Source: Bacteroidales bacterium
GTDB lineage: Bacteria > Bacteroidota > Bacteroidia > Bacteroidales > JAIOZK01
Direction of reading: 5' to 3'
Length of the DNA stretch: 54,792 nt
NCBI GenBank assembly: GCA_021738625.1
Contig: JAIPBS010000028.1
Span: 1-54,792 of the forward strand
Position 1 is the first letter of the stretch. Every line of letters starts with the position of its first letter. The notes under the pieces are model-generated. The model had not been told where the DNA came from. It did not search any database and saw only the letters and a program-made list of their open reading frames with translations. The position numbers and the translations under genes were made by a program. This document shows positions 1-54,792 of the stretch, in pieces.

Positions 1-91
1 GGTTGAACCCTTCCAGTGGCTAAAGAACACACTGGACACAATACCTGATCACCCGGCCAATCAACTTGACAAACTGCTGCCGCGCGAATAA
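1..91 (+). CDS. IS66-family transposase, C-terminal end (partial)
   Basis: Reading from base 2, the frame gives 29 residues up to a TAA at 89-91, followed directly by a second TAA. The peptide contains EPFQWLKNTL, IPDHPANQ and DKLLP. This matches the conserved tail of IS66 transposases, in which a W-L segment is followed by a P-x-P/H-P-x-N segment and a final LLP. Only the tail is visible because the gene runs off the left edge, so activity cannot be judged. The catalytic DDE part would lie outside the window. The family call rests on this short tail and on recall of the family. Confidence 0.6.
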   Translation, partial: VEPFQWLKNTLDTIPDHPANQLDKLLPRE

Positions 92-114
92 TAAAGAAAT
101 CTTTGGCTTAAATC

Positions 115-139
115 AAGATGTAGATGGCCGAAGGGATAC
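115..139. repeat. candidate right terminal inverted repeat of the IS66-type element
   Basis: About 25 bp downstream of the transposase stop, the sequence ends in GGGATAC, which reads GTATCCC inward from the outside. IS66 elements usually begin with GTA and end with TAC. The left end is outside the window, so neither the pairing nor an 8-bp target duplication can be tested. This is inference from position and the terminal GTA only. Confidence 0.3.
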
Positions 140-312
140 TAATGCATCAAAATGTTTTGAATAGTCGGATCCACTTGGCAATGTGAAATACCTTTTCCAC
201 CTTTATCTTCCTGTCCATACAATTAAACCACTCAGATGCTGAAACTTGTTCTCACTTTGTTTGTAGCTTTACACCCGGAAATAAAAACACTGATTAAAAC
301 CCATTGATAAAG

Positions 313-1329
313 ATGATGATCGATCTGCGCAGCGATACCGTCACCAAACCCACCCGCGAAATGCTCGAAGCCATGTTCAACGCTGAGGTGGGCGATGATG
401 TTTTCGAAGACGACCCGACTGTTAAAAAACTCGAAGAAAAAGCTGCGGAAATGTTCGGCAAAGAAGCAGCCCTGTTTTGCCCTTCGGGGACCATGACCAA
501 CCAGATCGCTTTGAAAGTGCACACCCGGCCCGGGGACGAGATCATCTGCAATGACCTTTCGCACATATACAGGTATGAGGGCGGCGGGGCGGCCTTTAAC
601 TCGGGTGCTTCGGTGCGCCTGTTACCCGGCGACCGCGGAAGGATTAAAGCAAGTCAAATTAAGGAAAACATCAATCCCGATGATGTGCATTTTCCCAGGA
701 CCAGCCTGGTGGTGATCGAAAACACCTCCAACAAAGGAGGTGGAAGCTGTTATGAATATGAAGATTTGAAAGAGATCAGCGCGCTTTGCAAAAACAGCGG
801 TTTAATGCTTCACCTGGATGGCGCCAGGATTTTCAATGCCATCATTGAAAAAAACTACAGTCCAGGGGCCATCGGGGATTTGTTCGATTCTGTATCTATT
901 TGCCTTTCAAAAGGCCTCGGAGCGCCGGTTGGTTCCGTATTGATAGGAGACAAGGATTTTATCAAACAGTCAAGGAGGGTCAGAAAAGTGTTTGGGGGCG
1001 GCATGCGACAGGCGGGCTATCTGGCGGCTGCGGGAATTCATGCCCTGGATCATCATATCGAAAGATTAGAAGATGATCATCAAAAAGCCCGGATTATTGC
1101 AAACACACTCAAGCAGCTTTCATTTGTTGAAGAAGTGTTTCCGGTCGAAACAAACATCATTGTCTTTAAACTAAATGATCATTACAAAGACAGGGATTTT
1201 TTGAAAATGCTGGAATCCAAAAAAGTAAAAGCCGTCGGCTTTGGCCCGCAGCTTATCCGCATGGTCACACACCTTGATTTTACAGAAGAAATGCTTGATT
1301 TGCTTATAAAAGAATTGAAATCCATATGA
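313..1329 (+). CDS. ltaE: low-specificity L-threonine aldolase (PLP-dependent)
   Basis: The enzyme cleaves L-threonine or L-allo-threonine to glycine and acetaldehyde in the cytoplasm. The N-terminus IDLRSDTVTKPT is the family hallmark. HLDGARIFNA contains the Asp that contacts the PLP ring, and SKGLGAPVGS near residue 200 carries the Schiff-base lysine. The length of about 338 residues is normal for the family. An in-frame TTG lies at 304, but ATG at 313 (or 316) fits the family start, so I use 313. The stop overlaps the start of the next gene in an ATGA, suggesting translational coupling. The family assignment is firm; exact substrate preference is not visible. Confidence 0.93.
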   Translation: MMIDLRSDTVTKPTREMLEAMFNAEVGDDVFEDDPTVKKLEEKAAEMFGKEAALFCPSGTMTNQIALKVHTRPGDEIICNDLSHIYRYEGGGAAFNSGASVRLLPGDRGRIKASQIKENINPDDVHFPRTSLVVIENTSNKGGGSCYEYEDLKEISALCKNSGLMLHLDGARIFNAIIEKNYSPGAIGDLFDSVSICLSKGLGAPVGSVLIGDKDFIKQSRRVRKVFGGGMRQAGYLAAAGIHALDHHIERLEDDHQKARIIANTLKQLSFVEEVFPVETNIIVFKLNDHYKDRDFLKMLESKKVKAVGFGPQLIRMVTHLDFTEEMLDLLIKELKSI

Positions 1330-1586
1330 GTATAAAATTTGAAAATGCCGTTCTGATGGTTGAAAGCATGGAACTGACCAAAGCTTTTTATTGCGATGTA
1401 CTGGACCAGAAAGTGCGGCTTGATTTCGGCGGCGCCCTGATCTTTGAAAGCGGCCTGTCGCTCTGGGAGATAACCAGTGATCACATCATTCCTGAAAAAA
1501 TGGGAAAAGAAGGCATGACTGAGGAAGAGGTTGCTGAAAGAACCTCAGTGCCGCTTGAGAAAGTCAGGGATATTGTGGGCAGGTAG
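1326..1586 (+). CDS. short VOC/glyoxalase-like protein with atypical C-terminus
   Basis: The first 55 residues look like one half of a vicinal-oxygen-chelate (glyoxalase/bleomycin-resistance) domain: an opening beta strand, then FYCDVLDQKV, FGGALIFESGLSLWEI. A complete VOC domain needs about 120 residues with a second beta-alpha-beta-beta-beta unit and its metal-binding Glu. Here the protein stops at 86. The last 25 residues (MTEEEVAERTSVPLEKV) instead form two short helices like the tail seen on some transposase or Rpn-type proteins. It overlaps ltaE by 4 nt and is probably co-translated. No enzymatic role is assigned; it may be a truncated and re-fused gene. Confidence 0.6.
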   Translation: MSIKFENAVLMVESMELTKAFYCDVLDQKVRLDFGGALIFESGLSLWEITSDHIIPEKMGKEGMTEEEVAERTSVPLEKVRDIVGR

Positions 1587-1590
1587 AAAT

Positions 1591-2157
1591 TCAGGATTTG
1601 GTGTTGTAGATATTCATGGTCCGTTCAACACCTGATCCAACAAAACTTTTAACGATTTTTACTGATGTTTCGATTTTAGGTTTGATCACTTCCCTTTCTT
1701 CGGGGGTCCATTCTCCAAGCACGTAATCCACCTGGTATCCCCTTGGAAATTCATCGCCTATCCCAAAACGCAATCTTGGAAACTCGGTGGTGGCAAGGGT
1801 TTCAATGATGCTGATCAGGCCGTTATGACCGCCGTCCCCTCCTTTTTTTCTAATACGCAATGCACCCAGCGGCAATGAGATATCATCCAAAACGGTTAGG
1901 CTGTTGTCCAATGGAATGTTTTCCTTTTTCAGCCAATACCTCAAAGCCAGCCCACTACGGTTCATAAAGGTAGAGGGTTTTGCCAGAATGAGTTGCTTGC
2001 CCCTGAATCTGGCACGTACCACATCAGCATACCTGCCAGGTTCGAAAGTTGTTTGCAGTTCTTCAGCCAGGGCATCCAGCACAAGAAATCCAACATTGTG
2101 ACGTGTTTTCGCGTATTCCGGGCCTATATTTCCCAGGCCTGTGATCAGGTATTTCAC
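1591..2157 (-). CDS. pth: peptidyl-tRNA hydrolase
   Basis: Pth releases tRNA from peptidyl-tRNAs that drop off the ribosome. The N-terminus YLITGLGNIGPEYAKTRHNVGF holds the catalytic histidine in the TRHNVGF motif, here at about residue 20. STFMNRSG and the KGGDGGHNGL loop carry the other conserved Asn and His residues. The length of 188 is normal. In the first motif most Pth proteins have GNPG; here it is GNIG, a small change outside the catalytic set. The gene lies downstream of rplY on the same strand, an arrangement common in bacteria, and a terminator-like hairpin separates the two. Confidence 0.95.
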   Translation of the reverse strand: MKYLITGLGNIGPEYAKTRHNVGFLVLDALAEELQTTFEPGRYADVVRARFRGKQLILAKPSTFMNRSGLALRYWLKKENIPLDNSLTVLDDISLPLGALRIRKKGGDGGHNGLISIIETLATTEFPRLRFGIGDEFPRGYQVDYVLGEWTPEEREVIKPKIETSVKIVKSFVGSGVERTMNIYNTKS

Positions 2158-2170
2158 GGTTTTGCTTAAA

Positions 2171-2216
2171 ATTAAAAAAGAGGTATAAAGTTAACAAATC
2201 AACTCCATACCTCTTT
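2171..2216 (-). terminator. rho-independent terminator or attenuator between rplY and pth
   Basis: AAAGAGGTAT (2177-2186) pairs perfectly with ATACCTCTTT (2207-2216), a 10-bp stem with a 20-nt loop. Read on the minus strand the stem is followed by a run of T. It sits about 20 nt after the rplY stop and 20 nt before the pth start, so it may reduce read-through into pth rather than end the operon completely. Confidence 0.7.
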
Positions 2217-2237
2217 TGTATTTTACAAAGATCAGCT

Positions 2238-2891
2238 TTATTCGCTCTTTTCTTCTGCAGCGGAAGCTTCTCCACCTTCGGCAGCTACTTCTCCTTCTTC
2301 TCCTTCTTCTCCTTCTTCTTCCTCTTCTTCTACGAGTTCCTCTTCAATTTTACGTGCCGCCCTCACTGCTACGATCAGTTCGGAGTGTACATCAAGAAAA
2401 TTCAGTTTTTCATACTTCATATCTTCAATCTTGATGATATCTCCGATTTTCATATCCGTGATGTCGATTTCAATGGCATCCGGCAGATCACTGATCAATC
2501 CTTCAACTCTGAGTTTTCGCTTGTTTTGGATCAAACGTCCACCGCGTGTAACGCCAATGGCTGTCCCATTTAACCAAACGGGAAGCGCCAGCTTAATGGG
2601 CTTATCAGACAACACCTGCAGAAAATCGGCATGGAGTACCTTATCGGTTACCGGATGGTATTGCACATCCTGTACGATGGTCTGATACTCCTTGCCCTCA
2701 ATGGTCAGGTTAACAATGTAAACATTGGGAGTGAAAACAAGTTTTTCGAAGTCTTTTTCTTCCATAACAAAATGAAGCTGTTCATCACCTCCGTACATCA
2801 CACATGGGATTTTTCCCTGTGCCCTGGCTTTTCTAGCATCTTTTTTCCCTACGCTCTCGCGGGGAGAGCCGCTCATAGATACTGTTTTCAT
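2238..2891 (-). CDS. rplY: 50S ribosomal protein L25 (long, Ctc-type)
   Basis: This protein binds 5S rRNA in the large subunit. The N-terminal half has the L25 fold (SPRESVGKKDARKARAQGKIP, VMYGG). It is followed by the TL5/Ctc C-terminal beta domain (HADFLQVLSDKPIKLALPV, IEIDITDMKIGDII). The last 35 or so residues are a low-complexity Glu/Gly/Ala tail typical of Bacteroidota L25 proteins. The total of 217 residues fits the long form. It precedes pth on the same strand and follows prs, so prs-rplY-pth is one direction of transcription. Confidence 0.95.
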   Translation of the reverse strand: MKTVSMSGSPRESVGKKDARKARAQGKIPCVMYGGDEQLHFVMEEKDFEKLVFTPNVYIVNLTIEGKEYQTIVQDVQYHPVTDKVLHADFLQVLSDKPIKLALPVWLNGTAIGVTRGGRLIQNKRKLRVEGLISDLPDAIEIDITDMKIGDIIKIEDMKYEKLNFLDVHSELIVAVRAARKIEEELVEEEEEEGEEGEEGEVAAEGGEASAAEEKSE

Positions 2892-2919
2892 AATTTTAAA
2901 TTATTTAATTAGTTATTAA

Positions 2920-3864
2920 TTATTTGGTAGAGAATTTAAATAACGAACTGATTGATTCTTTATTCTCCACCCTTTCAATGACTTCCGCGAAAAGTTTCGC
3001 AGTTGAAAGTACCGTTATTTTATCACTGCTTTTCTTCAGGGGGATGGTATCTGTTGTAACTACCTCTGTGAAAGGAGCACTTTCCATTCGTTGGTAGGCC
3101 TGCCCGGAAAAAACGGGATGGGTACAAAAACCTCTAACGCTACGTGCACCATTGTCCATGATCAATTGGGCAGCCTTGGTAATGGAACCTGCCGTATCGA
3201 TAATATCATCAACAAGAACAACATTTTTATCATTCACATCACCCACCAGGGCCATTTGGTCCACTTCGTTGGGTTTTGCCCGCTGTTTGTAGCAAATCAC
3301 AAATCCCGTATTCATTACCTTGGCATAAGTCGCAGCCCGCCTTGTTCCACCGGTATCGGGTGAAGCAAAGATCAGGTTATCAAGGTTCAGTTCCTGTAAG
3401 TAAGGAATAAAAATTGAAGAAGCATATAAATGATCAACCGGAACATCAAAGAAACCCTGAATCTGATCGGCATGCAGATCGATGGTGATCAGGCGGGTGA
3501 CTCCAGAGGCAGAAAGCAGGTTGGCGATCAACTTTGCAGCAATGGATACCCTGGGTTTATCTTTCCGGTCCTGTCTTGCAAAACCGAAATAGGGAATAAC
3601 AGCTACAATGTTTTTGGCAGAAGCCCTTCGGGCCGCGTCCACCATCATCAGCAATTCCATCAGGTTATCTGCAGGAGCAAAGGTCGATTGAATAATAAAT
3701 ACATCCCTGCCCCGTATGTTTTCCTCGTAGGAAGGTTGAAATTCACCGTCGGAAAACTCCGTAACGATCGATGTACCCAGTTCAATTCCGTATTCTGCTG
3801 CAATTCTCTCTGCAAGATACCGTGTATTGCGACCTGCAAAAATACTAACAAGTTTTTTAGCCAT
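2920..3864 (-). CDS. prs: ribose-phosphate pyrophosphokinase
   Basis: The enzyme makes PRPP from ribose-5-phosphate and ATP for nucleotide, histidine and tryptophan synthesis. The signature DLHADQIQGFF and the PRPP-binding loop VVLVDDIIDTAGS are both present, as is FSDGEFQP near the N-terminus. I place the start at the ATG giving MAKKLVSIFAG; an upstream in-frame ATG would add ten residues with no family match. The resulting 314 residues equal the usual length. It lies 28 nt upstream of rplY, so the two are probably co-transcribed. Confidence 0.96.
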   Translation of the reverse strand: MAKKLVSIFAGRNTRYLAERIAAEYGIELGTSIVTEFSDGEFQPSYEENIRGRDVFIIQSTFAPADNLMELLMMVDAARRASAKNIVAVIPYFGFARQDRKDKPRVSIAAKLIANLLSASGVTRLITIDLHADQIQGFFDVPVDHLYASSIFIPYLQELNLDNLIFASPDTGGTRRAATYAKVMNTGFVICYKQRAKPNEVDQMALVGDVNDKNVVLVDDIIDTAGSITKAAQLIMDNGARSVRGFCTHPVFSGQAYQRMESAPFTEVVTTDTIPLKKSSDKITVLSTAKLFAEVIERVENKESISSLFKFSTK

Positions 3865-3975
3865 ATTCCGTTGCAGTTGATGAATGAGGTGCAAAATTAG
3901 GTTTTATTTTTGGCACCTCCAATTTTTTTAAGCATTAAGCAGCTATAACTTAAAGCATGATAGCAAAATTTTTAG

Positions 3976-3983
3976 TACTTTTG
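3976..3983 (+). promoter_or_regulatory. -7 promoter box of the tRNA-Leu gene
   Basis: TACTTTTG matches the Bacteroidota -7 consensus TAnnTTTG and lies 17 nt before the tRNA 5' end, a sensible distance for a tRNA leader. A clear -33 box is not obvious. Confidence 0.5.
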
Positions 3984-4000
3984 CCCGTTGAATTTAACAG

Positions 4001-4087
4001 GCCCGGATGGCGGAATTGGTAGACGCGTTGGTCTCAAAAACCAATGAGGTAACACTCGTGCCGGTTCGACCCCGGCTCCGGGTACCA
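4001..4087 (+). tRNA. tRNA-Leu (anticodon CAA)
   Basis: A class II tRNA can be folded by eye. The acceptor arm GCCCGGA pairs with TCCGGGT (4077-4083), with a final G-U pair. The anticodon stem TTGGT/ACCAA encloses the loop CTCAAAA, giving anticodon CAA (4035-4037) for UUG codons. A long variable arm follows, then a T arm with GGTTCGACC. The 3' CCA (4085-4087) is encoded in the DNA. The long variable arm and G-rich acceptor fit leucine. Confidence 0.96.
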
Positions 4088-4138
4088 CACGAAAGCTTTC
4101 TTTGAAAGAGAGCTTTTTTACTTTGGAACTCATTTTAG

Positions 4139-5746
4139 ATGTCAGATAAAAAAAGGAAAATCTCAGTTTACCTGCCCATTTTTTTTGCATTGATCTTGAT
4201 GCTGGGCATATATATTGGTCTCAGGTTGAATGGGGTATCCGATTATCAAAGAGATCCTTTTCATCCACCTGCCGATAATAAACTCAACAACATCCTTGAT
4301 TATATATCTCAGGATTATGTTGATTCGATCGACAGGGAAGAACTGTTGGAGGAATCCATTAGTGAAATTCTCAGCCAGCTTGATCCGCATTCGCAATATA
4401 TTTCCAGAGAAGATTTTGACCTTGTAAACGATCCCCTGCAGGGCAATTTCGAAGGTATTGGAATTGAATTCAGGATCGTAAAAGATACCATCACTGTGAT
4501 CCATGCCATACCAGGCGGTCCTTCGGAAAAAGTTGGATTGAGAGGCGGCGACCGAATTGTCACAATAAACGATTCTCTGGTGGCGGGCACCGAACTTAGC
4601 AGTCGTGAGGCTATGAAACTGCTAAAGGGAAAGAGAGGGACTGAAGTCGATGTTGGAGTATTCCGAAGAGGACTGTCTGATTTAATTGATTTCACGATCA
4701 TCCGTGGTGTTATTCCAACTTACAGCCTTGATGCAGCATATATGATCAATGATTCAACAGGATACATTAAACTGAACAAATTTTCGAGCACCACCTATCA
4801 AGAATTTATAACTGCAGTTGCAGAGCTTGAGCAAGAGGGCATGCAAGATCTTGTTCTTGATTTGCGAGGAAATGTTGGAGGTTACCTGAAAGCAGCCATC
4901 GATATTGCAGATGAATTTCTTCCCGAAGATGAGCTGATCGTTTATACAAAAGGCAATCACCGCCCAAAAAATGTTGCCTATGCCACCAATCAGGGTGATT
5001 TTGAAAATGGCAACCTGGTTATTTTGATTGATGAAGGATCTGCATCAGCCAGTGAAGTGCTGGCTGGTGCCATACAGGATAACGACAGGGGAACCATTGT
5101 CGGGAGGCGTTCCTTTGGCAAAGGTCTGGTACAGGAACAACTTAACTTCAAGGATGGATCAGCCATCAGGTTGACCGTAGCCAGGTATTACACTCCAACT
5201 GGGCGTTCCATTCAAAAACCTTACCACCAGGGCAAGGATGATTATTATAAAGAATATTATGAAAGATTTATCAATGGCGAGATGCAACATCCCGACAGCA
5301 TTCAGTTCAATGATTCTTTGAAGTATATCACCAAAGGTGGAAAAGTGGTGTTTGGCGGAGGCGGCATTATGCCGGATGTTTATGTCCCACTCGACTATGA
5401 TGATAACGAATTTTACACCTCTCTGCTGGCCCGGGGTTTGATTTACCAGTTTGCTTTTAACTATACCGATAAGATCAGGAAGGACCTGATAAAATACGAT
5501 TCCTATACCCATTTTAAAAATACCTTCTCAATAAGTGATGAGCTGTTTCATCAATTTATTGATTACGTTGAAGAAAAAGGTGTGGAATTCAATACACAGG
5601 AAGTAAATGATGCGGAAGCACGCATCAAAACCCTGCTTAAAGCATACATCGCCCAGAATCTATACAACGATGCCGGTTTTTATCCCATCTACCATAAAGT
5701 GGACGACGCAATACAAAAGGCTTTGGATATTCTGGCAGAAAATTAG
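4139..5746 (+). CDS. C-terminal processing peptidase, S41 family
   Basis: This is a membrane-anchored serine protease of the CtpA/Prc type that acts in the periplasm. Residues 8-30 form one N-terminal membrane anchor. A PDZ domain follows at about 85-180 (GIGIEF, GGPSEKVGLRGGDRI). The S41 catalytic domain contains GSASASE with the nucleophile Ser at about 303 and SFGKG with the general-base Lys at about 328, the 25-residue spacing seen in E. coli Prc. The C-terminal 150 residues are a lineage-specific extension. The length of 535 is typical for Bacteroidota members. It is followed by the superoxide dismutase gene 54 nt later. The substrate is unknown. Confidence 0.93.
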   Translation: MSDKKRKISVYLPIFFALILMLGIYIGLRLNGVSDYQRDPFHPPADNKLNNILDYISQDYVDSIDREELLEESISEILSQLDPHSQYISREDFDLVNDPLQGNFEGIGIEFRIVKDTITVIHAIPGGPSEKVGLRGGDRIVTINDSLVAGTELSSREAMKLLKGKRGTEVDVGVFRRGLSDLIDFTIIRGVIPTYSLDAAYMINDSTGYIKLNKFSSTTYQEFITAVAELEQEGMQDLVLDLRGNVGGYLKAAIDIADEFLPEDELIVYTKGNHRPKNVAYATNQGDFENGNLVILIDEGSASASEVLAGAIQDNDRGTIVGRRSFGKGLVQEQLNFKDGSAIRLTVARYYTPTGRSIQKPYHQGKDDYYKEYYERFINGEMQHPDSIQFNDSLKYITKGGKVVFGGGGIMPDVYVPLDYDDNEFYTSLLARGLIYQFAFNYTDKIRKDLIKYDSYTHFKNTFSISDELFHQFIDYVEEKGVEFNTQEVNDAEARIKTLLKAYIAQNLYNDAGFYPIYHKVDDAIQKALDILAEN

Positions 5747-5800
5747 CTGGTTTTACATAAAACAACTAATTTTATTATTCAAAACCATAAACTCAATCTT

Positions 5801-6376
5801 ATGAAACACGAATTACCCAAATTGCCTTTCGAAAAGGACGCACTGGAACCGCACATCTCCAAGGATACCCTTGAGTTCCACTATGGAAAACATCATCAGG
5901 CATATGTGAATAAGCTTAACGGACTGATCGAAGGAACCCAATTTGAAGAGGCCGATCTGGAAGAAATCATTCAAAAAGCAGATGGCGGTATTTTCAACAA
6001 TGGCGCCCAGGTATGGAACCATACCTTTTATTGGAATTGCCTCAGCCCCGATGGTGGAGGCGACCCAACCGGAAAGCTTGCCGATGCGATCAATGAACAA
6101 TTCGGATCATTGGAAAAGTTCAAAAAAGAATTTTCAAATGCCGCCGCTACGTTGTTCGGTTCAGGCTGGGCATGGCTTGCCAGGGATGATCAGGGCAAAT
6201 TACACATCATCCAGAAAAGCAACGCAGACAACCCCATCAGAGATGGATTAACGCCTCTGCTGACTTGCGACGTATGGGAGCATGCCTATTACCTCGACAA
6301 GCAAAACCGCCGACCAGCCTATGTAGAAGATTTCTGGAAAATCATTGACTGGGAAAAGGTTGGCGAAAGGTATTGA
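5801..6376 (+). CDS. sodB: superoxide dismutase, Fe type
   Basis: The enzyme converts superoxide to oxygen and hydrogen peroxide in the cytoplasm. All four metal ligands are present: His27 (LEFHYGKHH), His74 (WNHTFYWN), and Asp157 and His161 (DVWEHAYYLD). The stretch IFNNGAQVWNHTFYW and the Gln at position 70 favour the iron or cambialistic subtype rather than strict Mn. The length of 191 is standard and the protein has no signal peptide. A strong terminator hairpin lies about 100 nt downstream. The gene appears to be expressed on its own or with the upstream protease. Confidence 0.96.
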   Translation: MKHELPKLPFEKDALEPHISKDTLEFHYGKHHQAYVNKLNGLIEGTQFEEADLEEIIQKADGGIFNNGAQVWNHTFYWNCLSPDGGGDPTGKLADAINEQFGSLEKFKKEFSNAAATLFGSGWAWLARDDQGKLHIIQKSNADNPIRDGLTPLLTCDVWEHAYYLDKQNRRPAYVEDFWKIIDWEKVGERY

Positions 6377-6479
6377 TGGCAGGTGTCTGAAAACCATTTT
6401 ATAAATTTCATAACACTTACAGAAAGTAATTTTTCTGACTGATTGCAAACAGGTCATTTTTATACTGAATGTGAATTTT

Positions 6480-6517
6480 AAAGATGCTTCCACCACTTTG
6501 GGTTGAAGCATCTTTTT
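6480..6517 (+). terminator. rho-independent terminator after sodB
   Basis: AAAGATGCTTC (6480-6490) pairs with GAAGCATCTTT (6505-6515) as a perfect 11-bp stem with a 14-nt loop. The stem ends in a run of five T on the plus strand. Confidence 0.85.
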
Positions 6518-6560
6518 CATCATAAGCTTTCTGTTAATGCCGTATAACGAAAAAATGGTT

Positions 6561-6568
6561 TACTTTTG
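6561..6568 (+). promoter_or_regulatory. -7 promoter box of the sugar transferase gene
   Basis: TACTTTTG fits TAnnTTTG and lies 27 nt before the ATG of the sugar transferase, just after the sodB terminator. No convincing -33 element was recognised. Confidence 0.45.
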
Positions 6569-6595
6569 CAATAGACACCAAATGCGATCCAATCG

Positions 6596-7630
6596 ATGAA
6601 GAACCTGATTATTCAGGAGGCCGGCACAGAGGTATATAAATTTATAAAACAATATACGGACCTTTCAAACGGTAAGGCTCTTGTATTGTCAACAACCACC
6701 AAATTCAACATCGACAACCAACCCGATAATACCTACAGGTATGTCATCAATCTGAAAAGGATAAATGACATACGCAGAATCAATAAATTTTTTGAATCGG
6801 TCAACTCTAAATTGCCTGATGAAGGGATATTTATCGATTGTGCCGAAACCTATAAGCTACGTAAGCAGCGCATTCTGAAAAAATACCCATTGGTTTTTAA
6901 TTACATATATTATTTTTTCGATTGGGTGTTCAAACGCCTCTTTCCGAAGTTATTCTTCACTAAGAAAATTTATTTTGCCATGACGGCTGGCCGCAATCGC
7001 GTAATTTCCAAGGCCGAAACCCTTGGTAGATTATATTCATGCGGTTTTGAAGTTATAGACGAAGCTTTTGTAAATGGACATTTTTACTTTACCGCCCGCA
7101 AGATTAAAGACCCGTCTTTCGACTATAATCCGACCTATGGTCCGATCGTTCGATTGAAACGCATCGGAAAACATGGCAAGATCATCAAAGTATATAAAAT
7201 GCGCACCATGCATGCTTATTCGGAATACATACAGGGCTATGTTTTTGATAAAAATAAACTGGAAGAAGGGGGGAAATTTAAAAACGATTTTCGGGTAACC
7301 ACAGTGGGGCGCATTATGCGTAAATTCTGGATTGACGAACTCCCAATGATCGTGAATATCCTGAAAGGAGAGATGAAAATCGTAGGCGTTCGACCGCTTA
7401 GCCAGCATTATTTCAATCTTTATTCAAAGGAGATGCAGGAAGAACGAATCAAACATAAGCCTGGTCTCATTCCACCATTCTATGCAGATATGCCCAGGTC
7501 TTTCGAAGAAATAGAGGATTCCGAAAAAAGATATTTGGAAGAATACAAAAAACATCCCTTCCGTACTGACTTCAGGTATTTCTGGTTGGCTTGGTACAGC
7601 ATCATTTTCAGGAAAGCCAGGAGCAAATAA
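6596..7630 (+). CDS. bacterial sugar transferase (WcaJ/EpsL type)
   Basis: The C-terminal half is a polyprenol-phosphate sugar-phosphate transferase domain, which starts lipid-linked glycan synthesis at the inner membrane. Visible motifs are KMRTMHAYSE (about 201-210), then DELPMIVNILKG and IVGVRPLS (about 248-269), the family's catalytic Asp-Glu and Arg-Pro elements. A hydrophobic aromatic-rich stretch at about 98-122 could be a membrane hairpin. The first 95 residues have no recognised domain and lack the four-helix membrane bundle of WcaJ. It opens a short locus with VanZ-like, exosortase and FemAB-like genes, so a role in surface glycan or exopolysaccharide synthesis is inferred. The donor sugar is unknown. 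Confidence 0.85.
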   Translation: MKNLIIQEAGTEVYKFIKQYTDLSNGKALVLSTTTKFNIDNQPDNTYRYVINLKRINDIRRINKFFESVNSKLPDEGIFIDCAETYKLRKQRILKKYPLVFNYIYYFFDWVFKRLFPKLFFTKKIYFAMTAGRNRVISKAETLGRLYSCGFEVIDEAFVNGHFYFTARKIKDPSFDYNPTYGPIVRLKRIGKHGKIIKVYKMRTMHAYSEYIQGYVFDKNKLEEGGKFKNDFRVTTVGRIMRKFWIDELPMIVNILKGEMKIVGVRPLSQHYFNLYSKEMQEERIKHKPGLIPPFYADMPRSFEEIEDSEKRYLEEYKKHPFRTDFRYFWLAWYSIIFRKARSK

Positions 7631-7638
7631 TTAAATAC

Positions 7639-8016
7639 ATGTTTAAAAGGATTTTTAATTGTTTTTTCTGGATTTATCTACTGGCCCTGCTCATCCTGAA
7701 TGTGATTCCGGATGTGCCTGCCCCCGAGATTAAAACAGGGGATGAATGGATCAGGCTAGATTATGCCATACATTTTCTGATGTATTTTATTGCAGGACTT
7801 TTGCTTTATTACAGCCAAAAAAACACAAGGCAACGACCAGTTTTCCTGCATTTATCAATTATGGTGATATATGCTGCCTTATCTGAAGTTTTGCAACTTT
7901 GGATACCCGGTCGGACCTTCAACCCTGTAGATCTGGTTTACAATTTGCTTGGAGTAGTTGTGGGAATGTTGCTTCCCCTGGTCCTGATCAAGAAAAAATT
8001 TAGTAATACATACTAA
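7639..8016 (+). CDS. VanZ-like family membrane protein
   Basis: This small membrane protein has four predicted helices. YAIHFLMYFIAGLLL carries the conserved His-F, and LSEVLQLWIPGRTFNPVDLVYNLLGVVVG is the diagnostic E-x-x-Q...R-x-F-x-x-x-D-x-x-x-N pattern of VanZ-like proteins. I use the ATG at 7639, which lies 8 nt after the sugar transferase stop; a longer reading would overlap that gene. VanZ-like proteins often occur beside exosortases and polysaccharide genes, as here. Its biochemical role is not established. Its stop codon overlaps the stop of the convergent exosortase gene. Confidence 0.85.
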   Translation: MFKRIFNCFFWIYLLALLILNVIPDVPAPEIKTGDEWIRLDYAIHFLMYFIAGLLLYYSQKNTRQRPVFLHLSIMVIYAALSEVLQLWIPGRTFNPVDLVYNLLGVVVGMLLPLVLIKKKFSNTY

Positions 8017-8603
8017 TCAGTAACAGGTTCAACTTGCTGTTTTTTTCTGTTTCTGAACTTTTCAACCCACCATACCCACATCAAAAACATGACGAAATAG
8101 AAGAATGGCCTGAACAGGTTGTCATGAGAGAAATCCCAGTAGTTTGGCCAGTTCATCAAAACCACCGAAAGACCTACCACCCTGAGCAAGTTGGTAAGAT
8201 GTACCACAATAATACCCAAGGGGATAAACCAGGATTTGTGTTTCCATGGCCCCGGGAATACCAGCATCAGAAAAACAAACTGCATGATCTGTTTAAAACC
8301 TGAACATCCATGATTTATCAGAATGTGACCATGACCGGGAAAGATCATATCCCTTTCATATACCGTGATATTATATCCCAAAACATGTTCGTTGAACCAT
8401 AAACTCTGAGAAAAAACATGATCGGAGAGCCAATCCCGCAAAACTGTAATCAAATCATGTATGGGCCAGAAATGCCACCAATATGCCCAGGCCCTGAAGA
8501 AAAGATGGAATCCCACGATCAACAATGCAAATATCAATACGTCCAGAAAAAAAGGATAGGTTTTAAACAAATCCTTTACCGATTTATAGTATGACTTGAT
8601 CAT
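8013..8603 (-). CDS. exosortase/archaeosortase family transpeptidase
   Basis: Exosortases are integral-membrane cysteine enzymes that recognise a C-terminal tripartite signal on secreted proteins, cut it and probably attach the product to a carrier. The catalytic triad is visible: Cys100 in INHGCSGFKQ, Arg141 in HLTNLLRVVG, and His160 in DFSHDNLF. About six hydrophobic helices cover most of the 196 residues, typical of the short Bacteroidota exosortases. It follows the FemAB-like gene by 33 nt on the same strand. A probable substrate lies at 12740-12970. Which named subclass (XrtF, XrtN or other) it belongs to cannot be decided by eye. Confidence 0.88.
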   Translation of the reverse strand: MIKSYYKSVKDLFKTYPFFLDVLIFALLIVGFHLFFRAWAYWWHFWPIHDLITVLRDWLSDHVFSQSLWFNEHVLGYNITVYERDMIFPGHGHILINHGCSGFKQIMQFVFLMLVFPGPWKHKSWFIPLGIIVVHLTNLLRVVGLSVVLMNWPNYWDFSHDNLFRPFFYFVMFLMWVWWVEKFRNRKKQQVEPVTD

Positions 8604-8636
8604 TCAATTCGTTTTTAATTCATTCTTAACAATCTC

Positions 8637-9677
8637 TTATCCCAGCCATCTTTTGATATTATAAGCAAGTTCAGCGACTTCATATTTTGGTCTGTTCAGG
8701 ATTTTATTGTATCTGTATACTTCCTCAACCGACCCGCCAAAACGAAGTTTAAAATCGCGCACCCCATAAGGAACGCCCGGCTTTCCGGCGCCAAGAAAAT
8801 CAAATGCGGGGATGTGCCGATCAGCTGCATATTCAATTGCTGCCCAAGTGGCCAGCACACTGGGGTAAATGCCTTCGGATTTATAAGCCTTGTCCAGTCC
8901 GCAAATATACCATTCATAGATACACCGGCCTTCGGTAAGGGGGCAAACCATTCCTCCAATTATTTTTTGGTCATATTCAACAAGTAATATTATTCCCAGT
9001 TTCCCATCCTTGCTAAATTGATAAAACCGTTTGAAGAAGGAAATATCCTGAAGCGGCTTCTTAACTTTCTTTCTATATAAATCTGAAAGAATCTTGTAAA
9101 ATTCCTCTATTTGTTCCATCCTGGACGGCTGAATGATTCGTGCACCATTTTTAAGGCTTTTTTTAACCTGTCTTCTTTTGCTCTCGCTCAAACGCTTCAT
9201 ACATTTATCCTTTTCATCGATATGTACAAGTGTATTGAACCTCTTTTGGGCAAAATATCCCTTGTTTAAAAACACTTGGTTCATCTTTTCTTCTCCGCTG
9301 AACAATCTGAACTGTATATATATTGGAGTTTTTCCAAGATGGTTTTCAAGGCCCTCCAGCAACTTATACATTAACAGTTCGGGCTGATCATTTTGCTGAT
9401 CAATTACAGGACCGCCAAATGAAATTACACGTTTGGTAAGCCTTTTTTTTAATCCTGCAGGCTCCGACAACAAAACCGACAACAAAATACCTTTAATCCC
9501 ATCACTTTGGCTCAGTATACAATAAATTGGTTGGTGTCCTCGCAATCCCTTGTATAAGACAAACATATCAGGATGCTGAAAAATATTTCCATGTTGATTG
9601 CCTTCAACGAAACGGGCAATTTTAATCAACAACTTTTCGTTTATTTCGTGTAATATGTCAATCTGAAAACCATTCAT
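8637..9677 (-). CDS. FemAB-like / GNAT-fold acyltransferase
   Basis: The protein resembles the FemAB-type acyl or aminoacyl transferases found in polysaccharide and exosortase loci. Supporting features are the KRRQVKKSLKNGARI segment, the central VEYDQKIIGGMVCPLTEGR beta-strand motif, and the C-terminal FDFLGAGKPG...VRDFKLRFGG block with its conserved Phe-Lys-x-x-Phe-Gly-Gly. I chose the ATG giving MNGFQIDILHEINEK, because the 27 residues of the longer frame look unlike the family. It lies directly upstream of the exosortase gene, which supports an operon. The acceptor is unknown: peptidoglycan and an exported glycan are both possible. Confidence 0.75.
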   Translation of the reverse strand: MNGFQIDILHEINEKLLIKIARFVEGNQHGNIFQHPDMFVLYKGLRGHQPIYCILSQSDGIKGILLSVLLSEPAGLKKRLTKRVISFGGPVIDQQNDQPELLMYKLLEGLENHLGKTPIYIQFRLFSGEEKMNQVFLNKGYFAQKRFNTLVHIDEKDKCMKRLSESKRRQVKKSLKNGARIIQPSRMEQIEEFYKILSDLYRKKVKKPLQDISFFKRFYQFSKDGKLGIILLVEYDQKIIGGMVCPLTEGRCIYEWYICGLDKAYKSEGIYPSVLATWAAIEYAADRHIPAFDFLGAGKPGVPYGVRDFKLRFGGSVEEVYRYNKILNRPKYEVAELAYNIKRWLG

Positions 9678-9839
9678 ACAAGCAGATCGCTTTTGGCTGG
9701 TGAAGATAGAAAATTTTAAGCTTACCATGCTTGTTATTGTAGTTTTACAGTTAATCATTCAAGAGATGGAATCCCCTAAAATATTTATCTTTACCGTCCT
9801 TTTAAAAAGTAAGTCAAAATTATAAAACGGAAAACAACT

Positions 9840-11582
9840 ATGAAAACAGTATTTATTGTAATCTTATCCGGTCTCCTGACTGCTGCAGGCAGTTATGGCT
9901 GCACCAATTACCTGATCACCAAAGGAGCATCCACTGACGGTTCCACTATGATCAGTTATGCAGCGGATTCACATGTATTGTATGGGGAACTTTACCACTG
10001 GCCGGCTGCTGAATGGCCCGAAGGAACCATGATGGATATTTACGAATGGGATACAGGCAAGTTTCTTGGCCAGATAAAGCAGGCGCCCGTTACATACAAT
10101 GTGGTTGGGAACATAAACGAATGGCAGGTTGCTATTGGCGAAACCACCTATGGCGGATTAAAACAACTTGGCAGCCAAGATGATGCAATTATGGACTACG
10201 GTAGCTTGATCTATGTTACCTTGCAACGCGCTGAATCTGCCAGGGATGCCATCCGAATCATGGCGGAACTGGTTGAAAAATATGGTTATGCAAGTTCAGG
10301 TGAGTCCTTCTCCATCGCAGATAAAAATGAAGTATGGATCATGGAAATGATAGGTAAGGGACAGGGTGAAAAAGGAGCCGTTTGGGTAGCCCGCCTGATC
10401 CCCGACGGATATGTTTCAGGCCATGCCAACCAGGCCAGGATCACAACTTTCCCGCTGGAGAACAAAAAAGAATCTATTTCCTCAAATGATATGGAAAAAA
10501 TTTATGATGAAGAAATTACAACGGTTTATGCAGCCGATGTAATCTCTTTTGCAAAAGAAAAGGGGTTGTATGAAGGCCCCGATAAAAAATTCAGTTTTTC
10601 CGATGTTTATGCACCGGTTGATTTTGGCGGCGCTCGTTTCTGTGAAATCCGTGTTTGGACCATGTTCAATAAAGTTACCGAAGACATGGATGAATACTGG
10701 GAATATGCGAAGGGTCATATCGAGCATCCGGCACCACAAATCAAGGGTCAACCTATTACTCCCGAAAACTATGCTTCCAACCGCATGCCACTGTGGGTGA
10801 AGCCTGAGAAAAAAATTTCGGTTCATGATATGATGATGTTTATGCGCGACCATCTGGAAGGAACCGAACTGGATATGAGCAAAGACGTTGGCGCCGGCCC
10901 ATTCGGGAACCCTTATCGCTGGAGGCCCCTTTACTGGGAAGTGGACAGTATGACCTATTGTAACGAAAGGGCTACTGCAACCCAGCAGACAGGGTTTTCA
11001 TTCGTCACCCAATCCAGAAACTGGTTGCCCGATCCCATCGGTGGCATCATCTGGTTTGGTGTTGATGATGCTGCAAGCTCGGTTTATGTTCCCATGTACT
11101 GCGGGATAACAGAAGCTCCCGAAAGCTTTGCCCAAGGCAATGGCGGTATGATGACCTGGTCGGATGACGCTGCTTTCTGGATTTTCAACCAGGTAACCAA
11201 TTTTGCATATACCAGATACAATCTTATCCATCCCGAAATTGCCGAATTGCAAAATGAGCTTGAGCAAATGTTTATAGATTATACACCGGCTGTAGATCTG
11301 GGAGCAGTTGAACTTTACAACCAGAATAAGGAACTTGGAATTGAATATATCACAACTTATTCCAGCAATCAGGGCGACTATGTAACGGAAACCTGGAAAG
11401 AGTTTTACAAATATCTTTTCATGAAATACATGGATGGAAATGTAAAAACGCCCCGGGAAGTTCCGGAAGGGTATAAATACATACCCCCCCATCTTGAACA
11501 ACCGGGATATGGTGAAAACTGGTACCGTCGTATTGTGGATGAAACCGGCGATCAGTTTAAAGTAATTGGCGGAGGTCATTAA
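9840..11582 (+). CDS. secreted C69-family dipeptidase (Ntn hydrolase)
   Basis: The precursor has a signal peptide of about 20 residues (MKTVFIVILSGLLTAAGSYG). Signal cleavage exposes Cys21 as the new N-terminus (CTNYLITKGASTDGST), and this Cys is the family's N-terminal nucleophile. YAADSH, GETTYGG, and ADKNEVWIMEM are typical of peptidase family C69 (PepD). The length of 580 fits the longer Bacteroidota secreted members. It likely digests peptides in the periplasm or outside the cell. It stands alone, with a strong terminator after it. A TATCTTTA box at 9786-9793 could be its -7 element. Confidence 0.92.
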   Translation: MKTVFIVILSGLLTAAGSYGCTNYLITKGASTDGSTMISYAADSHVLYGELYHWPAAEWPEGTMMDIYEWDTGKFLGQIKQAPVTYNVVGNINEWQVAIGETTYGGLKQLGSQDDAIMDYGSLIYVTLQRAESARDAIRIMAELVEKYGYASSGESFSIADKNEVWIMEMIGKGQGEKGAVWVARLIPDGYVSGHANQARITTFPLENKKESISSNDMEKIYDEEITTVYAADVISFAKEKGLYEGPDKKFSFSDVYAPVDFGGARFCEIRVWTMFNKVTEDMDEYWEYAKGHIEHPAPQIKGQPITPENYASNRMPLWVKPEKKISVHDMMMFMRDHLEGTELDMSKDVGAGPFGNPYRWRPLYWEVDSMTYCNERATATQQTGFSFVTQSRNWLPDPIGGIIWFGVDDAASSVYVPMYCGITEAPESFAQGNGGMMTWSDDAAFWIFNQVTNFAYTRYNLIHPEIAELQNELEQMFIDYTPAVDLGAVELYNQNKELGIEYITTYSSNQGDYVTETWKEFYKYLFMKYMDGNVKTPREVPEGYKYIPPHLEQPGYGENWYRRIVDETGDQFKVIGGGH

Positions 11583-11590
11583 AAAAAATT

Positions 11591-11636
11591 AAGCACGGAT
11601 GGTATTAGGAGATTTGCCTACCATCCGTGCTTTTCC
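11591..11636 (+). terminator. rho-independent terminator after the C69 peptidase
   Basis: AAGCACGGATGGTA (11591-11604) pairs perfectly with TACCATCCGTGCTT (11619-11632), a 14-bp stem with a 14-nt loop, followed by TTTT. It begins 8 nt after the stop codon, separated by a run of A, so it could act in both directions. Confidence 0.88.
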
Positions 11637-11688
11637 CCTTAAAATGCTGACAATACGTTATTTACTGGACTAATCCCATAATATTTCA

Positions 11689-11696
11689 TATCTTTG
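11689..11696 (+). promoter_or_regulatory. -7 promoter box of the coiled-coil membrane protein gene
   Basis: TATCTTTG matches TAnnTTTG, 54 nt before the ATG. CTGG lies about 20 nt upstream of it, close to the usual spacing of the -33 box, but is only a weak match. Confidence 0.5.
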
Positions 11697-11750
11697 CATT
11701 TTATTAACGGCATCAAAAAAGCTTTTCAGGACAATTAAAACCTAAGATCA

Positions 11751-12683
11751 ATGGAAGACAACAAAACACAGAAACCCGCAACCCAAAAAAAGAACAACCA
11801 AATATTTTTTGTTATCGCTTTGATCGTGGTTGTTCTTGTTGCGGCGGGATTGGCTTATTGGCTGTTCACTACCAAATCAGATCTGAAAGAACTCAAAGAT
11901 GAAAAGGAACAGATCAGAATCGCAATGGAAGCAGAAATTGACTCTCTTTTGCAGGAACATGAAGTTGTTAAAGAGAAGTATGGGGAACTGGCAGATTCAT
12001 TAAGCAAGAAAGATAGCGTAATCAAGGCCAATGCCAAGGAAATCAAGAGGCTTCTTAATACGCAATGGAATTATATTAAGTTGAAAAAGAAGCATGAGCG
12101 GCTCCAGGAAATTGCACAGAACTACGTGCATCAAATGGATTCGCTTTACACGCTGAGCGATTCATTGAGAAAAGAAAATGTAAAAATCACAAAAAAATAT
12201 GAATCTCAGCTTGCTAAAACCAGTGAGCTTGAAAAGGTTAAAGAACAATTAACAGAAAAAGTAAGTATGGCGGAAACCCTTCAGACCTATAATTTAAGTG
12301 CCGAGGGGATCCGCCTAAGATGGGGTGGCGAGAAGGAAAAAGAAACAGATCGCGCCAGAAGGGTTGACCAGATCAAAATATGTTTTACATTGAGCGAAAA
12401 CCCGATCCTTCCGCACGGGAACAAAGAACTTTATATCCGTATTGCCCAACCCGATAAGCTTATCCTAACACCTTCGCGCGGTGAGGATTACTCTTTTATG
12501 TATCAGGGAGAAAGACTGCAATACTCCATAATGAAAGAAGTCAATTACCAGGGAAATGCCATTGATTTGTGCGTATACTGGAAGAAAAGGTCGGAAGATC
12601 AGGAAATGATGGAAGGCACCTATCATGTCGAAATCTTTTACAAAGATGAAGTGATTGGCCATACAACTTTCAGCCTCAGGTAA
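11751..12683 (+). CDS. membrane-anchored coiled-coil protein of unknown function
   Basis: The protein has a short basic, Gln/Lys-rich N-terminus, one hydrophobic helix at about 19-43, and then a long charged helical region to about residue 178 with heptad-like leucines (LKELKDEKEQIRIAMEAEID). The C-terminal 130 residues look globular and beta-rich (KICFTLSENPILPHGNKELY, GTYHVEIFYKD), ending in a strand. The topology suggests an inner-membrane anchor with a periplasmic coiled coil carrying a sandwich-like domain. I recognise no catalytic motif. It has its own promoter-like box and terminator, so it is probably a single-gene unit. Confidence 0.75.
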   Translation: MEDNKTQKPATQKKNNQIFFVIALIVVVLVAAGLAYWLFTTKSDLKELKDEKEQIRIAMEAEIDSLLQEHEVVKEKYGELADSLSKKDSVIKANAKEIKRLLNTQWNYIKLKKKHERLQEIAQNYVHQMDSLYTLSDSLRKENVKITKKYESQLAKTSELEKVKEQLTEKVSMAETLQTYNLSAEGIRLRWGGEKEKETDRARRVDQIKICFTLSENPILPHGNKELYIRIAQPDKLILTPSRGEDYSFMYQGERLQYSIMKEVNYQGNAIDLCVYWKKRSEDQEMMEGTYHVEIFYKDEVIGHTTFSLR

Positions 12684-12712
12684 CAAGGGGTTTAATAATA
12701 AAATAGATGGCG

Positions 12713-12741
12713 GCGCATCCCCTCAAAGGATGCGCTTTTTT
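12713..12741 (+). terminator. rho-independent terminator after the coiled-coil gene
   Basis: GCGCATCC (12713-12720) pairs with GGATGCGC (12728-12735), an 8-bp GC-rich stem with a 7-nt loop followed by six T. It touches the stop codon of the convergent small gene. Confidence 0.88.
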
Positions 12742-12970
12742 ATTCTTTGTTCTTGCTATTTACATACAACTTTTTTAAACCATAACCCGAAGCCATTCCC
12801 AGCAGAAGCAAAAGTCCACTGCCAACCGGTGCACCACCTCCCGGTGGATTATTGTTTTCCGTTCCATGCCCTCCGGGCGGATCGGGCGGGTTATCTGATT
12901 GTGCATTCAGAAAATGAAAGGAGCATATCATGATTAAACTCAAAATGCAAACTTGAATCTTCTTTTTCAT
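12740..12970 (-). CDS. small secreted protein with exosortase-type C-terminal tail
   Basis: The 76-residue protein starts with a signal peptide (cleavage likely after LNAQ, residue 24). A Pro/Gly/Asn-rich mature part of about 25 residues follows. The end has a tripartite tail: a short motif GGGAPVGSG (about 44-52), a hydrophobic helix LLLLLGMA, then YGLKKLY and a basic end. This layout (P-V/I motif, short helix, Y-G-x-K-K) is that of Bacteroidota exosortase-target tails, sometimes called PID-CTERM. Here the motif reads P-V-G rather than P-I-D. It starts 15 nt after the T9SS cargo stop and is probably co-transcribed with it. Function is unknown. Confidence 0.72.
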   Translation of the reverse strand: MKKKIQVCILSLIMICSFHFLNAQSDNPPDPPGGHGTENNNPPGGGAPVGSGLLLLLGMASGYGLKKLYVNSKNKE

Positions 12971-12985
12971 GGTTTCGGATTTTTA

Positions 12986-15253
12986 TTATTGAACAAGGAT
13001 TTTGGTTGTATAATGACGGTCAGTAGTCACTCGTAAAATATACATGGCAGGATAAAGATCCACCTGTATGCCATTGATTGCCTGCAATTGAACTTGCCAA
13101 CTTTTAAGTTTTCTGCCAGTCAGATCAATCAATTCAACCCTGGCTGGTTTTGGTTGATCATAGTGATTGATCAGGATGATGTTCCCGGATTTATAAAATG
13201 CTGTGATCAAACTACTTTCCTCTACTTGATCAACAGCAGTTACATCAACAAAATGAAGCAGGAACCTGTCGGGATTGTCAGTTGTTAAGGCATTAAAATC
13301 ATAGGCAGTATCCTGTTCCAGCGTAAACAGCAAATCTTCTTTCTGATCTTCGATCAATATGATGGAGGTGGTATCGAACCCCATGATTTCATCAATAAAG
13401 AGATGATAAGCCCCGTCAAGCCCAAGCTCGAAACCCAGTTGCACAGTCTGACCTAATTCAGTTGAGATGGCATTCAGAGATAACGCTTCAACATCCTCAC
13501 TGATGGAATACAATTGCGGCGCAGTATGTTGACCGAACATTTTGTGCCCGTCGTAAACGGGATCATAATTAAGGCTGGCACCTGATAGCATTCTTACCTG
13601 AGTGATGTCATAAAAATCGGTTTCCTCCGAAGTAACCTTAAGTGTTATCTGAGGATTATCTTCCATAATAGATTTATAGAAAGATGTATTGTTGTGCGTG
13701 CGGGCTGCAACCGGGATTGTGATTGAGTTAGTGGAAGCAGTTGCCTTCACCAAAAATCCCTGCGAAGCCGGTATAATATCATTGGCCGACAGGGCGAGGT
13801 AATTTCCTGCCGATTCATTATAAACCTGCGCCGTGTTCTCAATACCGGATAAACCCCAATTGCCGTCATTCCATTTCAGGGCGCAGGGGAAAGGATTTCC
13901 AAGCAAATGCCATCCGTTACCCGACCCGATTGACAGGTTTGTAAAACCAATATCGGAACCATTAAATGTACCCGGGAATTCTTTGGTACCGGTTGTTTCA
14001 TAAGCACATAAATAGCCATGTCCATTGTTGAAATTGAAGCTGCTTACCTTATAATTCATCCAGAGGTTATCGGCTTCGCTCCAGTAAAACAAGTCGTCGT
14101 TATCACCCGGTACAAAATCCGAACCCGGCACCGTAAAGCTGTTCACAGGGGAAGAGATCAGGTGCCATCCGTCTTCCTGTGTGGTCCAGGCTTCAATATA
14201 GCGCCGGAATGTGATGGTTCCTTTGGTGATCATATTCAGGCTACCTTCATTCAGGAAAGACCCTGTGCCTGTTGCATCCGATTCGATGGTGAAGTTGCCA
14301 TTGACATTTAGTGTTTGGCCGCTGTTGATGCTGAGTTCGGCCTCCGGCTGGATGTTGATATTGTTGCTTGAGCCGTTGGAGGAAAGGATGGGGTAATTGG
14401 TGGCTCCTGTGGGGATTGTGACGTTGGTGGTAGATGTTGGAACAACGCCATCATCCCAATTATCAGTAACGTTCCAGGTATTGGTCGAAGCGGTCGTTTT
14501 CCATAACCCAGGCGTATAAGGATCAACCAGGAAATTATCAAAACCAAAATCCGAAGCATCAGTGGCTGAAGAAAACCAATTCATACCGGCATAGTCCCCT
14601 GTTGTATGATCATTATCGACAACTGTTTCAGTTAAGGTTACTGTTGTTCCTAATGCACCATTGGCATATCCCCAGTTCCATGTTCCTCCGCTTTCTCTTT
14701 CCACTAAGATGTTCCAGCCATCATTGATATTTGGACTGGGAGAAATAGAAACTTCATCGATTTTTACCCAACCCGAACCGGATGCCTTTTCCAGGTATAG
14801 GCCATCGCCATCTCCACCATCCGGGTCAGTTAATCTTAATCGATAGCCATTCACTGCACCGCTTTCGATATTGCTTATGTTGTTTGAATTCACAAACAAT
14901 ATGAAGCTAAATCCTTTTGTGTTGGTAATATCAGCAGAATTGCCAGATACATAAACCTCCCATCTGACTGTTAATTCTGAGGAATAGGCATTTGCTATCT
15001 CTGTAATTATGGTGGAATTTACCTCAACCGAGGCATTGCACCGAATGGAGTGATCTCCGGCAAATTCGACCGAAGAACCATATGGCCATGTTGATGTGGT
15101 TATATCAAAATCACTCAAATCTCCGGTCCAGGTTAATTCTGCTGAACCATTAAACGGGCTTTGGTTTTCAACCTCAAAACCTTCGAACAATCCATCGGCA
15201 GAAAGCTCGAATATGCCTGTAAAAAGGGTAAAGAATAAAATGACAGATTTCAT
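12986..15253 (-). CDS. secreted multi-domain protein with type IX secretion sorting domain
   Basis: The 755-residue precursor has a signal peptide (about 1-20). The N-terminal half has a beta-sandwich look with GFSFILFVNSNN and DGDGLYLEK, like laminin-G/concanavalin-type domains. The middle is Ser/Thr/Asn-rich (TLNVNGNFTIES, TKGTITFRRYIEAW), common in Bacteroidota surface proteins. The last 80 or so residues are a T9SS type A sorting domain: ELIDLTGRKLKSW, YPAMYILRV, and a final TTKILVQ. The protein is therefore exported through the outer membrane and trimmed. No enzyme motif is seen; adhesion or matrix roles are possible. It is followed by the small CTERM-like gene. Confidence 0.85.
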   Translation of the reverse strand: MKSVILFFTLFTGIFELSADGLFEGFEVENQSPFNGSAELTWTGDLSDFDITTSTWPYGSSVEFAGDHSIRCNASVEVNSTIITEIANAYSSELTVRWEVYVSGNSADITNTKGFSFILFVNSNNISNIESGAVNGYRLRLTDPDGGDGDGLYLEKASGSGWVKIDEVSISPSPNINDGWNILVERESGGTWNWGYANGALGTTVTLTETVVDNDHTTGDYAGMNWFSSATDASDFGFDNFLVDPYTPGLWKTTASTNTWNVTDNWDDGVVPTSTTNVTIPTGATNYPILSSNGSSNNINIQPEAELSINSGQTLNVNGNFTIESDATGTGSFLNEGSLNMITKGTITFRRYIEAWTTQEDGWHLISSPVNSFTVPGSDFVPGDNDDLFYWSEADNLWMNYKVSSFNFNNGHGYLCAYETTGTKEFPGTFNGSDIGFTNLSIGSGNGWHLLGNPFPCALKWNDGNWGLSGIENTAQVYNESAGNYLALSANDIIPASQGFLVKATASTNSITIPVAARTHNNTSFYKSIMEDNPQITLKVTSEETDFYDITQVRMLSGASLNYDPVYDGHKMFGQHTAPQLYSISEDVEALSLNAISTELGQTVQLGFELGLDGAYHLFIDEIMGFDTTSIILIEDQKEDLLFTLEQDTAYDFNALTTDNPDRFLLHFVDVTAVDQVEESSLITAFYKSGNIILINHYDQPKPARVELIDLTGRKLKSWQVQLQAINGIQVDLYPAMYILRVTTDRHYTTKILVQ

Positions 15254-15293
15254 GATATATTAGATTGGTGAACAAAAGGGTTTCTAATATATC
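15254..15293. repeat. perfect inverted repeat in the leader of the T9SS cargo gene
   Basis: GATATATTAGA (15254-15264) and TCTAATATATC (15283-15293) are an 11-bp perfect inverted repeat with an 18-nt spacer. The inner arm abuts the start codon of the minus-strand gene. It is AT-rich with no T run, so an mRNA hairpin over the ribosome-binding region, or an operator, is more likely than a terminator. Confidence 0.6.
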
Positions 15294-15350
15294 CCTGATA
15301 ATAAGAAAAGGTTCGCCTGAAATCTTAAAATTTTTTTGATTTCTTAGAGC

Positions 15351-16613
15351 TTATTTGGTAGAATCGATACCTTCAGCATCCACAATTTTATAAACCTTAT
15401 CCGATCTCCTTAAAAAAGTACTCACCGGAATGGAACAAATATCTCCCTTCTGGGTTATCTGAACGTTTTTCAAATCCACCCGAATTTCTTTTATCTTCAC
15501 ATCGATCACACCGCTGGTAGGTCCGATGATTTTTATTTCATCCCCTACCTCCAGGAACTGGGTTTCCATTTTTACTTCGGCCACCTGCAGTTTGGTGTAA
15601 TAATTGGTCACCTGTCCCACGTAGATTTTTTTCCTGGTAGCCTGTGAGCCATAACGCTCCGACCATTTTCCCATTTTCCTTCCAAGATAATATCCATCCC
15701 AGAAGCCCCGGTTATAAACGGCTTTCAGTTTTTTATTCCATTTTTGAATATTCTCCTGGCTGTATTCGCCGTTGCAATAAGCCTGCACCGCTTCTTTGTA
15801 GCATTCGGTAACGGTTTTCACATATTCGGGTGAACGGCCACGGCCTTCAATCTTCAGGACTTTCACACCTGCATCCAGTATCTTATCCAAAAAGTCAATG
15901 GTTTTTAAATCCTTTGGCGACATGATGTATTCATTGTCTACCTCCAGTTCTATCTTTTCATCCCTGTCCGTTACTTTGTATGGCCGACGGCACAGTTGAA
16001 GGCATTCGCCCCGGTTGGCCGAATGATTCAGGTTATCAAGGCTGAGGTAGCATTTCCCGGAGATCGCCATACACAAGGCCCCGTGTACAAAAACTTCAAT
16101 CCGAACCAAATTCCCTGAAGGGCCTTTGATCTGTTCTTTTTCAATGGCCTGTGTAATTGCTTTAACCTTGTCCAGGCTGAGTTCCCGGGCTGTTACCATC
16201 ACATCGGCAAACTGGGCATAAAATTTCACGGCTTCAATGTTGCTGATATTGGTCTGGGTTGACATATGCACTTCCATACCGGCCTGTCGGGCGTAAGCGA
16301 TCACAGACATATCGGAGGCAATGATGGCAGAGATGTTGTTGGCTTTGGCAGCATCCACCACTTTTTTCATTTCTTCGATCTCTTCATCATAAACAACCGT
16401 ATTCAAAGTAATGTAAGTCCTAAGGTTGTTTTCTTCGCAAATCCTGCTGATCTCTTTCAGATCATCCAAAGTGAAAATTTTGGAAGAAGCCGAGCGCATG
16501 TTCAAATGCCCAATACCAAAGTACACGGCATCAGCCCCGCCCTGTATGGCCGCCATCAAAGATTCGTAAGAGCCAACGGGTGACATGATCTCTATTTTCG
16601 TGGAATGCGACAT
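15351..16613 (-). CDS. U32-family protein (TrhP/YegQ-like)
   Basis: The protein contains the U32 signature EVFVHGALCMAISGKC at about 173-188, with the conserved cysteines, and later a CLQLCRRPY segment. The TIM-barrel start EIMSPVGSYESLMAAIQGGADAVYFG is typical. The family was first called collagenase-like peptidase; E. coli members are now known to hydroxylate tRNA (TrhP) or rRNA (RlhA) using prephenate and an Fe-S cluster. The single-barrel length of 420, ending in a small beta domain, suits the TrhP/YegQ group. It stands alone on the minus strand. The exact RNA target is not visible. Confidence 0.88.
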   Translation of the reverse strand: MSHSTKIEIMSPVGSYESLMAAIQGGADAVYFGIGHLNMRSASSKIFTLDDLKEISRICEENNLRTYITLNTVVYDEEIEEMKKVVDAAKANNISAIIASDMSVIAYARQAGMEVHMSTQTNISNIEAVKFYAQFADVMVTARELSLDKVKAITQAIEKEQIKGPSGNLVRIEVFVHGALCMAISGKCYLSLDNLNHSANRGECLQLCRRPYKVTDRDEKIELEVDNEYIMSPKDLKTIDFLDKILDAGVKVLKIEGRGRSPEYVKTVTECYKEAVQAYCNGEYSQENIQKWNKKLKAVYNRGFWDGYYLGRKMGKWSERYGSQATRKKIYVGQVTNYYTKLQVAEVKMETQFLEVGDEIKIIGPTSGVIDVKIKEIRVDLKNVQITQKGDICSIPVSTFLRRSDKVYKIVDAEGIDSTK

Positions 16614-16723
16614 TCGGGTGCAAAATTAAGGATATAATGTTAGCAGATGTATGTTATGATTTTCTAAGTTACAATCTTATAAGTTATATAACGCTTAGCT
16701 GATGAATACAGTGTAAGAAGCAC

Positions 16724-16813
16724 CAAATTTCAAATGACAAATAAGCACCAAATTCAAAATTCAATTGGAGTTTTCTTTTGATTAAGTGTTTGGGATTTGG
16801 AATTTTAAATTAA
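16724..16813. repeat. pair of inverted heptamer arrays
   Basis: From 16724 six 7-bp units run CAAATTT, CAAATGA, CAAATAA, GCACCAA, ATTCAAA, ATTCAAT. From 16786 four units run on the opposite strand sense: GTGTTTG, GGATTTG, GAATTTT, AAATTAA. CAAAT-type and GATTTG-type units are reverse complements, so the pair can fold back on itself. The right array reaches into the 3' end of the VapC relic. Confidence 0.6.
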
Positions 16814-16957
16814 GGTTCTTAATCCCAGCTCCTTCAAATGTTCAAAGTCTTTATCATTATGCAGCAAAGGAATTTTGTTCTCAATGCAAAAAGTACCTAT
16901 TAGCATATCCGTAGTTTTTCTGACTGTTATGCCTTTTTTCTGGAGTTTGTTTTCGTT
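16805..16957 (-). pseudogene. relic of a VapC-type PIN-domain toxin
   Basis: The minus-strand frame, open from 16957 to a TAA at 16805-16807, reads ...LQKKGITVRKTTDMLIG, then TFCIENKIPLLHNDKDFEHL and KELGLRT. This is the C-terminal third of a PIN ribonuclease: the T-x-D-x-L-I segment with a catalytic Asp and the HNDKDF segment with another. The first two-thirds and any start codon are missing. It ends near the start of the adjacent RelE-type module. It is clearly a fragment and not expected to be functional. Confidence 0.75.
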
Positions 16958-16989
16958 TTATTTATTAATTTCGTTCTAAAGTAATTGCG

Positions 16990-17175
16990 ATGGAAGGTTT
17001 GGATTATATCACAAATGAAAAAGGCGAAAAGAAAGCTCTTGTCATTAATCTTGATAAATATGGCGAATATATTGAGGATATTGAAGATATGCTTGTTGCT
17101 TTGGACAGGAAAAATGAACCAAGAGTATCATTTGAGGACGTTGAAGCCAGGTATCAGAAAAGAAAGAATACCTGA
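16990..17175 (+). CDS. antitoxin of a RelE/ParE-type module
   Basis: This 61-residue protein starts MEGLDYITNEKGEKKALVINLDKY. It resembles small antitoxins of the Phd/RelB class: a short beta strand with VINLDKYGEYIEDIEDM, then a charged helical tail that would wrap the toxin. It overlaps the toxin start by one base (TGATG), which couples their translation. A longer reading in another frame over the same DNA is a shadow. No palindromic operator is obvious upstream. The role is inferred from size and from the neighbouring toxin. Confidence 0.75.
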   Translation: MEGLDYITNEKGEKKALVINLDKYGEYIEDIEDMLVALDRKNEPRVSFEDVEARYQKRKNT

Positions 17176-17435
17176 TGTATAGAATTCTCTTCACCAAGTC
17201 AGCTGAAAAAGAGCTTTTTAAATTATCAAATCAAGAAATTGAACGAATTCTTAAAAAGATAAAATCATTATCCACAAACCCAAAACCTTCAGACGCCATA
17301 AAGCTCAAGGGTAAAATAGACCTTTGGAGAATAAGATCAGGAAAATATCGTATTGTTTACTCAATTATTAAAAAGAACCTTATTATTGAGATCGTTAGAA
17401 TCAGGCATCGTAAAGAGTCCTACCGAAATCTTTAA
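17175..17435 (+). CDS. RelE/ParE-family toxin
   Basis: The 86-residue protein has the RelE fold pattern: MYRILFTKSAEKELFKL at the start, the helix IERILKKIKSL, then KLKGKIDLWRIRSGKYRIVYSI with the conserved GxYR-I-VY core, and EIVRIRHRKESYRNL at the end. The terminal RIRHRKE...Y is the usual catalytic surface of RelE-type mRNA interferases. No frameshift is visible, so the module looks intact. It stands between a VapC relic and a repeat-rich intergenic region, a typical accessory site. Confidence 0.9.
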   Translation: MYRILFTKSAEKELFKLSNQEIERILKKIKSLSTNPKPSDAIKLKGKIDLWRIRSGKYRIVYSIIKKNLIIEIVRIRHRKESYRNL

Positions 17436-17502
17436 CCTTAATATCAAATAATTTACCTAAGGCTTTTTTCCCGGCAGCAGGGCAGTCAGAAACTCCAAAA
17501 CC

Positions 17503-17670
17503 CAATTACCAAAATTCAAAACTCCTACGTTAAGCAGGCCGTATTGGTCATTGGATTATACCGATTCGGAACAGGTTTGCAATGATTGACCTCCTGCTCC
17601 AATCGGTATAACTGAATCTAACAGAAAAATGTTTTGCATTTTTAGTAAGATTCAGTATATTTGGTAATTG
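17503..17670. repeat. 100-bp hairpin element, copy 1, with outer inverted repeat
   Basis: The core element spans 17557-17656. TATACCGATT (17557-17566) pairs with AATCGGTATA (17601-17610), and ACTGAATCT (17611-17619) pairs with AGATTCAGT (17648-17656), giving two adjacent stem-loops. Outside it, CAATTACCAAA (17503-17513) and TTTGGTAATTG (17660-17670) form a further perfect 11-bp inverted repeat. The 100-bp core aligns without gaps to 43731-43830 at about 80% identity by eye. There is no ORF in it. It fills the gap between the RelE-type toxin and aspS. Confidence 0.8.
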
Positions 17671-17709
17671 TAATTTATTTGTGATTTGATGCTTGTGATT
17701 TGTAATTTA
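17661..17709. repeat. heptamer array overlapping the 3' end of aspS
   Basis: Seven-base units read TTGGTAA, TTGTAAT, TTATTTG, TGATTTG, ATGCTTG, TGATTTG, TAATTTA. The array encodes the last dozen residues of AspRS ([10 protein letters not shown]), which look unlike the conserved enzyme. The period is clear although the units vary. Confidence 0.6.
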
Positions 17710-19450
17710 CAATCTTCAACCCCAATTCCTCCAACTGCTCCTCACTGATCCCTGAGGGCGAATCAATCATCACATCCCTTCCGGCATTGTTTTTCGGGAA
17801 GGCGATGGAATCGCGTATGGAATCGGAACCGCCAAACAGGGCAGCCAGTCGGTCGAAGCCAAGGGCAATGCCGCCATGCGGGGGAGCGCCGTATTCAAAG
17901 GCATTCATCAGGAAACCGAACTGGTTTTGGGCTTCTTCTTCGGTAAAGCCTAGCACCTGGAACATCTGCTTTTGCAAATCTTTGTTATGTATCCTTACGG
18001 AGCCGCCGCCAATCTCTACTCCATTGATCACCAGGTCGTAGGCATTGGCCCTAACAGAACCGGGATCATTCTCCAGTTTGTGCACATCTTCGGGTTTGGG
18101 AGAAGTGAAGGGATGGTGCATGGCGTAATATCTTTGGGTTTCTTCATCCCATTCCAAAAGGGGGAAATCGACCACCCAGAGCGGTTTGAAAATGCTGCGG
18201 TCGCGCAAATTCATGCGATTGCCCATTTCCAGGCGCAATTCGTTCATGGCAAAACGGGTAGCCTCAGTTTCTCCGGCAAGTATAAGTAATAAATCTCCTG
18301 GTTTTGCATTGCACTTTTCTGCCCATTCCTTCAGGTCAGCTTCGCTGTAAAATTTATCAACAGAGGATTTCAGGCTGCCGTCTTCATTATACTTTACATA
18401 AACCAAACCTTTGGCGCCCACCTGGGGTTTCTTCACAAAATCGGTGAGCTTGTCCAGGTCTTTCCTGGAATGGGAAGCACATCCTTCGGCACAAATGCCT
18501 ACAACCAGTTCAGCGCTGTCAAAAACCTTGAATCCTTTGCCCTGGGCAACCTCATTCAGTTCTACGAATTTCATCCCGAAACGGATATCGGGCTTGTCGG
18601 AGCCGTAATATTTCATGGCATCCTGGTAAGACATTCTGGGGAAATCTTCCACCTCAACATCTTTTACAACTTTGAATAAGTGTTTGGTCATACCCTCGAA
18701 AGTCTGCAGCACATCGTCCTGATCAACGAAGGACATCTCGCAGTCTATCTGGGTGAATTCAGGTTGACGGTCGGCCCGCAGGTCTTCATCACGAAAGCAT
18801 TTCACGATCTGATAATACTTATCATATCCCGAAACCATCAAAAGTTGTTTGAAAGTTTGTGGTGATTGCGGCAGGGCATAAAACTGACCCGGATTCATCC
18901 TTGAAGGCACCACAAAATCCCTCGCGCCTTCGGGGGTGGATTTGATCAGAACTGGGGTTTCAATTTCTATGAATTGCTGTGAATCGAGATACTTGCGGGT
19001 TTCCAATGCCAGGCGGTGGCGCAATTCCAGTTTGGTGCGCACCGTTTTTCGCCTTAAATCCAGGTAACGGTATTTCATGCGGAGCTCCTCTCCACCATCG
19101 GTTTCATCTTCGATGGTAAAGGGCGGGGTTTTGGAAGTATTCAGCACTTCAATCTTTTCGGGGATCACTTCAATTTCTCCTGTTGGAATGTTGGGATTTT
19201 TGGATGTTCTTTCTATGACTCTACCTTCCACCCGGATCACAAATTCACGGCCCATTTCCCTGACTTTTTTTACAAGCGAGGCTTCCGATTTTTCTTCTTC
19301 CAGAAAGATCTGGGTTATGCCGTAACGATCTCTCAAGTCAATCCAAATGAGAGCTCCTTTGTCGCGTATGCGTTGCACCCAGCCACTCAGTGTAACTTTT
19401 TTATTCAGGTCGTCTATCCGTAATTCTCCGCAGGTATGTGTTCTTAACAT
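17675..19450 (-). CDS. aspS: aspartyl-tRNA synthetase
   Basis: This class IIb synthetase charges tRNA-Asp (bacterial type, about 590 residues). The N-terminal OB-fold anticodon domain begins [19 protein letters not shown]. The catalytic domain shows motif 2 ([18 protein letters not shown]), the GAD insertion and motif 3 ([15 protein letters not shown]), followed by the [12 protein letters not shown] end typical of bacterial AspRS. I use the ATG at 19450; the longer frame adds 40 residues without family resemblance. The final [10 protein letters not shown] comes from a heptamer repeat array and is probably a neutral extension. Confidence 0.96.
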
Positions 19451-19590
19451 TTTTAAAATATTGGTTTTTAGATTCAAGGGGGCAAAATTACGAAAAAGCG
19501 GATGAAAAGAGCTATTTTGTTCCAATCGCATTTTTTTGTTATATTTTACAAGCATAATCGCAATTTTCAACTAATTTTTGCAAATAGCTT

Positions 19591-20277
19591 TCAAACAAAC
19601 AAAAGACCTCCCCCGTCAAACAAAGGCCCGTCATACAATTCGATGATTTGAAAGCCCGCTTCCGAAACAAATTTTCTGATTTTATCTCCTTCCGAAAAAT
19701 GATGCAGACTTCCGGTAACAAAAAGCTTGTTTTCCTCAACACCGCAACATCCTCCAATGAATCCGTGTTTTTGTCCCGGAAGAATGATCTCATCGGGTGT
19801 TACACATAAAACATCCAAACCATACCTGAGTATGGTTTTGTGGATTCCCTCATCGGAAGTGATAAATTTTTTGTTTCCCAGGGGAGCAATATTACACCTG
19901 GCATAACCCTGGTTTACGTGGATCAGTTCGGCGTCCGCTGCAAACTCAGTAATTCCTGAATCGGTATACCGGAAATTATGGATCAAAAGATCATCCGAAA
20001 AAACTGCATTGTATAAGGCAGTTCCGGGATATCTGGCACCAACGGGCATTTCGCCTTCTATAAAATCAATGTGATGTTTTTGCAATGCTTTTTTAAAATA
20101 TTCAGGCAGGTTGGGCGCCACAATCAGCCTGTCCATGATTTTACAAAAGAAAATGTCGGGATGGCCGGAAATGGATTCATAAACGATATTCTCTGTTTTC
20201 AGAAAAACGCAATTTGAAAATTTTCCGAGTTCAGTTTTTGCCTCATCCGGGATCCGTTGATCTGCGATAGCGATCAT
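19591..20277 (-). CDS. DUF6873 family protein (GME-fold-like)
   Basis: The 228-residue cytoplasmic protein shows HPDIFFCKI, GYARCNIAPLG, SDEGIHKTI, HGFIGGCCGV and LFDGGGLLFV. These repeated short motifs with Asp/Glu, His and Cys resemble the pentein, or guanidine-modifying-enzyme, fold. I recall the family as DUF6873, with no established reaction. Many members sit in ordinary operons in Firmicutes and Bacteroidota. It starts 20 nt after the TlpA-like lipoprotein on the same strand, so they may share a transcript. No substrate can be named. Confidence 0.7.
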   Translation of the reverse strand: MIAIADQRIPDEAKTELGKFSNCVFLKTENIVYESISGHPDIFFCKIMDRLIVAPNLPEYFKKALQKHHIDFIEGEMPVGARYPGTALYNAVFSDDLLIHNFRYTDSGITEFAADAELIHVNQGYARCNIAPLGNKKFITSDEGIHKTILRYGLDVLCVTPDEIILPGQKHGFIGGCCGVEENKLFVTGSLHHFSEGDKIRKFVSEAGFQIIELYDGPLFDGGGLLFV

Positions 20278-20297
20278 GGAAACAACTTTTATACCGC

Positions 20298-21422
20298 TTA
20301 ATCCAGCAGTTCGGAAATCTTTTCCCGCAAGGCTTCCTCTCTCAGGTTTTTTGCAATTATTTTACCTTCCGGACCGATCAAAATGCTATGTGGGATGGAT
20401 CTGACCCCATAAAGGTCGGCAGCCGCATTGTCCCAACCCTGCAAATCGCTTACATGGGTCCAGGTCAGATTGTCTGTTTCTATCGCCTCCAGCCATTTAT
20501 CCATTTTGGTATCGAGCGAAACCCCGAACACATCAAATCCTTTTTCATTATAATCCTGATAAACGGCAACCACATTGGGATTTTCCCTGCGGCAAGGCCC
20601 ACACCAGGAAGCCCAGAAATCCACCAGTAAATACCCATCACCAATTTCACTGGAAAGTTTTATGGTATCTCCATCAGGATTGGTCATGGCAAAATCGACA
20701 AAGGGCTGGCCAATGTCAACGCGTTTTAAGGTGGCAATCCTTTCATTAAGTCTTTCAACATATTCGGTTTCGGAAATTTTTTCAGAAAAACCGGAAGTCA
20801 CCGAATCCAGCTCAGGCAGATCAAAGAAGTATGCCCTTCTGTAAATAATATAGGGTGACACCACACTTTCGTTGTATTGGGTAGCAAATTCAATCAGGAA
20901 ATTTTTCTGTGCATTCTCAAGCTCATCAAACATGGAGTCTGCTTTAGCCATTTTCACTGCATCATTCTGTTCCCTGGCAGGCTGATAAAACTTCTCGTAT
21001 ATATATCCGCTCTGCTGGTTGAAGCTGTCCATAACAGCCACGTATTCATTGTAGATCGCATGACTGGTTGATCCTTCAACCTTCAGGTCGGCCAAACCGG
21101 TGCTGTCAACGATCAACTCAATTTTAATTTCACCGGGCTCAACAAACAGCGGTTGATAGCCCTCTACTTCCTTTAGGTTTATGTAAAACAATTCGGGATA
21201 ATCCAGGCTGTCTTCAAATCTGAAACCTTCAGCAGTAATATGATCCGTGTAATGCGCCTGGAATTCACGATCGACAAATTTACCCAGGCTGACTTCGCCT
21301 TCAACTTTTCCGGTTATTGTTCCTTGTATATCAAATTTTCCTTTTCCTTCTTTATTGTTTTTTTCACTGCATGCAGCAAATAAAACAACCAATGCAATTA
21401 TTGACAGATGTTTAGCTTTCAT
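20298..21422 (-). CDS. TlpA-like thioredoxin lipoprotein with DUF4369 domain
   Basis: The protein has a lipoprotein signal with lipobox LFAAC (Cys18). An N-terminal beta domain of the DUF4369 type (about 28-120, GKFDIQGTITGKVEGEVSLG) is followed by a helical linker. The C-terminal AhpC/TSA-thioredoxin domain has the redox motif WCGPC (Cys274 and Cys277) and a cis-Pro loop VRSIPHSILI. It is a periplasmic thiol-disulphide oxidoreductase tethered to a membrane. The 374-residue layout is very common in Bacteroidota. It follows mreD by about 50 nt. Its partners are not known. Confidence 0.92.
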   Translation of the reverse strand: MKAKHLSIIALVVLFAACSEKNNKEGKGKFDIQGTITGKVEGEVSLGKFVDREFQAHYTDHITAEGFRFEDSLDYPELFYINLKEVEGYQPLFVEPGEIKIELIVDSTGLADLKVEGSTSHAIYNEYVAVMDSFNQQSGYIYEKFYQPAREQNDAVKMAKADSMFDELENAQKNFLIEFATQYNESVVSPYIIYRRAYFFDLPELDSVTSGFSEKISETEYVERLNERIATLKRVDIGQPFVDFAMTNPDGDTIKLSSEIGDGYLLVDFWASWCGPCRRENPNVVAVYQDYNEKGFDVFGVSLDTKMDKWLEAIETDNLTWTHVSDLQGWDNAAADLYGVRSIPHSILIGPEGKIIAKNLREEALREKISELLD

Positions 21423-21474
21423 AACTCTCTTTTAATATTTACTGCAATGATAGGAAATTCTTTTCAAAACCGAT

Positions 21475-21990
21475 TTATTTCTTTCCCCTGTTAAAAATGT
21501 ATTGGCTGAGAATGATGATCACCATTGTGAGCAAAGCGCTCAGAATGGCATTTGTTAAGGTGATGAAAAAATGACTGAATTTAAAGGCTTCCAGAAAGAA
21601 TACCAGGATATGATGAACCAGCACCAGCACGCCTGCATAAACAAAAAACCAACGAAACCCGAAATCCCTGATGACAGGTTTCATACCGGGTTCAATCTCG
21701 CGGTTTCGGCTAAGCGCAGTAATCAAACCCGGCCGCATCCAGGCAATAAATACAGTGGCGGCCATGTTCATACCCATGGTTTTCATGAAAATATCTATAC
21801 AAAAGCCCATTAGGAAAGCCGACATCAAAAGTAGCCAGCGTGGTGTTTCCAGTGGAAGCAGGATGACAAACAAAACATACAGGTATGGATTCACATAGCC
21901 GAATAAATCAATCCTGTTAAGCAACAATACCTGCAGCAACACCAGAAAGATAAAACGAAAGAAATTGATATAAACGTCCCGGCTAGTCAT
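21475..21990 (-). CDS. mreD: rod shape-determining protein MreD
   Basis: This inner-membrane component of the elongasome has about five or six hydrophobic segments in 171 residues (YLYVLFVILLPLETPRWLLL, FLMGFCIDIF). The motif LLPLETPR followed by a G-x-x-x-D-x-F helix is typical of Bacteroidota MreD. It overlaps mreC by 8 nt, indicating translational coupling. In many Bacteroidota the next genes are mrdA (PBP2) and rodA, but here a TlpA-like lipoprotein follows. Confidence 0.92.
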   Translation of the reverse strand: MTSRDVYINFFRFIFLVLLQVLLLNRIDLFGYVNPYLYVLFVILLPLETPRWLLLMSAFLMGFCIDIFMKTMGMNMAATVFIAWMRPGLITALSRNREIEPGMKPVIRDFGFRWFFVYAGVLVLVHHILVFFLEAFKFSHFFITLTNAILSALLTMVIIILSQYIFNRGKK

Positions 21991-22798
21991 TCAGCAATTC
22001 CTCCTGCAGTTTTTTAATTTCCTCACCGGCAAGGTTTTGGATTACATATACATGGGTCAGGCTATTAAAATCGGTTGCAAAACGGATCCTTGCCTTATTC
22101 AGATTGGCCTCCTCATGATCATAATATACATCCACATATCCGATTGTAATTCCTTTTGGATATAAAAAGGAATAACCACTGCTTATGATGGTATCCCCTT
22201 GCTGAAGTTCAATGTGGGTAGGTATATCCTCCAATATTCCATAACGGTAGTCGCCCGTTTCCCAGCGAATGTTTGCAAGCTGGTTGTTCTTTTTGATCAT
22301 AGCGCTAACCTTGCTGTCTTTGTGCAGCATCGACATAATGGCGGCATAGTTCTCCGAAGCTACCGTTACCACTCCAACGATGCCTTCTTCTGAAATTACG
22401 CCCATATCCTGTTCAATGCCGTGCTTTCGGCCCTTGTTAATCACAATATAGTTTGCATTTCGGTGGACCGAATTATTGATCACTTCAGCAGCCGTATATT
22501 TGTAAATGCTATCCACAAAAAAGAAGTTGGTATCCGTAATGAATACGGAAGACTTCAATTGATTGCGCAGGTGCGCATTTTCTTTGGCCAGATTGGCATT
22601 TTGCTCCTGCAACGAAAAATAATCCGAAACCTCATCACTGAACTGTGTTAGCGAGCCTGTAAGATCTCCTGTTGCTTGCAGTGCAACTGAATTGTGATAA
22701 TGATTGTAATTGAACAGCACGATCAGGGAAGCGGTTTCCAGCAAAAGAAAGAGAAAGAAAAAATAGTTTTTTATTAAGAATGCCAGAAAAAAGCGCAT
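21983..22798 (-). CDS. mreC: rod shape-determining protein MreC
   Basis: MreC is a bitopic periplasmic scaffold linking MreB to the cell-wall synthesis enzymes. It has one N-terminal membrane helix (about 10-30), a coiled-coil region with FSDEVSDYFSLQEQNANLAKENAHL, and the double beta-barrel domain (INKGRKHGIEQDMGVISEEG, VVTVASENYAAIMSMLHKDS). The length of 271 is usual. It lies 2 nt from the mreB stop and overlaps mreD. Confidence 0.95.
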   Translation of the reverse strand: MRFFLAFLIKNYFFFLFLLLETASLIVLFNYNHYHNSVALQATGDLTGSLTQFSDEVSDYFSLQEQNANLAKENAHLRNQLKSSVFITDTNFFFVDSIYKYTAAEVINNSVHRNANYIVINKGRKHGIEQDMGVISEEGIVGVVTVASENYAAIMSMLHKDSKVSAMIKKNNQLANIRWETGDYRYGILEDIPTHIELQQGDTIISSGYSFLYPKGITIGYVDVYYDHEEANLNKARIRFATDFNSLTHVYVIQNLAGEEIKKLQEELLND

Positions 22799-22800
22799 AA

Positions 22801-23823
22801 TTATTTAATTAAGAATGGGAACTTGTCGAAATTTTTCAAAGCAATTCCGGTTCCCCTGGCCACTGCCCTCAACGGATCCTCCGCCACATGCACCGGCAAC
22901 TTTGTCTTCAGATGCAGCCGTTCGGCCAGGCTCCTGAGCATGGAGCCACCGCCTGCCAGATAGATCCCTGTCCGATAGATGTCGGCAGACAGCTCGGGAG
23001 GTGTGTTCTCAAGAGCGTTCAGCACAGCCGTTTCGATCTTGGAAATGGATTTATCCAGGGCATGAGCGATTTCGGCATAGCTCACCGTGATCTCCTTGGG
23101 GATGCCGGTGAGCATGTCGCGCCCGTGGACAGGGTAGTCATCGGGCGGGTTTTCAATCTCGGTCATGGCAGCGCCCACTTCAATCTTGATACGCTCTGCC
23201 GAACGTTCACCGATGCTGATGTTGTGCTGCTTGCGCATATACTCAACAATGTCCATAGTGAAATCGTCACCAGCAATTCGGATAGACTTGTTATTTACAA
23301 TTCCGCCCAAGGCGATCACAGCAATTTCCGAGGTACCGCCTCCGATATCGATCACCATGTTTCCGGTAGGTTCCAGCACGTCAATCCCAATGCCAATAGC
23401 TGCTGCCATAGGTTCATGAATCAACCGCACCTCTTTGGCGCCGGCCTGTTCGGCAGAATCTTTCACCGCTCTTTCTTCCACTTCGGTGATACCTGAAGGG
23501 ATACAGATCACCATTTTCAAGGCAGGTGGGAACAGGCTGTTTTTGTTTCCGATCATTTTGATAAATTCCCGGATCATGAATTCCGCAGACTGAAAATCGG
23601 CAATAACACCATCTTTCAACGGGCGAATCGTTTTGATGTTCTCGTGGGTTTTGCCATGCATCATCATGGCCCTTTTTCCAACAGCAATCACTTTTCCGGT
23701 ATCCCGTTCGATGGCTATTATGGAAGGTTCGTCAACCACCACTTTGTCATTGTATATGATAATTGTATTGGCAGTTCCAAGGTCAATCGCAATCTCCTTG
23801 GTTAAAAAAGAAAATAATCCCAT
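22801..23823 (-). CDS. mreB: rod shape-determining protein MreB (actin homologue)
   Basis: This cytoskeletal ATPase directs lateral wall synthesis. The phosphate-1 motif IDLGTANTIIIY, phosphate-2 motif IDIGGGTSEIAV and the adenosine motif LAGGGSMLRSL are all present. The length of 340 is normal. It heads the mreB-mreC-mreD group and follows purH by 44 nt, a common Bacteroidota order. Presence of mreBCD suggests a rod-shaped cell. Confidence 0.97.
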   Translation of the reverse strand: MGLFSFLTKEIAIDLGTANTIIIYNDKVVVDEPSIIAIERDTGKVIAVGKRAMMMHGKTHENIKTIRPLKDGVIADFQSAEFMIREFIKMIGNKNSLFPPALKMVICIPSGITEVEERAVKDSAEQAGAKEVRLIHEPMAAAIGIGIDVLEPTGNMVIDIGGGTSEIAVIALGGIVNNKSIRIAGDDFTMDIVEYMRKQHNISIGERSAERIKIEVGAAMTEIENPPDDYPVHGRDMLTGIPKEITVSYAEIAHALDKSISKIETAVLNALENTPPELSADIYRTGIYLAGGGSMLRSLAERLHLKTKLPVHVAEDPLRAVARGTGIALKNFDKFPFLIK

Positions 23824-23867
23824 CTCTCTGTTTTAGTTAATGTTTCTATAACGTAAAAACTCCCGTA

Positions 23868-25418
23868 TTAATGTTTGAAATGCCTGGTTCCTGTAAAAAC
23901 CATAGCAATACCGTGTTCATTGCAGTAGTCAATCGATTCCTGGTCACGCACTGAACCGCCGGGCTGGATCACGGCTGTAACTCCGGCCTTAGCAGCGATC
24001 TCAACCGAATCGGCAAAAGGAAAAAAGGCATCAGAGGCCATCACTGCACCGTTCAGTTCATGTTCAAATTCATTTGATTTGACGATGGCCTGTTTCAATG
24101 CATCAACCCTTGAGGTTTGCCCCACCCCGCTTGCGATCAACTGTTTGTTTTTTGAAAGAACGATTGCATTTGATTTCGAATGCTTTACGATCTTATTGGC
24201 AAACAACAGGTCGTCCTTTTCCCTTTCTTCGGGTTTTCTGGTGGTTACCACCTTCAGATCATCACCGCCTTCAACGCGCCTGTCTTTGTCCTGAACCAAT
24301 GCTCCGTTTAATGCACTCCTGAACAACTGATCTTGAAAAGCATGCGAATTTCTGCGCAAAATTATTCTATTTTTCTTCGATTTCAGTAATTCAAGAGCAG
24401 AATTTTCATAATCAGGTGCTAAAATAATTTCAAAGAAAAGTTTGTTGATCTCTTCCGCAGTGTTTTCATCCAGTTTTTGATTGGTGATCAAAACACCGCC
24501 AAAGGCCGAGATAGGATCCCCGGCCAGGGCATCCCGGTAGGCGTCGGTAAGTTTATCACGACAAGCCAGCCCACAGGCATTGTTGTGTTTCAGAATGGCA
24601 AAGACGCTTTCTTCAAAATCATGGATCAGATAAATGGCAGCATCAATATCCAGCAAATTGTTGTAAGAGATTTCCTTTCCGTGCAGTTGGGTAAAAACCC
24701 TTTCAAGATCACCAAAGAAAAATCCTTTCTGATGGGGATTTTCACCATACCTCAGTGTTTTGCTTCCGGCCAGGCTCTGCTTGAATATTGGAAGGCCGAT
24801 GTCCCGGTTGAAATAATTGAAGATCGCCGTATCATAGTGCGAAGAAACATGGAAAGCCTTTGCAGCAAAGGCTTTACGGTCTTCAATGATGCTGCTTCCC
24901 TTCTTTTCATTCAAGAGATCAAGCAAAGCAAAATAGTCCTCAGGGGAGGAAACCGTGAGAACATCTTTGTAATTCTTGGCTGCGGCACGTATCAGTGAAA
25001 TGCCGCCTATATCGATCTTTTCGATGATCTCTTGCTCATCAGTGGTTTTTTGAATAGTTTCTTCGAATGGATACAAATTCACAATTACCAGATCTATCTC
25101 AGGGATCACAAATTCTTTCATCTCATCAAGATCTTCCGGTTCATTTCTCCTGGCAAGGATACCGCCGAAAACTTTAGGATGTAAAGTTTTTACCCTGCCC
25201 CCCAGAATGGGAGGATAACCCGTTAGGGCTTCCACACTTTCTACCGGAACACCCATTTCCTGAATGAATTTGTAGGTTCCCCCGGTCGAGTAAATCCTGA
25301 TATCCAGGTCATGCAGTTTTTTGATAAGCGATTCAAGTCCATCTTTATAAAAAACCGAGATCAATGCATTTTTAATTTTTTTCAAAGCTTCTAAGGATTT
25401 GATTTTGAGAATCTGCAA
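23868..25418 (-). CDS. purH: bifunctional AICAR transformylase / IMP cyclohydrolase
   Basis: PurH carries out the last two steps of IMP synthesis. The N-terminal MGS-like cyclohydrolase domain has STGGTYKFIQEMGVPVESV and GGRVKTLHPKVFGGIL. The C-terminal transformylase domain has RYGENPHQKGFFFG, KHNNACGLA and AVMASDAFFPFADSVE, the last holding the conserved SDAFFPF. The N-terminus has about a dozen residues before KKIKNALISVFYKDG, where many homologues begin; no better ATG is available. The length of 516 agrees with the family. Confidence 0.97.
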   Translation of the reverse strand: MQILKIKSLEALKKIKNALISVFYKDGLESLIKKLHDLDIRIYSTGGTYKFIQEMGVPVESVEALTGYPPILGGRVKTLHPKVFGGILARRNEPEDLDEMKEFVIPEIDLVIVNLYPFEETIQKTTDEQEIIEKIDIGGISLIRAAAKNYKDVLTVSSPEDYFALLDLLNEKKGSSIIEDRKAFAAKAFHVSSHYDTAIFNYFNRDIGLPIFKQSLAGSKTLRYGENPHQKGFFFGDLERVFTQLHGKEISYNNLLDIDAAIYLIHDFEESVFAILKHNNACGLACRDKLTDAYRDALAGDPISAFGGVLITNQKLDENTAEEINKLFFEIILAPDYENSALELLKSKKNRIILRRNSHAFQDQLFRSALNGALVQDKDRRVEGGDDLKVVTTRKPEEREKDDLLFANKIVKHSKSNAIVLSKNKQLIASGVGQTSRVDALKQAIVKSNEFEHELNGAVMASDAFFPFADSVEIAAKAGVTAVIQPGGSVRDQESIDYCNEHGIAMVFTGTRHFKH

Positions 25419-25507
25419 GTTTATTAAAAATCAAGTCAAGAAGCAACTTATTCCTCCTGAATTTTATGGGGATTTGCTTAACTTTACAAAATGCTTTTTC
25501 ATAATAA

Positions 25508-26767
25508 ATGATGAGGAAACTATTTTTAATATTAAAACTGATACGTGAAAGTTATTTATTTGCTTTTCAGGCAATCATAATGAATAAAACCCGAACGATC
25601 CTATCGTTGCTGGGGCTTACCATCGGTATTTTCTGCATCATTTCGGTTTTCACTGTTTTTGACAGCATGGAAAATTCCATTCGGGGTGAGATTGAATCCC
25701 TGGGTGACAATGTGGTTTTCATTCAAAAATGGCCATGGGCCATGGGTGGAAATTATCCCTGGTGGAAATATTACAAGCGTCCGGAGCCTGACCTTGACGA
25801 CATGAAACAAGTCCAACGGCGAAGCACTGCGGCTCAGGCAACTGCTTATTTTGTCAACATCAGCAGACAGGTCAAATACAGAAACAAAAGTATAGAAAAC
25901 GTTCCCATAATCGCTGTTACACAGGAATATAGTCTGGTGATGCCGTTCGAGCTGCAATACGGCCGGTATTTCACCCCGGTTGAAACCCTGGGCGGCGCCA
26001 ATTCAGTCATCCTTGGCAGTCGTGTAGCCGATAACCTGTTTGGCAACAGGGAAAGAGCCCTGGGAAAAAAAATCACCATCTTCGGAATGAAACTCATTGT
26101 GATCGGCGTAATGAAAGAGGAAGGGGAAGACATGTTCGGAAATACACCCGACGACGAAGTAATCATTCCGATCAATTTTGCAAGAAATGTGATTGATTTG
26201 AGAAACATCTCCGCAACCATTGCCGTGCGTGCCAAACCAAATATTTCAAATTTACAGCTCAAAGATGAATTGACCGGCATTATGCGAACCGTGCATAAAC
26301 TGAAACCAAAAGCTGAAAACGATTTTGCCATCAATGAAACCGATATCATCAGCAAGGGATTCGACAGGATTTTCAGCCAGATCGCGCTGGTAGGTTGGAT
26401 CATCGGCGGGTTTTCGCTGTTGGTGGGCGGTTTTGGCATTGCCAATATCATGTTCGTGTCGGTTAAGGAACGAACAAGTCAAATTGGAATACAGAAATCA
26501 CTTGGTGCAAAAAATTATTTCATCCTGCTCCAGTTTTTATTTGAAGCTATGTTTTTGAGTTTATTTGGCGGAGTGCTTGGATTGATTATTATTTATATTT
26601 TAACACTGGTGGTATCAAATACGCTTGGTTTTGAACTGATCCTGACGGGAACAAACATCCTGATCGGATTGCTCGTTTCGGGTCTGATTGGGCTGATATC
26701 CGGCATTGCACCCGCTTATTCAGCATCCAGGCTGGATCCGGTTGAAGCCATGCGCTCAACTTTTTAA
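25508..26767 (+). CDS. ABC transporter permease, MacB/FtsX type
   Basis: The protein has the four-helix FtsX-like arrangement: an N-terminal membrane helix (about 28-50, TILSLLGLTIGIFCIISVF), a large periplasmic domain (about 60-270) and three C-terminal helices. VKERTSQIGIQKSLGAK is the cytoplasmic coupling helix typical of MacB-type permeases, and ISGIAPAYSASRLDPVEAMR is the usual C-terminal end. No ATPase or membrane-fusion gene adjoins it in the window, so its partner subunits must be elsewhere. A TAACTTTA box at 25479-25486 could be its -7 element. The substrate is unknown. Confidence 0.9.
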   Translation: MMRKLFLILKLIRESYLFAFQAIIMNKTRTILSLLGLTIGIFCIISVFTVFDSMENSIRGEIESLGDNVVFIQKWPWAMGGNYPWWKYYKRPEPDLDDMKQVQRRSTAAQATAYFVNISRQVKYRNKSIENVPIIAVTQEYSLVMPFELQYGRYFTPVETLGGANSVILGSRVADNLFGNRERALGKKITIFGMKLIVIGVMKEEGEDMFGNTPDDEVIIPINFARNVIDLRNISATIAVRAKPNISNLQLKDELTGIMRTVHKLKPKAENDFAINETDIISKGFDRIFSQIALVGWIIGGFSLLVGGFGIANIMFVSVKERTSQIGIQKSLGAKNYFILLQFLFEAMFLSLFGGVLGLIIIYILTLVVSNTLGFELILTGTNILIGLLVSGLIGLISGIAPAYSASRLDPVEAMRSTF

Positions 26768-26773
26768 ATTTCG

Positions 26774-26781
26774 TATCTTCG
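26774..26781 (+). promoter_or_regulatory. candidate -7 box before recJ
   Basis: TATCTTCG differs by one base from TAnnTTTG and lies just after the permease stop, 51 nt before the recJ ATG. It suggests recJ can be transcribed independently. Confidence 0.35.
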
Positions 26782-26831
26782 CAATATATCAGAAGGTAAT
26801 TTGTTAATAAAATAAAAATTTGCCCAATAAA

Positions 26832-28595
26832 ATGCAAAAACGCTGGGTCATAAAACAACAAGGAAAGGCAGAACAAGTTGAAGAACTGGCCGGTGTATTG
26901 AACATTAACAAAAATCTGGCAAATTTGCTGGTGCAAAGAGGCATTACAACCTATCAACAAGCGAAGGTTTTTTTCCGGCCCGAGCTTGGCAAGCTCCACG
27001 ATCCTTTCCTGATGAAAGATATGTCTACTGCCATTGAGCGAATCAATAAGGCCATCGCCTCAAATGAACAAATCCTGGTTTATGGGGATTATGATGTAGA
27101 CGGCACCACTGCCGTGGCTTTGGTCTATACCTATCTGAAAAAGCTATACCCGCAGGTTGGGTTTTATATTCCCGACCGTTACTCGGAAGGCTATGGCATT
27201 TCTTACCAGGGAATTGATTATGCCTCAAAACAGGGATATTCATTGGTGATTGCCCTGGATTGCGGCATAAAAGCCGTAGATAAAATACGCTATGCCAATG
27301 AACACAACATAGATTTTATCATCTGTGATCATCACCGGCCCGGACAGGAGCTGCCCGATGCCTATGCCGTGCTGGATCCCAAGCGTCATGATTGCAGCTA
27401 TCCATATAAAGAACTTTCAGGTTGCGGGGTCGGTTTTAAACTGGTACAAGCCTATCAGCAAAAACTTAACAAACCTTTTGACGAACTTAAAAAATACCTC
27501 GACCTGGTGGTGGTAAGTATCGCCGCGGATATTGTTCCGGTAACCGGAGAAAACCGTATCCTGGCTTATTATGGCCTGAAGCTTATCAATCATAACCCCA
27601 GACCGGGGATAGAAGCTATTCTGCAATTTAGTGGGATCAGAAAGAAAAAGGACCAAAGCCCAAAAAAACCAACCTCCTTTACCAGGGAAATTACAGTAAG
27701 CGATCTGGTTTTTCTTGTCGGCCCTCGTATCAATGCGGCGGGACGTATCGAAAGCGCCAACAATTCAGTCGAATTGCTGGTCGCAGATAAGCTGTCGGAA
27801 GCTGAAAAAATAGCCGATCAGATCAACAACCTCAACACCGAACGCAGAAACCTGGATGCGCAAACCACCCAGGAAGCTCTGGAAATGATCGCCAAAGATG
27901 AAAAACTAAAAAGCTCTAAAACTACCGTTTTATATAACCCTGGCTGGCATAAAGGAGTGATCGGCATCGTGGCTTCACGCCTAACCGAAGTTTATTACCG
28001 TCCCACCATCGTACTTACAAAATCAAATGGTTTGATCACCGGTTCGGCACGCTCGGTAAAAGATTTTGACATTTACGATGCCATCGATTCTTGTAGCCAT
28101 TTGCTGGAACATTTTGGCGGACATAAGTACGCTGCCGGTCTGTCCCTCAAACCTGAAAACCTTGATGCATTCAAAAACAGCTTTGATAAAATCGTTAATG
28201 AAACCATAGAGGACAATATGCTGGTGCCTGAGATCGAAATCGATGCCGCACTCAACCTGTCTGATATAAATGCAAAATTCAACCGGATTCTCAAACAGTT
28301 CGCTCCATTCGGGCCGGGCAATATGGCACCGGTCTTTCTGGCCAAAGAATTGATCGATACCGGTCATGCGCGCATTGTGGGCAACAATCATCTAAAAATG
28401 AATGTTATTCATCAGAAGATCAGCAGCCTGCCCTTCCCCGCCATCGCTTTTCAACAGGGCACTCATTTCGAACAAATATCTAACAGCAATTCCTTCAACA
28501 TTTGCTATCACCTGGAAGAAAATACATGGAATGGCGTTGTAAGCCTTCAATTGAATGTAAAAGACATCCAATCAGAGACTTCCGGATTGGATTAA
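26832..28595 (+). CDS. recJ: single-stranded-DNA-specific exonuclease RecJ
   Basis: RecJ degrades single-stranded DNA 5' to 3' in recombination and repair. The DHH-phosphoesterase motifs are visible: YGDYDVDGTTA, ALDCGIK, CDHHRPG and SGCGVGFKL. The DHHA1 domain shows GPRINAAGR and EHFGGHKYAAGLSL, and an OB-fold follows at the C-terminus. I use the ATG at 26832; a TTG four codons earlier is possible. The length of 587 is normal. It ends 5 nt before the convergent HdeD-like gene. Confidence 0.95.
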   Translation: MQKRWVIKQQGKAEQVEELAGVLNINKNLANLLVQRGITTYQQAKVFFRPELGKLHDPFLMKDMSTAIERINKAIASNEQILVYGDYDVDGTTAVALVYTYLKKLYPQVGFYIPDRYSEGYGISYQGIDYASKQGYSLVIALDCGIKAVDKIRYANEHNIDFIICDHHRPGQELPDAYAVLDPKRHDCSYPYKELSGCGVGFKLVQAYQQKLNKPFDELKKYLDLVVVSIAADIVPVTGENRILAYYGLKLINHNPRPGIEAILQFSGIRKKKDQSPKKPTSFTREITVSDLVFLVGPRINAAGRIESANNSVELLVADKLSEAEKIADQINNLNTERRNLDAQTTQEALEMIAKDEKLKSSKTTVLYNPGWHKGVIGIVASRLTEVYYRPTIVLTKSNGLITGSARSVKDFDIYDAIDSCSHLLEHFGGHKYAAGLSLKPENLDAFKNSFDKIVNETIEDNMLVPEIEIDAALNLSDINAKFNRILKQFAPFGPGNMAPVFLAKELIDTGHARIVGNNHLKMNVIHQKISSLPFPAIAFQQGTHFEQISNSNSFNICYHLEENTWNGVVSLQLNVKDIQSETSGLD

Positions 28596-28600
28596 TTGGC

Positions 28601-29149
28601 TTAATGTTTAACCGTTTTGGTTACGTTTTTTAACTGGATGGAAAACAAAGTAATGAATATTCCAAATATGATTGCAAAAATCCCGGCCAGATAAGTCAGT
28701 GCAACAGCACTTTCAAAGGGGTTGATAAACAAAACGATTGAAAACACGATAACAATTAGCGCATTCAGCAGCATCATCCAACGGGTGCGATTCTCGTTAT
28801 GTGAACTCATGGCGCTGAATAGCTGCGAAAACCCAACGATAATGGCCCAAATGGCGATCAGGATCACGAATACACTGACGGCAAATTTCGGGAAAAACAA
28901 AATGATAAAACCCAGTACGATGTCAAGTATGCCTTCCCATAGCCAACTGTGCCAGGCTTTGTTGTGTTGTTTGTGACTAAATGAACCGAAGATGAGAAAA
29001 ATTCCGCCTATGGCGATAATGATCCCGAAAAACCGGACAAACCCTCGCAAGGAAATATCGGGAACAGTCACCAGCAAAATGCCGAATATTATGGCCAGAA
29101 TGCCCTTCAGGGTCAACAGCCACCAATTTTTGTAAAGTTTCTTTTTCAT
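28601..29149 (-). CDS. HdeD-like (DUF308) membrane protein
   Basis: The 182-residue protein has six hydrophobic helices arranged as three pairs, each with the DUF308 repeat pattern (GILAIIFGILLVTVPD, WEGILDIVLGFIILFFP, LNALIVIVFSIVLFINP). E. coli HdeD is linked to acid resistance, but most DUF308 proteins have no proven role. It lies 11 nt after the LysE-like gene on the same strand, so the two are likely co-transcribed. Confidence 0.88.
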   Translation of the reverse strand: MKKKLYKNWWLLTLKGILAIIFGILLVTVPDISLRGFVRFFGIIIAIGGIFLIFGSFSHKQHNKAWHSWLWEGILDIVLGFIILFFPKFAVSVFVILIAIWAIIVGFSQLFSAMSSHNENRTRWMMLLNALIVIVFSIVLFINPFESAVALTYLAGIFAIIFGIFITLFSIQLKNVTKTVKH

Positions 29150-29160
29150 TATACTGATTT

Positions 29161-29793
29161 TTAAAATTCAAGAAAAGACCGGATGATCAGATAAACGCCA
29201 AAGCCCATCAAACCAATACCGGCAATGCGATTCACCCATTCAATAAATCGGACCGTAAGGTATTTTTTGATCTTATAGGCCAGGAAAGTTTTCAGAATAT
29301 CCGTCGTGATCACAGTGAGCAAGGTACCGGAGAAAAATACTACCAACCTTTCGACATGTCCTTCATAATTGGCCGTAACGGTTACCACTACACCCATCCA
29401 GAAAATCCATACGAAAGGGTTGGCAATGTTCAGAAAAAAGCCTTTTAAAAGAAATGTCACCGGACCGGGAGCATCATTGTTCTGTTGTTGATTGTTTCCG
29501 GTGATTTTCACATTACGTGTGAAGGTGACGATGCCGAATATAATCAGAATGATTCCGCTCACCAGTCCGAATATCATCTTGTTTTGATCGCTGCTTACCA
29601 GTTTGTAGGCCCCAAAAAAGCAAAGAGCCACCAGGGCAACATCGCTCAGGAATATTCCGATGGCCAGTAAAACGCCGGAGAAAAATCCACGGTGCATGCT
29701 GGTCTGTATCAGGGCAAACAAGGCAGGTCCGAAACCGAAAACGATCGATAAGGTCAGGCCCAAAACAATTCCTTCATAAAAAGAGCTAAACAT
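29161..29793 (-). CDS. LysE/RhtB-family amino-acid exporter-like protein
   Basis: The 210-residue protein has six predicted membrane helices. FGFGPALFALIQTSMHRGFFSGVLLAIG near the N-terminus and GFFLNIANPFVWIFWMGV in the middle match the LysE family's G-P-x-x-x-x-x-x-x-x-G and N-P-x-x-x-x-F-W patterns. Such proteins export amino acids or related small solutes; the substrate cannot be read from sequence. It leads a two-gene unit with the HdeD-like gene. The Bacteroidota versions often keep the fold but have no tested activity. Confidence 0.88.
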   Translation of the reverse strand: MFSSFYEGIVLGLTLSIVFGFGPALFALIQTSMHRGFFSGVLLAIGIFLSDVALVALCFFGAYKLVSSDQNKMIFGLVSGIILIIFGIVTFTRNVKITGNNQQQNNDAPGPVTFLLKGFFLNIANPFVWIFWMGVVVTVTANYEGHVERLVVFFSGTLLTVITTDILKTFLAYKIKKYLTVRFIEWVNRIAGIGLMGFGVYLIIRSFLEF

Positions 29794-29899
29794 TCAGATT
29801 AGAAATTTTGTACCAAAGCTTCACTTTGGTCTTGGTTTCTGTTCAAATCATTCACAAATTTGTAACAAATTTTCCTATAAATCAACCGATTTTAATCAA

Positions 29900-30985
29900 A
29901 TGAATAAAATAACAAAAAAAATTACAGCCAATCTTGCTCTGATCATTCTGATTTTGCTGCTTACCCTTGGGGCTTTTATAATTTATATTTCGTATGTAGA
30001 TTATCAACCGGGGCACGTTGAAACGCTCCTGACTGATCCGGATCCCGACACCTTATTACTTTCCGAAGAGTTTAAGTTGCTAAGTTGGAACATTGGCTAT
30101 GCAGGCCTGGGGGCCGAAATGGATTTCTTCTATGAAGGAGGTGATATGGTGGGTCCATCACGACCTTTTTTTGAAAAATATCTTGAAGGAATCGCCATGA
30201 CTTTCCAGGCCATGGACAGCATCCATTTTTTCCTTTTTCAAGAAGTGGATGTACATTCCAAACGATCTTATTTCATCAATGAAAGGGATTTGATCGTGGA
30301 ACTATTTCCGGGATATGATCACATTTTCGCCAAAAACTATGATGTTGAATATGTGCCTGTGCCTCTGATGGAACCCATGGGGCAGGTATACGCAGGACTG
30401 CTCACAATGAGCAAATTCAGGCCTTCGGAAGCCAAACGTTATGCTTTCCCGAACATCGCCTCCTGGCCCGAAAAGCTATTCCTGCCCGACAGGTGTTTTG
30501 TTGAAACTAGATATCCGCTCGAAAACGGCAGGGAACTGATTTTTTTGAACACGCACAACTCAGCCTATGTGTCGGAAGATTCCCTTCGTGATCTCGAACT
30601 TCATATCATACGAAAAAAGATGCTGGAAGAATATGAAAAAAGCAATTACGTGATCGCCGGTGGCGACTGGAATATGAATCCACCCTTTCAAAAAGCCGTT
30701 CATTTAAAAACACCTGATAATTATGAAGAACATGTGTTGATGCTTGAAAAAGATTATTTCCCCCCGGGATGGAAATTTGCATTCGATCCGCATTACCCCA
30801 CCAACCGTAGTGTAAGCAGTCCATATGTGAAAGGTGAGACGGCTGTCAGTATCATCGATTTTTTTATTCTTTCGCCGAATATCAATAAATTAAAGGTTGA
30901 AACCATCCACCTCGACTTTGAAAATAGCGACCACCATCCTGTATTCTTGAAAGTTAAATTATTGTTAAAGGAAATTCAAGAATGA
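29900..30985 (+). CDS. endonuclease/exonuclease/phosphatase (EEP) family protein, membrane-anchored
   Basis: An N-terminal hydrophobic helix (about 10-32) is followed by an EEP domain. The conserved residues appear in order: Asn in LSWNIGYAGLG, Glu in FQEVDVHS, His in LNTHNSAY, Asp and Asn in GGDWNMNP, and Asp-His in SDHHPVFLK. The family cuts phosphodiester or phosphomonoester bonds in nucleic acids, lipids or inositol phosphates. The anchor suggests action outside the cytoplasm. The substrate is unknown. The gene stands alone before the OB-fold/YceI pair. Confidence 0.9.
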   Translation: MNKITKKITANLALIILILLLTLGAFIIYISYVDYQPGHVETLLTDPDPDTLLLSEEFKLLSWNIGYAGLGAEMDFFYEGGDMVGPSRPFFEKYLEGIAMTFQAMDSIHFFLFQEVDVHSKRSYFINERDLIVELFPGYDHIFAKNYDVEYVPVPLMEPMGQVYAGLLTMSKFRPSEAKRYAFPNIASWPEKLFLPDRCFVETRYPLENGRELIFLNTHNSAYVSEDSLRDLELHIIRKKMLEEYEKSNYVIAGGDWNMNPPFQKAVHLKTPDNYEEHVLMLEKDYFPPGWKFAFDPHYPTNRSVSSPYVKGETAVSIIDFFILSPNINKLKVETIHLDFENSDHHPVFLKVKLLLKEIQE

Positions 30986-31037
30986 TCAATTTGCATCACA
31001 ATTTCGTTAAATTATGGAAAACAATTAATCCCCTGCT

Positions 31038-31472
31038 ATGAATAAGTATGTAAAAATAGGTTTGATCCTATTGGTGGTAGGAGCCCTGGCAGCCTACCTG
31101 GTGTATGAATTTGTGATCAACAAATCACATCCCGATTATGAAAACCTGGAACCCGATTATGTTGTGACAGCCCAACAGTTGTACAACGACTTTGCTAACG
31201 ACAGGGCCACAGCAGAGCAGAAATACAATGGCAAAATGGTTCAGTTAAGCGGTGTGCTGGATAAAATTGACCAGCCCGATTCACTTGTTATCGCAGTATT
31301 CGTTTTCAACAAGGGTATGTTTGGAGAAGAAGGGATCAGGGCAACGATGTTGCCGTCGCATCAGCAAAAGCTGCTTCAGGCAAATAGCGGTACGGAGATC
31401 ACCCTAAAGGGTTTTTGCACAGGATACAACGATGTGGATGTGATCCTTGAAAAATCTTCGATTATTGAATAA
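31038..31472 (+). CDS. membrane-anchored OB-fold (tRNA_anti-like) protein
   Basis: The 144-residue protein has one N-terminal helix (about 5-28) and then an OB-fold of the tRNA_anti-like type: VVTAQQLYNDFANDRATAEQKYNGKMVQLSGVL, and GTEITLKGFCTGYNDVDVILEKSSIIE at the end. Despite the domain name, such proteins are usually extracytoplasmic and of unknown role in Bacteroidota. The gene lies 22 nt upstream of the YceI-family gene, a pairing I recall from other members of the phylum, so they probably act together. Confidence 0.82.
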   Translation: MNKYVKIGLILLVVGALAAYLVYEFVINKSHPDYENLEPDYVVTAQQLYNDFANDRATAEQKYNGKMVQLSGVLDKIDQPDSLVIAVFVFNKGMFGEEGIRATMLPSHQQKLLQANSGTEITLKGFCTGYNDVDVILEKSSIIE

Positions 31473-31494
31473 TAAAAACTAAATTGCTTAAAAA

Positions 31495-32046
31495 ATGAAA
31501 AAATCAATAGCTCTTTTCGCTGTCGTAATGTTAGGATTACAGTTTTCGCATGCACAGCGCTTTCTGACCAAAAACGGTCACATTAAGTTTTATTCCGAAA
31601 CACCCATCGAAACCATAGAGGCACACAACTACCAGGTAAACAGCGCGCTGGACATAGGAGCTGGCGATTTTGTGTTCAAGGTTTTGATGAAATCCTTTGA
31701 GTTTGAAAAGGCACTGATGCAGGAGCATTTCAATGAAAACTATATTGAATCTCATAAATACCCCAATGCAACCTTCGTCGGAAAAGTCACCAATTATGAA
31801 GATATCGACTTTAAACAGGAAGGATCATATGAAGCCGTTGTAGAAGGAAAACTGACCATACACGGAGTAACCAATGACATTAAGGAAACCGGCACCTTTA
31901 AAGTTAAGGACGGCGTCATCCATGGAACATCGGTTTTTAATGTAAAGCTTAAGGATTACGATATCAAGATCCCGAAAGCCGTAACAGAGAACATTGCCGA
32001 AACCATCGAAGTAACGGTGGATGTTAAGTTGGAGAATATGGAATAG
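31495..32046 (+). CDS. secreted YceI-family protein
   Basis: The precursor has a signal peptide ending at about SHAQ (residue 20). YceI proteins form a lipocalin-like barrel that binds isoprenoid or fatty chains. The typical strands are seen in VEGKLTIHGVTNDIKETGTF and HGTSVFNVKLKDYDIKIPK, the HGVT turn being characteristic. The length of 183 is normal. It is the second gene of a pair with the OB-fold protein. Its stop codon lies inside a hairpin shared with the convergent hemW gene. Confidence 0.92.
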   Translation: MKKSIALFAVVMLGLQFSHAQRFLTKNGHIKFYSETPIETIEAHNYQVNSALDIGAGDFVFKVLMKSFEFEKALMQEHFNENYIESHKYPNATFVGKVTNYEDIDFKQEGSYEAVVEGKLTIHGVTNDIKETGTFKVKDGVIHGTSVFNVKLKDYDIKIPKAVTENIAETIEVTVDVKLENME

Positions 32047-32059
32047 GGTCTATTCCATA
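32037..32059. terminator. hairpin spanning the stop codons of convergent yceI-like and hemW genes
   Basis: TATGGAATAG (32037-32046) pairs perfectly with CTATTCCATA (32050-32059) around a 3-nt loop. The arms contain the stop codons of both convergent genes. There is no T run on either strand, so it may be a 3'-end stabilising or transcript-blocking hairpin rather than a classic terminator. Confidence 0.5.
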
Positions 32060-33177
32060 AACAATTCAGCAGCAATCCCGTCGGCGAACAATTTACCATA
32101 ATCCGTTAAAAAAAGCTTGTTTCCGACTTTATTTATTTTTTGTTCGCTGATAAATTTTTTGGCATTGCCAAGGCATTGTTCAGCAGCCATTTCACCGAAA
32201 ACATTTTCGATGTGCTGAAGGTCGCAGCCCCATGAAGTGCGCAGGGAGGTCATGATGTATTCATTGTTCCGCTGCCTGAGCGAGAGAACTTCTTCCTCAA
32301 ATACTTCATTGGCCACAGGCAACTCATTAATGTATTTGTGGATGCTCGAAACGTTCCATCTTCTGCTTATCCCGTTATAGGAATGCGCCGAAGGGCCCAG
32401 GCCCAAATAGTTTCCACCTACCCAGTAGAGGCTGTTGTGCCTGGAATAAAATCCCTCTCTGCAAAAATTCGAGATTTCATAATGAACAAAGTCATGTTTG
32501 CGGCAGCGCTCCATGAGCATCTTAAAATGTCTAATGCTCTCATTCTCTTCGGGTTCATTCATTTTTCCTTTTTCAATCAGTTTGTGCAATGCCGTTGCAG
32601 ATTCAACCGTAAGCGAATATGCGGAAAGATGAGGTACATCCATCGAAAAGAAGGTTTGCAGGTTGTATTCCCATTTATTGATGCTCAGACCCGGGATGCC
32701 GTAGATCAGGTCGATGGTGAGGTTTGCAAAGCCAGCATCCTGCGCGTTTCGAACCGAACTTGCAGCTTGCTCTGCATTGTGAACGCGGTTCAGGTATTTC
32801 AGATCGTCATCATGAAAACTTTGGACGCCAATGCTTAACCGGTTCACCGGCGTCGTCTTTAGTTCATCCAGTTTTCCCCGGTTTAAGTCGTCGGGATTGG
32901 CTTCCAAAGTGATTTCCGCATCGGCATCAATTTGAAAGGTTTTATAAAGGTGCCTGAAGATTTCTTCAATTTCAGGTTTTTGCAAGAGGGAGGGAGTACC
33001 TCCTCCCAGGTAAATGCTACCTACCGACTCTCCATTCAAATAGTCCTTACGATTTTTAATTTCACTTTGCAATGCCTTCAAAAATGCATCCTTATCCCTT
33101 AATGTGGCACGGGAAAAGAAATTACAGTAATGGCATTTCTGCTTGCAAAACGGTATGTGGATGTAGATGCCTGTCAT
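32050..33177 (-). CDS. hemW: HemW-like radical SAM protein (CPO3-like)
   Basis: The first 20 residues contain IHIPFCKQKCHYCNF, with Cys11, Cys15 and Cys18 forming the radical SAM CxxxCxxC cluster site. GGGTPSLL and TLEANPDDLN are the usual SAM-binding segments, and LSIGVQSFHDDDLKYLNR matches HemW. HemW is a heme chaperone; it lacks true oxygen-independent coproporphyrinogen oxidase activity. I place the start at the ATG giving MTGIYIHIPFC. The length of about 375 fits. Confidence 0.93.
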   Translation of the reverse strand: MTGIYIHIPFCKQKCHYCNFFSRATLRDKDAFLKALQSEIKNRKDYLNGESVGSIYLGGGTPSLLQKPEIEEIFRHLYKTFQIDADAEITLEANPDDLNRGKLDELKTTPVNRLSIGVQSFHDDDLKYLNRVHNAEQAASSVRNAQDAGFANLTIDLIYGIPGLSINKWEYNLQTFFSMDVPHLSAYSLTVESATALHKLIEKGKMNEPEENESIRHFKMLMERCRKHDFVHYEISNFCREGFYSRHNSLYWVGGNYLGLGPSAHSYNGISRRWNVSSIHKYINELPVANEVFEEEVLSLRQRNNEYIMTSLRTSWGCDLQHIENVFGEMAAEQCLGNAKKFISEQKINKVGNKLFLTDYGKLFADGIAAELFME

Positions 33178-33312
33178 AAGATTATAAATCACAAAATTAA
33201 AGATAATGGTTCATTTTAAAACCATTCCAAATAATATGCTACAGGCTGCTGCAAACAATTTTTTACTTTTTTCTACGTATCTTTATCAAAATCAATTACA
33301 TCATTTTTTCAT

Positions 33313-34242
33313 ATGAAAAGAAGAGATTTTATTTTGAAAGGGATAGGCGCTGGTGTGGCCGCGGGCGCTGCCTTTTCCATGACCGGGTACAACAGGGTTT
33401 TCGGACAAGCTACGAGCAATCCGCCATCCGAAGGCTACGACCTGGTGGCTGTCAGGGGTGGTCAGCCCGGCCCCATGTTCGACCGTGCTATTCAATCGCT
33501 GGGCGGCATGAGTAAGTTCGTGAAAGACGGACAGAAAGTGGTGGTTAAGCCCAACATCGGTTGGGATACCGTACCCGAAAGGGCAGCAAACACCAATCCC
33601 GAACTGATCGGTCGCATCGTAAAGCACTGTCTTGACGCAGGCGCAAAAGAAGTTTATGTATTCGACAACACCTGCGATGAGTGGACCAAATGTTATAAAA
33701 ACAGCGGCATTGAGCAGGCCGCCAAAGACGCAGGCGCCAAAATCGCTCCGGGCAACACCGAAAACTATTATGTTCAGGTGGATATCCCCGGCGCCAAAAG
33801 CCTGACCCAGGCCAAGGTGCACGAACTCATACTCGATTCGGATGTGTTCATCAATGTGCCGGTTTTGAAAAATCATGGTTCGGCCAAGATGTCCATCGCC
33901 ATGAAAAACCTGATGGGCGTGGTTTGGGACCGCAGATACTGGCACCGAAATGATCTGCATCAATGCATAGCAGATTACTGCCTATTCCACAAGAAGCCTC
34001 AACTTAATGTTGTGGACGCCTATCGCGTGATGATGCGCAACGGCCCCAGAGGCGTTTCCGTGGAAGATGTGGTCAGGATGGATTCTTTGCTTGTATCGCA
34101 AGACATCGTGGCTGTGGATGCTGCCGCTACCAAGCTTTGGGGAGATGAACCGGAAAATATTCCATATATCCGGATCGCTGAGGAAATGGACCTGGGAACC
34201 ATGGACCTGGCTTCTCTGAATATCGACCGGATCAAAATGTAA
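33313..34242 (+). CDS. DUF362 protein with Tat-type signal
   Basis: The N-terminus MKRRDFILKGIGAGVAAGAAF is a twin-arginine signal with RRDFIL, so the protein is exported folded. The DUF362 core follows (VVVKPNIGWDTVPERAANTNP, VFINVPVLKNHGSAKMSIAMKN, MGVVWDRRYWHRNDLHQCIADY). DUF362 proteins often occur with polyferredoxins, and a redox or Fe-S assembly role is suspected but unproven. It is 4 nt from the next gene, a six-cluster ferredoxin, so the two form an operon. A TATCTTTA box at 33278-33285 may be the -7 promoter element. Confidence 0.9.
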   Translation: MKRRDFILKGIGAGVAAGAAFSMTGYNRVFGQATSNPPSEGYDLVAVRGGQPGPMFDRAIQSLGGMSKFVKDGQKVVVKPNIGWDTVPERAANTNPELIGRIVKHCLDAGAKEVYVFDNTCDEWTKCYKNSGIEQAAKDAGAKIAPGNTENYYVQVDIPGAKSLTQAKVHELILDSDVFINVPVLKNHGSAKMSIAMKNLMGVVWDRRYWHRNDLHQCIADYCLFHKKPQLNVVDAYRVMMRNGPRGVSVEDVVRMDSLLVSQDIVAVDAAATKLWGDEPENIPYIRIAEEMDLGTMDLASLNIDRIKM

Positions 34243-34246
34243 GTGA

Positions 34247-35818
34247 ATGAGATTTTACAGGGCACTGAAGTGGATACGTGTGGTGGTAGCCCTGGTGTTT
34301 TTTCTGGCACTGGGAATTTTGTTTGTTGATGTTACAGGGATATTCAGACCCTGGATGTACGATATGTTCACCTATCTGCAGTTTACCCCATCCATTTTGA
34401 AATTCATCAACCTGACTACACTGGCTGCAGCGGGGTTTGCCTTTGTCTTGCTGCTAACGCTGCTTTTCGGCAGGATATATTGCAGCAGCATATGCCCGTT
34501 GGGAACCTTCCAGGATGTATTAATCAGGCTGGAGAAAAAATTCAAGATCAGAAAGCGGTTTACCTACATCAGGACATACAACTGGTTGCGTTTCATCCTG
34601 CTGGGCGCGGGCATACTGGTGCTTGTGCTGGGAAGCGCAGTGGTTTTCAGCTGGCTCGATCCTTTCGGGAATTTCGGTAAAATGACCACTGCTTTTGCCA
34701 GGCCGGTGCTGATCGGACTAAACAACATCGGTGCCTTAATACTCAAACAGTTCGATAGTTACGCTCTTTATCATATCTCATACAAGACGTTCAACCTGTG
34801 GCCTTTTGTTTTTGCGCTAATTGTTTTAATCACATTGATCCTGATGACCTGGCACCGTGGCAGGCTGTTCTGCAATACTCTATGTCCTGTGGGCACCCTG
34901 CTGGGACTGGTTTCCCGTTTTTCAGTTTTCAGGATCAAGATCAAAGAATCGGAATGCAACAGCTGCTGGCGCTGCGCCTTCGATTGCAAGGCCGGTTGCA
35001 TTCAGGCAGAAGAAAAAAGGGTGGATATGACGCGATGCGTGGGCTGCATGAATTGTATGACGGCTTGCCCCAAAAGCGGTATAGGTTATAAGTTTGCATG
35101 GAAAAAAAATAAATCTCAGGAGCTTCCGGAAACTACCGGAACCGATACCGGAAAACGAAAGTTTATCCTAAATACGCTTTTGTTCACATTGGGAATGAGA
35201 GGATTGCTCAACGCCCAGGAAAAGATTGTGCCCACCAAAAAAACTACCATTCCTGAAGAAAAGTCACAAACCGTTTTCCCACCGGGAGGTAAAAACATCG
35301 AGCATTTTAACAGGTTTTGCACCGCATGCCATTTGTGTGTGAGTGCCTGCCCTACCCAGGTATTGCAACCTTCTTTTTTGCAATACGGAATTAACGGCAT
35401 GTTCCAGCCTTATCTGGATTACCACAAAAGCTTTTGCAATTACGAATGCACCAAATGCCTGGATGTTTGCCCGAACGGAGCCCTTCTGGCTCTGCCGCTG
35501 GAGGAGAAAAAACTGAACCAGCTCGGACAGGTTAACTTTATCAAGGACAATTGCATTGTTGAAACCGAGGGCACCGATTGCGGCGCCTGCTCCGAACACT
35601 GCCCCACCAAGGCCGTCTATATGGTGCCCTACAATGGCTTGTACCTGCCGGAAATCAACCAGGACATTTGTGTGGGCTGCGGCGCATGTGAATATGCATG
35701 CCCGACCGAACCGTACAAAGCCATTTATGTGGACGGCAATGCCCTGCATCATAAAGCCAAAAAACCCGAAGGCGAAAAAATGGAATCTCCCCTTGAAGAG
35801 GATGAGTTCCCGTTCTAA
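34247..35818 (+). CDS. NapH-like membrane polyferredoxin fused to periplasmic-type ferredoxin domain
   Basis: The N-terminal 220 residues have about five membrane helices with the NapH-type motifs CSSICPLGTFQD and CNTLCPVGTLLG. Two 4Fe-4S sites follow (CNSCWRCAFDC, CVGCMNCMTACP). Near residue 302 a GKRKFILNTLLFTLGMRG segment resembles a Tat signal or membrane helix. The C-terminal part has more clusters: CTACHLCVSACP, CTKCLDVCP, CGACSEHCP and CVGCGACEYACP. The protein probably moves electrons across or along the inner membrane, with DUF362 as partner. The donor and acceptor are unknown. The length of 523 suggests fusion of NapH-like and NapG-like units. Confidence 0.85.
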   Translation: MRFYRALKWIRVVVALVFFLALGILFVDVTGIFRPWMYDMFTYLQFTPSILKFINLTTLAAAGFAFVLLLTLLFGRIYCSSICPLGTFQDVLIRLEKKFKIRKRFTYIRTYNWLRFILLGAGILVLVLGSAVVFSWLDPFGNFGKMTTAFARPVLIGLNNIGALILKQFDSYALYHISYKTFNLWPFVFALIVLITLILMTWHRGRLFCNTLCPVGTLLGLVSRFSVFRIKIKESECNSCWRCAFDCKAGCIQAEEKRVDMTRCVGCMNCMTACPKSGIGYKFAWKKNKSQELPETTGTDTGKRKFILNTLLFTLGMRGLLNAQEKIVPTKKTTIPEEKSQTVFPPGGKNIEHFNRFCTACHLCVSACPTQVLQPSFLQYGINGMFQPYLDYHKSFCNYECTKCLDVCPNGALLALPLEEKKLNQLGQVNFIKDNCIVETEGTDCGACSEHCPTKAVYMVPYNGLYLPEINQDICVGCGACEYACPTEPYKAIYVDGNALHHKAKKPEGEKMESPLEEDEFPF

Positions 35819-35837
35819 TATTTTTTATTGAAGAAGA

Positions 35838-36698
35838 ATGTATTTCATGAAGTTATTTAACCTGCATACACACACAACATACAGCGACGGAAAACAAGAA
35901 CCGGTAGAATATATCCGTGAGGCCCTCAGGCAGGAATTTGATGTGCTGGGATTTTCCGAGCATTCTCCGGTGCCGCTGCCCAATGATTTTGCCCTGCAAG
36001 ATAATTTGCTTCCGGATTATATTGATGAAATTCAAAAACTTAAAAAAGATTTCAAGAACCGCATTGAAATCTATACCGGCCTTGAAACTGATTTTATTCC
36101 GGGATTGACAACTGATTTTCAAATTTATCAAAAGCAGTATCAGCTCGATTTCATCATTGGTTCGGTGCACCTGATCAGGAACGGAACCGACAAACACCTA
36201 TGGTTCATCGACGGGCCCAAGTTTGAAACCTATGATCAGGGCATCAGGGAGGTTTTTGGCGGAAATGCGAAAAAAGCCGTCAGGGCTTATTTCAACCAGC
36301 TAAATCAAATGATCGAAAGCCAGCGGTTCGACATCATCGGACATATGGATAAGATCAAAATGCACAACCGCAACCGTTACTTCACCGAAGACGAACAATG
36401 GTACACCAGCCTGATCGATGAAAGCCTCGAACTGATCAAACAGCATAACATCATTGTGGAGGTGAACACCCGCGGCATCTATAAAAAGCGTTCCGATTCA
36501 CTATTTCCCGGAGCAGCAGTCCTGAAAAAGATCAGGGCCATGAACATCCCCGTCACCATCAGCTCCGACGCCCATCACCCGGATGATCTCTCGAAATACT
36601 TTCCTGAAACAATCGGGATGTTGAAGGATATCGGGTTGAAGGAAGTTGTTTGCCTGAACGGGGGAGAATGGAAGAACAGGGTGATCGGTGATCGGTAA
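35838..36698 (+). CDS. PHP-family phosphatase (histidinol-phosphatase type)
   Basis: The metal-binding PHP motifs are visible: FNLHTHTTYSDG, GFSEHS, GLETD, GSVHLI, IGHMDKI, VEVNTRG and SSDAHHPDDL. The 286-residue size and the order of motifs fit the HisK-type histidinol-phosphate phosphatase of histidine synthesis. Other PHP phosphatases look similar, and no his gene is nearby, so the substrate is not certain. A second ATG at 35847 (MKLFNLHTHT) may be the true start. The last five residues (VIGDR) and the stop codon lie inside a heptamer repeat array. Confidence 0.88.
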   Translation: MYFMKLFNLHTHTTYSDGKQEPVEYIREALRQEFDVLGFSEHSPVPLPNDFALQDNLLPDYIDEIQKLKKDFKNRIEIYTGLETDFIPGLTTDFQIYQKQYQLDFIIGSVHLIRNGTDKHLWFIDGPKFETYDQGIREVFGGNAKKAVRAYFNQLNQMIESQRFDIIGHMDKIKMHNRNRYFTEDEQWYTSLIDESLELIKQHNIIVEVNTRGIYKKRSDSLFPGAAVLKKIRAMNIPVTISSDAHHPDDLSKYFPETIGMLKDIGLKEVVCLNGGEWKNRVIGDR

Positions 36699-36708
36699 TC
36701 GGTATGTC
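36681..36708. repeat. heptamer array at the end of the PHP gene
   Basis: Four 7-bp units read GTGATCG, GTGATCG, GTAATCG, GTATGTC. The TAA stop of the PHP gene lies in the array. A related but weaker run (ATGATCG, ATAATCG, GTGAACA, GTATGTC) occurs at 44929-44956 and ends in the same GTATGTCAG. Confidence 0.65.
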
Positions 36709-37029
36709 AGAATTCGGTTCTTTGTTTGGGGCCAGGGGTGAGGGTGAGAATCTGCAGACAGTTGCAGGTTAAGCTTTGCGATCTGTGTCATATAACAATT
36801 TGCGTATATTCCTTGGCTGGCGAGGACCCGGATGGTTATCGGGTTGTGATCTGTTTCATTTTCTTTCTCCAATAAAAGGAACAACAAAACAAAAAACAAG
36901 GAACTAGGAATACTACTCTGCGCAACTCTGTTGTTCTCAGGACCATCACTCCAACACTTCTATAGTCATAGATTTATTCGTATTATCCGATAGACTATCG
37001 GACCCTCTTGAGTTAGTCATCCATCCCGC
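36709..37029. other. intergenic region without recognisable gene
   Basis: No convincing coding frame is seen. The region contains AAAAAACAAGGAA (36891-36903), repeated in the other long intergenic region at 45176-45188. It also holds a perfect stem-loop, TCCGATAG (36986-36993) with CTATCGGA (36995-37002). It looks like decayed repeat material between the PHP and GNAT genes. Confidence 0.5.
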
Positions 37030-37482
37030 TCACAGCTTCTCAACATCCTTCGGGCCTTTGTATTCCATAAAGATGTGATCGATGTCGGCTTCGTTAAACA
37101 CATCTCCTTTGGCCTTGAAACCGCATCGGTCGTATATCCCTTTGGAGCGGACCTGGGAATGCACGTATATGGGTTTGTTCAGAGGGATCACATCATTTAA
37201 AACATGTTTCACCAGTTTCTCACCAATGCCCCTGTTCCGGTATTCAGGAAGAAGGGCAAAACGCTCCAGGCGGATGCCGTCTTTGGTTTCACGCCAGCGG
37301 GCAGCGCCCACAGGCTCGTCATCAAGATAAAGCAAGTAATGATTGCACTGATTTTCGTACTCATCGTATTCGATCTTAGGATCCACATCCTGCTCCTTCA
37401 CAAAAACCAGGGTTCTTATTTTAAAAGCCTTTTTGGCCAGTTCGTAATTATCGGTTCTGAATTTTTTGATCTCAATTTTCAT
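37030..37482 (-). CDS. GNAT family N-acetyltransferase (ElaA-like)
   Basis: The acetyl-CoA-binding motif LERFALLPEYRNRGIGEKLV is clear, with R-x-x-G-I-G. RTLVFVKEQDVDPKIEYDEYE near the N-terminus resembles the ElaA-like subgroup, which recognises small substrates. I use the ATG giving MKIEIKKF rather than one six codons upstream, because AGGAGG stands 5 nt before it, an unusually strong ribosome-binding site for a Bacteroidota gene. The length is 150 residues. The acceptor is unknown. A terminator separates it from fabH. Confidence 0.85.
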   Translation of the reverse strand: MKIEIKKFRTDNYELAKKAFKIRTLVFVKEQDVDPKIEYDEYENQCNHYLLYLDDEPVGAARWRETKDGIRLERFALLPEYRNRGIGEKLVKHVLNDVIPLNKPIYVHSQVRSKGIYDRCGFKAKGDVFNEADIDHIFMEYKGPKDVEKL

Positions 37483-37520
37483 GGTTACCTCCTGAAACAA
37501 ACATTAAACTTTTCACTAAA

Positions 37521-37559
37521 TTATAAAAAGAAAACCAGACAACAACAGTCATCCGGTTT
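37521..37559 (-). terminator. rho-independent terminator after fabH
   Basis: On the minus strand AAACCGGA pairs with TCTGGTTT (8 bp, one G-U) over a 12-nt loop, followed by TTCTTTTTAT. It lies 36 nt after the fabH stop and ends the DUF177-rpmF-plsX-fabH unit. Confidence 0.7.
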
Positions 37560-37594
37560 CCACATATAAATTATCAAATATTTTTCAAAAAAAA

Positions 37595-38593
37595 TCAATT
37601 GGAGTCATAGGCCCATTTCAGGTAAACGGCGCCCCATGTAAAACCGCCTCCGAAGGCCGAAAGGATAATGTTATCACCCTTTTTCAATTTATCTTCCCAT
37701 TCCCACAGGCAAAGCGGGATGGTAGCAGAAGTGGTGTTTCCGTAGCGCTGTATGTTGATCATAACCTGCTCTTTCTCGATGCCCATCCTACGGGCTGTGG
37801 CTTCAATGATGCGAAGGTTGGCCTGGTGGGGTACCAGGTAAGCAAGTTCTTCGGGTTTGATGTTGTTCTTTTCCATGATCTCCACCGAAACATCCGCCAT
37901 ATTGGTAACGGCGAATTTAAACACGGCCTGTCCTTCCTGGTAAATAAAATGTTCTTTTGCATCTACGGTTTGGTGTGTTGCAGGTTTAACCGAACCGCCT
38001 GCTTTCTGATGCAGGTGCGCCATTCCGTTTCCATCTGTCCTGAGGATGGTATCCATAATGCCGACACCGTCGTTGGTTGGTTCCAGAAGGGTTGCCGTTC
38101 CTGCATCGCCAAAGATCACGCAGGTGGCGCGGTCGGTATAATCAACGATAGAAGACATCTTATCGGCGCCCACCACAATGATCTTTTTGTATTTGCCCGT
38201 TTCGATAAACTGGGCCGCAGTGGTGAGTGCATAAATATAACTGGAACAAGCCGCGTTCAGGTCATAGCTCCAGGCATTTTTCAGTCCGGTTTTGGCCGAA
38301 ATGATGTTTGAAGTGGCCGGGAATTGCATATCGGGGGTAACGGTGGCGCAGATCAGCATATCCACATCAAGCGGATCGGTAGCTGTTTTTTCCAGTAAGC
38401 CTTTCACGGCAGGAACACCCAGGCTGGAAGTCCCCGATCCGTTCCCTCGTAAAATCCTTCTTCCCTTGATACCGGTCCTTGTGGTGATCCATTCGTCTGA
38501 AGTATCCACCATGGTGGCCAGCTCTTCGTTGGTGAGCACATATTCGGGGACCCACCCGTTAATTCCTGTAATTGCAGCTTTTATAACACCCAT
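37595..38593 (-). CDS. fabH: 3-oxoacyl-[ACP] synthase III
   Basis: FabH starts fatty-acid synthesis by condensing acetyl-CoA (or a branched acyl-CoA) with malonyl-ACP. The Cys-His-Asn triad is present: Cys116 in LNAACSSY, His256 in VPHQANLR, and Asn286 in QRYGNTTSA. The length of 332 is normal. It follows plsX by 19 nt in the standard DUF177-rpmF-plsX-fabH order. Whether it prefers straight or branched primers cannot be read by eye. Confidence 0.96.
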
Positions 38594-38612
38594 CAGTTTA
38601 TCTCCTTCAAAA

Positions 38613-39572
38613 TTAAGATTCGTCCTGCTGATATTTGCTCAGGACCTTTTTTATTTTATCGGAAAGGTTTGCCCGGCAAACTTCTTTCGAAAGCAATAAC
38701 ATGTTTTTCACAGCCAGGGGCGTGGATATTCCATGTCCCAGTACCACCGGGGCATTGATACCCAAAATTGGCGTGCCCCCATAGATTTCGTAATTCAGTC
38801 TGTCGATATAAGTGTCCGTATAATTTCTTTTCATAAGAAACTGATACATGGCCTCTATTTGTTTGAGCACTACATTGCCTGTAAATCCGTCGGTAACGAT
38901 CACATCAGCTTTGTCGTTCATCAGATCACGACCTTCCACATTGCCGATGAAATTGAAATCCTTGCTGTCTTTCATCAGCTGAAACACATGCTGGGTAAGC
39001 AGATTGCCCTTTTCTTCCTCTTCACCTATGTTCAGCAAGCCAACGCGAGGCATATCAATCTCGTGCACATGACTGGCATAAACCGATCCGATAATCCCGA
39101 ACTGATACATAACATCCGGCTTGGGATCGGGATTGGTACCCACATCAAGCAGGATGGTGATGCCTCCGTTTTCTTTGGGCAGGATCACCGAAGTGCATGG
39201 CCGTATGATCCCCTGTATGGTATTTACTGTATACATGGAACCCACCACCATGGCGCCGCTGTTACCGGCGCCGGAGAAAGTATCAATCTTACCGGCTTTC
39301 AAATAGCGAAAGCCTGTTCCGATACTCGATTTCTGTTTGTGTGAATAGGCTTTTAAGGCATGTTCATTCATCCTGATGGTTTCGGGGCAGTGAACAATGT
39401 CGAACAGCTTGCTGTCAGCCTTTTCCTTATTGAGCTGTTCAAGAATGACTTCTTCTTCCCCGAACAAAACCAGTCGGTCCGATGCCGGGAGCGTTTTTTG
39501 AGCCTTTATGGCACCCCGAATGCTTGATTCAGGTGCGTAATCTCCGCCCATGACATCTAATCCGATCCTCAT
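38613..39572 (-). CDS. plsX: phosphate acyltransferase PlsX
   Basis: PlsX converts acyl-ACP to acyl-phosphate for phospholipid synthesis at the membrane. [14 protein letters not shown] is the N-terminal hallmark, and [30 protein letters not shown] and [12 protein letters not shown] follow in the usual order. The length of 319 fits. It sits between rpmF and fabH, its near-universal position. Confidence 0.96.
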
Positions 39573-39599
39573 CTGTCAGTTCTTTTCAGATAGCATTTA

Positions 39600-39791
39600 T
39601 TATTCGAGTTCTGCTTTTGAATAGACGAGTTTCCCTTTATAGTAAAGATCACCATCTACATAATACGCTCTGTGATACTTATGCACCTCTCCGGTTGCCG
39701 GACAGGTGGTCAAAGTCGGTGCAGTGGCCTTGTAATGGGTCCTTCTCTTATCCCGCCTTTGCTTGGATATTTTCCTTTTTGGATGTGCCAT
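39600..39791 (-). CDS. rpmF: 50S ribosomal protein L32
   Basis: The 63-residue protein begins [21 protein letters not shown], the standard L32 start. It keeps only one Cys (TTCPATGE); the later pair of the zinc ribbon is replaced by YYVDGDLYY. It is therefore a zinc-independent type, as is common in Bacteroidota. It lies 13 nt after the DUF177 gene and 27 nt before plsX, the conserved order that links ribosome and lipid synthesis. Confidence 0.96.
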
Positions 39792-39804
39792 AACAATTTA
39801 ATTA

Positions 39805-40329
39805 TCAAAATTTATTTTTAAGTTTTTTCAGCTCTTCCCATCTCGGGTCGATCGTCTTTTTTGCGGATCTTTCCTCGATTTTTTTTAACACTTTGGGATC
39901 GCATTTGCCAACCCCTTCAAATTCTACGGAATGAACCTTCCTGAGCGGCAGAAGCAGAATGATGTATTCATACACATAATGATGAATATCTATTTCATAT
40001 TTCCCTTCCGGGACTACGATGATCTCATCGCTTTCTTCATAGCTTTCATCACCGAATTTCACGATCAGGCGCTTTTGGCCCCTAACTGGATGCATGAACG
40101 CATGACCGCAGCGATCGCATATAACTTCAACCGCCCCGTCGAAATCAAAATCCAGGTTCAGCATGGTCTCTTCTTTCAGAAAGGTAAGCCGGAGATTCAC
40201 CTCCGCTTTTTCCTGCTCTGCATAATCAAGATTTCCAAAGAACTCGTCCGTTATCTTAAAATCAAAATGATGGATTCCGCTTTTTAAACCCTTGAATGGG
40301 ATTCTATATTCATCAAAATATCCCACCAA
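39805..40329 (-). CDS. DUF177 (YceD-type) protein
   Basis: The 174-residue protein has the YceD/DUF177 pattern: an N-terminal beta part, then EVICDRCGHAFMHPV with the CxxC pair, and a C-terminal DEIIVVPEGKYEIDI and DPRWEELKKLKNKF end. The family is almost always encoded before rpmF; plant and bacterial homologues are needed for 23S rRNA accumulation. It starts the rpmF-plsX-fabH operon here. The second Cys pair, GKCDP, has only one Cys, so zinc binding is uncertain. Confidence 0.9.
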   Translation of the reverse strand: MVGYFDEYRIPFKGLKSGIHHFDFKITDEFFGNLDYAEQEKAEVNLRLTFLKEETMLNLDFDFDGAVEVICDRCGHAFMHPVRGQKRLIVKFGDESYEESDEIIVVPEGKYEIDIHHYVYEYIILLLPLRKVHSVEFEGVGKCDPKVLKKIEERSAKKTIDPRWEELKKLKNKF

Positions 40330-40404
40330 TCCTCCATTTTAAATTTGGCGTGCAAAAGTAAAGATTTATTCAATGAATTACAAATCTTTATTTAAATCAT
40401 GCCA

Positions 40405-43400
40405 TTATTTGAAGGCTTTTTCGGGAAGTCCGTCACCGCTCAATGCCAGTCTTTTAAAATATTCCGGAACCTGTTTCCCTTTCAGTTGATCAACATACAG
40501 CTTAGCCAGGTATTGTCCCAGCATAAAACCCTGCCCACGAAGGCCAAGGAAAAGTCCATGTTCCGGGTCGATGAACACACGCGGTTCAATGTAATATCCA
40601 GCCCACATGGCCTGGAATCCAACAGACGACAGATTCGGCAGCCAGTTCACAAATACTTCCGAAACGATCTCCAGGAAGTCATCCGAATTGATTTTCAGGT
40701 TTTTATCCGTTTCCAGGTGTTCGATGGCAGGTGAAGCGCAGCCGATGATCTGGCCGGTTTCAGCCAGTTGCTGTCCGTAAACCGCAGTGAAACCTTTATA
40801 GTTTTTCCGGTCGATGAGCATGGGCAGTGGTGCCTGGTTCATACCCATCATGGGCAATCTGCGGGTGATGAAAGCCTGGTGTTTCACAGGATAGATCCCG
40901 GTGGGCACACCCAGTTTTTTGGCAAACTTCTCACCTTCCGGACCCAGGGCGTTCACGAAATGATCCGCATGGAATTCGATGTATTCCCTGTCATGGTTTT
41001 GTACAAGGACAATATATTTTTCATCTTTCCTGTTCACATCGATCAACTTGCAATCTTCCATAACCGTTCCGCCTTTTTCGATGCCGATCCTTCTGATCAG
41101 GTCGATGACGCGTCCCGGTGTGGCCTGCCAGCAGTTTTTGGTGATAAGGGCTGAAAGATATCCGGAAATGTCCCGGTTCATGTAAGGCGATATCTGTTCG
41201 GCGAAATCCTTCGGTCCGATCATCTCCGCTTCCGACCAGGCCATGGAAGCCTCCAGTGCCTTGTGCATTTCTTGGTTGTGGGCAAAGGTCACGTAATCGA
41301 TCTGCCTGAAGTCGATGTTTCCGATCTGCTGCAATTCACTGAATATTTCAAGGTTATGTGAAGCAATATCCGACAGCTCGGGCAGGCTGAAGTTGGGCCT
41401 TCCCCCGGCGATATTTCTCCAGGAAGCACCTCTGCCGTGGTTGATCAGAACGGGTTCGTCACCCGCTTCTGCAAGATATCTGAACAAGGCGCTACCGCCA
41501 ATGCCGCCACCGGCCACCAGCGACTTCACCTTCTGAATATGCGGCTTACATCCGTTCTGACAGGGGATGTATTGTTCCTTCACTGCCCTGGGCCTCATTT
41601 CCCCCAGAGCGATCTGGTTGGAAAGAGGTCCGCGCGGGGTGGCCTCACCCACGATATTGATGTCGTATTTCCTGATCATCTGCTTCAGGCGGGGGATGCA
41701 GCGCTTGCCACGACAGGCGCCCATGCCCAGCCGGGTGGTGTGCTTGATCTCATCCACGCTGATGAACTTCCTATCGCCGATCACCTCCAGTATTTCATCC
41801 AGTTTCACATCATCGCAATGACAAACATAGGTTTCCGATTCGATCTGCTTTTCGGAGGTTTTGTAATCAACCGCTTCAGGATAATTGCTTTTTACAATGA
41901 ATCCCCTGACACTTGTGAGGGCTTCTCCTTCAACGTCCAGGGCTTTCACCCGGGCCACATTGGTTTTGTTTGGTTTTTTCAGGATCTTTTCGATGAGGCC
42001 CTCACCCAGCTTTTCCCCATCATTGTTCACCAGAAAAACTTCTTCTTTTTCAGATACTTCATATTCGATGGGAAGAAACAGCCAGTTTTTTTTCAGGTTG
42101 TATCCGAAAACAGCCAGGCCGGGGCACTGGTAAACGCATTTCATGCAACCGATACATTTCTCGAAATCGATATGTGGCACCGTACTGGTGGATGTTTTGG
42201 TGATGGCCCCATGGGGGCATGCAAATTCGCAAGGATTGCAGGCAAAACCGTAAAGGCAGTCGATGAGCACGAAAGGTTTTTCCTGCATTCTTTCGGCTGC
42301 TGGCATAAAGGGATCGTTGATGATCTTCATGGGATGCTGCTGCGAATCAATATATTCTTTGGAAAGGCCCAGATAATGATCATAATCAAATTGTCCGTTT
42401 GCTTCCTGTATGATATCGTAAGCCGCCTGTTTGCCTCGCAGCACCGCACTGGTTCCTTCCCCGATTCTAATCGCATCACCGGCTCCGAAACAGTTCCTTC
42501 CGAAAATCTCATTGCCCTTGATCAGGAGCTGGTTGTCGGGGATCAAACCCGTGCATATATTAATGGCGTCGATGCCGTCGATGATCTTTTCCGTACCCGG
42601 GATGGGTTTGAAGTTCTCGCAATCGGCGATCACGGCACCTGTGATCCCGCTGTGATCTTTATTGGGAATGGCTTTGATGAGGATCTTCGAGGTGAGGATG
42701 GGTATGCCGAGCCTTCTCAGCCGGTTGGCCTGAACGGGAAATCCACCTTCATCCGGCAGGGCCTCGATAATGGCCTTCACTTTGGCCCCTGCCTGCATCA
42801 GCTGATAGGAAGTCAGGTAACCGATATTCCCTGCGCCAACGGTCAAGACGTTTTTTCCAAGCAGGGTAAATTCGATGTTCATCATCTTTTGCACCACTGC
42901 AGCCGTGTAAACGCCGGGCAGGTCGTCGTTCTCGAAAGTCGGCATAAAAGGAACAGCCCCCGTCGCGATGATCAGGTAGTCGGCTTCCACAAAGAAGATC
43001 TCAGCCGTTTTGATATTCTTCACAGCCAGACGTTTTCCTTCCAGGATATCCCAGACAGTGGAATTCAGAAAGATGCCCTGGTGGTCTTCACCTGCCAGCG
43101 TTCGGGCAATGTCGAACCCACGCATGCCGCCGTATTTTTTTTCTTTTTCAAAGAAGAAAAACTGATGGGTCTGCATCAGGAACTGCCCGCCGATCTCATC
43201 GTTGTTGTCGATCACGATGTTATCGATCCCTTGCTTGTTCAGTTCTTCTCTTGCAGCCAGTCCCGCCGGCCCCGCCCCGATGATGGCAACGGATGTCCTG
43301 TAAACTTTTGCAGCTTCCCCCAAATCGTTTTGCATAACCCGGGGCTCATAGTCCTTTGGGGTTTCCTGCACCTGCCTGACGCCGTCCACTTTGGTGATGC

Positions 43401-43638
43401 AGATCCTTCTAACCTGCCCATCAACCAGCATCTCGCAAGCCCCGCATTTGCCGATGCCGCATTCCAGGCTGCGTTCCCTGTTTTGCAGACTGTGACTGTG
43501 CACCGGGTAACCGGCCTGGTGCAGTGCCGCTGCAATGGTGTATCCTTTCCTTCCCTGAACAAGCCTCCCGTTGTATTCAAACGCAACCAGCTCGCTGTCT
43601 TTTATATCAAGAATTGGATGTGTGTCAACTCTGTACAT
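40405..43638 (-). CDS. large fused Fe-S/FAD dehydrogenase (proline/hydroxyproline- or sarcosine-oxidase-like)
   Basis: About 1,077 residues hold five modules. A 2Fe-2S domain has Cys at about 60, 65, 68 and 80 (CGIGKCGAC). A pyridine-nucleotide/FAD domain (about 115-430) starts IIGAGPAGLAA. A two-cluster ferredoxin has CNPCEFACP and CIGCMKCVYQCP. A BFD-like 2Fe-2S domain has CHCDDVKLDEI and GMGACRGKRC. A C-terminal DAO-type FAD oxidase (about 710-1060) has VAGGGIGGSALF. In most bacteria and archaea these are separate subunits of dye-linked proline, hydroxyproline, sarcosine or opine dehydrogenases. I use the ATG giving MYRVDTHPIL. The divergent PRODH gene hints at proline-related catabolism. 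The exact substrate is not established. Confidence 0.85.
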   Translation of the reverse strand: MYRVDTHPILDIKDSELVAFEYNGRLVQGRKGYTIAAALHQAGYPVHSHSLQNRERSLECGIGKCGACEMLVDGQVRRICITKVDGVRQVQETPKDYEPRVMQNDLGEAAKVYRTSVAIIGAGPAGLAAREELNKQGIDNIVIDNNDEIGGQFLMQTHQFFFFEKEKKYGGMRGFDIARTLAGEDHQGIFLNSTVWDILEGKRLAVKNIKTAEIFFVEADYLIIATGAVPFMPTFENDDLPGVYTAAVVQKMMNIEFTLLGKNVLTVGAGNIGYLTSYQLMQAGAKVKAIIEALPDEGGFPVQANRLRRLGIPILTSKILIKAIPNKDHSGITGAVIADCENFKPIPGTEKIIDGIDAINICTGLIPDNQLLIKGNEIFGRNCFGAGDAIRIGEGTSAVLRGKQAAYDIIQEANGQFDYDHYLGLSKEYIDSQQHPMKIINDPFMPAAERMQEKPFVLIDCLYGFACNPCEFACPHGAITKTSTSTVPHIDFEKCIGCMKCVYQCPGLAVFGYNLKKNWLFLPIEYEVSEKEEVFLVNNDGEKLGEGLIEKILKKPNKTNVARVKALDVEGEALTSVRGFIVKSNYPEAVDYKTSEKQIESETYVCHCDDVKLDEILEVIGDRKFISVDEIKHTTRLGMGACRGKRCIPRLKQMIRKYDINIVGEATPRGPLSNQIALGEMRPRAVKEQYIPCQNGCKPHIQKVKSLVAGGGIGGSALFRYLAEAGDEPVLINHGRGASWRNIAGGRPNFSLPELSDIASHNLEIFSELQQIGNIDFRQIDYVTFAHNQEMHKALEASMAWSEAEMIGPKDFAEQISPYMNRDISGYLSALITKNCWQATPGRVIDLIRRIGIEKGGTVMEDCKLIDVNRKDEKYIVLVQNHDREYIEFHADHFVNALGPEGEKFAKKLGVPTGIYPVKHQAFITRRLPMMGMNQAPLPMLIDRKNYKGFTAVYGQQLAETGQIIGCASPAIEHLETDKNLKINSDDFLEIVSEVFVNWLPNLSSVGFQAMWAGYYIEPRVFIDPEHGLFLGLRGQGFMLGQYLAKLYVDQLKGKQVPEYFKRLALSGDGLPEKAFK

Positions 43639-43730
43639 ACCAACACATTTTATTGTGAAAAAATTAACAGGCAAAATTATGCTTTCTGTTTAAACTGAGA
43701 AAAAATATGATGATTTTAATTTCAGACGTT

Positions 43731-43830
43731 TATACCGATTCGGAAAGAGTTTTCAATGATTGAGCTTATGCCCAGGGCGATATAACTGAAGTGAACAGAA
43801 AAATGCTTTTCTTTTTTCGTAAGATTCAGT
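43731..43830. repeat. 100-bp hairpin element, copy 2
   Basis: It begins TATACCGATT and ends AAGATTCAGT, aligning base for base over 100 bp with 17557-17656 (about 80% identical by eye). The second half (TATAACTGAA, AACAGAAAAATG) is best conserved. The right arm of the first stem is degraded here (GGGCGATATA). The element lies between the divergent fused dehydrogenase and PRODH genes, near their promoters. Confidence 0.8.
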
Positions 43831-43887
43831 TTAGAATATTTAAATTTGTTCTAATTAAACGATAGATTTAAATAAAGACTGCATCAT

Positions 43888-44799
43888 ATGTTCAACAAAC
43901 TCATCGCATCAATTCTGCCCCATTTCCCAAAGAAATTCGTCTGGTTGTTTTCCAGGAAATACATTGCCGGCACCAAAATAGAAGACGCCATAGAAGCATC
44001 ACGTGAACTGAACCGGGAAGGCATGATGGTCACCATCGACCTGCTGGGCGAATTTATCACCAAGCTGGAACAGGCCCGGGAAAATCGTGACATGTACCTT
44101 CACATCATCGATACCATTGAAAAAGCTGACATTGATGGAAACTACTCACTGAAGCCTACCATGTTCGGCCTGTTGCTCGATAAGGAGGCCTGTTACAACT
44201 ACATCAGAGAGATCGTGGCAAAGGCCGCCAGCCATAACAATTTTGTGCGGGTTGATATGGAAGATTCCCAGTGTACCGACCTGGAGATCGAACTGTTCAG
44301 AAAACTGAAAAAGGAGTTTCCCAAAAACACCGGACTGGTCTTCCAATCCTACATGAAACGCACACTGGACGACATCAAAAACCTGATGGACCTGCATTCA
44401 AAAGACAATCCCATCAATTACCGTCTTTGCAAGGGCATCTATGTGGAACCAGCTGAAATTGCTTATAAGGAGTACGAAGAGGTCAACAAGCATTTCCTGA
44501 TCGACCTGGAATATATGTTTGCCAACGGGATTTATGCCGGCATCGCCACCCACGATAAAAACCTGGTGGAAGGGGCCTATGATCTGATCGAGAAATACAA
44601 GGTCCCAAAACATATGTATGAGTTCCAGATGCTTTATGGGGTAACGCCCGAGCTACGTAAAACCATCCTGGAAAAAGGACACCGCATGCGTGTATACGTG
44701 CCCTTTGGGGAGCAATGGTTTGCCTATTCCACCAGGCGGCTGAAAGAAAATCCCAAAATGGCGCAGCATATCATTACGGCACTGTTTGTGAAGAAGTGA
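43888..44799 (+). CDS. proline dehydrogenase (PRODH) family protein
   Basis: This is a monofunctional FAD enzyme of about 303 residues with the PRODH TIM barrel. DLLGEFITKLEQA, VRVDMEDSQCTDLEIELF, FQSYMKRTLDDI, YRLCKGIYVEPAEIAY, and GIATHDKNLV followed by FQMLYGV are the usual strands. RVYVPFGEQWFAYSTRRLKENP is the C-terminal substrate-binding motif with paired arginines. It oxidises proline to pyrroline-5-carboxylate. It is divergent from the fused dehydrogenase, so both may be part of one amino-acid oxidation regulon. No P5C dehydrogenase is seen nearby. Confidence 0.92.
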   Translation: MFNKLIASILPHFPKKFVWLFSRKYIAGTKIEDAIEASRELNREGMMVTIDLLGEFITKLEQARENRDMYLHIIDTIEKADIDGNYSLKPTMFGLLLDKEACYNYIREIVAKAASHNNFVRVDMEDSQCTDLEIELFRKLKKEFPKNTGLVFQSYMKRTLDDIKNLMDLHSKDNPINYRLCKGIYVEPAEIAYKEYEEVNKHFLIDLEYMFANGIYAGIATHDKNLVEGAYDLIEKYKVPKHMYEFQMLYGVTPELRKTILEKGHRMRVYVPFGEQWFAYSTRRLKENPKMAQHIITALFVKK

Positions 44800-44808
44800 A
44801 GCTGAACT

Positions 44809-44864
44809 GGATGCCGGATGCTGGATGCTGGATGCTGGTGGTTGGATGCTGGATGCTGGTGGTT
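44809..44864. repeat. heptamer array (GGATGCT)n
   Basis: Eight uninterrupted 7-bp units: GGATGCC, three GGATGCT, GGTGGTT, two GGATGCT, GGTGGTT. It starts 10 bp after the PRODH stop. It is the cleanest array in the window. Confidence 0.9.
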
Positions 44865-45012
44865 TCTCTGCATAATAAGCAAAACATGCAGTCATGCGGT
44901 CATGCAATCATACATTCCATTACTTTAATGATCGATAATCGGTGAACAGTATGTCAGTTCTTCCCTTATGACTTTATATACCTTATAGATATACACCCTT
45001 ACCCGCGTATCT

Positions 45013-45047
45013 GGGGAAGGAAAAGGGAAAACGGAAAAGGGAGTTTG
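45013..45047. repeat. heptamer array (GAAAAGG)n
   Basis: Five 7-bp units: GGGGAAG, GAAAAGG, GAAAACG, GAAAAGG, GAGTTTG. Purine-rich on the plus strand, like most of the other arrays. Confidence 0.6.
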
Positions 45048-45396
45048 CAGATGAGGGTTTTAGCCAATGACTGATAATCAGGTCAAGAACGTGGCCATCA
45101 GCACCGTCCGGGGGTTAGCAGCACAACGATTTCTTATTCCTTGTTCGGATGTTTCTTGTTTTTTAAGTCTAAAACAAAAAACAAGGAATGATTGCCGCAC
45201 TATGACCCAGTCCGGTGATCGGTTTGCAGTTCTTCCCGTATACCCGTATACCCTATACCTGTGCGCACCAACAGGACTTAACGTTCTTACCAGTTGTCGG
45301 CAGCGAGCATCCAATATTCTGACACATCAATATTGGTTCTCAATCATAAAAATTGTTAATTATCAACTCTTTTCAAATGGCCCTGGATTGGATATG

Positions 45397-45428
45397 ATTG
45401 AATATTAGGCATTTTTTTATTAATTTTG
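45397..45428 (+). promoter_or_regulatory. promoter of the glycogen-synthase-like gene
   Basis: ATTG (45397-45400) and TAATTTTG (45421-45428) are separated by 20 nt and match the Bacteroidota -33 and -7 elements. The ATG is 29 nt downstream. Confidence 0.55.
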
Positions 45429-45456
45429 CACCCTCATTAATCAAACGGGAATACCT

Positions 45457-46272
45457 ATGAAAAACGCCAGGGTTTTATTCATCACACAAGAAATTACACC
45501 TTATTTAAGCGAAAGCCATATGGGATTGGTTGGCAGGCACCTCCCGCAAGGGATACAGGAGAGAGGCAAAGAAATACGCACCTTCATGCCCCGTTTCGGC
45601 AATATCAACGAAAGGAGGAACCAGCTGCATGAAGTGATCCGGCTCTCCGGTATGAATCTCATCATCGACGATACCGATCACCCGCTGATCATCAAAGTAG
45701 CCTCCATACAGCAGGCTCGCATGCAAATTTATTTTATCGACAATGAAGACTATTTCCAGCGCAAAGCCAAGATCAGGGATAAGAACGGCAAATTCTTTGA
45801 AGACAACGACGAACGCGCTATTTTCTACTCACGTGGGGTGATCGAAACTGTGAAGAAACTGGGCTGGGCGCCCGACCTGATCCATTGCCATGGCTGGATG
45901 ACCAGTCTGGCGCCACTTTATCTGAAAACCACCTACAAGGACAACCCATTGTTCAGCGATTCTAAAATCGTTTTCTCGCTTTATGATGATGAATTTGAAG
46001 AAACGCTGCACAAAGATTTCAGCAAGAAGATCAAATATGAGAACATCACAAACAAAGATCTTGAACACTATAAAAATCCAACCTACGTTAACATTGTCAA
46101 AGCAGGCATCGACTATTCCGATGCGGTTATACAGGGAAGCGAAAAGGTGAATGAAGAAGTGAAAAAGTATGCCGCCGCTTCTAAGAAGCCTTTCCTTGAT
46201 TATCAGCCGGAAGAAAAATATATCGATGCATACAATGAGTTTTACGACAAGCTGCTGGAAGATAAAGAATAG
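45457..46272 (+). CDS. short glycogen/starch-synthase-like protein (GT5 N-terminal domain only)
   Basis: The 271 residues match the N-terminal Rossmann domain of GT5 glycogen synthases (NARVLFITQEITPYLSES, LIHCHGWMTSLAPLYLK). The C-terminal nucleotide-sugar-binding domain is absent, and the usual K-x-G-G loop near the N-terminus is replaced by SESHMGLVG. Many Bacteroidota have this short form in the same position before a DUF4270 lipoprotein and glmS. It probably does not polymerise glucan by itself; a regulatory or unknown role is inferred. The assignment to the fold is good, the function open. Confidence 0.82.
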   Translation: MKNARVLFITQEITPYLSESHMGLVGRHLPQGIQERGKEIRTFMPRFGNINERRNQLHEVIRLSGMNLIIDDTDHPLIIKVASIQQARMQIYFIDNEDYFQRKAKIRDKNGKFFEDNDERAIFYSRGVIETVKKLGWAPDLIHCHGWMTSLAPLYLKTTYKDNPLFSDSKIVFSLYDDEFEETLHKDFSKKIKYENITNKDLEHYKNPTYVNIVKAGIDYSDAVIQGSEKVNEEVKKYAAASKKPFLDYQPEEKYIDAYNEFYDKLLEDKE

Positions 46273-46299
46273 AATTATAAACCTTCAATCGAAACATTT

Positions 46300-47631
46300 G
46301 TGATAAAACGACCGGACAGGATCATTCTCCTTACGCTAATAGCTGTTGTTACCATATTTGCCTACAGTTGTAAAAAAGAACCCGATGAAGTAGGTGCAAG
46401 TATCATTCCCGAAAGCAATATCCTTAAACTCGGATTTACCGACACGGCAAGCCTGAAAGCCTATTCCCGGCTGGTGGATTCGGTCAGGTCGGATGAAACC
46501 ATAGTGAACCTGCTGGGTAGCTATACCGACCCGGTTTTCGGACGGGTGACCACCTCCTTCTATTCCCAGTTCAGGCTGCCGGTAACCAATTACGATTTCG
46601 GCAGCAACCCCCAACCCGATTCCCTTATTCTTTCTATGAAATATGCAGGCCACCTTGGAGACACCAACTTCCCGCAAAGCATCCATGTGTATGAGATGAG
46701 CCAGCCCATCTTTCGCGACAGCGTTTATTTTTCAAACCAAAGCCTGCCCAACTACGGAACCGACTTTGCCAACTTTAGCTTTTACCCCAGGCCAAGAACA
46801 AGCCTGATCACCGCAGATGACACCCTGGCGCCCCAGATTCGGATCAACCTTAGCAAATATAGTTTTGAACTGGCCAATAAGATTTTGAACGCCGATTCAA
46901 TTGCCATGTCCGACAATGAGCAATTCCTGAAATATTTTCATGGACTTTATATAGAGGCCGAGCCCAATCCCAACCAGGCATCCATTTTATATCTGGATAT
47001 GATGAATGTGCTGTCGAACCTTACCCTATATTACCACAACGACTCTTCAGACTCGCTTTACCTGGTCCTGAATGTAAATGAGAATGCTGCTCGCTTCGGC
47101 CATTTCAATCATCACGGCTACCAACAAGCCGATCAGGATTTTAAAAACCAGGTGCTCTTTAATGATACCAGCCTGGGCAAACAGCAACTTTACCTGCAAA
47201 CCCTGGGCGGAGTGGTCAGCACAATAGAAATCCCCCATATCTCCAACTGGTTTGAAAACCAGCAGAAAGTGCTGGTGAATGAAGCCCGCCTGATTATGAC
47301 ACCAAATGAAAATCAAAGCGATCTTTATACAAAACCTTCATCGCTCTCATTGCTGAAAATAACTGAAGAGGGCAATTCCGAGTTCCTTGAAGACCAGTTC
47401 GAGGGAGAGGGATATTTTGGCGGCACCTACGACTCTGCCAGCAATTCCTATTATTTCAGGATCACCAAATACGTTCAGGACCTGATGATGGGCAGACAGG
47501 AAGACCATGGGCTGTCACTTTATATTTCGGGAGTTTCCGTCAGGGCCAACCGCCTGTTGCTATACGGCACAGAGCCGGCGGATACCAGCAAACGGCTCAG
47601 GCTTGAATTGAGATATACCCTGGTGGAGTGA
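46300..47631 (+). CDS. DUF4270 lipoprotein
   Basis: The 443-residue protein has a lipoprotein signal with Cys at about 24 (FAYSCKKEPDEVG) and the DUF4270 opening GASIIPESN. The body is beta-rich with many Ser/Asn/Tyr residues. It starts with GTG, which is the only start that gives the signal peptide. The family is restricted mainly to Bacteroidota and its job is unknown. Its place between the glycogen-synthase-like gene and glmS is conserved in the phylum, which suggests a link to cell-envelope sugar metabolism. It is 27 nt from the upstream gene, so co-transcription is likely. Confidence 0.88.
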   Translation: MIKRPDRIILLTLIAVVTIFAYSCKKEPDEVGASIIPESNILKLGFTDTASLKAYSRLVDSVRSDETIVNLLGSYTDPVFGRVTTSFYSQFRLPVTNYDFGSNPQPDSLILSMKYAGHLGDTNFPQSIHVYEMSQPIFRDSVYFSNQSLPNYGTDFANFSFYPRPRTSLITADDTLAPQIRINLSKYSFELANKILNADSIAMSDNEQFLKYFHGLYIEAEPNPNQASILYLDMMNVLSNLTLYYHNDSSDSLYLVLNVNENAARFGHFNHHGYQQADQDFKNQVLFNDTSLGKQQLYLQTLGGVVSTIEIPHISNWFENQQKVLVNEARLIMTPNENQSDLYTKPSSLSLLKITEEGNSEFLEDQFEGEGYFGGTYDSASNSYYFRITKYVQDLMMGRQEDHGLSLYISGVSVRANRLLLYGTEPADTSKRLRLELRYTLVE

Positions 47632-47677
47632 TCATTAACTGAAAACAGATTTATGATTTTAATAACATTGCACCCGA

Positions 47678-47708
47678 TTGGTTTAAGCATCTTAATTGGC
47701 TATCTTTG
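47678..47708 (+). promoter_or_regulatory. glmS promoter (-33 and -7 boxes)
   Basis: TTGG (47678-47681) and TATCTTTG (47701-47708) are separated by 19 nt, a good Bacteroidota sigma-A promoter. The glmS ATG follows 27 nt after the -7 box. No glmS ribozyme-like structure is visible in this short leader. Confidence 0.7.
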
Positions 47709-47735
47709 TTTCATTAAATTAAAACAATCTCTCCT

Positions 47736-49574
47736 ATGTGTGGAATAGTTGGATATTTGGGACAGAAAGAAGCTTACCCCATCCTGATCAAAGGACTTCA
47801 CAGGCTTGAATACAGGGGTTACGACAGCGCCGGTATCGCACTGATCAACGGCGGTTTGAATGTGTATAAACGCAAAGGCAAAGTGGCCGAACTGGAAGCC
47901 TTTGTAAAAGGCAAAGACATCTCAGGTCCTATCGGTATTGCGCATACCCGCTGGGCCACCCACGGGGAACCGACCGATGAGAATGCCCACCCGCATATGT
48001 CACAATCAAAAGAGCTCTCACTCATCCACAACGGCATCATCGAAAATTATGATGTTTTGCGCAATGAGCTGATCAACCGCGGCTATACCTTCAACAGCCA
48101 TACCGATACGGAAGTATTGGTTTATCTTATTGAAGACATTCAGAAGAATGAAGGCGTGGAGCTAAGCGAGGCGGTTCGCATAGCGCTCAACCAGGTGATC
48201 GGGGCCTATGCCATCGTGATCCTGTCCAAAAACGATCCGGATACCCTCATCGCCGCCAAGAAAGGCAGCCCGCTGGTGATCGGTATAGGAGAAGATGAGT
48301 TTTTCATTGCTTCCGACGCCACACCCATAGTAGAATACACCAAAGAGGTGGTTTACCTGAATGATGAAGAAATGGCTGTGATCCGTAGGAACAACGACCT
48401 CCGTATCAAAACCATCAAAAACCAGGACAAAACCCCCTACATTCAAACCCTGGAGATGAACCTGAGCCAACTTGAAAAAGGCGGCTTCGAGCACTTCATG
48501 CTGAAAGAAATCTACGAACAGCCCCGCAGCATCATGGATAGCATGCGCGGTCGTTTGAATGCCAAAAAAGGCATTGTATCTTTGGGCGGTATCATCGACT
48601 ATGAACAAAAAATGGTGGCCGCCAACCGCATCATCATCATTGCCTGCGGCACCTCATGGCATGCCGGACTGGTGGGCGAATACCTGTTCGAGGATTTGGC
48701 CCGCACCCCCGTGGAGGTGGAATATGCCTCAGAGTTTCGCTACCGAAATCCGGTGATCTACGAAAACGACGTGGTGATCGCCATATCCCAGTCGGGAGAA
48801 ACCGCCGACACCCTGGCCGCCATCGAGCTGGCCAGGTCGAAAGGCGCCACCATACTGGGCATCTGTAATGTGGTAGGCTCTTCCATTGCCCGGGCCACCG
48901 ACGCCGGCAGCTATACCCATGCCGGACCCGAGATCGGGGTGGCTTCCACCAAAGCCTTCACCGCACAGGTGACCGTGCTCACCCTGATGGCCCTGCGCAT
49001 CGCACAGCTGAAAGGTACGCTTTCCAAATCACGCTTCCAGCAAATCCTATTTGAGCTGGAAAGCATCCCTGAAAAAGTGGAAAAAACATTGAAGGTGAGC
49101 AAACGGGTGATCACCATTGCAGAAGAGTTCTGCCAGGTGAGAAACTTTCTTTACCTGGGACGCGGATACAATTTCCCGGTAGCACTGGAAGGCGCACTGA
49201 AACTCAAAGAAATTTCTTATATCCACGCCGAAGGATACCCGGCAGCTGAAATGAAACATGGTCCCATCGCCCTGATCGATGAGGAAATGCCGGTGGTGTT
49301 TATCGCCCCCCTCAAAGGCGTGTATGAAAAGGTGATCAGCAACATACAGGAAGTAAAAGCCCGTAGAGGCAAAGTGATCGCCATCGTAACCGAAGGAGAC
49401 CATGCCGTTAGTGAAATGGCCGACTACACCATCGAGATCCCCGAAACCGAGGAAATGCTCGTTCCCCTGCTGGCCACCATCCCCCTGCAAAAACTAAGCT
49501 ACCACATCGCCCTTATGCGCGGCTGCAACGTCGACCAGCCGAGGAATCTGGCGAAGTCGGTGACGGTGGAGTGA
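47736..49574 (+). CDS. glmS: glutamine-fructose-6-phosphate aminotransferase (isomerising)
   Basis: GlmS makes glucosamine-6-phosphate, the first step of amino-sugar synthesis for peptidoglycan and LPS. The N-terminal glutaminase domain begins MCGIVGYLGQ, with Cys2 as nucleophile after Met removal, followed by HTRWATHGEPTDENAHPH. Two SIS isomerase domains carry ACGTSWHAGLV, SQSGETADTLAA and AEMKHGPIALID. The end LAKSVTVE is the standard C-terminus. The length of 612 fits. Heptamer repeats start at its stop codon. Confidence 0.97.
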   Translation: MCGIVGYLGQKEAYPILIKGLHRLEYRGYDSAGIALINGGLNVYKRKGKVAELEAFVKGKDISGPIGIAHTRWATHGEPTDENAHPHMSQSKELSLIHNGIIENYDVLRNELINRGYTFNSHTDTEVLVYLIEDIQKNEGVELSEAVRIALNQVIGAYAIVILSKNDPDTLIAAKKGSPLVIGIGEDEFFIASDATPIVEYTKEVVYLNDEEMAVIRRNNDLRIKTIKNQDKTPYIQTLEMNLSQLEKGGFEHFMLKEIYEQPRSIMDSMRGRLNAKKGIVSLGGIIDYEQKMVAANRIIIIACGTSWHAGLVGEYLFEDLARTPVEVEYASEFRYRNPVIYENDVVIAISQSGETADTLAAIELARSKGATILGICNVVGSSIARATDAGSYTHAGPEIGVASTKAFTAQVTVLTLMALRIAQLKGTLSKSRFQQILFELESIPEKVEKTLKVSKRVITIAEEFCQVRNFLYLGRGYNFPVALEGALKLKEISYIHAEGYPAAEMKHGPIALIDEEMPVVFIAPLKGVYEKVISNIQEVKARRGKVIAIVTEGDHAVSEMADYTIEIPETEEMLVPLLATIPLQKLSYHIALMRGCNVDQPRNLAKSVTVE

Positions 49575-49620
49575 GTAGGGAGTAAGGAGTATGGAGTAAG
49601 GAGTAGGAGTAGGAAGGAGT
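49568..49620. repeat. heptamer array (GAGTAAG)n, left of the four-helix gene
   Basis: Units of 7 bp (one of 6) run GGAGTGA, GTAGGGA, GTAAGGA, GTATGGA, GTAAGGA, GTAGGA, GTAGGAA. The array overlaps the glmS stop. Bases 49573-49596 are the exact reverse complement of 50124-50147, a 24-bp perfect inverted repeat. Confidence 0.9.
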
Positions 49621-49708
49621 TAACAGATGGGTTATTTAGAATGATATTACTTCTTATGATCGAAATCAACAACTTAATTTAATAACTTCATATAAAGGAT
49701 TCAAAGAT

Positions 49709-50056
49709 TTGATCGTTTTTCAAAAGTCTTACGATCTGGCTATAAGAATACACAAGATTACAAGAAAATATCCTTCAGAAGAAAAGTATCTTCTGGTAGA
49801 TCAGATTATCAGATCTTCTCGATCAGTACCAGCCAATATAGCTGAGGCATGGGCCAAGCGTTTGTATACCAAGGCCTTTATTAGTAAATTATCAGATGCT
49901 CTGGGGGAGGAACTGGAAACTGAAGTATGGCTCGAAATGTCGAAAGACCATCAATACATCACTCCAGATATTTATGAAGACCTATTTATCGAATGTGACT
50001 CAATCCGTAAAATGCTGATTTCCATGATGAACAATCCGGGCAAGTTTTGCAGGTAA
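49709..50056 (+). CDS. four-helix-bundle protein (S23 / rRNA-intervening-sequence type)
   Basis: The 115 residues match the four-helix-bundle family first seen in 23S rRNA intervening sequences and related to the Avd protein of diversity-generating retroelements. The match shows in LIVFQKSYDLAIRIHKIT, LVDQIIRSSRSVPANIAEAW, LSDALGEELETEVWL and IRKMLISM. The start is TTG in this reading; upstream codons (SYKGFKD) also fit the family, so translation may begin earlier at a non-ATG codon. The gene is enclosed by inverted heptamer arrays and interrupts the DNA between glmS and the barrel gene. No rRNA or reverse transcriptase is near. Its function is not known. Confidence 0.85.
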   Translation: MIVFQKSYDLAIRIHKITRKYPSEEKYLLVDQIIRSSRSVPANIAEAWAKRLYTKAFISKLSDALGEELETEVWLEMSKDHQYITPDIYEDLFIECDSIRKMLISMMNNPGKFCR

Positions 50057-50112
50057 ATGTTGAAACTTCAATGTCAAAACTGGAACAAGTGAGTTAATTC
50101 CCCATAGAATAA

Positions 50113-50166
50113 ATCTCTACCCTCTCCATACTCCTTACTCCCTACTCCTTACTCCATACTTACTCC
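50113..50166. repeat. heptamer array, inverted, right of the four-helix gene
   Basis: Seven-base units run on the opposite strand to the left array: TCTCTAC, CCTCTCC, ATACTCC, TTACTCC, CTACTCC, TTACTCC, ATACT, TACTCC. Bases 50124-50147 complement 49573-49596 perfectly. It ends at the stop of the barrel gene. Confidence 0.9.
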
Positions 50167-51873
50167 TCAAAACCCCATCCCAAACCCTACCTTCACCGTG
50201 CTTGTCTTGCCACGATAAAAAGCGGGTGTACGTTTGTCAGTGGTGGGGCCGGTGATGTCCGATTGGCGGAAATTGAAAAAGAAGAATGTGTTGTAAAAAA
50301 TCTCGTAGGAAGCATTGAATGCCAGGCTTTGCATTTCCCATATGATGTTTTCGAGTATGGGCAGCTTGTGCAGGTCGCAATCCGGATCGTTGGCGCAATC
50401 GGCGTAGCTGAAGTCGTCGCCGTGTTGTGCAAAGGTCCAGCTCAGATCGAGGCGCAGCCCCCTGATGGGTTTGTAGCCCAGTGCCAGGTATAACTCCCGT
50501 GAATTATCCTGTAGGTAATGACCCATATTGTAGAGGTTGGAAGCATAGGTCTGGGTGACGATCTTGTGTTGGAACACAAGCGGATTGGTATGCGAGATCT
50601 CGGCGGTCAGGCTGAGGTTTTGAAACGGAAAATCGCTCAGCCGGCCACCCGCTTTGTAGCTGAATAAATTGAATTCGTTCTGTTCCCGAAAATGCCGGAT
50701 GGACAGGTCATCCATGAAGAGTGTAAAATACAGGTGGAGGTGTTTGATATTGCGTGAACTGAAATTGAAATACAACTGGGAATTCTGCCCCGACTCCCCG
50801 CCGGCATAAGTAGCGTTCAGGGTGTGATCGACGGATTTATAAAAGAGGAAAGGAACCAGGTAGGCTGCATGCGGTCCGCCCAGATCGCTGTATACCGTTG
50901 AATTCCCGAAAGAGAAATTGAAATTCTTAAAAGGGTAAAAAGTAAACATATTGGCCGCCATGTATTTGGGATAAAAAACCGCGCGGTAGGTTCCGTTGGT
51001 CCAGTAGGAGGCATTGCTGTCGATCACCTGCGACACCAGCCAGCCGTGGTAATAATTGAACTCGAACCAGCGGACCGGTTTCAGTTTAAGTTTGATCATG
51101 GCGAAGGAAGGTGCCCGGCCGCTTTGTATGTTGGCGCCGTTGTAGCCCGACCCCCATTGCACATGGTCTTTCACCAAACCCACCGAACCCCATTTCCAGG
51201 AGAAGTTGATCCCGCCCCTGGCCTCGCTAAAGTCGATGCCTTCTTCACCGTAGTTCTTAAAAGGAACGCCGGGCGTCTGCACAAAATAATCCGGGGAGAT
51301 CATGATGCGGCTCATGTTGTGGTCGCGCACAGAAGTATAGAAACCGATGTTTTTGCCGATGTAGCCAAAAAAGGAAGCTCCTCCATATGTATGGACGAGG
51401 TCCCCGTTCTGATTGGTCGCATAGGAAGCCCCGTAAATCACTTGCAGGGCTGCCCTAAAAACACTGTCCTTGTAAAATAAACCCGGGGGGTTCAGGGCCG
51501 TTGCAAATTGATCGCTTTGCTTCAGCAGATCCGTCTTTTCCTTCCATTCAACCGGTCCGGCCTTCTCCAATGAATATGCCTGCAGGTAAAACGACAAATC
51601 CTCCTGCTGTCTTTTATTCAAACCCACACTTTTCTCTTCCTCCATACCCCCTACTCCATACTTCCTATTGTATTCCTCAACTTCCTGCAGCTTCTCATAG
51701 ATCATATTCCTGCTATACGGCTTCACCACATCGTTCAACTCGACGACTTTCAGGTTGGCCATTTCATCCAAAAAATTATAAATGCCTTCATGGCTGATGT
51801 GCTCGTACACCACCTGGGTTTTGCCCGTAAAGGTACCGAGCAATATGAGGGTTATGAGGATTGTTTTTTTCAT
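50167..51873 (-). CDS. outer-membrane beta-barrel protein, Wzi/capsule-assembly-like
   Basis: The 568-residue precursor has a signal peptide (about 1-19). Strands alternate through the mature part with many aromatic residues (GGINFSWKWGSVGLVKDHVQW, GYIGKNIGFYTSV), and the last residue is Phe, as usual for outer-membrane barrels. The general pattern resembles the capsule-assembly Wzi-like barrels of Bacteroidota. Residues 69-81 (NRKYGVGGMEEE region) are encoded by a heptamer repeat like those flanking the four-helix gene, which looks like an insertion in a tolerant loop. Family call is tentative; outer-membrane location is likely. Confidence 0.7.
   Translation of the reverse strand: MKKTILITLILLGTFTGKTQVVYEHISHEGIYNFLDEMANLKVVELNDVVKPYSRNMIYEKLQEVEEYNRKYGVGGMEEEKSVGLNKRQQEDLSFYLQAYSLEKAGPVEWKEKTDLLKQSDQFATALNPPGLFYKDSVFRAALQVIYGASYATNQNGDLVHTYGGASFFGYIGKNIGFYTSVRDHNMSRIMISPDYFVQTPGVPFKNYGEEGIDFSEARGGINFSWKWGSVGLVKDHVQWGSGYNGANIQSGRAPSFAMIKLKLKPVRWFEFNYYHGWLVSQVIDSNASYWTNGTYRAVFYPKYMAANMFTFYPFKNFNFSFGNSTVYSDLGGPHAAYLVPFLFYKSVDHTLNATYAGGESGQNSQLYFNFSSRNIKHLHLYFTLFMDDLSIRHFREQNEFNLFSYKAGGRLSDFPFQNLSLTAEISHTNPLVFQHKIVTQTYASNLYNMGHYLQDNSRELYLALGYKPIRGLRLDLSWTFAQHGDDFSYADCANDPDCDLHKLPILENIIWEMQSLAFNASYEIFYNTFFFFNFRQSDITGPTTDKRTPAFYRGKTSTVKVGFGMGF
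51636..51668. repeat. heptamer array inside the barrel gene
   Basis: On the plus strand the units read TTCCTCC, ATACCCC, CTACTCC, ATACTTC, the same unit family as the arrays at 49568 and 50113. The frame is kept across it. Confidence 0.65.
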
Positions 51874-51936
51874 TGATATGGAAATTTGGGGGATTAGTGA
51901 TCATTTCAATAGCTTACTGGGAATTCCAGGTATACC

Positions 51937-52197
51937 TCAAATATAATGAAATCGCAATGAAATCACTTTAATTCGGTCGTTTTTAACTGTATAAACCAAA
52001 CGGTGTTCCTCGGTAATCCTCCGGCTCCAGTAACCCTTTAGTTCATGTTTCAATGGCTCGGGTTTTCCTATCCCTGAGAAAGGTGTTTTGCTTATGCTGT
52101 TGAGCAGTTTCGTTATCCGCTTCTGAATGGTTTTATTGCCTGATTTCTTCCAAAAATCCAAATCCTCCTGGGCTTTATCGAGAAAATCTATTTCCAC
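51937..52197 (-). CDS. yoeB: Txe/YoeB-family toxin
   Basis: The 86 residues match YoeB mRNA interferases: DKAQEDLDFWKKSGNKTIQKRI, then GKPEPLKHELKGYWSRRITEEHRLVY with the catalytic Glu/Arg core, and a C-terminal RFHYI, where the terminal His-Tyr are catalytic in YoeB. It overlaps the upstream antitoxin by 10 nt. No frameshift is visible, so this module appears intact, in contrast to its relative at 53785-54053. Confidence 0.93.
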   Translation of the reverse strand: MEIDFLDKAQEDLDFWKKSGNKTIQKRITKLLNSISKTPFSGIGKPEPLKHELKGYWSRRITEEHRLVYTVKNDRIKVISLRFHYI

Positions 52198-52412
52198 AAT
52201 TCAGATGTATCGATGGTTTTTCCTTTCTCCCCTTTTTTAACCTGGGAAACACCATGCATCAATCTATCCCGGTTTGCTTTGGTTGACAATAAATACTCCG
52301 TTTCATCTAAAAAGCGGATAGAACCTTTGTCATCTGCTTTTGATAACACTTTCAGCATTTCAAGAATGCTTTTCCCAATTTTTGTTTTTTCATTTATGAT
52401 GATTGTAGCCAT
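52188..52412 (-). CDS. antitoxin partner of the YoeB-type toxin
   Basis: The 74-residue protein precedes and overlaps the toxin. It begins MATIIINEKTKIGKSILEMLKVL and has a C-terminal charged tail ending DTSELWK, typical of an unstructured toxin-wrapping part. It does not look like the usual YefM/Phd antitoxin but resembles short Bacteroidota antitoxins found with YoeB. The promoter region in front resembles that of the antitoxin at 54046-54267. Confidence 0.8.
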   Translation of the reverse strand: MATIIINEKTKIGKSILEMLKVLSKADDKGSIRFLDETEYLLSTKANRDRLMHGVSQVKKGEKGKTIDTSELWK

Positions 52413-52440
52413 AATGTCTTTTTCAAAATGAACGTAACAT

Positions 52441-52448
52441 CAAATGTA
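52441..52448 (-). promoter_or_regulatory. promoter/operator of the YoeB module
   Basis: On the minus strand TACATTTG fits TAnnTTTG, 28 nt before the antitoxin ATG. It overlaps the palindrome ATGTACAT. The same sequence block (ATCAAATGTACATATTTTT on the plus strand) stands before the second module at 54303-54321, so it may be a shared autoregulatory operator. Confidence 0.5.
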
Positions 52449-52470
52449 CATATTTTTGGACAATGATGAA

Positions 52471-52519
52471 AAGATTTGAGCGGTGAGAGGTGAGATTTGA
52501 GAGGTGAGAGGTGAGTAAG
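52471..52519. repeat. heptamer array (GAGAGGT)n upstream of the YoeB module
   Basis: Seven units: AAGATTT, GAGCGGT, GAGAGGT, GAGATTT, GAGAGGT, GAGAGGT, GAGTAAG. The array at 54344-54392 has nearly the same unit order, so the two are copies of one ancestral block. Confidence 0.85.
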
Positions 52520-52529
52520 GACTATTGTG

Positions 52530-52850
52530 CTATTTGCAGAATTTTTCAGGATCGTGGATCAGATACAAAAATGGAAAAGGGAATATGGAATAGGGAATTT
52601 TTTTCGGAATTTCAGGTGTCATACCCGACCTGTCAAATAGCTTTTTCAGCAAGGAATCAATGTTTTGCAAGTCTTTTTCACGTGTATCAAAAGGAATGTA
52701 TGTTAAATCAATATCAACAGAAAGGCGAGGCATATCATGATGAAATAAGTTGATTGCCGAACCTCCATGCATTGCAAATTCTGGTATTTTATTCAGTTCA
52801 GGTATAATCCTCAATAGCAAAGCAACTTGTCTGGTGTATTGCTCATCCAT
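52530..52850 (-). pseudogene. truncated AbiEii-type nucleotidyltransferase toxin
   Basis: The frame starts MDEQYTRQVALLLRIIPEL at the ATG overlapping the AbiEi stop. EFAMHGGSAINLFHHDMPRLSVDIDL is the nucleotidyltransferase core of type IV toxins, with its Gly-Ser and Asp-x-Asp elements. After about residue 76 (KLFD) the family match ends. The last 30 residues are partly encoded by a heptamer array (GGAATAG on the plus strand). Complete AbiEii proteins have about 200-300 residues, so most of the protein is missing. Confidence 0.8.
52573..52600. repeat. heptamer array (GGAATAG)n at the break of the AbiEii gene
   Basis: Four units: GGAAAAG, GGAATAT, GGAATAG, GGAATTT. It lies just downstream of the point where similarity to AbiEii stops. 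Confidence 0.7.
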
Positions 52851-53595
52851 TAAATAAGGTTTTTTGGAAGGGTTATTTGATATTTTGGATTTAACACCCC
52901 ATTTTTCACAATGCTGCGCTTGCCTGAACCAAGATTTATTCTGGAAATATCCAGATGTTTGAACCAGGTGTGTCCAGCCTTTTCTGCAAAGTATAGAAAC
53001 AGCCGTTTGGTTTTGATTGAGCTGCATTGCTCAAGCAAATGTTGAACTTGCTGAGGTGGTAGAGCGTTTAAACCTTCCATAATAAGCCAGGCTTCTTCAA
53101 GGTCGAAGTGGGCCGGAGTCATTTCCAGACATTCCAGCATAGCCCTGGATGCTGAGGAAATAAAGATTTCAAAATTTCCGGTATCATAACCTATTAGTGC
53201 CTCGCTGCCGGGCAACATCGCTGAGCGCCGGAATGTATATTCTTCTGACCAGTTTTTTGTAAACCATACAGGCAGTTTCACAGCTTGTGGAGAAAATAGT
53301 GTTAATGCCTGATTTTCCATAGCAATACAATGGGCAAACCCCTGCAAATATAAAGCGGAAGGACCTCCGGGGTGGATAGCTTTCTTTGCCTGTTTTTGCA
53401 AGGCATACAACGCACCAAATATGCTGATATCTTCACTTCCAGGAGTTCCCTTGCAGATTTAAGTTTTATTTTTCCTTCCTTGGCAAGTTGCAATTCTTTA
53501 AAACTTTGATCAAGGCTTTTCATGAATTCGGATTTCTCCTCTAAAACAGTGATCCCTTTATCATTTTTAGATAATTCATTGATCAGCCCAAGCAG
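52850..53595 (-). pseudogene. frameshifted AbiEi-type antitoxin
   Basis: The C-terminal two-thirds match the AbiEi antitoxin: HPGGPSALYLQGFAHCI, TLFSPQAVKLPVWF, SASRAMLECLEM, LLEQCSSIKTKRLFLYFAEK and HLDISRINLGSGKRSIV. The N-terminal part (GLINELSKNDKGITV, LAKEGKIKLKSARELLEV) is in another frame, and the switch is needed near 53430-53440 (about LLEV to EDISIFGALYALQK). The 5' end is overlapped by the partial 100-bp element. The stop overlaps the toxin start (TAATG), as in normal AbiE operons. The module is therefore probably dead. Confidence 0.75.
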
Positions 53596-53596
53596 G

Positions 53597-53648
53597 TATA
53601 CCGATTCGGAACAGGTTTGCAATGATTGGCCTTTTGCTTCAATCGGTA
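53597..53648. repeat. 100-bp hairpin element, copy 3 (partial)
   Basis: The first half of the element is present: TATACCGATT (53597-53606) with AATCGGTA (53641-53648), nearly identical to copy 1 including CGGAACAGGTTTGCAATGAT. The second stem-loop is missing. The copy sits at the 5' end of the broken AbiEi gene. Confidence 0.75.
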
Positions 53649-53664
53649 GGCTTCAATGTTTATT

Positions 53665-53746
53665 GTCCGCGAATTCACGCGAATTATACTAATTTTCACA
53701 AATTTATGTAAGGGATTAATTGGGTTAATTCGCTTAATTTGTGGAC
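53665..53746. repeat. inverted decamer-like arrays
   Basis: GTCCGCGAATTCACGCGAAT on the left is mirrored by the reverse complement of TTCGCTTAATTTGTGGAC on the right. Within each arm AATT recurs about every 10 bp. The arms can fold back on each other over a short spacer. No ORF lies between them. Confidence 0.55.
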
Positions 53747-53784
53747 GGTCTTTGGAGATTTTTTGGTTGTCTCGTAGAACAAAC

Positions 53785-54053
53785 CTACAAATAATGCCCT
53801 GAAGCCGATACAATAACGACTACTGTCTTTTTGTCTTCAATTCGATAGATCAACCTATTCTTTTTGTCAATCCGCCGACTCCAATATCCCATTAGTTCGT
53901 ATTTAAGTTGTTCCGGCTTTCCCGTTCCGGAACGAGGGTGTATTCTGAGTTCTTTGAAAATATCCTGAATTTTTTTAATGCAGCCATGTTTCCAGCCTTT
54001 TTATAAGATCGTATATCTTTATCAGCTTGCGCTAAAATTTCAATCCTATACAT
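53785..54053 (-). pseudogene. frameshifted YoeB-type toxin
   Basis: Reading from the ATG gives MYRIEILAQADKDIRSYKK...MAALKK. After a run of seven A, one base must be added to continue as IQDIFKELRIHPRSG, GKPEQLKYELMGYWSRRIDK, KNRLIYRI and a final GHYL. With that correction it is a complete YoeB of about 90 residues, similar to the intact copy at 51937-52197. The antitoxin upstream overlaps its start by 8 nt. A real mutation or an assembly error in the A run would both produce this. Confidence 0.82.
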
Positions 54054-54267
54054 CCCTTTCAAGATTCTTAAAATAATTGTCTACGTCCTTGTCATTTTTC
54101 AGGATAATGGCATCTTCCTGGTCTTTTTCGGCTTCGTTTATTTTTTCTACAAATTCAGGCTTATACGGGCTTTCTTTTTGGTCGAATGGAATTTTTAAAG
54201 CTTTCAATACAGCCTTAATTGCCTTCATTTGTTCATTATTTTCGGGATGTATCGTTAGTGTTTCCAT
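54046..54267 (-). CDS. antitoxin of the broken YoeB module (DUF2683-like)
   Basis: The 73 residues begin METLTIHPENNEQMKAIKAVLKALKIPF. This is the common start of a Bacteroidota antitoxin family in which a short beta strand is followed by a helix and a variable charged C-terminus (EDAIILKNDKDVDNYFKNL). It overlaps the toxin start by 8 nt. It appears intact even though the toxin is frameshifted. Confidence 0.78.
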   Translation of the reverse strand: METLTIHPENNEQMKAIKAVLKALKIPFDQKESPYKPEFVEKINEAEKDQEDAIILKNDKDVDNYFKNLERDV

Positions 54268-54305
54268 TGTTATCGACTTTATTTGCTTCTGAATTAACGC
54301 AATAT

Positions 54306-54313
54306 CAAATGTA
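54306..54313 (-). promoter_or_regulatory. promoter/operator of the second YoeB module
   Basis: TACATTTG on the minus strand, 38 nt before the antitoxin ATG, overlaps ATGTACAT and lies in the sequence block shared with 52438-52456. Confidence 0.5.
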
Positions 54314-54343
54314 CATATTTTTTTGAAAAATAAAAAAAGAGAT

Positions 54344-54392
54344 AAGTTTTGAGCGGCGAGAGGTGAGTTTTGAGAGATGAGAGGTGAGTTGC
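54344..54392. repeat. heptamer array (GAGAGGT)n, second copy
   Basis: Seven units: AAGTTTT, GAGCGGC, GAGAGGT, GAGTTTT, GAGAGAT, GAGAGGT, GAGTTGC, matching 52471-52519 unit by unit. Confidence 0.85.
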
Positions 54393-54395
54393 TGA

Positions 54396-54468
54396 AAGTA
54401 CGACAGTACGAAAGTACGATAGTACGAGGGTACGAAGGTATGAGGGTGCGAAGGTGCGAAAGTACGAG
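54396..54468. repeat. octamer array (AGTACGAN)n
   Basis: About nine 8-bp units follow directly after the heptamer array: AGTACGAC, AGTACGAA, AGTACGAT, AGTACGAG, GGTACGAA, GGTATGAG, GGTGCGAA, GGTGCGAA, AGTACGAG. The step from period 7 to period 8 at one site is notable. Confidence 0.85.
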
Positions 54469-54619
54469 AAAAAGTGTGAATTATTTTCTTAGGTTCCATA
54501 TCTCCGGGTTCGATTGCATGTTAACGAGCATTGGCGATGATGCATTCACAAAAGGGCCGTTGAGTCAATTCATTAACAAATCATTAACTTTCTTTATCCA
54601 AGCGATTTATAAAATATAC

Positions 54620-54627
54620 TATATTTG
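54620..54627 (+). promoter_or_regulatory. -7 promoter box near the right edge
   Basis: TATATTTG matches TAnnTTTG and points to the right, so a gene probably starts beyond the window. The last 300 bases otherwise show no coding frame. Confidence 0.4.
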
Positions 54628-54792
54628 CATGTGTGATTTAATTCAGACTTCCTTTCTAACCTGAATAATTCACAAAATCAAAATTACTATAAAAATTGAC
54701 CGCTTAAAATCAAAAACAGGCTTTTATTCTGATGGGATTTTACTTTTTGTTTGATTTGCAGAGGATTATCAAAACATAAAGGCACAATCCTT

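Follow-up and report, generated by a model that had tools for sequence, protein, structure and literature searches.

The window, a stretch of 54,792 nucleotides of DNA from a Bacteroidales bacterium, contains beside glmS a unit that is probably one copy of a widespread S23/IVP family, present in many bacterial phyla, whose members often carry locus-specific inverted arms, are likely mobile at gene junctions and are predicted to form a hairpin resembling that of the ribosomal intervening sequences (IVS). Sequence comparisons display the arms, their locus-specific matching, a stop-to-start fit, co-directionality and junctions with and without S23; some junctions hold different units, some S23 genes are broken, and both a truncated copy and hairpins devoid of the gene occur. 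Judged from sequence, the S23 family is likely to be mobile and to insert in the gaps between adjacent genes, and most of the sampled S23/IVP genes, which belong to a large family, sit in a defined element of gene junctions.

The unit spans 588 bp from arm to arm (49573 to 50160, + strand), as delimited by its arrays and its RNA fold. The left arm (49573 to 49611, + strand) is a G-rich array of 5.7 GAGTAAG heptamers, the first of which overlaps the stop codon of the upstream gene glmS (47736 to 49574, + strand; glutamine amidotransferase and SIS domains). The right arm (50124 to 50160, − strand) is the same array inverted, read as CTTACTC on the + strand, and the stop codon of the convergent barrel gene (50167 to 51873, − strand; a weak Wzi-like match under the Pfam cut-off) lies 6 bp past it. 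Between the arms, a stop-free frame at 49640 to 50056 (+ strand) was identified by profile matches as the S23/IVP gene for a four-helix-bundle protein. This layout bears out the earlier note, which had described an S23-type gene between opposed arrays in a compact unit abutting both stop codons: the 24 bp at 49573-49596 recur inverted and without mismatch at 50124-50147. The window has only this one 24-mer inverted pair at a spacing of 300 to 800 bp, and 400 kb sampled from this genome contained none. The motif GAGTAAGGAGTAAG gave eight overlapping matches with at most two mismatches, against 0.16 expected. The RNA from 49560 to 50180 is predicted to fold with −177.3 kcal/mol (z −5.06, 20 shuffles), and the long stem closes at the glmS stop. 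Searches with Rfam revealed no rRNA in 47600-52300, and the single match near the unit was far under the cut-off (17.8 against 40 bits). The same note had placed a lone member of the unit family at 51636; we found there merely a 26-bp repeat-like stretch (51640 to 51665, − strand) within the coding sequence of the barrel gene, with neither a unit nor S23.

The window frame belongs to the S23/IVP family, as it exceeded the curated cut-offs of both TIGR02436 (1.9e-32, 111.7 bits; cut-off 24) and PF05635 (5.6e-31, 107.4 bits; cut-off 33.8), and a profile of ten S23 proteins from its own genome led to the solved relatives 2gsc and 2rld. Avd of diversity-generating retroelements is a related four-helix-bundle protein; however, the window protein stayed below the cut-offs of DivGenRetAVD (NF033474; 2.8e-7, 30.8 bits; cut-off 80) and bAvd (5.6e-7, 30.5 bits; cut-off 40), and no reverse transcriptase was found on the window contig. 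A single short motif is matched, and a relative encoded, at no fewer than 586 places in genomes. Phages searched with one S23 protein gave no match. Purifying selection was detected in one S23 orthologous pair (dN 0.032, dS 0.409), the sole unsaturated pair. The window frame has no in-frame ATG, the nearest ones (49627, 49641 and 49656) being in other frames, and its first in-frame TTG is at 49709. Its start thus appears to be lost or non-standard, and this copy is probably decaying.

We then compared the 500-bp flanks of S23 genes, taking an inverted match score above 26 as the sign of arms. Such flanks occurred at 10/15 loci of the own genome, at 34/53 of the same order and at 59/75 across phyla, so that homologues devoid of arrays, which the earlier note had named as a refuting case, were the minority in each sample. 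These samples covered 143 of 153 S23 rows. The across-phyla loci were the best 80 of 586 S23 relatives (75 used, 5 dropped); since a conserved motif served to select them and many come from metagenome bins, the proportion of 59/75 may not hold for divergent members, and some organism names may be wrong. The same-order count leaves out four short loci and merges the two pieces each of L100 and L081. Another set of 21 S23 loci comes from six genomes that were picked via loci already counted, and so overlaps with those. Among random intervals, 3.3% of 1197 passed. A set of 3000 random intervals from 400 kb of the own genome reached its 99% level at a score of 26 and its maximum at 54; this comparison involved 16 own loci (L018 and L016 being merged into L012 and L015), and the right flank of L006 was only 142 bp long. 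The note had also proposed to test whether inverted arrays are commoner at these genes than at others. With 400-bp flanks, 58/75 S23 genes passed across phyla versus 9/133 of their neighbouring genes, and 34/53 versus 2/17 within the order.

The arms match each other specifically. In a threshold-free comparison, the own partner flank surpassed all 60 swapped partners in 83/143 units, versus 2.3 expected, and the remaining 60 failed to do so. The repeat, mostly of 7-8 bp, changes locus by locus. Its period was 7 in 97 arms, 8 in 28 and 9 in 7 (136 arms called of 182), and chance tandem stretches were heptamer-rich as well (40/62 called among 2785). G exceeded C in the left arm in 81/91 units and C exceeded G in 7/91. 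S23 genes without arms also exist (L011, L014, L107 and L109), and these stay at one site in both species.

The units fit closely between their neighbours, which include genes of CRISPR-Cas operons. Among 91 array units, 62 were co-oriented with two co-directional neighbours and one was opposed. The left arm started no more than 15 bp from the stop codon upstream in 49/71 cases, and the right arm ended at −10 to +30 bp relative to the following start codon in 46/75. Since S23 genes lacking arms behaved likewise (22 with co-directional neighbours, none against), the orientation does not depend on the arms.

At three plasmid sites, one and the same junction was found to contain S23 in one genome and to lack it in a relative. 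The cas10/cmr3 junction carries S23 in Picosynechococcus 7003 and lacks it in 7002 (89.4% identical), the nrdB/nrdA junction differs in S23 between Nostoc edaphicum and Calothrix NIES-4105 (84.9% identical), and the cas6/cas4 junction differs between Anabaena sp. 90 and Dolichospermum 0315A, with flanks 98.7% identical; in this last pair the S23-free relative has another insert, so it does not offer a strict empty site. The plasmid test covered 6 of 42 S23-bearing plasmid records, two of the six being near-identical. Transposition itself was not observed, and a clear target-site duplication was not found in the aligned plasmid pairs, whose borders are blurred by the arrays. Comparison of loci showed that one junction can be occupied by different S23 units. 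Terminal inverted repeats, as sought for MITE-like elements, are present in the window unit and in most of the sampled members of the family.

Several structures look like relics of such units. A gene-less hairpin has the same arms as the neighbouring S23 unit, and a truncated copy of the window unit was found. The earlier note had proposed that lone arrays are scars of lost units; this is partly supported by 7/10 lone arrays in 400 kb, whose repeat is shared with an S23 unit of that genome, and by one GAGTAAG array (G000, contig C74, around 82.87 kb) that also has some 30 bp of the unique inner sequence of the window unit. In addition, 7/16 S23 loci of the own genome are broken, truncated or start-less. 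In small samples, array load did not follow the number of S23 copies: genome G001, with 14 S23 matches, had no array in the 100 kb sampled, and three S23-free genomes had one to three arrays each. At L056, an array pair considered as a possible unit with other cargo has arrays that, by reading, point outward.

The small mobile unit envisaged in the note is well supported for the S23 family, by the arms at most sampled homologues, the with/without-S23 junctions, the truncated copy and the gene-less hairpins, but not for the window copy itself. The glmS gene of a congener has no array or S23 downstream; the next gene is, however, different, so that no clean empty site is available. An S23 fragment of the congener, from a draft-genome contig of 5.9 kb, is 96.4% identical over 166 bp and has unrelated flanks, whereas the congener glmS is 76.6% identical. 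In a poorly resolved S23 tree (134 of 153 rows, without stops and of at least 95 residues), the 11 copies of the window genome, G000, were not clustered against the 10 of G001 (8 changes; 428/500 shuffles as low).

Among the closest known systems is the IVS of 23S rRNA, in which the same protein family is encoded in a hairpin loop with terminal inverted repeats, the hairpin of the window unit being a predicted one. The IVS sits in helices of 23S rRNA, whereas S23 units sit in junctions of protein genes, that of the window between glmS and the barrel gene. Unlike the IVS, S23 units are bounded at either end by arms of tandem repeats, the repeat being locus-specific; they often occur more than once in a genome, and derivatives without the gene exist. 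In the accessible part of a 2016 study of the Coxiella IVS (PMC4990558), RNase III excision is described, GACAGAT heptamers precede S23p in numbers that vary by strain, the S23p frame decays, the RNA is suggested to matter more than S23p, and the function and origin of the IVS are called unclear. Heptamers are known elsewhere. The main text of PMC4692102, as far as accessible, reports largely intergenic G-rich heptamers, GGGAATC in Xanthomonas and GGGGA(C/T)T in Nostoc, with 70 convergent pairs in Xcc and 75 in Xac; the repeats are read as G-quadruplex sites of stable position, 90% of them having the same flanking genes in Xcc as in Xac, and S23 or four-helix proteins do not occur in that text. 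We found a Luteimonas S23 unit (L176/L259) with GGGAATC arms between genes that we read as accB- and accC-like. This genome (G021) has 307 overlapping tandem GGGAATC matches with at most one mismatch versus none for the reversed pattern, and among the matches listed, a part of the 307, there were 10 convergent and no divergent pairs. The window repeat GAGTAAG differs from this xanthomonad heptamer. Within the accessible part of PMC4679880, TAACTGA heptamers are intergenic and patchy across phyla (Beggiatoaceae, Cyanobacteria and Bacteroidetes), with longer arrays in Bacteroidetes and Cyanobacteria; in contrast to S23 units they are one fixed heptamer, mostly direct before start codons with one inverted case, and S23 is not mentioned there.

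How the units would move can be outlined only tentatively. MITEs, REP/RAYT elements and Foldback transposons have inverted arms and exist as autonomous and gene-less copies, and the ends of Foldback transposons are built of tandem subrepeats. S23 units differ from all of these in having no transposase, no clear target-site duplication and a repeat that differs per unit; a dedicated recombinase or reverse transcriptase for them was not found. The unit would be transcribed by read-through from the upstream gene, and its two arms would pair; the base of the stem would join the upstream stop and the downstream start, so that the insertion could be tolerated. The S23 protein, a relative of the nucleic-acid binder Avd, would be made from the loop and bind its own hairpin, and host enzymes may finish the copying into another junction. 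The arrays of 7-8 bp may grow by replication slippage, the arms being kept alike by hairpin-templated copying, and old copies would drop the S23 gene and remain as array pairs or lone arrays. It is possible, though we would not yet bet on it, that S23 units constitute a new class of transposable element which does not itself encode a recombinase, transposase or reverse transcriptase. Here a four-helix-bundle protein would promote the copying of its own repeat-armed hairpin into operon gaps, the stem base joining stop and start, and both arms would be rewritten together to give each copy a private repeat; the ribosomal IVS, orphan S23 genes and the xanthomonad G-rich heptamers would be forms or relics of it. 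On the main reading, a mobile hairpin element of operon junctions, the 23S rRNA IVS would be one special site of the S23 element. If true, this would supply an origin for IVS insertions in rRNA and explain many lone heptamer arrays as relics, and it raises the question of how an element can move whose protein has some 115 residues and which has no known nuclease.

Other explanations account for part of these data. The strongest, which we nevertheless regard as rather unlikely, is that selection acts on the double-stranded stem of the transcript, which RNase III would cut as it does the 23S rRNA IVS, with S23 as a passenger. The predicted window fold closing at the glmS stop agrees with it, as do the Coxiella data in the part of PMC4990558 cited above (RNase III excision, GACAGAT heptamers, and the suggestion that RNA counts for more than S23p), and own flanks give more stable calculated RNA duplexes than swapped ones (mean −65.0 versus −40.5 kcal/mol; better than all 20 swaps in 50/91). 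Yet G·U did not outnumber A·C among the arm mismatches of 91 units (105 versus 143), which speaks against selection for an RNA stem in the sense transcript, one S23 pair is under purifying selection, and the 62-to-1 orientation fits a need for protein expression. It is distinctly improbable that S23 genes are ordinary resident regulators whose arms are hypervariable intergenic hairpins tuning translation or termination. Array-less S23 genes do hold their position in both congeners (L011/L109, L014/L107), the stop-to-start fit is tight, and the downstream arms are C-rich in the sense strand, as a termination signal could be; the with/without-S23 junctions (flanks 85-98.7% identical), the different units at one junction, the 7/16 damaged loci and the unclustered copies of G000 and G001 on the poorly resolved tree argue against non-moving genes.

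Mobilisation in trans was also considered. Recognition of the hairpins by a Y1 (RAYT/IS200-type) transposase, as for REP elements, appears unlikely: Y1_Tnp (PF01797) is present in 14/15 S23-bearing genomes but also in 4/6 S23-free ones, and G002 has S23 and no Y1. The gene-less convergent GGGAATC pairs do resemble non-autonomous elements. In G000, however, Y1_Tnp was found on contigs C76, C59 and C25 only, with none in the window unit, its three matches are at least 3.9 kb from any S23 match, and the retention of the S23 gene would be left unexplained. We hold equally little, as for the resident regulator, for copying by a resident reverse transcriptase with S23 acting as Avd does in diversity-generating retroelements. 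The sub-threshold Avd matches of the window protein point that way, and G000 has two PF00078 matches (on C55 and C25, none on the window contig C46), one of them some 0.9 kb away from a weak frame of S23/Avd-like type; PF00078 was nevertheless detected in 7/15 S23-bearing and in 3/6 S23-free genomes, and is absent from G001, which is 95% complete and has 14 matches to S23.

Two minor observations concern the arrays of the S23 units. The congener glmS has GGAGTAA, which prompted the idea that arrays are seeded from the end of the host gene; this was weak in a test of 46 units (mean rank 0.55 to 0.62) and negative in ten sister junctions (own 6.30 versus swapped 6.39), and we gave it up. Stop codons in the sense strand of the arms were slightly enriched, with 310 versus 271 in shuffled arms (largest shuffle 302).

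The S23 unit on contig C46 of the 4.10-Mb draft genome G000 occupies 588 bp between glmS (47736-49574, + strand) and a convergent barrel gene (50167-51873, - strand). Its left arm is a GAGTAAG array (49573-49611) and its right arm the same array inverted (50124-50160); the S23/IVP frame between them spans 49640-50056. The sequence confirms the earlier note's description of inverted arrays with a perfect 24-bp core around the S23 gene, and of a unit abutting the glmS stop; the first repeat overlaps the stop codon. The core is the only perfect inverted repeat of its kind in the window, and none like it was found in a 400-kb sample of G000. An in-frame ATG is absent from the frame, so that the start is lost or another codon is used. 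The unit RNA is predicted to fold into a long stem closing at the glmS stop (z -5.06, 20 shuffles).

A profile search of G000 gave 18 TIGR02436 matches, corresponding to about 16 loci. The majority are armed, with repeats that vary between loci: period 24/16 around AGGTTCAG, ATTGGCT, TTTAGAA, GTGTTCG, an 11-mer, AAGGGTAT, TGTATGAA, ATTGTTTC and GTTGGTA. Arms were scored by comparing the left flank with the reverse complement of the right one, 3000 random intervals setting the 99% level at 26. The score exceeded 26 at 10 of the 16 loci, and at 9 of the 16 the own flank pairing surpassed every cross-locus pairing. With 500-bp flanks, the test was passed by 10/15 own-genome, 34/53 same-order and 59/75 across-phyla loci, the last being drawn from the best 80 of 586 motif-selected matches. 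These cover Bacteroidota, Pseudomonadota, Bacillota, Planctomycetota, Acidobacteriota, Cloacimonadota, Patescibacteria, Chloroflexota, archaea and others, many as metagenome bins. The earlier note had proposed comparing S23 genes with other genes, and the excess it anticipated was observed with 400-bp flanks: 58/75 S23 genes passed across phyla versus 9/133 other genes of the same loci, and 34/53 versus 2/17 within the order. Random intervals passed in 3.3% of cases (n=1197). Without any threshold, the own partner flank outscored 60 swapped partners in 83/143 units (2.3 expected). All six plasmid S23 genes tested passed (6 of 42 matching plasmid records, including two near-identical copies), as did 16/21 loci in six genomes reached via loci already counted.

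The arm period was 7 in 97, 8 in 28 and 9 in 7 of the 136 arms called among 182; heptamers also dominate chance tandem stretches (40/62 called, among 2785). The units have a median length of 506 bp, the G-rich strand is the one reading into the gene in 81/91, and they tend to occupy whole gene junctions. Relative to the upstream stop codon, the left arm has a median start of -1 bp (within 15 bp in 49/71), and the right arm ends at a median of 10 bp ahead of the next start (-10 to +30 bp in 46/75). Between two co-directional neighbours, armed S23 genes run with them in 62 cases and against them in 1; arm-less genes show the same bias (22 versus 0). Convergent junctions like that of the window account for 6/91 units. 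Two arm-less genes of G000 (L011, L014) have the same neighbours as their counterparts in the congener G001 (L109, L107, respectively), and may be domesticated members.

One stretch syntenic between G000 and G001 placed six junctions side by side (details by reading). One holds the same unit in both congeners, with altered arms; another holds different units, with S23 34% identical and arms TGTATGAA versus AGATTAC. A frameshifted unit faces a gene-less inverted repeat of other sequence, a truncated S23 faces an ATTACAG hairpin that has no gene and matches, in its inner ends, the full unit 2 kb away, and an S23 remnant faces an intact gene. The G000 side also carries a lone GAGTAAG array together with roughly 30 bp of inner sequence unique to the window unit (61 bp, 93%). 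Elsewhere, the S23 fragment L010, on a 5.9-kb contig of G000, shares 96.4% identity across 166 bp with a gene that occupies an unrelated site in G001, against 76.6% for glmS. Seven of the 16 G000 loci (L005, L008, L010, L012/L018, L013, L015/L016, L017) are broken, truncated or start-less. The proposal that lone arrays are scars of lost units was supported in part: 7/10 sampled in G000 bear the repeat of a G000 unit, better than 30 other-genome sets; among the six other arrays of the window, one matched marginally (24 vs 23) and five failed.

Two similar upstream regions of the window (52435-52515 and 54296-54390; caaatgtacatattttt ... gagcggtgagaggtgag) end in TGAGAGG arrays adjoining toxin-antitoxin genes of the YoeB-like and AbiE-like kinds; this repeat resembles, by reading, that of L010 and of its G001 relative L095. 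An octamer array around GTACGAAA lies at 54394-54469 without an S23 gene. At L056, two arrays (17164-17253 and 19600-19668) of the 11-mer/22-mer family of unit L007 lie 2.4 kb apart, apparently pointing outward.

Plasmids provided junctions with and without units. The cas10|cmr3 junction carries a unit in Picosynechococcus 7003 and 12 bp in 7002; nrdB|nrdA carries one in Nostoc edaphicum and 40 bp in Calothrix NIES-4105. At cas6|cas4, Anabaena sp. 90 has a unit and Dolichospermum UHCC 0315A another insert, with flanks 98.7% identical; the gap measures 23 bp in Nostoc 0302 and 36 bp in Pseudanabaena ABRG5-3, where it contains a solo heptamer array. The Dolichospermum insert (L253, about 1315-1565; ends GTAGGTTGGGTT/AACCCAACCTAC) is unrelated to the S23 unit, and the junction is a shared insertion spot of the two. 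Units L247, L249 and L248 lie within type I-D and III-B CRISPR-Cas operons, at cas6|cas4 or cas10|cmr3. Two Calothrix brevissima plasmids (L244, L245) carry the same unit beside an integrase gene, within a 3.6-kb block that is 97.5% identical between them; they have the whole block in common and not the unit alone.

Luteimonas salinisoli has a single S23 match, armed with GGGAATC and located between genes that by reading resemble accB and accC. The same heptamer forms the Xanthomonas repeats described as G-quadruplex repeats with 70 and 75 convergent pairs, in a main text that makes no mention of S23 (PMC4692102). Tandem GGGAATC matches the L. salinisoli genome at 307 overlapping places, versus 0 for the reversed pattern; in an abridged selection of these places, close pairs are convergent in 10 cases and divergent in none. 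In Luteimonas cucumeris, the same junction holds a unit whose S23 is 54% identical and a sister in the tree, with different arms in both flanks; both arms thus appear to have changed together. This genome has 141 GGGAATC matches, and neither of its two units has GGGAATC arms. The Xanthomonas study reports its repeats as stable in position (PMC4692102), which counts against recent activity there.

In the Coxiella IVS, an S23p frame is accompanied by terminal inverted repeats and by tandem heptamers that vary, and the element is excised by RNase III (PMC4990558). S23 units have the same parts but sit elsewhere, so the comparison fails for location and agrees for anatomy. Full-text searches of open-access literature brought up no paper linking S23 genes to inverted tandem arrays beyond rRNA. 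On the simplest view, rRNA IVSs would be S23 units that landed in rRNA.

The orientation bias, together with purifying selection in the single unsaturated pair (dN 0.032, dS 0.409), suggests that the protein is made, via read-through from the host operon, and matters. The arms pair in prediction, and their mismatches show no G·U preference (105 G·U vs 143 A·C); pairing is therefore equally well explained at the DNA level. A reverse transcriptase seems not to be needed, since 7/15 S23-bearing and 3/6 S23-free genomes have one. Mobilisation in trans by a Y1 transposase, present in 14/15 S23-bearing genomes, is unlikely; the enzyme also occurs in 4/6 S23-free genomes. We therefore favour the following course, in which only the underlying sequence facts are shown and every step is inferred: most likely, S23 would bind its own hairpin, host enzymes would copy this into another junction, slippage would lengthen the repeats, hairpin-templated copying would keep both arms alike, and copies would decay.

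A weak S23/Avd-like frame outside the 18 matches (contig C25 of G000, 194154-194462; 27.5 bits) lies about 0.9 kb ahead of a reverse-transcriptase match (195407-196099); this locus, L054, is possibly a diversity-generating retroelement.
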